This document shows, in pieces, positions 1-28,972 of a DNA stretch of 28,972 nucleotides; the first letter of the stretch is position 1, and each line of letters starts with the position of its first letter. The DNA lies in IMG/VR virus record IMGVR_UViG_3300030106_000322, positions 1-28,972 of that record, one strand, 5' to 3'. This DNA comes from a virus. The notes under the pieces were generated by a model. The model had not been told where the DNA came from and did no database searches. It saw nothing but the letters and a program-made list of their open reading frames with translations. The translations under genes were made by a program, and so were the position numbers.

Positions 1-1421
1 TGCATGTTCTTACCACAGGAGAAGGCAACGTAGCTGTTGGCGGCTATGCTGGAGACGCACTTACGACTGCTGGCCTCAACACATTGGTGGGTTATGCATC
101 AGGAACGTCTTTAACCACTTCTCAATACAACACTGCCGTTGGGAATAGCGCGTTATATAGCGCCACAACAGGTGATTTGAATATTGCCATTGGCTACAAG
201 ACTCTGTACGACAACACTGTTGGAGACCGTAACACCGCAATAGGCTATGAGGCATTGCGTGATTTAGAACCTGCTTCAAATGCGGATATGTACAACGTAG
301 CACTTGGCTTTAAGGCAGGAACACCAGCCTCGTCAGGAACTGCTTTTACAGGAACTTACAATACTCTTTTAGGAGGTTTTGCTGGCGCAGAAATTACAAG
401 CGGTGTCGGGAATGTCGCAATAGGTTATGTTGCTGGAGGAGGATCTTCCAGTTCTGCCGCTAGTGGAAACTATAACGCTGCTTGTGGATACGCAGCAATC
501 CAAAATACGACTACCGGAACACAGAACTCCGCCCTTGGCGCTTTTGCGCTACAGCAAACCACCACGGGTGATAGCAATGTTGCCGTTGGTTATGAAGCTT
601 TAGAAAACAATACGTCAGGTGTTGACAACGTAGCAATTGGGCGCAACTCATTAAATGCGAATGTAGATGATGACGGCAGTGTTGCAGTCGGAAGGAACGC
701 ACTTAGAGTTGCAAACAACACAGGTGCTGACGCGATTTCTTACAACACCGCTATAGGCACCAATTCTGGGTATAACACTACTTTAGGAACCCAGAATACC
801 TTGGTGGGGTACGCTTCGGGTTTTGGTCTTACCACAGGTCTAACTAATTCTTGTTTGGGCGTCAATGCTGGGTATGGCCTTACAACTGGTGATAACAACC
901 TGTTTCTTGGAAAAGACGCAGGGCGTACAGGTTCTCCCGGCGGCAATATCACTACGGGAGACAATGAAATTGTCTTAGGTGATGAGAACATTTCTGAAGC
1001 ACACATCCAAGTTGACTGGACAGTAGCTTCTGACGCTAGAGACAAGACTGACTTCACGGCTTTAGACCTTGGTCTGGACTTTGTAAAAGCTCTAAAACCC
1101 GTGACCTACAAATGGGACAAGCGTTCTAAGTATGGTGATAAATACGCAGCCGACTACGACTTAAATGCTCAAACTCCAGACGGCACGCACAAAGAAGACT
1201 GGCTGGATATTGGCTTTAAGGCCCAAGAAGTAGAAGCCCTTGAGATTGCTGCTGGGTACAACAAAGACAACAAGACTAATTTGGTTTCTAGTCACTCTGA
1301 TGACGGAAAGCAGATGGGCTTGCAGTACAGTAAATTTGTACCAATTCTTGTAAAAGCTGTTCAAGAGCAGCAAGCAGTCATTGAATCATTAACGGCAAGA
1401 ATTGCCGCATTGGAGAGCTAA
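1..1421 (+). CDS. Tail fibre/spike with S74 intramolecular chaperone domain (5' truncated)
   Basis: The reading frame is open from base 3 at the window edge, so the N-terminus is missing. The visible 472 residues consist of about 17 copies of a 17-residue repeat of the form N(T/V)A(V/I)Gxx(A/S)L...TTG, which resembles left-handed beta-roll repeats of YadA-type adhesin heads, followed by a C-terminal S74 (endosialidase chaperone) domain. The chaperone starts at a conserved S-D-A-R-D-K motif (Ser codon 1029, Asp 1032), contains the family's G-F-x-A-Q-E-V-E motif and ends in a short coiled coil. In this family the domain helps the fibre trimerise and then cleaves itself off just before that Ser, releasing about 130 residues. 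The likely role is host-surface recognition. No catalytic depolymerase domain is visible, though one could lie in the missing part. Confidence is high for the S74 domain and moderate for the beta-roll. Confidence 0.9.
   Translation, partial: HVLTTGEGNVAVGGYAGDALTTAGLNTLVGYASGTSLTTSQYNTAVGNSALYSATTGDLNIAIGYKTLYDNTVGDRNTAIGYEALRDLEPASNADMYNVALGFKAGTPASSGTAFTGTYNTLLGGFAGAEITSGVGNVAIGYVAGGGSSSSAASGNYNAACGYAAIQNTTTGTQNSALGAFALQQTTTGDSNVAVGYEALENNTSGVDNVAIGRNSLNANVDDDGSVAVGRNALRVANNTGADAISYNTAIGTNSGYNTTLGTQNTLVGYASGFGLTTGLTNSCLGVNAGYGLTTGDNNLFLGKDAGRTGSPGGNITTGDNEIVLGDENISEAHIQVDWTVASDARDKTDFTALDLGLDFVKALKPVTYKWDKRSKYGDKYAADYDLNAQTPDGTHKEDWLDIGFKAQEVEALEIAAGYNKDNKTNLVSSHSDDGKQMGLQYSKFVPILVKAVQEQQAVIESLTARIAALES
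27..965 (+). repeat. 17-residue (51-bp) tandem repeat in tail fibre
   Basis: Splitting the fibre at each Asn (once Ser) that opens the motif gives 17 units. Twelve are exactly 17 residues; five are 21 to 23 residues because of loop insertions. The consensus is N-T/V-A-V/I-G-Y-x-A/S-L/G, a variable loop, then T-T-G-x-x. The repeat is conserved in protein pattern but diverged in DNA, so it is an old structural repeat and not a recent tandem duplication. Confidence 0.85.
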
Positions 1422-1425
1422 TTAC

Positions 1426-1686
1426 ATGGCAGCAGAACCACGTACCACCGAGCAGAAGGCTCAAGACTACACAGCTATGGGACACTCAGTTTCCCTGATT
1501 GACCTTATTAGGACGGACTCAGATTCTGAGTACACAAAGAACGAGACCGCCCAAGAACTCAAAGATACCGTTTCAAGAAATGTCGAACATCTTGAAATCA
1601 TGGTTGCTCTTGAGGACTGGGGCTCTGAGGACATGACAGCCTCAAAGGCGGCGATCACTAACGGCAAGGCGTATGTAGCATCATGA
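1426..1686 (+). CDS. Small conserved phage protein of unknown function
   Basis: The gene encodes 86 residues and begins MAAEPRTTEQ. I place the start at the ATG at 1426, five bases after the fibre stop and behind a GGAG motif at 1412-1415; an in-frame ATT/ATG-less extension upstream would run inside the fibre gene. The protein is acidic and mostly helical by composition, with a central segment containing R-N-V-E-H-L-E-I-M. I know similar small proteins next to tail-fibre genes in marine phages, but not a function. Its stop overlaps the next start (ATGA), so the two are probably translationally coupled. It has no signal peptide or membrane segment. Confidence 0.75.
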   Translation: MAAEPRTTEQKAQDYTAMGHSVSLIDLIRTDSDSEYTKNETAQELKDTVSRNVEHLEIMVALEDWGSEDMTASKAAITNGKAYVAS

Positions 1687-1907
1687 GCGACGAAGCATTA
1701 GATTTTGAAATAGAAGAAGAAGAGACAGCGGAGGTTGTTGAGCTTCCGCCTGCGATTGAAAAGTTGCAGGCCAAACAAGCCCGACTTCAGCAGGAAATTG
1801 CCAATTATCAGGCTCAAATTAATGAGCTTGTTGAGCGGCATGAAACGGCGCAAATGGCGTTTGCCCAGTGCTCTTTGTTAATTCAGGCGCAGACCGAAGC
1901 GAATTAA
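1683..1907 (+). CDS. Small acidic coiled-coil protein
   Basis: The gene encodes 74 residues. The N-terminal 20 residues are strongly acidic and the rest is a Gln/Ala/Leu-rich heptad-like stretch (from about residue 26 to 65), which suggests a coiled coil that oligomerises or binds a partner. The start codon overlaps the previous stop as ATGA. I do not recognise the family. Its place between the tail fibre and the lysis genes fits either a minor structural/assembly factor or a lysis accessory; neither can be chosen from sequence. Confidence 0.7.
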   Translation: MSDEALDFEIEEEETAEVVELPPAIEKLQAKQARLQQEIANYQAQINELVERHETAQMAFAQCSLLIQAQTEAN

Positions 1908-1908
1908 A

Positions 1909-2112
1909 ATGAGTGAGCTGGACCCCGCGAACAAGGCTCTTGCTGAAATCGAGGCTCATGAACGAGAGTGTCGGCTGAGGTACGAGGCAATTGAAGCAAG
2001 CCTTAAACGCGGGGAAAAGCGTTTTGACAAGCTCGACAACATGATCTGGGGAATTTACGCAGCCCTGATTGCAGCAGTAATTTTTCCGCAGGTCTTAAAA
2101 CTTGTGACTTAA
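1909..2112 (+). CDS. Small coiled-coil protein with C-terminal membrane segment, holin candidate
   Basis: The gene encodes 67 residues. Residues 1 to about 42 are highly charged and helical, and residues about 44 to 63 form a single hydrophobic segment (W-G-I-Y-A-A-L-I-A-A-V). This charged helix followed by one C-terminal membrane helix is the layout of XhlA-like lysis proteins, so I suggest a holin or holin accessory. The location just upstream of spanins and lysozyme supports this. It starts one base after the preceding stop (TAAAATG context). Other membrane proteins in the cassette could equally be the pore-former. Confidence 0.7.
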   Translation: MSELDPANKALAEIEAHERECRLRYEAIEASLKRGEKRFDKLDNMIWGIYAALIAAVIFPQVLKLVT

Positions 2113-2113
2113 C

Positions 2114-2335
2114 ATGGCCATTAACAGCATCGACCAGACAACCGGGAACCCTCCAGCGATTGCTTGGAGGCGGGTGGCTAATCGTCAGATGCAAGAGTTG
2201 GTCATGGCGTCTGATGGCGCTCCTGTCAAAAAGGTAACCGAAGTTTCCGAGACTCAGCTTTATCAGCTACGCGGAAACAGAGTGTCAGTTACCGACATCA
2301 GCCGGTCGATGTCTACCGTCGATATAAAAGTCTAG
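2114..2335 (+). CDS. Hypothetical small protein
   Basis: The gene encodes 73 residues and starts at ATG 2114, one base after the preceding stop. It is soluble in appearance: no signal peptide, membrane segment or cysteine cluster. The central part has a W-R-R-V-A-N-R-Q-M motif and the C-terminus is Ser/Thr-rich and ends V-D-I-K-V. I recognise no family. It lies within the membrane-protein and lysis block and shares the same compact organisation, so it is probably expressed late. Confidence 0.65.
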   Translation: MAINSIDQTTGNPPAIAWRRVANRQMQELVMASDGAPVKKVTEVSETQLYQLRGNRVSVTDISRSMSTVDIKV

Positions 2336-2337
2336 TG

Positions 2338-2556
2338 ATGTTGGCTTTTGTTTTAGTGGTAATAGTGAACGGCGAACCACTTGCTGATAACGCTATATTT
2401 TTCCGTGACGTGAAGCGGTGCAATCAGTTTGCTCACTGGATAAGCACAGGGAGTTTCGACAAGGCCAGACACTTTTCATATCTCAGGCACAAAGGGAATG
2501 TCGCCGCCTACTGCATTCCTCGTCGCGTGCCTACTAACGTACAGACGTTTGACTGA
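2338..2556 (+). CDS. Small secreted or membrane-anchored protein, unknown
   Basis: The gene encodes 72 residues beginning MLAFVLVVIVNGEP. The very short hydrophobic N-terminus (about ten residues) could be a weak signal or a buried beta strand. The rest holds two cysteines (in R-C-N and Y-C-I-P) that could form a disulfide if exported. I chose the ATG at 2338; a GTG three bases earlier overlaps the preceding TAG and is also possible. The stop overlaps the next ATG (TGATG). I have a sense of similar small proteins in marine phages near lysis genes but no known function. Confidence 0.6.
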   Translation: MLAFVLVVIVNGEPLADNAIFFRDVKRCNQFAHWISTGSFDKARHFSYLRHKGNVAAYCIPRRVPTNVQTFD

Positions 2557-3029
2557 TGCTTGCGGAGTTAACAGCAGCGTTTGCTGCGCTGAAGGCTGTC
2601 AATGAAGGCATTCAAAGTCTTCGTGATGCCCACGGGCATGGCCGGGATCTTGGCAGCATTCTTGGCTCTTGGTCTGAAGCTGCAATGGCAGCTAAAGAGT
2701 GCGAGAAGGTTCAGGCCGCTGGGAAGATGTCTTATCAAGAAGCTCTTCGACTTGAGAGTGTTACCCGTCAAGTAGCCAATTACGACAGAATGCTGCATGA
2801 CGTGTGCTTGCTGCAGGGCCAAGGAGACTTATACAAGTCGATCAAAAAGAGAATGGCTGAGGCCGAAGAAAATGCAGCAAAAGAAGTTGCGCGAATAAAA
2901 GCCCAGCGAAAACGACGGATTAAATTTTGGAAAGAGATTGGGCAAATATTTTCGATCATGCTGGGCATCTTTTTGATGGCAATGATTTCTCTTTGGATAT
3001 TTTTTGCTTTCTTTTACGGAGCCGAATAA
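2556..3029 (+). CDS. Helical protein with C-terminal membrane anchor, lysis-cassette member
   Basis: The gene encodes 157 residues. Residues 1 to about 120 are predicted helical and Ala/Glu/Lys-rich, with a strongly basic stretch (K-A-Q-R-K-R-R-I-K) just before a hydrophobic segment at about 130 to 153. The topology would be a cytoplasmic helical domain with a C-terminal anchor. The first ~30 residues resemble the N-terminal region of some phage DUF-type proteins preceding holins, but I cannot name the family. It could be a holin regulator, antiholin or a structural tether. It ends immediately before the EF-hand gene with no spacer. Confidence 0.65.
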   Translation: MLAELTAAFAALKAVNEGIQSLRDAHGHGRDLGSILGSWSEAAMAAKECEKVQAAGKMSYQEALRLESVTRQVANYDRMLHDVCLLQGQGDLYKSIKKRMAEAEENAAKEVARIKAQRKRRIKFWKEIGQIFSIMLGIFLMAMISLWIFFAFFYGAE

Positions 3030-3347
3030 ATGGCAAAAGAATTGGAGCCTAAATCTCAGTACGCTGAGTTTGATTTAGATGGCGATGGAGTTGTCACTGA
3101 TGACGAGATCCGTCGCTCGCAAGACATGCTTGAACTGGAGATGCGGGAAGAGAAGGCTGATACTCAACGTCGCATGGCGTGGGTGGCAATGTGTTCAATG
3201 TGCGGCTTTGCTATTTTACCGCTAATGCCATTTGTTCCAGAAGCTCGCCTAGCTACGCTCGCAAGTCTTAGTGACATGTTGTTCCTTTCTCAAGCATCTG
3301 TCGTTGGTCTTTATTTCGGCGCGACGGCTTATATGGCGAAAAAATAA
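3030..3347 (+). CDS. EF-hand membrane protein, holin candidate
   Basis: The gene encodes 105 residues. Residues 15 to 26 form a canonical 12-residue EF-hand calcium loop (D15, D17, D19, G20, T23, E26). A charged helix follows (about 28 to 47), then two hydrophobic segments at about 48 to 68 and 80 to 102. Two-membrane-segment proteins beside spanins are commonly holins, and a soluble N-terminal EF-hand would be an unusual calcium-sensing addition. The cytoplasmic side and actual metal binding are not shown by sequence. The stop overlaps the next start by one base. Confidence is high that this is a real gene with an EF-hand loop, moderate for a holin role. Confidence 0.8.
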   Translation: MAKELEPKSQYAEFDLDGDGVVTDDEIRRSQDMLELEMREEKADTQRRMAWVAMCSMCGFAILPLMPFVPEARLATLASLSDMLFLSQASVVGLYFGATAYMAKK

Positions 3348-3751
3348 TGTGGCAGATTTCTGGGGTCTTAGGAGCTGCACTGATTATGGGCGGGGTTTCT
3401 TTTAAGGTTTATTACGACCGTGCAGAAGCCGAAAAAGCCTCCTTAAGAACTGAGCTTCAAGTAGCAATAAACAATCAAGCTGTCTTAGAGGGAACGATCA
3501 GTTCTCAAAACGAGGAAATCCTTGAGCGAATAGAAAAAGAAAAGCAAAACTTTCAAAGGATTAATGAGCTTTCTGACGCAGCAAGGGCAGCAGAAACTCA
3601 AGTAACTGACATGAGGAAGACTTTCGCCAAGCACAATCTGAACATGCTCTCGATAAGAAAGCCGGGTTTAATTCAAAAGGTCATCAACAAAGGAACGTCA
3701 AAGGTCAATGAAGAGCTTGCCGCTATTACTAATCCTGATCAGTTTAACTAG
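3347..3751 (+). CDS. Rz: Inner-membrane spanin (Rz-like)
   Basis: The gene encodes 134 residues. One N-terminal membrane segment (about 3 to 21) is followed by a long charged coiled coil (about 25 to 95), the layout of i-spanins, which link the inner membrane to an outer-membrane lipoprotein and drive the last step of lysis of Gram-negative hosts. The assignment comes from topology and from the next gene, a lipoprotein whose signal peptide is encoded in a different frame over the last 44 bases of this gene. Spanin sequences are poorly conserved, so context carries the call. Confidence 0.85.
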   Translation: MWQISGVLGAALIMGGVSFKVYYDRAEAEKASLRTELQVAINNQAVLEGTISSQNEEILERIEKEKQNFQRINELSDAARAAETQVTDMRKTFAKHNLNMLSIRKPGLIQKVINKGTSKVNEELAAITNPDQFN

Positions 3752-4103
3752 CTGTGCATTAGTAAGACCGGCTCCTGTTCCCGATGTAAATCAGGTCGAG
3801 GTTATTACGATTGAAAAACCTGCTCCGGTGTACCATCCGCCGCTGCCTAATCAAATAGCACCACTTCTTGTTGAGTGGCGAGTTCTGACACCAGAGACGA
3901 TGCAGGAATACTTAGATGCTCTTGAGGCTGGAAATGCGCCAGTTGATGCCTATTACGGACTAACCCCAAAAGGTTACGAAAATCTAAGTACAAACATAGC
4001 TGAAGTTAAGCGTTACATTAGACAAGCACTAAGCATCATTAAGTATTACAGAGACTTGGATAAAGATGAGTTATCGACTGAAGAAGATGTTGAAACGCCA
4101 TGA
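3708..4103 (+). CDS. Rz1: Outer-membrane spanin lipoprotein (Rz1-like)
   Basis: The gene encodes 131 residues. The N-terminus is a lipoprotein signal with lipobox L-T-S-C, Cys16 being the predicted lipidated residue. Just after it comes a Pro-rich segment (R-P-A-P-V-P-D), as in o-spanins. The ATG at 3708 lies within the i-spanin gene in another frame, overlapping by 44 bases, behind an AAGG motif. The mature protein of about 116 residues is longer than the roughly 40-residue lambda Rz1 and carries an extra helical C-terminal part. It overlaps the lysozyme gene by 38 bases at the 3' end. Confidence 0.85.
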   Translation: MKSLPLLLILISLTSCALVRPAPVPDVNQVEVITIEKPAPVYHPPLPNQIAPLLVEWRVLTPETMQEYLDALEAGNAPVDAYYGLTPKGYENLSTNIAEVKRYIRQALSIIKYYRDLDKDELSTEEDVETP

Positions 4104-4494
4104 AGGCGTAAAGACCCATGCCTACGAGGACCATCTTGGTCTGACTACAATTGGTGTTGGGCGGTGTCTTGCTGAGGGCTCTCTTGGTCTTAGCGAAGAA
4201 GAGATAGATTTCTTACTGGACAATGATGTCAGTCGTTGTCGTAAGGAGCTTACTTCTGAATACGAATGGTTTGATGACTTGGATGGCGTAAGGCGTGAAG
4301 CTCTTATAGATTTGTCATTCAATATTGGTCAGACAAGGCTTCGTGGGTTTGTGAAGGCATTAGGCCATATGGCTGACGGCAACTATACTGACGCCAGCAA
4401 AGAATTTTACGACAGTAAATGGGCAACCCAAGTGGGTGATCGAGCCTTAGAAATATGCCAGATGATTGAGTCTGGCGAATATCAGGAGAGATAG
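4066..4494 (+). CDS. Endolysin, T4-type lysozyme (GH24)
   Basis: The gene encodes 142 residues, close to T4 lysozyme in its core. It hydrolyses the MurNAc-GlcNAc bond of peptidoglycan. The N-terminus has the family signature R-H-E-G...Y-E-D...G-L-T-T-I-G-V-G, giving the catalytic triad Glu13, Asp22 and Thr28; a later A-L-I-D-L-S-F-N-I-G motif is also typical. There is no signal peptide, so it needs a holin to reach the wall. I give the ATG at 4066, which overlaps the o-spanin; an in-frame ATG at 4087 preceded by GAAGAAG would give a protein seven residues shorter with the triad intact. Confidence 0.93.
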   Translation: MSYRLKKMLKRHEGVKTHAYEDHLGLTTIGVGRCLAEGSLGLSEEEIDFLLDNDVSRCRKELTSEYEWFDDLDGVRREALIDLSFNIGQTRLRGFVKALGHMADGNYTDASKEFYDSKWATQVGDRALEICQMIESGEYQER

Positions 4495-4495
4495 C

Positions 4496-6298
4496 ATGTC
4501 TCAGTTTCCCGGGGATATGGGTTCGGTTTATATGCGAAGAAGGCACGATCCTTTCGCGCAATACGATCCGAGGCGAGACATGACGCCCCGGGTTAATCGG
4601 CCCTATATGCCATCCGGCGGTGACCTAATCAAGCAGCAGCATCTACAGATGGCTGATGATAAGTACAATAGGATGATGGCTCGTCCCCCTGCCGGAAGAA
4701 GGACAGTGCCTAATATTCCGGGATACCAACGTAGTCCGGGGAAGGGCAGAGGCCCATCTGGTCCGGGGAAGGGCAGAGGCCGATCTCTTCCGGGGAAAGG
4801 TGGGGGTTCGCCTCGTCAACGAAGTTATCGAGAACTTGCCGATGCGGGAATGAGGACCACCGGCAGGGAACCGGGAGGGCCTCTAAGTTCTGATCGGTTC
4901 AGAAATATTGGGAACGTGCCTCCTTCTATGGGCAACCTCCAGCGCTCCATTCAGGAAGCATTTGAGAACGCTCAGAAAGGACAGCCTTTCCCAAGCGATC
5001 TTAAGGAAGCACTTCAGCGGCAACAGGCTGAAGCAGAAGCAAGGGTGCCAGCGAACTCTATTAGAAGGAGCCCGTTATATCAGGGCATGGATAAGCTGCC
5101 ACCGCTTGGGCCTTCGGCTCCACCGTCACCCTTTGATCCGCGCCAACTTCAGCGTTTGCAAGAACAGCAGAGAATGCTTTCGGGACAGGGTGGACCGAGC
5201 CAGAACTACAGGGAAAATCTGTTCCGACAGCCTCCCCCTTCATTTGATCCTCGCGGCTCCGGTGCTATTGCCTCGGGAGAAGTTCAACTTCCCGGTCATC
5301 AGGGGAGAATAGGTCAGAGACCGGGCATGCCGCCGGAGATGCCCATGCCGGGTGGCAGGGGGCCAATGGCAGGAGGGAGTTACTTTGACGAAGGTGGCAA
5401 TAGGGTAGATTTTGGCGGCATTTCTTTCAGGGACCAGCTTTCCCCGGGTGACAGGGGTCCAGTAGCAAGTATTCCCACACCTGTGCCTATGGACCCTCCT
5501 TACATGCCGGGTGTTTATCCAGACATGCCGGGGTATCCGCCTCAACCCAGAGGCCCATCTGGCCCGGGAAAAGGCAGGGGTCCAATAATGGGCTCCCCGG
5601 GTGGTCCGGGTGGTCCGGGGAAAGGTAGGGGACCATCTGGTCCCGGCAAAGGTAGGGGTCCATCTGGCCCGGGTAAAGGTAGAGGCCCAATAGGGTCTCC
5701 GGGATTCCCAAGCCCCGGTAAAGGCAGAGGCCCGTCTGGTCCCGGTAAAGGCAGAGGACCATCCATGCCCGGTAAAGGAAGGCAGAACATGCCCCAGCCG
5801 GGAGGGTATTACCCTCAGCCTCCAAGCTCTCCTTCATACCCTGAAGCAGGGATTCCTCCGTTTTCATCGCCGCCTAGTTATAACGCGCCGGTAATGCCTC
5901 CGGGTTACGGGCAAATGCAAAATACCGCTGATAGGTTTGCTGGCTATGGCATTCCACAAAACATGACAGGAACCTTTCAGTTCCCACATTATCAGCCATA
6001 TACTCCCCCTGCTCCTTCGATGCAGACTGGTCCTGAGCCGTATCAGCCAGAGCCTCAGCCTCCGAGTGACCCATATCGACCCCCCGGTAGTCCTGCTGAT
6101 CCCGCTAATCCTCCTTACGACGTAATGTATCAGCCGAATTTCACTGCCCCCATGACGGGTAGTCCTAACCAGTTACAGGGTCCAACAAGTTATCAGCCTC
6201 CCCCTCAGCAACCTGCTGTTCAGCCCGACATAGGATTACCCGGACGCGGAGGCTTCGGTTTTGATCCCTTTGGCGGTTACAGCGGCATTGGGTTTTAG
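4496..6298 (+). CDS. Pro/Gly-rich low-complexity protein with PGKGRG repeats
   Basis: The gene encodes 600 residues. I place the start at ATG 4496 because a GGAGAG ribosome-binding site lies at 4485-4490 and the ATG follows the lysozyme stop by one base. The protein is mostly Pro, Gly, Gln and Arg with almost no hydrophobic core, so it should be largely disordered. Two blocks carry the motif P-G-K-G-R-G: two exact copies and one variant near residues 80 to 105, and six exact copies and one variant near residues 352 to 430. Gly spacing does not follow the strict G-X-Y of collagen. The C-terminus is Gln/Pro-rich and ends in a Gly/Phe-rich tail. The position between lysozyme and tail genes suggests a virion or assembly component; basic Lys/Arg residues could contact DNA. 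Function is unknown. Confidence 0.8.
   Translation: MSQFPGDMGSVYMRRRHDPFAQYDPRRDMTPRVNRPYMPSGGDLIKQQHLQMADDKYNRMMARPPAGRRTVPNIPGYQRSPGKGRGPSGPGKGRGRSLPGKGGGSPRQRSYRELADAGMRTTGREPGGPLSSDRFRNIGNVPPSMGNLQRSIQEAFENAQKGQPFPSDLKEALQRQQAEAEARVPANSIRRSPLYQGMDKLPPLGPSAPPSPFDPRQLQRLQEQQRMLSGQGGPSQNYRENLFRQPPPSFDPRGSGAIASGEVQLPGHQGRIGQRPGMPPEMPMPGGRGPMAGGSYFDEGGNRVDFGGISFRDQLSPGDRGPVASIPTPVPMDPPYMPGVYPDMPGYPPQPRGPSGPGKGRGPIMGSPGGPGGPGKGRGPSGPGKGRGPSGPGKGRGPIGSPGFPSPGKGRGPSGPGKGRGPSMPGKGRQNMPQPGGYYPQPPSSPSYPEAGIPPFSSPPSYNAPVMPPGYGQMQNTADRFAGYGIPQNMTGTFQFPHYQPYTPPAPSMQTGPEPYQPEPQPPSDPYRPPGSPADPANPPYDVMYQPNFTAPMTGSPNQLQGPTSYQPPPQQPAVQPDIGLPGRGGFGFDPFGGYSGIGF
4734..4810 (+). repeat. PGKGRG-coding repeat block 1
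   Basis: Three approximately 27-base units in tandem encode S-P-G-K-G-R-G, G-P-G-K-G-R-G and L-P-G-K-G-G-G. The first two share the identical string ggggaagggcagaggc, indicating fairly recent duplication. Confidence 0.8.
5551..5784 (+). repeat. PGKGRG-coding repeat block 2
   Basis: Seven copies of an approximately 27-base unit encode P-G-K-G-R-(G/Q), mostly in the nine-residue form G-P-G-K-G-R-G-P-S. Two short G-S-P insertions (near 5590 and 5695) interrupt the array. Wobble positions differ between copies, so selection appears to act on the peptide. Confidence 0.85.
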
Positions 6299-6310
6299 TA
6301 GGCGCGGTTA

Positions 6311-8161
6311 ATGCCATTAACAAAGATACAGTTTGCCCCGGGCGTCAATAAAGAAGGGACCGAGTACACAGCCGACGCTGGGTGGTTTGATTCCGATAAG
6401 GTTCGGTTCAGGAAAGGTCGCCCTGAAAAAATAGGTGGCTGGCGGAAGTTTGCCGAAGATTCCTTCTTAGGTATTTGCCGGTCAATACATGACTGGGCTT
6501 CTTTGGAGTCAATCAAATATATTGCCTTGGGGACGAACCTTAAGTTTTATATTGCTGAGGGCAGCGGCTTCAATGACGTAACTCCGCTTCGGGCTACGAC
6601 TTCGGCGGGTGACGTAACGTTTGCGGCAACAAATGGATCTTCAACAATAACTGTGACAGATACAGCGCACGGCGCTGTTGTTAATGACTTTGTCACATTT
6701 AGTGACGCTGCATCTTTGGGTGGCAATATCATTGCTGCGGTCCTGAATCAGGAATACCAGATTGCTACCGTCCCGACGACCAGCACATACACAATAGAAG
6801 CCAAGGATACGAGCGGAGATTCTGTTACCGCAAACGCTTCGGATTCTGGCAATGGTGGCTCTAGTGTAGTTGGTGCCTATCAGATCAATACAGGTCTGAA
6901 TACTTTTGTCAGCGGCACTGGCTGGGGTGCTGAGCCTTGGGGCTCGGGAACTTGGGGAAGCTCAAGCTCTGTAGCTTCAGGAAATCAATTGCGCTTGTGG
7001 AGCCAAGATAACTTTGGTGAAGACCTGATCCTTAATGTTCGGGGCGGCGGCGTTTATTACTGGGACGAATCGAGCGGGACCGGAGCCAGAGCCGTCAATA
7101 TTACAAGCCTCAGTGGAGCTTCAAATGTCCCAACTATTGCCCTTCAGGTAATGGTTTCGGATACAGATCAGCACGTTATAGCTTTTGGCGTTAACCCTAT
7201 TGGGTCATCAACTATAGATCCCTTGTTTGTAAGATTCTCTGATCAGGAAAACGTTGCTGATTGGACTCCCACGGCAACGAACACTGCCGGGGGTGTGAGA
7301 ATTAACTCGGGCTCCGAAATTATTGGGGCCGTTCAGACTAGGCAAGAGATACTTATTTGGACTGACGTAAGCCTACATTCCATGAGGTTTATTGGCGCTC
7401 CGTTTATATTTGAATTTACGCGCTTAAGCTCAGACGTATCCATGATTTCTCCGAATGCCGCTGTCAATGCTCGCGGCGTTGTCTATTTCATGGACAGAAG
7501 AAACTTCTATGTTTACAACGGTTCTGTTCAACCAGTGCCCTGTTCCGTTAAGGAGCATGTGTTTTCCAACCTGAATCAAGATCAGGCGTTCAAGGTCTTT
7601 GCTGCAGAAAATACTGACTACAACGAAGTTAGTTGGTTCTATCCTGTGGGATCAGGAAATACAGAGATCACTAATTATGTGACGTTCAATTACGAAGAGA
7701 ACCTGTGGTCTGTTGGGACGTTAGCTAGGGGCTCTTGGGTAGGCGGCACAACGAGACAATATCCTTTGGCTGCTACAGCGGTAGACGGGGGGAGCAATTA
7801 CCTTTACGAGCATGAAGTCGGCTACGACGCGGACGGAGAAGCCATGACTGCATTCATTGAGTCAGGTGATCTGGAGTTGGCTGAGGGTGAGTTCTTTATG
7901 TTTATGAGCAGGATCGTTCCTGACTTTACATTTAACGGAAGCCAGACAGATGCTTCTGCAAACATAGTCATTAAGGGCAGCGACTTCCCGCTTGAGACTG
8001 AGGCCACGTTATCAACGTCAACCATAACGCCAAGCAGCACCCAATCTTATGTCAGGAACAGAGCAAGACATTCAATCGTTCGGGTGGAAAGCTCCGGGGC
8101 TGGGTATGGCTGGAGGCTTGGTGCTCTCAGATTTGATATGCGGCCTGACGGGAGACGCTGA
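6311..8161 (+). CDS. P22 gp10-like tail/DNA-stabilisation protein
   Basis: The gene encodes 616 residues. The N-terminal signature is F-A-P-G-V-N-K-E followed by D-K-V-R-F-R-K-G-R-P-E-K-I-G-G-W, which I associate with a conserved virion protein of podovirus-like marine phages. The rest is beta-rich and Gly/Ser/Thr-rich. Its middle (R-Q-E-I-L-I-W-T then G-V-V-Y-F-M-D-R-R-N-F-Y-V-Y-N-G) and C-terminal layout parallel P22 gp10, a beta-propeller tail hub that plugs the portal after packaging. The gp10 link is my own comparison from memory, so moderate. It follows the low-complexity gene by 12 bases and its stop overlaps the next start (TGATG). Confidence 0.7.
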   Translation: MPLTKIQFAPGVNKEGTEYTADAGWFDSDKVRFRKGRPEKIGGWRKFAEDSFLGICRSIHDWASLESIKYIALGTNLKFYIAEGSGFNDVTPLRATTSAGDVTFAATNGSSTITVTDTAHGAVVNDFVTFSDAASLGGNIIAAVLNQEYQIATVPTTSTYTIEAKDTSGDSVTANASDSGNGGSSVVGAYQINTGLNTFVSGTGWGAEPWGSGTWGSSSSVASGNQLRLWSQDNFGEDLILNVRGGGVYYWDESSGTGARAVNITSLSGASNVPTIALQVMVSDTDQHVIAFGVNPIGSSTIDPLFVRFSDQENVADWTPTATNTAGGVRINSGSEIIGAVQTRQEILIWTDVSLHSMRFIGAPFIFEFTRLSSDVSMISPNAAVNARGVVYFMDRRNFYVYNGSVQPVPCSVKEHVFSNLNQDQAFKVFAAENTDYNEVSWFYPVGSGNTEITNYVTFNYEENLWSVGTLARGSWVGGTTRQYPLAATAVDGGSNYLYEHEVGYDADGEAMTAFIESGDLELAEGEFFMFMSRIVPDFTFNGSQTDASANIVIKGSDFPLETEATLSTSTITPSSTQSYVRNRARHSIVRVESSGAGYGWRLGALRFDMRPDGRR

Positions 8162-8364
8162 TGGCAACCAGAAGAACAATTCCCTTGCCATCGCCTGCTC
8201 AAGAGTATGCTGAAGAGAATGAGGCGGTCACCAGAAGGACGATAGAATTTACTTTTCAGACATTGGAAAATGACATAGAGCTTGCGAAGACGCAGGGCGA
8301 TAAGCCCGGTTCCTTGGCAATGCGTCGATTCCAGTTTCTTTTAATGGGGGCATCAGGTGGCTGA
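8161..8364 (+). CDS. Small conserved protein downstream of gp10-like gene
   Basis: The gene encodes 67 residues starting MATRRTIPLPSP. A GGGAG motif lies about 8151 and the ATG overlaps the previous stop by one base. Residues about 20 to 45 form a charged helix (T-R-R-T-I-E-F-T-F-Q). Small proteins with a similar basic N-terminus and helical remainder occupy this place in related phages, but I know of no function. It overlaps the next gene, which begins with GTG, by eight bases. Confidence 0.75.
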   Translation: MATRRTIPLPSPAQEYAEENEAVTRRTIEFTFQTLENDIELAKTQGDKPGSLAMRRFQFLLMGASGG

Positions 8365-8686
8365 TGTAATCAAGGTTCTCGGGCAGGTCGATGTAAGCGC
8401 GACCACTATAACTACTTTGTATTCAGTCCCGGACCTTACTCAGACTACCTGCAGCTCTCTTGTTGTATGCAACAGAGGCGGATCTGGAATTACGTTCCGG
8501 GTGAGCGTACACGTTAACAATGCCTCAGCAGATGATAAGCAGTTTATTTTTTATGACGAAGACTTGGCAGCTACCACAACAAGAACTGTGGTGATTGGCT
8601 TGTGCTTGGGTCAGAAGGACGTAGTAAAAGTTTATTCAAGCGCGGCTAATGTCAGCTTTAACCTATTCGGCGTAGAGACAAGTTAG
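8357..8686 (+). CDS. Small beta-sandwich virion protein
   Basis: The gene encodes 109 residues from a GTG start at 8357. The sequence alternates beta-strand-like segments (I-K-V-L-G-Q-V, L-Y-S-V-P, S-L-V-V-C-N-R, I-T-F-R-V-S-V) with turns and ends F-N-L-F-G-V-E-T-S. This pattern matches a widespread small structural protein of marine phages, likely a beta-sandwich decoration or fibre-associated component; the exact location in the virion is not known to me. It overlaps the preceding gene by eight bases and ends two bases before the next ATG. Confidence 0.75.
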   Translation: MADVIKVLGQVDVSATTITTLYSVPDLTQTTCSSLVVCNRGGSGITFRVSVHVNNASADDKQFIFYDEDLAATTTRTVVIGLCLGQKDVVKVYSSAANVSFNLFGVETS

Positions 8687-8688
8687 TT

Positions 8689-11109
8689 ATGAACCAATAT
8701 CCAGCAAAGCCTTTTATGGACCAGATGGCACAGCATGGACGCTATGGCGATTCAATGCTTGTGCATATGAACCCTGTAGAGGTTCAGGGAATTGCCGCCT
8801 TGTCTCCTACAGGATCTCTGACGACCAACCCGATAACGGGACAGCCTGAAGCGTTCCTGCCTTTTCTTGCTTCCATACTAGGCAGCACTCTGGGGGCTTC
8901 TGTGTTGCCGTCAGTAATTCCTGCTTTGGCCGGGAAGACAGCGTTGGCTTCTGCCATCGGGTCAGGTCTTACGACGACTGCTTTGACTGGTGACATTAAG
9001 AAGGGTCTGTTGTCTGGCATTACCGGCTTTGGTCTTGGTAAAGCTTTGGGTGCTGCATCAGACGCTCTTAATCCAGCGATAGGAGATACATCTGCGGCTC
9101 TTGACGCTGCTCAGACGGCAGCTTCTGAGGCGGGAACAAATCTTGCTACTGCGGGGGCAGATGTTGCTGCTGCAAGCTCGGATGTCGCAAGTGCTTTTGC
9201 TACTCCAGATGTTGCTGGGCTTCCAACTGATGCTCTTGGTAATCCTTTACAGATGTCATCTGTGGGGAGTCAGTCACCTTTATCTGTATCTGCAGATTTT
9301 TCGCCCTCTCCAGTGAGTCTTGATCCATCTATTCAGGCATCAAATGTTGCGGCAGACGCTCAATTAGATGCTCTTAATCTTAAAAGTATTGCAGATCGAA
9401 GAGTTTCTAATCTGGAATCTACTTTAGGCGACTTGAGAGGACAGCAAAGTATTGGAGACCGATTCACTGCTCCCTTTAAGGAACCGGGCGCGTTTGGAAA
9501 AACATTGCTTAAGCCCGGGCCATTAGCAGCTATTGGCGTAGGTGAAGGCCAGCAGGCTGCGTTAACTGCTCAAGAAGAATTTGAGGAGGAAGGCCGACGC
9601 TTTGAGCGAGAGCGTGAGGAAGATTATCTAAGAAACGTTGGCATCATGAATCGCTCTTTTGAGCAGCTTGAAAGGGATTACCCGGGATATAAAATTCCTC
9701 GTAAGGTGGCGGCAGGGGGCGGTGTTACCTCTATAGATCCTGCCCATTACGGAAGAAGCCTCAATGGCTTGCAAGACATGATTAAAGGCCAGTCTGTCGT
9801 AAGGATGAATAACGGTGGCGAGTTCAATCCTAATCAGAAAGGCATTAGCAATTTGCTAAAAAATAACCCAAACGCTTCAATTACCGTAGGTGGAACGACA
9901 TATCGGTATGGTGATTCGGGAATAGAATCTAATAACCCCACGGCTGAGAGTCGGGATGCGGCTGCAGGGGCAATTGATGCATCAGCAGACGGCGGTATTC
10001 TCACCCAAGGCGCTCGTGCGGTTACAGGCAATGGGGCTAGTGACGCATATCAGCGAGGGGCTGATGCTGCGGCAAGACAAGCAGGCATTCGTGGCTCAGA
10101 AATAATAAGCCGGGAAGAGCTGGCCGGTTATCGCCCGGGGTTTGATGCCGAGATCTCATACTTCAGGGCACCCTCGCCTCCTCCTTTTACCGGCGGCAAT
10201 TATCCTCCGGCAAATGAAGAGGATCTTCCGCCGGAAGGCGCTGAGGGTGGAGAAGGTTCTTCTGGAGGAGGCCCGGGTCGGGATGATATTCCCCATACAG
10301 GGAACACAGTGACTGGAGGGACTACTGGAGGGACTACAGGGGGGATAACAAGTCTCCGCACTGAAGATTCCGGGGTGGGAGATTTTACTGCCGAGTCCCG
10401 AATGGATGAAACGATTGATCCCGGTTCAGATCCTGCTCTTGTGGAGAGGGCAATTCTGGACATGAATAATCCAATAACAACCCCGCCGCCTTCATCAGAT
10501 CCGGCAACTGGTGGAGGAATAACAGATATTCCTACAGAGGAATTGACTCCGGAGCAGCAGGCTGAAATAAATATTTTACGCGAAATAATGGGCAGCACAG
10601 GGTCTGTGCCAGTATTCGACGGATCTTCAGGACCGGGAATGAGGGCGGGAGGTGATACTTCTGACTTCGCTATGAACGATACAATGGAGGCTAATGGTCA
10701 GTTGCTAATTGAGCGAGCAGTTATGGCTATCTCTGGCCGTCTCCCTGAAGAAGAAGCTGAAGTTGTAATTGCTAACTTTGTTGATGAGTTTGGTCCTGAA
10801 GCATTCCAGATCCTGCGGGAAAAAGTGCTGCAGGAGATAGTTCCAAACGCTCAGACTGAGGGAGAGATTGTTGGCTCCGGTGGCGGAATGGATGATCGTA
10901 TCCCGGGAATGATTGGCGCAGATCAGCCGGTTGCTGTTAGCCCCGGCGAGTACATTGTTCCTGCTGACGTTGTTTCCGGTATTGGAGACGGCAGCACAGA
11001 TGCTGGAGTTCAAGAGCTTGACGGGATGTTAGATCGAGTCAGGATGGAAAGGACTGGAACCATGAGGCAACCTCAGCCCATGCGTTCCGGGGGAGCAATG
11101 CCAGCATGA
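8689..11109 (+). CDS. Large internal virion protein 1 (ejection-type)
   Basis: The gene encodes 806 residues. The N-terminus has G-D-S-M-L-V-H-M-N-P-V-E-V (20 to 32) and a T-N-P-I-T-G-Q-P-E motif, both familiar from marine phage virion proteins. Residues about 56 to 122 are hydrophobic and Gly/Ala-rich and could insert into a membrane. Ala/Ser-rich and Gly/Pro-rich low-complexity regions follow (notably a T-G-G-T-T-G-G-T-T-G-G stretch around residue 545). The C-terminus holds a conserved module (about 731 to 779) with M-D-D-R-I-P-G-M-I-G and P-G-E-Y-I-V-P-A-D-V-V-S. The size and place before other such proteins suggest an internal protein ejected with DNA; this role is inferred. Confidence 0.75.
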   Translation: MNQYPAKPFMDQMAQHGRYGDSMLVHMNPVEVQGIAALSPTGSLTTNPITGQPEAFLPFLASILGSTLGASVLPSVIPALAGKTALASAIGSGLTTTALTGDIKKGLLSGITGFGLGKALGAASDALNPAIGDTSAALDAAQTAASEAGTNLATAGADVAAASSDVASAFATPDVAGLPTDALGNPLQMSSVGSQSPLSVSADFSPSPVSLDPSIQASNVAADAQLDALNLKSIADRRVSNLESTLGDLRGQQSIGDRFTAPFKEPGAFGKTLLKPGPLAAIGVGEGQQAALTAQEEFEEEGRRFEREREEDYLRNVGIMNRSFEQLERDYPGYKIPRKVAAGGGVTSIDPAHYGRSLNGLQDMIKGQSVVRMNNGGEFNPNQKGISNLLKNNPNASITVGGTTYRYGDSGIESNNPTAESRDAAAGAIDASADGGILTQGARAVTGNGASDAYQRGADAAARQAGIRGSEIISREELAGYRPGFDAEISYFRAPSPPPFTGGNYPPANEEDLPPEGAEGGEGSSGGGPGRDDIPHTGNTVTGGTTGGTTGGITSLRTEDSGVGDFTAESRMDETIDPGSDPALVERAILDMNNPITTPPPSSDPATGGGITDIPTEELTPEQQAEINILREIMGSTGSVPVFDGSSGPGMRAGGDTSDFAMNDTMEANGQLLIERAVMAISGRLPEEEAEVVIANFVDEFGPEAFQILREKVLQEIVPNAQTEGEIVGSGGGMDDRIPGMIGADQPVAVSPGEYIVPADVVSGIGDGSTDAGVQELDGMLDRVRMERTGTMRQPQPMRSGGAMPA

Positions 11110-11621
11110 ATGAACCAGTAAAAGCTGCTGATCTTTTACACATTAGGGACATATCAAGGGAGCCAAAAGTTAGGCCCCGCTCGGAAAGGGGAGAGCAAAC
11201 TCACACAATTGCGCTTGTCCCTAGTAATTACTTAAATACCTTGTGGCCTGATGTGCGGGAGCAATTAGCTAGGGCGGTAGCAAGGTCGAATGGTAGGTGG
11301 AGTATGGAGGTTTTGTACTCTGCCATCCTGAATGGACATCAGCATCTTTGGGTTGCATTTAACAAAGACAAAGAGATTGAAGGTGTTGGGACAACAGAGC
11401 TTGTTGATTACCCACACAAGAGAATGCTCGCGATCCAGTTTTTAGGCGGCGATAATTTTAACGATTGGGTCTGGGACATTCTTGACAGATTTGATAGCTG
11501 GGCAAAAGACAATGATTGCCAAGGTATTGAGGCCACCGCCAGAATGGGTTTCTGGCAATGGCTTAAGCAAGATGATTACGACAGGGCTTATGTCGTTTAT
11601 GAGAAGAGGTTTGACCAATGA
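11106..11621 (+). CDS. GNAT-like (acyl-CoA N-acyltransferase fold) protein in the virion block
   Basis: The gene encodes 171 residues. After about 30 charged residues comes A-L-V-P-S-N-Y-L-N-T-L-W-P, then R-S-N-G-R-W, then strands H-L-W-V-A-F and a V-D-Y-P-H-K-R segment before F-L-G-G-D-N-F. This order is seen in GNAT-fold phage proteins that sit among structural genes. The classical acetyl-CoA loop R/Q-x-x-G-x-G/A is not evident, so enzymatic activity is doubtful and a scaffold or assembly role is possible. Start overlaps the preceding stop (ATGA) and its stop overlaps the next start (ATGA), coupling it to both neighbours. Confidence 0.7.
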   Translation: MNEPVKAADLLHIRDISREPKVRPRSERGEQTHTIALVPSNYLNTLWPDVREQLARAVARSNGRWSMEVLYSAILNGHQHLWVAFNKDKEIEGVGTTELVDYPHKRMLAIQFLGGDNFNDWVWDILDRFDSWAKDNDCQGIEATARMGFWQWLKQDDYDRAYVVYEKRFDQ

Positions 11622-13978
11622 GTAAAGGCGGCAGCAGCGGTCCATCAGAAGTTACTCAGATAACGACAAATCTCCCGGAATACGCTCGTCCGTATTTTGA
11701 GGACATGCTAGGTCGTACAGTCTATGAGACTACTCGGCCTTATGAAGCGTACCCGGGGCAAAGAATTGCTGACTTTTCGCCCTATGAGCAGATGGGCATG
11801 CGGGGCATGTATGACATGGCCGCTGCAGGGGCACCGTCTCAATTAGGAATGGCCTCAGATATTGCGTCTCAAATAGGTTACCAAGACAGCAATATGGGGA
11901 TGAACATTGCTGGTGGGTTTGATCCCCAACAGATTCGTTCAGATTATCAAGCTGGTACTTTTGATCCGGGATATGCTGCTGGAAGGTTGGGTCAGGGATA
12001 CGAAGCGGATCAGCGGCAGTCTGGCTATGACCCTGCTGAGTTTGATTCAGGGTACGAAGCTGGCAGGGTTGGTCAGTCTTATCGCCCCGGGACACTTACT
12101 AGTGATCTCCGTCCCGCAGATTTTTCCATGGACTACGAAGCCCAGCAAAGAGATCCAACGTATCGGGCACGGAATTTATTTTCCCGGTATCGGGCTGGCC
12201 CCATTGATTCTGGCTACGAGGCGGGAGAATTTTCCGCCGGAACAATAGATACGCCGGGTGACTCTGAATACGAAGCTGGCACTTTTAACCCGGGATACGT
12301 TGCAAAGGATCTTGGTCAGGATTACACGGCTAAAGAGTTAGAAAGCAAGTATGCAGGTGACCTTGGCCCCGTCAAAGACTTTGAAGCTGGCACGGTTGCT
12401 GATGCTGAAACGTTAGAAAAATACATGAATCCGTACCAGCAGTTAGTTACGGATATAGAAAAGAGAGAGGCTCGTCGCCAGTCTGATATTACTGGGAGCC
12501 AAATATCTCAACAGGCAGCATCTGCTGGTGGCTTAGGTGGTTACAGAGAAGCCATCATGCAGTCGGAAAGGGAAAGAAATCTTGGTCAGCAGCTAGACGA
12601 TATACAGACAAGAGGCGGTCAGGCAGCTTATCAGCAGGCCCTTCAGACGTTTGAAGCGGACAGGGCGGCTAGGCTTCAAGAATCTGACTTTGGGCTCAGC
12701 AAGGCTCAAGCTCAGGATCAGGCAAAAAGAGAGGCAGAAGGATTAAGGCAATCTGCCTTCCAGACATCTGAGCAAGCTAGGCAAGAGCAGCAGAACATGG
12801 CAATCCGGTCTTACGAGGCTGGGGAAGGTGCTCGCCAACGGGCTGCTGATTTAGGATTAAGTGCTCAGGAGCAAGCGGACGCGGCTCGGCAGGCTCAAGA
12901 GCAATTCAGGCAGGGCGCAGAAGGTCAACAACTTACAGCTCAAGTAGAGCAAGAAAGAATTGAATTAGATGCATTCAATGCTGGAGAGCAAGCAAAACAA
13001 GAAGCTGCTCGCTTAGGGTTGAACGCACAAGAGCAGGAAGAAGCAGGGCGTAGGGCTCAGGAAGAGTTCAGGCAGGCGGCTTTCCAGCAAACTGAAGCTG
13101 GGCGACAAACGCAAGAGCAATTTCAACAATCGGCCTTTAACGCTGGAGAAGAGGCGAGGCAAGAAGCGGCAAGGCTTGGGCTTAGCGAGCAAGAGCAAGA
13201 GCAAGCTTCAAGGCAGGCCGCTGAGCAATATAAGCAATCTGCTTTCCAGATTACTGAAGAAGGGCGTCAGCAGTATCAACAGTTTGAGCAACAAAGATTC
13301 CAGATACAGGAAGATGCTCGACAGGAAGCTGCGAGGCTTGGGCTTACTGCTCAAGAGCAAGAGGATTCAGCTAACAGGGCAGCAGAAGAGTTCAGTCAAA
13401 GGCAGTTTGCCCAGAACGAAGAACTCAGACTTGCCCAGCAACGAGAAGAAACAAACGTTTATCAGGCTGCAGAAAATGCCAGACAGGAGGCTGCACGTTT
13501 AGGTCTTACTGCCCAGCAACAGGAAGACAGGGCACGTCAGGCAGCAAATGAAATGCGGATGTCTGCTGATAAATTCAATGTTAGTTCTGCTGAAACCGGA
13601 GCCCGACTTGGTCTTGCTGGTCTTAGTGCTGACCAAGCAACCAGAGATCAGCAGCTTCGTGCTGCCGGAATGCTCGGTGACCTTGGCGAGCGAGAGCAAG
13701 CAATGGCCTATGAAAGGTTGCGTAACCTGCAAGCAGCGGGTCAGATCCAGCGAGGGATGAACCAGCGTGGCATGGACATGGGTTATCAAGATTTCCTGAG
13801 ACAGCAGGCATTCCCGAGAGAGCAATTGTCATTCTTCAGTAACATTCTCAGGGGTCTGCCTGTTGAGCCGGGGCAAACTAGGGCTGCATATGGCCCCACA
13901 GTAAGTCCTGCGTCTCAGGCTTTAGGTGCAGGCATAGGTGGCGTTGGCCTTTATAGGGCGCTGAGTGGGGCTGGTTAA
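11618..13978 (+). CDS. Internal virion protein 2 with nonapeptide and 54-residue helical repeats
   Basis: The gene encodes 786 residues with a good ribosome-binding site (AGAGG, eight bases before ATG). The N-terminus is Gly/Ser-rich followed by L-P-E-Y-A-R-P-Y-F-E. Residues 109 to 262 are a nine-residue repeat (G-Y-E-A-G-x-F-x-x). Residues 358 to 663 are a Gln/Glu/Ala/Arg-rich 54-residue repeat, probably one very long alpha helix. The C-terminus (about 665 to 786) includes F-L-R-Q-Q-A-F-P and is Gly-rich at the end. I recognise the general type from marine podovirus-like genomes as an internal or tail-associated protein; role in ejection is inferred from size, helicity and neighbours. It shares one base with the next gene. 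Confidence 0.78.
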   Translation: MSKGGSSGPSEVTQITTNLPEYARPYFEDMLGRTVYETTRPYEAYPGQRIADFSPYEQMGMRGMYDMAAAGAPSQLGMASDIASQIGYQDSNMGMNIAGGFDPQQIRSDYQAGTFDPGYAAGRLGQGYEADQRQSGYDPAEFDSGYEAGRVGQSYRPGTLTSDLRPADFSMDYEAQQRDPTYRARNLFSRYRAGPIDSGYEAGEFSAGTIDTPGDSEYEAGTFNPGYVAKDLGQDYTAKELESKYAGDLGPVKDFEAGTVADAETLEKYMNPYQQLVTDIEKREARRQSDITGSQISQQAASAGGLGGYREAIMQSERERNLGQQLDDIQTRGGQAAYQQALQTFEADRAARLQESDFGLSKAQAQDQAKREAEGLRQSAFQTSEQARQEQQNMAIRSYEAGEGARQRAADLGLSAQEQADAARQAQEQFRQGAEGQQLTAQVEQERIELDAFNAGEQAKQEAARLGLNAQEQEEAGRRAQEEFRQAAFQQTEAGRQTQEQFQQSAFNAGEEARQEAARLGLSEQEQEQASRQAAEQYKQSAFQITEEGRQQYQQFEQQRFQIQEDARQEAARLGLTAQEQEDSANRAAEEFSQRQFAQNEELRLAQQREETNVYQAAENARQEAARLGLTAQQQEDRARQAANEMRMSADKFNVSSAETGARLGLAGLSADQATRDQQLRAAGMLGDLGEREQAMAYERLRNLQAAGQIQRGMNQRGMDMGYQDFLRQQAFPREQLSFFSNILRGLPVEPGQTRAAYGPTVSPASQALGAGIGGVGLYRALSGAG
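11942..12403 (+). repeat. Nine-residue (27-bp) repeat array, about 17 units
   Basis: From residue 109 the protein divides into nonapeptides with consensus (G/D)-Y-E-A-G-x-(F/L)-x-(S/P/Q), for example DYQAGTFDP, GYAAGRLGQ, GYEAGRVGQ, RYRAGPIDS, GYEAGEFSA, EYEAGTFNP, GYVAKDLGQ. Fifteen consecutive units keep exact nine-residue register; one of these (GTIDTPGDS) is degenerate, and a ten-residue unit precedes the last copy. Confidence 0.85.
12689..13606 (+). repeat. 54-residue (162-bp) helical repeat, five full units plus a partial
   Basis: The motif (A/F)-x-L-G-L-(S/T/N)-A-Q-E-Q recurs with a spacing of exactly 54 residues, at residues 358, 412, 466, 520, 574 and 628; the last unit is 36 residues. 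Within each unit the pattern A-F-Q-x-x-E-x-x-R-Q recurs at roughly 18-residue intervals, so each unit is about three 18-residue subrepeats, five turns of alpha helix each. Confidence 0.88.
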
Positions 13979-16725
13979 TGAATATATTTGAGCAAGAAGA
14001 CCTTATAAAAGGATTGCCTGATCAGGCTTTAATGAAGGAGGCTCAGCAGCCTTCTGGGCAGCTCCCTCAGTATCTGGTCGTTTCTGAAATACAGAGACGA
14101 CAAGACATGAGGAAAAGGTTTTCTGCTGAGAACCAAGAAACGCCGCAAGACACTATTAAGGATCAAATACTTAGTGGCATAGCGGCTATGGGGGATCAAC
14201 AGCCTCAACAGCAGCAGCCGCCTCAGCCGGGAGGGATGCCACCACAACCGGGAGGAATGCCGCCTCAACCCGGGGGAATGCCTCCGGGAGCTATGCCGCC
14301 TCAACCGGGAGGGATGCCTCCTATGGGAATGCCCCCGCAGATGCCTCCCCCGCAACAACCGATGCCTCAAGGCGCTCCCCCTATGGGTATGAGCAATGGA
14401 GGTGGGACGAACGGTAGAAGCGAGACTTCTTATCCAGAGCAGCTTCTTGCTTTTAATACGCAAGTTCAGCCAATAAGAGATAGGCTGTCTACGTTACCTG
14501 TAAACCCTAGAAGTGGCCTTCGTAATTACGAGGATGTTGAGCCTCTTTATGATCAAATCGCGGACGCTCGGGGGCAGTATCCTAGTCTAGACCCCAACGT
14601 TCCGGCCAGTGCTAGAGCCGCCGAGTTGCTGGAAAGGTTTGGCTCTCAGGAATTGCAGCCTGCTTTTGACAAGCTAACTAATAAAGGTTTTGTCGGTGGC
14701 CGCTTGGCTGAAATGTTAGAACTTGAGTATGACCGACCAGATCCCCAGCCATATGATTCAGAGGTTTCAGATGCAACTGTTGCCGAGCTAAACGCCCGGA
14801 TGGATGCAGCGATTGACTCAATGGATAGAAATGAGTTGATTAATGCCAATGTTCCTGATGATCTCATGAGGCAATACGACGCTGTAAAAGCTGTGGACCG
14901 AGATTCCGGTTCAAAAATGAGGGAGGCTCTGGTTGAAAGGTATCGCCCGAAAGGCGATGAACTGGCAATGAACGTGGTGTCCATGTCAAATGGTGGGGTA
15001 ACTAGTCCTGAACAAGCTGCTGAGCTTGAGCGACAGTACAGAGCTTTGTCTGCACAGTATCCCGGCACTGATTTGAGTCGAGTAGCAGAAGAGCTTGATA
15101 GTTACTACAAATCTGCACGCCCTCCACCACTTAATTTTACTCCCGGTGCCATGCGGAAGCGTATGGCGCTTTATGATGCGTCCCAGAATGGCGCGGTAGA
15201 GGCCGAGCGTAGAAAGGCAGAAGTCGCTGAATCCATTGCACTTGGTAATCAATTAAACACTGAGTTTGCGGTTCAGTCATCGGTCCCTGATGTTGGGGCT
15301 CTTCCTTACTATCCTAGTACGAATCAGGATGCTCCGCTGGCGCTGGCACCAAGTCCAGCTACTTCCGCTGCTGAAGTATTGGGGCGTGGTGATGTAGGTG
15401 GAAATATATATGCCGGAACAGATACATATGGGGGCTTCATGGACCCGGGAGCGGCCAGCATAGGCCGGGAATCAGGAACCGGAACAACGCCCGGGTCCGG
15501 TTTCGGCGGCACGAGTAATGCTCTGCTTGAAGATGCCAACAAGCTCAATGATAGATCGCTTGACGAAGCCACAATTAAGGCTGGGTCAAACACAACCGGG
15601 CCGGGGGAACAGACAGTAAGGGATCTTGCTAAAAGGAATCCCCCTCCAGATCATTTGAATATGTTCGGCGACACAGCTCCCGGAGGAAGTCCGGCAAATA
15701 AACCACCACCGAGGGGAGGCAGCCCCGCTCCCGGGGTCGGCAGTACAGGGACCAATGGCAAAGTTTCTGAAGGAATTACCTTTCAGAGTTTGGCCCAACG
15801 GGTGGCTGACTTATCCACTGATGTTTCTAAGCCCGACTATTCAAGGGCTATGGATACTTTGGACCAGCTTAAGAAGTTTGGCTCAAGTTCTGTTTTTGAC
15901 AAGGCAGACTTTGGATCTGTTATTGGTCAGATAGACCGCCCTGAAGGGCTAACGGACTTTACTGAGTTTAAGTCGGATTATTCAAAGCTAATTACTGAGG
16001 CAGAAAATCGAGCCCGAAAAATTAAAGAGGATGCTAGAAAGGATGCTGGATCACAGGCCCTTATCCAACTTGGTGCAGGTATAGCTGAAGGGGATATTGC
16101 TGGTGCTCTAAGGGGTGCCGGGACCACAGCCTCCGAGATCATGAGTCAAGCTAGAAAAGAAGCAAGTGCAGAGGATCAGCTATCTCGACAGATGCAAATA
16201 GCCCAAATGGAATCCAATAGGGATATTGGCATTATGGGTAAGCAAGCAGGCATTGCTGAATACAACAGGAATGTTGACGTTGCTTTGCAAAACTATGCCG
16301 CTGATCGAACCGCAGAATTATCTCGTATAGGCTTAGAGGCGGATGTAATTAAAACAACTGTCGGTTTAGAGACCGACATAGCAGATGCTACTTATGACGC
16401 AAATGTCGATGCCAGAAAAGCCAAGCTGAATAATATTGTCCAGCAAGCTGTTATCTTGCGGTATGAGTCTCTGGGAAAGACGGCTCAGCTTAATTATGAC
16501 AAATCGCAATTAGATTTGATTAAGCCAGCAATTCAACGGGCCCTTGAGGACTGGATGTATGAAAATCAAGAGGCTTCCCCAGAAGAGATTAGAGAGCGGA
16601 TGGAAATGCTTACGGGGACGTTTATGCCGGGAGGAGGCTCTGCAGCATTAACGCAAGGAGGTACTTTAGCTCCAGCGCCGGGTATAAATTCAAGAGACCC
16701 TGTTGGCATCCTTGGATCAGACTGA
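13978..16725 (+). CDS. Internal virion protein 3 with PPQPGGM repeat
   Basis: The gene encodes 915 residues. The N-terminus (3 to 48) has I-F-E-Q-E-D-L-I-K-G-L-P-D-Q-A-L and Y-L-V-V-S-E-I-Q-R-R-Q-D-M-R, conserved in marine phage internal proteins. Residues 72 to 139 are Pro/Gln/Met-rich. The middle is charged and helical with disordered Gly/Pro/Thr-rich linkers (about 430 to 600). The C-terminal part (about 680 to 870) is Ala-rich helical, beginning near A-L-I-Q-L-G-A-G-I-A-E-G. No enzymatic motif is visible. ATG overlaps the preceding TAA by one base. Probably an ejection or core protein, by context. Confidence 0.75.
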   Translation: MNIFEQEDLIKGLPDQALMKEAQQPSGQLPQYLVVSEIQRRQDMRKRFSAENQETPQDTIKDQILSGIAAMGDQQPQQQQPPQPGGMPPQPGGMPPQPGGMPPGAMPPQPGGMPPMGMPPQMPPPQQPMPQGAPPMGMSNGGGTNGRSETSYPEQLLAFNTQVQPIRDRLSTLPVNPRSGLRNYEDVEPLYDQIADARGQYPSLDPNVPASARAAELLERFGSQELQPAFDKLTNKGFVGGRLAEMLELEYDRPDPQPYDSEVSDATVAELNARMDAAIDSMDRNELINANVPDDLMRQYDAVKAVDRDSGSKMREALVERYRPKGDELAMNVVSMSNGGVTSPEQAAELERQYRALSAQYPGTDLSRVAEELDSYYKSARPPPLNFTPGAMRKRMALYDASQNGAVEAERRKAEVAESIALGNQLNTEFAVQSSVPDVGALPYYPSTNQDAPLALAPSPATSAAEVLGRGDVGGNIYAGTDTYGGFMDPGAASIGRESGTGTTPGSGFGGTSNALLEDANKLNDRSLDEATIKAGSNTTGPGEQTVRDLAKRNPPPDHLNMFGDTAPGGSPANKPPPRGGSPAPGVGSTGTNGKVSEGITFQSLAQRVADLSTDVSKPDYSRAMDTLDQLKKFGSSSVFDKADFGSVIGQIDRPEGLTDFTEFKSDYSKLITEAENRARKIKEDARKDAGSQALIQLGAGIAEGDIAGALRGAGTTASEIMSQARKEASAEDQLSRQMQIAQMESNRDIGIMGKQAGIAEYNRNVDVALQNYAADRTAELSRIGLEADVIKTTVGLETDIADATYDANVDARKAKLNNIVQQAVILRYESLGKTAQLNYDKSQLDLIKPAIQRALEDWMYENQEASPEEIRERMEMLTGTFMPGGGSAALTQGGTLAPAPGINSRDPVGILGSD
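14218..14316 (+). repeat. PPQPGGM heptapeptide repeat
   Basis: Four copies of P-P-Q-P-G-G-M (21 bases each; residues 81 to 113), the third and fourth separated by P-P-G-A-M. The array lies in a Pro/Gln-rich linker between the conserved N-terminus and the helical middle. Confidence 0.85.
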
Positions 16726-16730
16726 TTCCT

Positions 16731-19700
16731 ATGACTGCGCTAACAGATTTTAGGACTAAGTATCCTCAGTACGACAACATCTCCGACAAAGATCTTGCTG
16801 ATGCGCTTCATAGAAAGTATTACTCAGACCTTGATGTAAATGATTACTATCAAAGGCTAGGCTTAGATCAAGGCACCAACTACCTAGAGCTTACTGGGGA
16901 GATGGGTAAGGGTGTGGTTCGTGGATTTGGATCTGGGTTGCTTTCCGCCGGGGCGGGTCTGGCCGAGCTTGCGGATGTCGGAACAGACTTTATAGGTCTT
17001 GAGGATTTAATAGACAGTGGCAATGAAAACGAGCTTATTCGCTTAGCCAATGAAGGCAAGCAAGCACTCAATGAAAGTCTGGGCGTCGGGGATTTATACA
17101 AAGATAACTACCTTGTAAAGCTTAGCGAAGGTCTGGGCTCAATAGGTTCCTTTTTTGTTCCCGGTCTGGGAGCGGTCAGAGGTGCTTCGTTATTAGGTGC
17201 AGGCGCTAGAGGCGCTGGCATTGCAGGAACCTCTGCCACGGTAGGTGCTGGCGTAGGTGCTGGTGCGTCAGAGCAGGCCGACAGAGTAGCTGCCGCAAGA
17301 GCGAGAGGCGAAGATGTATCTGCCGGTCAGGAAGACTTGGCTATTGCGCTAGGTGGTCTGATTGGATCTTCTGAGGCACTTGCACCGCTATCTATCCTTA
17401 AGAAGATTGGGCGATTCAGAGACCCTGTTAAGAGCGAGGAAGCTTTTAGCGCCGTAACAAGCATGATAAAGGCGGGTGCCTTTGAGGGAGCGCAAGAGGT
17501 TGCAGCTTCTCTTGCTCAGAGCGCCGTCGAAGATGCGGTTTATTCTGACGAGGTCACTTATGGTGACACCCTTTGGGATGACTTTACTGTAGGTGCCGGG
17601 GCTGGCGCTCTGCTTGATGCCATTACAACAGGGGTGTACAGGCGCAGAGCTAACACTATGCGCGAATCTGAGGTTGAGAAGGAGGCCGCGCTTAGGGCGT
17701 CAGAGGTTGAAGCGGCTGAGTCGTTTTATGAAGATGCCGAAAGGGCCAAATCAATTGCAGAAGAGACGGAGCAAGCTCAAAGAAAAGCCGAAGTAGATGC
17801 TGTCTTGGAGGGAGACGAAGCAGCATTCGACGCCAAACAAGCTGCGGCTGCAAGGGAAGAAGTAACGTATGACCCGCTTCAACCGTTTGCTGGGGGAGCC
17901 ATAGACCCCGCAAGCATGACTCCTCGCCAATTGTCTGAAGCTGCGTACAACTACTCAAACCAGCTTGCGAACAATGCGGTCAAGTCTGCTGAAGGGTTCC
18001 CTGATGTAGGCAAGTTTGATGTCGTAGAAGAAAAGACCCCGGAAGGTTCTATATTCAAGGCAGTTCATTCCGAAACTGGACAGCAATTTGGTCAATCCTT
18101 TCGAGAAAGAGAGGGCGCTATTCATTTGATGGCGAATCTTAATCAGCAGATATTTAATCGGAGGGTTAATAGTGCTGTCATTGATTCCTTGGATCTTTCT
18201 CCTGAAGCGTATACCCCGAAACAAGCAGAATCTTTATACGTTATTGGTCAGAAGCTAAACAGACCACAGACATTTTCTATCAATGCAGCCGTGCTTAATG
18301 ACGCTGCAGGTACGGTTCAGTCCCCTAGTTCTCCGTACCAAGAAGACAAAACCATAGATCAGCTTCATACCATTCAGTATGGAGTCCCGCCATATACAGA
18401 CAGGGGAGAGAAGTTATACCGCCCACTGTCTAACCTTACAGCGGCTCAGCAGATTAACTTTGAGCGCAGAAAGAAAGGGCTCCGCGAAGTTGAAGAGTTT
18501 AGTCTTGATGAGGCTAAACAAGTATTGGGGGACAAATACACAAAAGTATTTGACGTTTTGCTGGGGGTTAAAGCGCCCAGTCAAGATCAGATTCTTGAGG
18601 ACTTTGGAACTGTTGGCGCTCGCCTAGCGAAGAGCAGGCAGGAGTATCAGGATGGGCGGAGAACGTTAGCTGAGGCGAAGGAGGTGCTGGTCAGTAAGAA
18701 CATCATGTCTGACGTTGGTTCGCCTGAAGTTAAATACATTTTTGAGAAGATTGTTGGTGAGTCTGATGTAGGAAAGATGACTCCTTCTCAGCGCATGTAT
18801 CTTGTCAACGAGATCAAAAAGTTTCCGGTAGTTCAGGACGCTGTATCGCTTCCTGATTTTAGACCGAAGCCTTACACAAGGACGCAGTATAACGCCGCAG
18901 TTCGACATGTTTCTGAGACTGGTGACGGCACAGTAGAAAACATTGAGAGCATCCTTGGGGATATAGGATCAACCAAGCGGATCAGAACAGTTGCCTCTGC
19001 CCTACGGAAAGATATTCAGAAGGCAGGTCTTATTAATGACCGAGACGAGGTATCTGCTCGTCCTTCGCTTCCTGCCCCGGCAGAGCCATTTGTTCCAGAG
19101 ATAAAGCCTTACGAAGAAAAGGTTTCAGAGGAAGCTAAAAATCTTGAAGATGCGCTGTCAAATGATCTAAAGGGAATGGGTCTGGATGACATCCGGGTCA
19201 GGGTACTGGACACCTTGAAGCGGGGGCCTGTTACCAGAGAGGGAGAGGTAATCCTCACTGGGCGACCAGAGGAAGATATTTCCGCTAGTGTTGAAGGATT
19301 CTTTAAGCCTGCATCTAAGACAGTTTTCCTTGGTCTGGACAGGATTAATGGTGCCGCAAGAGATCAAACTCCTGAAGCAAGGAGACAGGCGCTTGCAGAT
19401 ATTCTGGATCATGAGTTAGTTCATGGCGTAAGAAGCCTAGACCTATGGACAGGCAAGGAGTGGAGCCTTCTTGAGGGCCTAGCAAAGAAAAAGATTGTGC
19501 CGGGTTCTGGCAATGTCACGTTTTATAACGATGCCCAATCCAGATACGAAGATTTGAATGCTGTTTCTCAAATGGAAGAAGCAGTTGCTGACCTGATTAG
19601 ATATGGGCGCAAAGATAAGAAGCTAATTACCGGCAAGCCAAGAAGCTTGGTCGAGAGGATGTACGAGTTCTTTGAAAGGACTGGTAACGCCTTGCGTGGA

Positions 19701-22700
19701 TCTGGCTTCCAGAGTTTTGAAGATGTTCTCACTCGACTTGAAAGAGGCGAGATAGGGGCTCGTCAGCGTGGTGAAATCAGAACACTGCGTGCCTTGGAGA
19801 GGGGGCGGGGCGCTGTACCTGAAAGAGGTATTGGGCTTGAGCGAGACGTACTTACTGACAAGCAAGTATTTACCGGGGCCGGGGTAACTCTTCCCGAGAC
19901 TGAAGAGGAGCAGATTCAGGCTTCAAGGGGTGTAGAGGAGAGAGAGGTTGGTGCCCCTGACACAAGAGTGAGGCCAGAGGTTGCTAATGCTTATCGGCGT
20001 TTTCAAGATGGAGAGATAAGCAGGGAAGATTATGACGCCGTCGTCCTTGGAACAATTAGTGAATATGATTTTGTTCCACGCCCCGCGACTACGCAGGAAA
20101 TGTCTGATGCGTTGGATAAGCCTAAGAAAAAGAAGATTAACCTACCAATAGACGATGGGGCTCCGGTTGGGTTGCGGCTAGATATACATGCCTATACTAG
20201 GCATGGCGTTTGGGTTCCAACAATTCATGCTAAAGGCATGACTTCTCATAGAGCAACGGCTTCAGTCAACAACGCAGATTTTACTCGCATAGCGCAGCCT
20301 ACCGCTCAAAGAATCATTGAAGGAACGGTTCCCGGGACAAGGGGCTACATAGAGAGAGAAAGAATAAGACAAGAACTCCCGGAAAAGGAAGAGGCCCTAA
20401 AGAGGACGAAAAAGTACAAGGAGTCTGACAAAGACACTCAGAGAAGAATGCGGGAAAATTTGCGAAACCCGATGAGAAAATTCGACAAAAATCCTTTCGC
20501 TCGGATTGAGGGTAACTTCGTAAATAGAACTGATGCGGAAAATCAAGCCATAGCAAGAGAGGCTTTAGATTCTCCTGATTGGATTCAGGTTGGCTTCGAT
20601 CCTAGAAGGCACTCTTATTTCTACGACAGGAAAACGGGGGAGCCCGTAACTTTTGCTGAAGAAGTTGTTCAAATTGGTCCGCTTGTTCTTGCAAAAAATG
20701 CCACGAAAAATGTCCGCCCTAGCGGCGATCCGTTTGAGACTCTATACTCAAAGAAGAAAGATGATACACTAGACAAAGATATTACTACGAGTGATTCAGA
20801 AGATGTCTATAGACGACGATTACGAAGACGAGATAGAGACAGAAGAAGACGGCTACAGGGCAGAAGCTTTACGCCGCTTGATGGTGCGCCGGTTATCCAA
20901 GGGGCCACGGGTCCAGACCCCGAGCTTGTCTCAGTTGCAGAAGAATACGCTGAAGAGTACGGAATCCCCTTTGGGAGGCAGAAATCCTACGTCAAGGTAA
21001 AAAAAGATCGGGCGCGTAGGATAGCTAAAGCCTACGATGATATGCGCCATGACCCTAAGAATCCTGCAGTTCTTAAGGCTTATGATGACTTAATAGAGCA
21101 GACTCGTAATCAGTACAAAGCTCTTGTTGAGGCCGGGTACGAGTTTTCTTTCTTTGACTCTGAATCAGATCCATATGATGGCAATCCATTCAACGCGATG
21201 CGGGATCTCCGCAACAATAAACGAATGGCGGTGTATGGAACATACGATGGTTATGGCACTGAGGGATTAACGGGGGCTGAAGTAGAAGACAACCCAATGC
21301 TAAGGGACACTGGACTTCGGTGGAGGGATCAGGAAGGTGTCGAGCAGATTGTTACAGCTAATGATTTATTCCGAGCCGTTCACGATGCGTTTGGCCATGG
21401 GTTGGAGGGCGCTGGATTTAGAGGTCGAGGGGAAGAAAATGCTTGGCAAGCTCATGCTAGATTATTTACCGGGCCTGCGCTTCACGCCCTGACCAGCGAA
21501 ACAAGGGGCCAAAATAGTTGGCTAAATTACGGACCTTATGGTGATACCAACAGAGCGGCTAAATTAGAAGACACTGTCTTTGCTGAACAAAAGACAGGGT
21601 TAATGCCTAGCTGGACTTGGTCAGAAGGCATTGAATACGAAGATCCTATTTTGGAGTCAAGAAGAAGGGTCGGTCCTCAAGAGGATGTTCAGCAAGCCGC
21701 TCAAAAGGCAAAAAGTTTTTCTGAAAGAAATCCAGAAGATACTGTCATGGGGGCTGTAGATAGAACCCCTGAAGTTCAAAAGTCTATTATTGAGCAAGAA
21801 GTTTTTGGTGAGCCGATGGCTTTCCAAACCAAGGGCTACACCTTTGGCGAAAAGTTTATCTATCAGATTGCAGATAAATTTATTGGCCTCAAGAATGTTG
21901 AGGCTCAAATAAATAACTACCGCAGGGGTCTTGGCTTGAGCCCCCTTAAGGCTACAGAGTCTCCTTATGTAGGCGAAGAATCAATTGCTGGCATTGTCGG
22001 CAACAAGATGCGCCGGTTTGAAGAAGACCGGAAAAGACCTCTGGCAAACAAGATAGCCAACTCTGGTTACAGCTTGGAAGAAGTCGATGAGTTTCTGATC
22101 ATGCGCCATGCAATAGAGCGCAATGAAAGAATCGCCGTTCGTGATCCTGAAAGAGATGTAGAAAATAATCCGGGGTCAGGCAAGCTCAAGACCGGACAAG
22201 TTCTTTCTAATAGCTTTGTAAAGCGAAAGATGAAGGAGCGTTATGGTCTGGACTGGGATAGCGCAAACGAGTCATGGGTCGGAGGGAACCCTAGATCCAA
22301 GAAGCTCAATGACATTGCTGCAGACTTGGATCAGATTGTAAATGAAACATTGGACACCACTGTTGAGGGTGGCCTTCTTGATAAGGACACGGCGGAAACG
22401 ATTCGTGGTGCATACAAGTATTACGCCCCCATGCGGGGGAAAGATATTGAAGACGACTACGCCGAGAACGTCATTGTAGGCAGCAGTCTCAGCACAAGAG
22501 GCAAAGAGTTCCTTCGGGCAATGGGCCGGGAGTCAGCCGCTCAGTCTCCCTTGGGGCACATCCTGTTAAATGCTGAGCGTGCAATGACTAGGGCTGCAAA
22601 GAACAAGCAGTTCGGTGAGAGGCTGGTCAACTTGATTCGGGCTAACCCCGATGAAGATTTCTGGAGAGTCATATCCCCGGAAGATCCCCGGTACGCACGG

Positions 22701-24701
22701 GCATTTGAAAAGAAGTTCACCTATGTAGGGCCAGACAAGAACCTGAGAGGCGAGACGTTTTCGGAAGTTCCGAGGGATGCAAACAAAAGAGATTTTGTTC
22801 AGCGGATTACTCTGAAGCGCGACAACTTAACTCCCGGGTTTGATCAAGACTTGATTGGCGTCAAGCTAAATGGTCAGCAGGTTTATGTTGAGCTTACGGA
22901 CAAGAGGCTAAGGGACGCCGTCGTCAGCATGGATGCAGGTACGGCAGATAATCTGATACAAAAGTTCAGTATCGTTAACCGATTCCTTTCGATGATGAAT
23001 ACATCATTGAACCCTGAGTTTGTCATAGGCAACTTTTCTCGTGACGTTCAGACAGCGATCTTCAACATCCTTGGCGAGCAGGATATGTCGCAAGGGAAAG
23101 CTAAGGATCAGCGTCTTGTCACTCAGGTTCTGAAAGATGTCATCCCATCTATGGGGGTCTTTTATAAAGGGCTGCGTAGAGGGGAACTAAAAGACGGCAC
23201 GTTTATTGGAGACCTCAGCGGCCTAGATCCCAAAGATCAGGCTGATTTCAAAGAGTTTATGGAGTCTGGCGCAAAGGCTGACTGGTTCCACTCACGTCCA
23301 CCAGAAGAACAGGTTGAGACTGTTCAGTCTATGGTTGACATGGCCAATGGAACATTCAAAGGCACTTTCAAAAGAAGATTCCAGCAGGTCATGCAGTTTG
23401 TGGAGGACAGTAATTCCGCAGTGGAAAATGCTGTAAGGCTTGCCACATTCAAGGCATCTCGGGATGAGCTTCTTAACGCTGGTATTCCGAGACAAGAGGC
23501 AGTGTCGCAAGCTGCATCTCTTGCTAAGAATTTAACAGTAAACTTTAACCGGAAAGGGATGGCAGGAGATCTTCTTAACTCTATATACCTTTTCTTCAAT
23601 GCCAGCGTTCAGGGTACAGCCAACTTTGCTAGAGGTTTGTTTGGGCCCAATATGAATCCGCTTAGCTCAGAAGCAAGTCGGGTCAAGCAAGGTGCCGTCT
23701 CTTCATTGATTATGTTCGGTGCCTTGGCAGCAGCGAGAGCAGAAGAGGAGAGCGAAGAGAACCCGGAGAGTGGGCGGTCTTACTATTCAGAGATTCCTGA
23801 TTTCGTTAAAGAGCGAAACATAGTCATCATGGCTGATGATGGTAAGAACTATTACACAATCCCGCTGCCTTACGGATACAACGTATTCCACGTTCTTGGA
23901 CAGAACCTGATGGAGATAAAGTCGGGAAACATTTCGCCTACAAAGGCTGCGTCAAATGTGACAAGCGCCTTTCTAGGTTCGTTCTCGCCCATAGGGTTTT
24001 CTTCTCCAGCACCAACTATTACGCAGCCATTCGTTGAGCTTGCAAGGAACGAAAATTTCTTTGGGTCTCCCATCTATCGAGAAAACTTTCCGACAGGAAC
24101 CCAGCAGCCTGACTCTCAATTGGCGATGTCTACTACGCGAACTCCGTTTAAGGTCATAGCAAAATCTTTGAATGCCATGATTAGCGGTAACGAGCAGGAG
24201 CCCGGGGCTATAGATATATCGCCTGATACCCTTGAGCACCTAGCCGAGTTTGCATTGGGTGGCGCTGGGACATTTGGCATGCGGAACTACGATGCTTTTG
24301 AGAAGTGGCAGAAGGGGGAAGAGCTAAAGGTTCGGGAGATACCTTTCCTGCGTAGAATAAAAGGCGAGCCAGATGAAAGGGTTGGCGCTGCAGATTTCTA
24401 CGAAAGGAAGATCAAGCTTGAGCAGAAAGAGGCACGGCTTGACGCCTTGCGCGGCAGAGAAAGACTGAAGTACAGAAGGGAAAATTCCAATTACTTCAAG
24501 ACGCTGTCTGATTTAGACCGAGCCGAAAGAAGGCTGCGTGATCTAAGGAAAAGAAGGGACAGGCTTAAAGTTTTGGCTTCCAGATCTCCTGACTCTGCAG
24601 TTAGATTTGCAGAAGCAGAGCAGAGGATCTACGACTTAATGAACCTAACTTACAACAGGTTCAACAAATCGTATGACAGAAAAGTTGGCAGGACCAAATA
24701 G
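16731..24701 (+). CDS. Giant polyvalent virion protein (2656 aa) with zincin-like, HDxxGH and LPD38-like domains
   Basis: At 2656 residues this takes up over a quarter of the window. Domain order: residues 5 to 45, a conserved K-Y-P-Q-Y...D-K-D-L-A-D-A-L-H-R-K-Y-Y motif typical of phage polyvalent proteins; 60 to 90 and 134 to 215, Gly/Ala-rich hydrophobic segments; 830 to 970, a metallopeptidase-like domain with HELVH (894-898) and E-E-A-V-A-D (949-954) as probable zinc ligands; 1137 to 1323, a domain with G-F-D-P-R-R-H-S-Y-F-Y-D-R (1288-1300); an Arg-rich linker (1361-1378); 1379 to 1630, a domain with H-D-A-F-G-H (1551-1556), E-E-N-A-W-Q-A-H and E-T-R-G-Q-N-S-W; about 2085 to 2480, an LPD38-like region (F-F-N-A-S-V-Q-G near 2288); then a basic helical tail. 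Such proteins are thought to travel in the virion and act on entry. No transglycosylase motif was found. The ribosome-binding site before ATG 16731 is weak. Confidence 0.82.
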   Translation: MTALTDFRTKYPQYDNISDKDLADALHRKYYSDLDVNDYYQRLGLDQGTNYLELTGEMGKGVVRGFGSGLLSAGAGLAELADVGTDFIGLEDLIDSGNENELIRLANEGKQALNESLGVGDLYKDNYLVKLSEGLGSIGSFFVPGLGAVRGASLLGAGARGAGIAGTSATVGAGVGAGASEQADRVAAARARGEDVSAGQEDLAIALGGLIGSSEALAPLSILKKIGRFRDPVKSEEAFSAVTSMIKAGAFEGAQEVAASLAQSAVEDAVYSDEVTYGDTLWDDFTVGAGAGALLDAITTGVYRRRANTMRESEVEKEAALRASEVEAAESFYEDAERAKSIAEETEQAQRKAEVDAVLEGDEAAFDAKQAAAAREEVTYDPLQPFAGGAIDPASMTPRQLSEAAYNYSNQLANNAVKSAEGFPDVGKFDVVEEKTPEGSIFKAVHSETGQQFGQSFREREGAIHLMANLNQQIFNRRVNSAVIDSLDLSPEAYTPKQAESLYVIGQKLNRPQTFSINAAVLNDAAGTVQSPSSPYQEDKTIDQLHTIQYGVPPYTDRGEKLYRPLSNLTAAQQINFERRKKGLREVEEFSLDEAKQVLGDKYTKVFDVLLGVKAPSQDQILEDFGTVGARLAKSRQEYQDGRRTLAEAKEVLVSKNIMSDVGSPEVKYIFEKIVGESDVGKMTPSQRMYLVNEIKKFPVVQDAVSLPDFRPKPYTRTQYNAAVRHVSETGDGTVENIESILGDIGSTKRIRTVASALRKDIQKAGLINDRDEVSARPSLPAPAEPFVPEIKPYEEKVSEEAKNLEDALSNDLKGMGLDDIRVRVLDTLKRGPVTREGEVILTGRPEEDISASVEGFFKPASKTVFLGLDRINGAARDQTPEARRQALADILDHELVHGVRSLDLWTGKEWSLLEGLAKKKIVPGSGNVTFYNDAQSRYEDLNAVSQMEEAVADLIRYGRKDKKLITGKPRSLVERMYEFFERTGNALRGSGFQSFEDVLTRLERGEIGARQRGEIRTLRALERGRGAVPERGIGLERDVLTDKQVFTGAGVTLPETEEEQIQASRGVEEREVGAPDTRVRPEVANAYRRFQDGEISREDYDAVVLGTISEYDFVPRPATTQEMSDALDKPKKKKINLPIDDGAPVGLRLDIHAYTRHGVWVPTIHAKGMTSHRATASVNNADFTRIAQPTAQRIIEGTVPGTRGYIERERIRQELPEKEEALKRTKKYKESDKDTQRRMRENLRNPMRKFDKNPFARIEGNFVNRTDAENQAIAREALDSPDWIQVGFDPRRHSYFYDRKTGEPVTFAEEVVQIGPLVLAKNATKNVRPSGDPFETLYSKKKDDTLDKDITTSDSEDVYRRRLRRRDRDRRRRLQGRSFTPLDGAPVIQGATGPDPELVSVAEEYAEEYGIPFGRQKSYVKVKKDRARRIAKAYDDMRHDPKNPAVLKAYDDLIEQTRNQYKALVEAGYEFSFFDSESDPYDGNPFNAMRDLRNNKRMAVYGTYDGYGTEGLTGAEVEDNPMLRDTGLRWRDQEGVEQIVTANDLFRAVHDAFGHGLEGAGFRGRGEENAWQAHARLFTGPALHALTSETRGQNSWLNYGPYGDTNRAAKLEDTVFAEQKTGLMPSWTWSEGIEYEDPILESRRRVGPQEDVQQAAQKAKSFSERNPEDTVMGAVDRTPEVQKSIIEQEVFGEPMAFQTKGYTFGEKFIYQIADKFIGLKNVEAQINNYRRGLGLSPLKATESPYVGEESIAGIVGNKMRRFEEDRKRPLANKIANSGYSLEEVDEFLIMRHAIERNERIAVRDPERDVENNPGSGKLKTGQVLSNSFVKRKMKERYGLDWDSANESWVGGNPRSKKLNDIAADLDQIVNETLDTTVEGGLLDKDTAETIRGAYKYYAPMRGKDIEDDYAENVIVGSSLSTRGKEFLRAMGRESAAQSPLGHILLNAERAMTRAAKNKQFGERLVNLIRANPDEDFWRVISPEDPRYARAFEKKFTYVGPDKNLRGETFSEVPRDANKRDFVQRITLKRDNLTPGFDQDLIGVKLNGQQVYVELTDKRLRDAVVSMDAGTADNLIQKFSIVNRFLSMMNTSLNPEFVIGNFSRDVQTAIFNILGEQDMSQGKAKDQRLVTQVLKDVIPSMGVFYKGLRRGELKDGTFIGDLSGLDPKDQADFKEFMESGAKADWFHSRPPEEQVETVQSMVDMANGTFKGTFKRRFQQVMQFVEDSNSAVENAVRLATFKASRDELLNAGIPRQEAVSQAASLAKNLTVNFNRKGMAGDLLNSIYLFFNASVQGTANFARGLFGPNMNPLSSEASRVKQGAVSSLIMFGALAAARAEEESEENPESGRSYYSEIPDFVKERNIVIMADDGKNYYTIPLPYGYNVFHVLGQNLMEIKSGNISPTKAASNVTSAFLGSFSPIGFSSPAPTITQPFVELARNENFFGSPIYRENFPTGTQQPDSQLAMSTTRTPFKVIAKSLNAMISGNEQEPGAIDISPDTLEHLAEFALGGAGTFGMRNYDAFEKWQKGEELKVREIPFLRRIKGEPDERVGAADFYERKIKLEQKEARLDALRGRERLKYRRENSNYFKTLSDLDRAERRLRDLRKRRDRLKVLASRSPDSAVRFAEAEQRIYDLMNLTYNRFNKSYDRKVGRTK

Positions 24702-24702
24702 G

Positions 24703-24996
24703 TTAGCTAATAACTATTAGCTCTTCAGAGATTAGCTGGCTCCAAGTCCTTTCAAGTCCTCGCATCTGGCAACGCAAGAGTTCTACCTTGGGTAGATCAG
24801 TGTTCATCCTGCCGTCGATGACATCATGGCAAGTTGAGCAGGCATAGACTGCAAAGTAGTCTGGGCTCTTAATGGCCATTCCCTTGGCCAGACTTGGTAG
24901 GTGGGCCAGCACCGTGGTCTCTGGGTTGTTGTTGCAGTACGGATGAATCTGCAGGGCGCACATCTTCCCCTTTGCAGACCTCCTAATCTTCGTCAT
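24703..24996 (-). CDS. DUF1364-type HNH-like nuclease-domain protein
   Basis: The gene encodes 97 residues. It matches the pattern of DUF1364 proteins of lambdoid phages and prophages: basic N-terminus I-R-R-S-A-K-G-K, then Cys13, Cys21, the N-N-N-P-E-T-T-V-L-A-H-L signature (His32), and C-S-T-C-H-D (Cys53, Cys56, His57, Asp58). The cysteines probably bind zinc and the histidines suggest an HNH-like metal site. In lambdoid phages such genes lie with nin-region recombination and processing genes, as here. It is the last gene of the - strand operon and its ATG lies inside the preceding 49-aa gene. Confidence 0.85.
   Translation of the reverse strand: MTKIRRSAKGKMCALQIHPYCNNNPETTVLAHLPSLAKGMAIKSPDYFAVYACSTCHDVIDGRMNTDLPKVELLRCQMRGLERTWSQLISEELIVIS
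24705..24722. terminator. Possible bidirectional hairpin at the convergent junction
   Basis: A perfect 8-base inverted repeat (agctaata / tattagct) with a two-base centre lies directly between the + and - operons, overlapping the stop codon of the - strand gene. It is symmetric, so it could work in both directions. There is no T-run and the stem is A/T-rich, so an intrinsic terminator is doubtful. Confidence 0.3.
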
Positions 24997-25132
24997 GTAA
25001 GTCCGCTACAACTCGATTGAACTGGCGAAACTCCGCAACAAACTCATCGAATGATTTTGTCGCCTTGTTGAGAGCTTCTTTAAGTTCATCAAGTTCTCTG
25101 CTATCAATGATGACTAACGTTTTGTCGTCCAT
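24983..25132 (-). CDS. 49-residue helical protein
   Basis: On the - strand an ATG at 25132-25130 opens a 49-codon frame beginning MDDKTLVIID and ending at a TAG (24983-24985). The start overlaps the last base of the upstream winged-helix gene stop (TAATG), and its 3' end overlaps the DUF1364 start by 14 bases, so it fits the operon's overlapping pattern and fills an otherwise empty 135-base gap. The sequence is acidic, with a helical middle (S-R-E-L-D-E-L-K-E-A-L-N-K-A). No family is recognised. No strong ribosome-binding site is visible, consistent with translational coupling. Confidence 0.65.
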   Translation of the reverse strand: MDDKTLVIIDSRELDELKEALNKATKSFDEFVAEFRQFNRVVADLHDED

Positions 25133-25440
25133 TATTCAAGCCAGTCGCCGCGTTCATAAGTTTCCCAGAGGATGCACTTCTTTCCCCACTGCGTTTTACC
25201 TCGCAGCCCACTGTCCTGAATCCTCTTCTGATTGCATAGCTCAGTGATCCGTGGACGAATGCTGATGAATGGTCGGTCGAGAATGTTGGCAACATCGTCG
25301 GCGCTCAGCGGTGATGCTGCCTCGTCAATCACCTGAAACGCCTGCTCTCGGAGGGAGAGCTTGCCCTTCTTGTCAGATATTGCAGCCTCAATGCTGGTGT
25401 CCCGGTTTCGGAAACCTATTCCGTCGTCAGTGTATCCCAT
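25132..25440 (-). CDS. Winged helix-turn-helix DNA-binding protein
   Basis: The gene encodes 102 residues from ATG 25440, which has a strong GGAGGG site nine bases upstream; the frame extends further upstream but that part overlaps the preceding gene and is not protein-like. Residues about 30 to 93 look like a winged helix: L-S-L-R-E-Q-A-F-Q-V-I, then S-A-D-D-V-A-N-I-L, recognition helix around S-I-R-P-R-I-T-E-L (60-68) and a wing ending K-K-C-I-L-W-E. It may be a regulator or a replication/recombination accessory. No effector domain is present. Confidence 0.78.
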   Translation of the reverse strand: MGYTDDGIGFRNRDTSIEAAISDKKGKLSLREQAFQVIDEAASPLSADDVANILDRPFISIRPRITELCNQKRIQDSGLRGKTQWGKKCILWETYERGDWLE

Positions 25441-25441
25441 C

Positions 25442-25729
25442 TTACTTGACCCTCCAGACCCGTATTCCATACGGCCTACCCTTTGGCCAGCGTCGAGTTG
25501 ATATACCAAATTCATCTTTGGATAGCCTTTGAGCAAGCCGGTAGTAGGCGACGGAGCTGAACATGCTGTTCTGCCTCTTAACCATCGGCATCTCTTCGGT
25601 CGCTTCAACAAAGAAACTGTCACCGATTTCCATCTCACCCCAAGGATAGGTGGTAGATAGGTTCACGGTTCTGCTTGGCACGGGCACGTCTTTTTCTATT
25701 TTCACTTTGCCTTCCTCGTTTTCTTCCAT
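25442..25729 (-). CDS. Small SFFV-motif phage protein (copy A)
   Basis: The gene encodes 95 residues. Residues 28 to 41 read Y-P-W-G-E-M-E-I-G-D-S-F-F-V, followed by a variable loop, a basic helix (S-S-V-A-Y-Y-R-L-A-Q-R-L), F-G-I-S-T-R-R and a terminal G-I-R-V-W-R-V-K. This I-G-D-S-F-F-V...R-V-W-R pattern belongs to a common phage family whose role I do not know. I chose the ATG at 25729 because family proteins start shortly before the motif; the open frame upstream to 25945 overlaps two other genes. It overlaps the Cys-motif gene by 28 bases and ends one base before the winged-helix start. Confidence 0.72.
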   Translation of the reverse strand: MEENEEGKVKIEKDVPVPSRTVNLSTTYPWGEMEIGDSFFVEATEEMPMVKRQNSMFSSVAYYRLAQRLSKDEFGISTRRWPKGRPYGIRVWRVK

Positions 25730-25872
25730 GATTTCGACAGCCAAGTCTGGAGCTGCGCTGCCGCAAACATCTCGGGGTCTCCCGATTTCTTTTTCAGTTT
25801 TGGCTGGCACTCTCTGCACGCTTTTGTTCGGATCTTGATCAGCTTCCCGCACACGCAGGCTTTCATTTTCAT
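25702..25872 (-). CDS. Small Cys4 zinc-ribbon-like protein
   Basis: The gene encodes 56 residues from ATG 25872 (M-K-M-K-A-C-V-C). Four cysteines, Cys6, Cys8, Cys19 and Cys22, in the order CxC-x10-CxxC, make a short zinc-ribbon knuckle pair, followed by a Lys-rich segment and a helical C-terminus. A GAGGG motif lies eight bases upstream. An in-frame ATG at 25917 would lengthen it but overlaps the preceding gene. Function is unknown; nucleic-acid or protein binding is likely from the motif. It overlaps the following SFFV gene. Confidence 0.6.
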   Translation of the reverse strand: MKMKACVCGKLIKIRTKACRECQPKLKKKSGDPEMFAAAQLQTWLSKSWKKTRKAK

Positions 25873-25913
25873 CGCCCCATCCCTCAAAAATCTCCATCCA
25901 TTTCTGGAATGCG

Positions 25914-26342
25914 TCATTCCCCGTCATTCGGTTCGGGGATTGCAAACCCCATCTCTGCGGCTGTGATGATGAGTGTATCGATTAGCTCAGAATACTTCTC
26001 TCGATTGGCCTCGCCGGATCTCTTGATTGGTCTCCGCTTGAAACCAAATTTTGTGTTGATCTCTTCGCTGCCATACGCACGACAAAGCAACTCCTCATGC
26101 ATTTCGTCATGCGTTAGTCCGCACCACTTCGCAAACTCATTGACCCATTTGCGGTAGTAGTTTTCTTGTTGACGTGATCGAGATCGCCTCACCTTGTCCA
26201 CGGTCAGCTTCACGCCGAGTTCAGCACTCTTCAACAAATGCTTAACCTCATCCGTTCGTGAGCTATCGACCTTGTCTAAGAGCCTGATCAGGTCGATGAC
26301 CTGATCGTGGCTCATGGTGTGGATAATAAATTTCAAATCCAA
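25914..26342 (-). CDS. NinB-like recombination/ssDNA-binding protein
   Basis: The gene encodes 142 residues from a TTG start at 26342; the first ATG is at 26315. I chose the TTG because it adds a beta strand (F-I-I-H-T) before the S-H-D-Q motif, as in related proteins, and because it overlaps the preceding stop. The central part R-S-R-S-R-Q-Q-E-N-Y-Y-R-K-W (53-66), the motif L-T-H-D-E-M-H-E-E-L-L (77-86) and the C-terminal I-P-E-P-N match the general NinB family pattern known from lambda and other phages, linked to single-stranded DNA binding and recombination. The match is by pattern, not alignment. Confidence 0.6.
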   Translation of the reverse strand: MDLKFIIHTMSHDQVIDLIRLLDKVDSSRTDEVKHLLKSAELGVKLTVDKVRRSRSRQQENYYRKWVNEFAKWCGLTHDEMHEELLCRAYGSEEINTKFGFKRRPIKRSGEANREKYSELIDTLIITAAEMGFAIPEPNDGE

Positions 26343-26647
26343 TCGCTGCTGTCTTTGCGGGATTGCTTGGGCCCGGGCGCTTTGCGTGGACCGGTGTAAA
26401 CCTCGTGCCGCATATAGAGATACGGCGTGCCGTCACGCTTCGACGTACCTTTCCAGCCACTCAGGTCAATTTGGAGCATTGGTTCCCGATTACCTTCGGT
26501 GTCGCGTTCATGTATCTCAATCAACCCGCGAAGCTCATCGGTTGACAAGACCAGTCGCCCGACAAAGTCCGGGTGATTGTCTGCACTCTTACGCTCATTG
26601 TTATTTAAATAAAACGCTTCACCTGTTTCGACGTTTTCTCTGCTCAT
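26333..26647 (-). CDS. Conserved small protein between Sak3 and NinB-like genes
   Basis: The gene encodes 104 residues. The ATG overlaps the preceding stop (ATGA) and an AGGAAGG site lies just upstream. The N-terminus has a hydrophilic N-N-N-E-R-K-S-A-D-N-H-P-D-F-V-G segment, followed by beta-like segments (R-L-V-L-S, M-L-Q-I-D-L-S-G-W-K) and a Y-L-Y-M-R segment; the tail is basic and Pro/Lys-rich. Such N-N-x-R-K...P-D-F-x-G small proteins occur in phage recombination operons, but I cannot give a function; an annealase partner or single-strand-binding-like role is possible. Confidence 0.7.
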   Translation of the reverse strand: MSRENVETGEAFYLNNNERKSADNHPDFVGRLVLSTDELRGLIEIHERDTEGNREPMLQIDLSGWKGTSKRDGTPYLYMRHEVYTGPRKAPGPKQSRKDSSDWI

Positions 26648-27348
26648 TTGCCTTCCTCTTGCTTGGTTGCACGAATTGATTTGAGTTCTTCGACGTATGC
26701 GTCGTAGACATTGGGGTACAGTTCTTTGATCTTGTCGAGATTAGCCTTGTTCTCGACATGCAGGCTCTTGAGTCCTTCAAGCGGTGTCAGCTTGGCGATG
26801 TTGATAACCAGTTCGCACACGTCAGTGCAAAACTTTTCATCCCAGTCGCCGTCGCCTTCGACCATGTTGGCTAGACTTTTCTCAAAGTCCTGAAAGATCC
26901 CTTGCTGCAGAGCTTGAGTCTTCTCCTCCACGGGCTTGGGTTTGGCTTTGGCTTTTTGCTTAGGCTCATCGTCCTCGGGGAGATCCTCACCTGCATATAT
27001 ATAGTGGCCCAACCCAAACATTGCCATACACTTGGTGAGGCACCGCATCCGTGTGTTGGCGACTTGTGTCGCTGAAGGGTTTTCCACTGGTGCATTCTTG
27101 TAGCCACTCATAACGGCTAACCACATGCTGCGCTCAAGCTCTCCTATATTGATCGTGCAATGTGTAATAACGGTGTCATCTGATAGCACCTCGTTGTCGC
27201 CAAACGAGTACGTCGCCTCCGGATACTCGCGCATGAGCGTTGCCCACGCCCACGCCCACGACAGGTAGGTCAGACCGTTCTTTTTTTCTGTGTGTTCGTT
27301 GACGTTGATCGCTGACAACGTCGTCCACACGTCTCCGTAATTAGCCAT
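26644..27348 (-). CDS. sak3: Sak3-type (DUF1071) single-strand annealing protein
   Basis: The gene encodes 234 residues. The core has the family signatures E-K-K-N-G-L-T-Y-L-S-W-A-W-A-W (21-35) and T-R-M-R-C-L-T-K-C-M-A-M-F-G-L-G-H-Y-I-Y-A-G-E-D-L-P (99-124). Annealing proteins of this group pair complementary single strands produced by a phage exonuclease, and are placed in the Rad52 superfamily. A Lys/Pro-rich linker (126-145) separates the core from a helical C-terminal tail. ATG 27348 has GGAG five bases upstream; a GTG six bases earlier is too close to that site. The stop overlaps the next gene. The upstream exonuclease completes the pair. Confidence 0.88.
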   Translation of the reverse strand: MANYGDVWTTLSAINVNEHTEKKNGLTYLSWAWAWATLMREYPEATYSFGDNEVLSDDTVITHCTINIGELERSMWLAVMSGYKNAPVENPSATQVANTRMRCLTKCMAMFGLGHYIYAGEDLPEDDEPKQKAKAKPKPVEEKTQALQQGIFQDFEKSLANMVEGDGDWDEKFCTDVCELVINIAKLTPLEGLKSLHVENKANLDKIKELYPNVYDAYVEELKSIRATKQEEGK

Positions 27349-27350
27349 GT

Positions 27351-27614
27351 TCACTCCAAAGGATTCTTGGTGAAGTGTCTGAAGTCGTTACGCTTTACAG
27401 GTACGCCTTCGACAGAAAGATGTCGTTCCAGAATTTCCAGAATTTCCACCGGCTCAAGTTGCTCAATCAACTCGCGCATCAAGAACGTGATCGGGCGATT
27501 GTTTCCCCATGTGAACACCACCTTGTCGCCCTCAAATCGCGCCTTGAGATTCGGGATCTTTGACATCTGCCAAATACCCAGCATCTTCACGGCAAAAGTT
27601 GGATCTTCAATCAT
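27351..27614 (-). CDS. Hypothetical protein between exonuclease and Sak3
   Basis: The gene encodes 87 residues. An AGAGGA motif precedes the ATG, which overlaps the previous stop (ATGA). The N-terminal half has a beta-strand-like K-A-R-F-E-G-D-K-V-V-F-T-W-G segment; the C-terminal half is helical and Glu-rich (L-I-E-Q-L-E-P-V-E-I-L-E-I-L). I recognise no family. Its placement directly before the annealase suggests a linked recombination or regulatory role, which is inference. Confidence 0.68.
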   Translation of the reverse strand: MIEDPTFAVKMLGIWQMSKIPNLKARFEGDKVVFTWGNNRPITFLMRELIEQLEPVEILEILERHLSVEGVPVKRNDFRHFTKNPLE

Positions 27615-27874
27615 GCCGTCCTCTTGACGAGGAGAACGCCGTCTTTCGTATTAGACATCGCGTCTTTTTTTGGATTGGCCTTCTTCCACTGATAAAAGTA
27701 GGTGCGGTCGTTGATAGCAATGATCGCAACTTGCTTGACTTCCATCCTGTCTAGCGTCCGCATGACCTCGGCGCGACGGCTACGTCGCTGGAAAAACTCT
27801 TCATCTACTCCCGCGATCTTAGACTTCACTTGGTACAACATGCTTTTCAAGTCTGCACTTTTTTTCTTAGCCAT
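27611..27874 (-). CDS. Hypothetical basic protein downstream of exonuclease
   Basis: The gene encodes 87 residues starting MAKKKSADLK. A strong GGGAGGAGG site lies upstream and the ATG overlaps the exonuclease stop region. The first two-thirds are basic and helical (R-R-S-R-R-A-E-V-M-R-T-L), followed by a V-A-I-I-A-I-N-D-R-T-Y-F-Y-Q-W segment and a Lys-rich end. The composition suits a nucleic-acid-binding accessory, but no family is known to me. The strong site suggests high expression. Confidence 0.7.
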   Translation of the reverse strand: MAKKKSADLKSMLYQVKSKIAGVDEEFFQRRSRRAEVMRTLDRMEVKQVAIIAINDRTYFYQWKKANPKKDAMSNTKDGVLLVKRTA

Positions 27875-28745
27875 TGTTGGCCTCCTCCCATTGTGAGCAC
27901 CACTTGTTCACACGACACCAGTTCTGCGTGCAGCGGGTGCTCTCACCCACACGCTTTTCAACATAGTGCGCGTCTCCCAATCTCTGAGCGTGATCCTGTG
28001 CCTCCTCCTCGACAGTGTGGACCTTGATCGCCCTGATTCGATTCTTCTTTTTCACGGCGAAGGTTGTCGCTTTTTCCCACCGCTCCTCTGAACTGCAGTC
28101 GGGAAGCACGCCGCCCGTCTCATGCTCATAGTCCGCTGCCTGATGGAGTTGCACGCGCTCCTCGACGTACCTGTCTTGCTCGGCATCAGACCACATGGGA
28201 ATGTCGATCACTTGAATCGGGGAGTCAGGGTAGTCGCCGCCATCCTGCGCCCTGCGGCGAGCCCAATCACGCAGCACAGCAATGATTCTTAGCTGTTTTA
28301 CGTTCAATGCCTTAGCGTGCCTCACCAGCCATGCATAGCAGTTCAACTGCTTGTGCCATTCCGACTTATCGAATATCACCGACCACGCCGACGTGACCTT
28401 GTAATCGCTGACAATCACACCACCCTCTACCATTTCCTGAAGATCGATGGCCCCAGAGATTCGCCAGCCGTTCACTTCGGCAAACAGCCGCTCTTCACTG
28501 ATTGTTTCAGCGCGGCCTTCTGCTGCTCGCTCAAACATTTCGTGCACGGACGTTCCCATCCGAGACCAAATCAGGTCCGACACATCCTGCTCGATGTCAT
28601 CGTCATGCCGTCTCTGCAACAATGACACGCGAGGACTGTCTATCAACTGCGTGACAGACAAGAGACTGTCGCCCTTGGTGTAGTCGTTGTATGACAATGC
28701 ATCCGCGACAACGCTAGGCAGGTTATGGTTGTTCGTAAGCCTCAC
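27867..28745 (-). CDS. RecB/Cas4-like PD-(D/E)XK exonuclease
   Basis: The gene encodes 292 residues from a GTG start at 28745 overlapping the preceding stop (GTGA). The fold is shown by His68 (T-S-V-H-E-M-F), Asp101 (S-G-A-I-D-L), the catalytic D-Y-K at 114-116 and a Q-x-x-x-Y motif at 133-137. Four cysteines (Cys217, Cys272, Cys277 and Cys283) in the C-terminal half, the last three in R-C-T...W-C...W-C, may bind a metal or Fe-S cluster, as in Cas4 and AddB-like nucleases, though the usual N-terminal cysteine is absent. It should degrade duplex ends to expose single strands for the Sak3 protein downstream. Confidence 0.87.
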   Translation of the reverse strand: MRLTNNHNLPSVVADALSYNDYTKGDSLLSVTQLIDSPRVSLLQRRHDDDIEQDVSDLIWSRMGTSVHEMFERAAEGRAETISEERLFAEVNGWRISGAIDLQEMVEGGVIVSDYKVTSAWSVIFDKSEWHKQLNCYAWLVRHAKALNVKQLRIIAVLRDWARRRAQDGGDYPDSPIQVIDIPMWSDAEQDRYVEERVQLHQAADYEHETGGVLPDCSSEERWEKATTFAVKKKNRIRAIKVHTVEEEAQDHAQRLGDAHYVEKRVGESTRCTQNWCRVNKWCSQWEEANNG

Positions 28746-28972
28746 AGTCGGTAGATTCTGAATCCTTGACGACCGTTTTCCTCGCGCTTGTGCAACGTAA
28801 ATCTTTTGTCGCTCCCGCTTTTTTTCATCCGACTGAGACGCTGCCTCAGTGCAGCCATCCGGCGCTGGGTATGGTCCTCGTCATTGGTGCCCACAAAGAA
28901 TGACTGAGTTGGTTCCAGACGCTCGATGGCCTCGATTATCTCTGGGCGCGTCTCTTCCCGCTCCCGCATCTC
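28742..28972 (-). CDS. Small SFFV-motif phage protein (copy B), possibly truncated by window edge
   Basis: The visible frame encodes 75 residues from an ATG at 28969, but it stays open to the window end, so a more upstream start cannot be excluded. Residues 23 to 26 are S-F-F-V, preceded by L-E-P-T-Q, followed by a basic Arg/Lys-rich helix, F-T-L-H-K-R and a terminal G-F-R-I-Y-R-L. The arrangement is the same as in the SFFV protein at 25442-25729, so the two appear to belong to one family. The stop overlaps the exonuclease GTG start. Function is unknown. Confidence 0.7.
   Translation of the reverse strand, partial: EMREREETRPEIIEAIERLEPTQSFFVGTNDEDHTQRRMAALRQRLSRMKKSGSDKRFTLHKREENGRQGFRIYRL

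Follow-up and report, generated by a model that had tools for sequence, protein, structure and literature searches.

The last gene of the structural module in this virus encodes a giant protein with an internal domain, the HDxxGH domain, that is a member of a real, unnamed, enzyme-like family. We consider it probable that the domain is a self-contained enzyme, dependent on metal and belonging to a superfamily as yet undescribed. It probably represents an unrecognised enzyme family, since its conserved residues are of the metal-binding type and related stand-alone proteins are specified by early genes in T7-like phages and by bacterial chromosomes. The window (the whole stretch of DNA analysed, 28,972 nucleotides) is nearly the whole of a virus record of 29,867 bases; the features discussed are listed in Table 1.

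Table 1. Location of the giant protein, its HDxxGH domain and the conserved motifs in the window
Feature	Residues	Position	Strand	Basis
Giant polyvalent-type protein, 2656 aa		16731..24701	+	ORF list; last gene of structural module
HDxxGH domain	about 1379-1632	20865..21626	+	Boundaries from 119 homologues; AlphaFold2 model
FRAVHDAFGH (Arg1548, His1551, Asp1552, His1556)	1547-1556	21369..21398	+	Four residues 119/119; predicted helix, domain residues 165-179
EENAWQAH (Glu1568, His1575)	1568-1575	21432..21455	+	Both 119/119; next predicted helix, domain residues 187-198
ETRGQNSWLNYGP (Glu1590, Gln1594)	1590-1602	21498..21536	+	Glu1590 117/119, Gln1594 119/119; third predicted helix, domain residues 205-222
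Conserved QK pair past third helix	1620-1621	21588..21593	+	Gln 115/119, Lys 119/119

The carrier protein and its gene neighbourhood

Upstream of the giant gene are matches to tail spike, virion structural, head/packaging and spanin families, and downstream, on the opposite strand, are a Sak-like annealing protein and an exonuclease. From these neighbours, the giant gene closes the structural/lysis block. In the related podovirus MW202722, the homologue is likewise found between lysozyme and tail fibre genes. A Pfam search over the entire protein returned LPD38 (residues 2352-2540, E=9e-44) as the sole match, and residues from about 1703 to 2654 match PHROG 14770/616/10691. The ORF is thus a polyvalent protein (a phage protein of giant size and several domains, one of them an LPD domain), and shares LPD38 and its layout with the large polyvalent proteins described in PMC5512222. 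The HDxxGH domain, in contrast, is not among the domains named for such proteins in the sections of that paper available to us, and neither it nor its family members matched a Pfam or PADLOC model or, meaningfully, an NCBIfam model. The position of the gene, LPD38 and the family context suggest that the giant protein is packed in the virion.

The giant protein also reads HELVH at residues 894-898 (window 19410-19424), followed by Glu residues, with no Pfam match. This is possibly a zincin peptidase module of the kind found in polyvalent proteins (PMC5512222).

Conserved residues

The original prediction located His1551, Asp1552, His1556, Glu1568, Glu1569 and His1575 exactly, as judged by the ORF translation. 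In an alignment of 119 non-redundant homologues, which come from phages and bacteria and in one case from an archaeal MAG, all of them except Glu1569 (89/119) are invariant. The set was also incomplete, since Glu1590, Gln1594 and Lys1621, which had been given no role there or were not mentioned, belong to it. Eleven columns are invariant (Phe1547, Arg1548, Val1550, His1551, Asp1552, His1556, Gly1567, Glu1568, His1575, Gln1594 and Lys1621), most of them charged or polar although the sequences have diverged widely; Asn1544 is kept in 118 of the 119 and Glu1590 in all except two. Only three of the five His, two of the 21 Asp and two of the 23 Glu in the domain are so strongly conserved, and the pattern is therefore specific. 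The end of the domain is supported by stand-alone and C-terminal copies, which stop at about the same place.

Distribution and family membership

Relatives are encoded in 317 viral stretches in a scan of viral contigs, which argues that the motif is not a chance occurrence, and in 200 records of a phage collection. A genome scan gave 98; the peptides used as seeds, NDxFRAVHD or GE[EQ][NA]A[WY][QLR][AS]H, bias it towards the first two motifs. The position of the domain is variable in giant ORFs; elsewhere it lies at or near the C-terminus of ORFs of 450-985 aa, or occurs alone, as in Skog gp166 (291 aa), Sebata gp107 (433 aa) and chromosomal genes of about 220-290 aa. The stand-alone chromosomal copies show that the domain is self-sufficient. 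When compared by 60-residue blocks with 66 large relatives, all of which contain the domain because the set was so selected, the domain shows 59-81% identity, while its flanks align in few of them and are then mostly 30-50% identical. This contrast does not follow from the selection, and is as expected for an active enzyme moved as a cassette.

The only family match of the domain is PHROG 3170 (E=1e-15, best stretch residues 165-223), of which it is a member; other members of the family, bacterial copies included, match it over longer stretches. PHROG 3170, represented by Mycobacterium phage Sebata gp107 and Gordonia phage Skog gp166, contains the same domain; its proteins come from actinobacterial phages, stand alone and measure about 291-433 aa, whereas the copy in the giant protein is an internal module. 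It is annotated as of unknown function and a literature search found no paper naming it, in agreement with the earlier remark that close versions of the motif occur in other phage proteins with no assigned function. No relative turned up in the PDB at the sequence level when it was searched with the domain or with profiles A1, A5 and A6.

Two actinophage loci may be mentioned here. In Streptomyces phage Dagobah (L085, 1438-2300) the tblastn match covers two annotated hypothetical genes, with the domain core in the second (1734-2300); this gene belongs to a group of small genes close to the end of the genome and not to a structural block. In Rhodococcus phage E3, the domain is borne by the structural protein gp205, and a nearby gene (L083, 634-1536) specifies gp202, a member of the histone-deacetylase family (PF00850). 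A literature search found no paper on the structural proteins of phage E3.

A related mini-family in T7-like phages

A group of smaller phage proteins, PHROG 7806, shares the core of the domain. Its member ORF7 of Pseudomonas phage LKA1 reads NAWFRAFHD-LGH...EEE...DTVGQ, and tblastn located the mini-family in 123 records, mostly T7-like Pseudomonas phages. Comparison of its profile with that of the HDxxGH family by hhalign gave a probability of 97% (E=9.6e-11 and 6e-11, 116 columns), with H, D, H, E and E/D in register, which places the two in one superfamily. PHROG 7806 proteins (LKA1 ORF7, phi15 ORF2) have the FRxxHD-xGH, Glu and D/E-T-x-GQ core in common with the HDxxGH family; they differ in being compact (about 160-190 aa), in a motif usually one residue shorter (H-x3-H) and in being specified by early-region genes. 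In phi15 the gene lies in the early region, to the left of that for RNA polymerase.

Among eight aligned members the His, Asp, His and Glu are kept, together with, in most, an Asp or Glu at position 1590, and no His aligns with His1575. The universal candidate core is therefore H-H-E-E/D, comprising His1551, His1556, Glu1568 and Glu1590. The candidate site first proposed, of His residues with a nearby Glu, is by this comparison refined to two His and these two Glu, and a His2-carboxylate2 site is probable from the aligned residues. Since the mini-family was found by structure search and tblastn without the seed peptides, it is free of the seeding bias, and still has H, D, H, E and mostly E/D.

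In Gordonia phage Yvonnetastic a mini-family match (L186, 939-1292; phage positions 96845-97198, minus strand) falls where no gene is annotated. Pseudomonas phage vB_PpuP-Mudajogi has an annotated 2OG-Fe(II) oxygenase (L189, 2601-3314) in its early region, two genes 3' of the mini-family gene.

Predicted structure

Confident AlphaFold2 models were obtained for the domain in the window (pLDDT 93.8, pTM 0.91) and for a Micromonospora form (pLDDT 94.4, pTM 0.91). The motif residues are spread over three consecutive predicted helices (Table 1). The succession of these helices and their lengths suggest that His1551, His1556, Glu1568 and Glu1590 share one level and that His1575 and Arg1548 are on another. 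Foldseek searches of the PDB with both models gave nothing below E = 1; there was hence no significant fold match and in particular none to a known non-enzymatic fold, an outcome in keeping with the original prediction, and no catalytic precedent can be transferred. Against viral models, Foldseek listed family members and then, lower down, small proteins of 160-190 aa, LKA1 ORF7 being one of them.

Comparison with aromatic amino acid hydroxylases

The original prediction noted a resemblance to the 2-His-1-carboxylate iron site of aromatic amino acid hydroxylases. The domain could accordingly be a divergent hydroxylase of this type. It would then carry mononuclear non-haem iron on His1551, His1556 and Glu1590, use a pterin-like cofactor and hydroxylate a small substrate, aromatic or otherwise. 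For comparison, we took nine PF00351 proteins encoded in genomes that contain the HDxxGH family. They share the H-x4-H spacing, the bacterial enzymes reading FHDVFGH or similar, and the predicted elements follow an order, helix-helix-helix-strand-helix-strand-helix(HDxFGH)-helix-helix(E), that by eye resembles the known hydroxylase topology. The profile score was 30.2, as against at most 23.3 for 100 column-shuffled hydroxylase profiles, and the two Foldseek lists include human tryptophan hydroxylase and the phenylalanine hydroxylase of Legionella. These hits, however, have E > 3 and TM of about 0.13-0.21; the hhalign probability is 16-19%, with the motif region alone aligned and a three-residue gap needed within the motif helix; and masking the motif brings the score to background (12.1 and 10.0). 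Moreover, the domain has neither the EPD motif ahead of the first His nor the Trp/Thr around the third ligand, and no Pfam match to PF00351 was found for it or for 15 family members.

What stands of the resemblance is thus the HDxFGH motif with its spacing and, by eye, the order of elements; no significant profile or fold match lies outside the motif. Homology past the motif found no support (0.1% in the global mode of hhalign, masked control at background). We regard the hydroxylase explanation as improbable: that the domain works like a non-haem iron enzyme is possible, and that it is a hydroxylase is not supported.

Peptidase and binding roles

An HExxxH-type reading would make the domain an unusual zincin-like metallopeptidase, processing the giant protein or host proteins. 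Dipeptidyl peptidase III, which has HELLGH, is a precedent for such spacing. Zincin-like peptidases are also common in polyvalent proteins, one set having four residues between the histidines, according to the sections of PMC5512222 available to us. On the other side, the general-base Glu is replaced by Asp in 119/119 homologues and in the mini-family, and no zincin was among the matches listed in either Foldseek search. Furthermore, just two strands in the minimal model reach three residues in length, where a zincin would have the three-stranded sheet, the bacterial copies are found in small-molecule operons, and the giant protein has its separate HELVH motif. A zincin, which lacks support from both the catalytic residue and the fold matches listed, was therefore rejected as highly improbable.

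Alternatively, the domain may be a non-catalytic binder of a ligand, nucleic acid or protein, its conserved residues being structural. It belongs to a family without known activity, and early phage proteins are often binders. Eleven invariant and mostly charged or polar columns are, however, more typical of an active site, as is the conserved operon association with metabolic enzymes, and we judge a pure binding module to be rather unlikely. That the domain is an enzyme is, in our estimation, quite likely, and that it binds metal somewhat less so, though still probable.

Bacterial neighbourhoods

In one bacterial clade of 16 loci, a SufS-like class V PLP enzyme is encoded nearby in 15, homocysteine S-methyltransferase in 11, a methyltransferase in nine and adenosylhomocysteinase in six; cystathionine synthase was left out of these counts owing to a doubtful query frame, its presence in the operon coming from separate evidence. 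An adenosylhomocysteinase-like gene is also close to the domain gene in three alphaproteobacterial loci. A conserved operon (L140, 6729-12346; also L134 and L143) comprises the homologue, homocysteine S-methyltransferase, methyltransferase, adenosylhomocysteinase, a Cys/Met PLP enzyme and the SufS-like enzyme, and has the look of a small-molecule pathway, so far uncharacterised, that runs a methyl cycle of its own.

In the Micromonosporaceae, a divergent N6-methylase gene adjoins the domain gene in all 19 loci, accompanied by a protein kinase (16/19), a UvrD-like helicase (14/19) and Cas3 (13/19). In L136, L144, L150, L152, L164 and others of this family, the stand-alone homologue is situated between the divergent N6-methylase/specificity-like gene and the kinase; UvrD-like helicase, Cas3, Cse1 and CRISPR-repeat-like arrays adjoin. 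This conserved island was not matched as one system.

These associations are reproducible. We read the methionine/SAM-cycle and desulfurase-like neighbours, and the islands of DNA methylase and type I-E CRISPR, as suggesting a small-molecule enzyme with a conflict-related role.

Proposed function

In a metal-dependent enzyme of this kind, His1551, His1556, Glu1568 and Glu1590 on the three successive helices would most likely be the ligands of one or two metal ions, iron or manganese being our first guess and zinc the alternative. Asp1552, Arg1548, Gln1594 and Lys1621, with His1575 in the large form, may shape the substrate pocket. The substrate would most likely be a small molecule or nucleotide rather than a protein; a small-molecule substrate is, in our estimation, slightly more likely than not. 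In the phage, the domain is one of several modules of the giant protein, which would be packaged into virions and enter the cell along with the DNA. An enzyme so delivered would act during the opening minutes of infection, probably altering host metabolism or blunting defence; this phage role is suggested by context.

A link to the SAM cycle is unlikely, albeit worth stating. Perhaps the substrates of the superfamily are metabolites of the S-adenosylmethionine cycle, or some other small methyl/sulfur compound, the enzymes serving in bacteria in metabolism and beside methylase/CRISPR islands, and in phages as early or virion-delivered counter-defence; in this full form we consider the proposal a long shot. 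The SAM-cycle operons, the N6-methylase neighbour in every Micromonosporaceae locus and the T7-like early region are three independent contexts compatible with this proposal, and none is proof. The SAM lyase of phage T3 (PMC7877911) is an analogue of the role proposed.

Hundreds of phage genomes, and bacterial chromosomes as well, encode this domain, which has neither a name nor a fold precedent. Uniting giant virion-type, actinophage, T7-like early and bacterial operon proteins provides small expressible members with which the chemistry can be tested, while the bacterial operons narrow the search for the substrate. Should the domain prove to be an enzyme delivered with the DNA, it would constitute a new activity in the phage arsenal before the first gene is transcribed.
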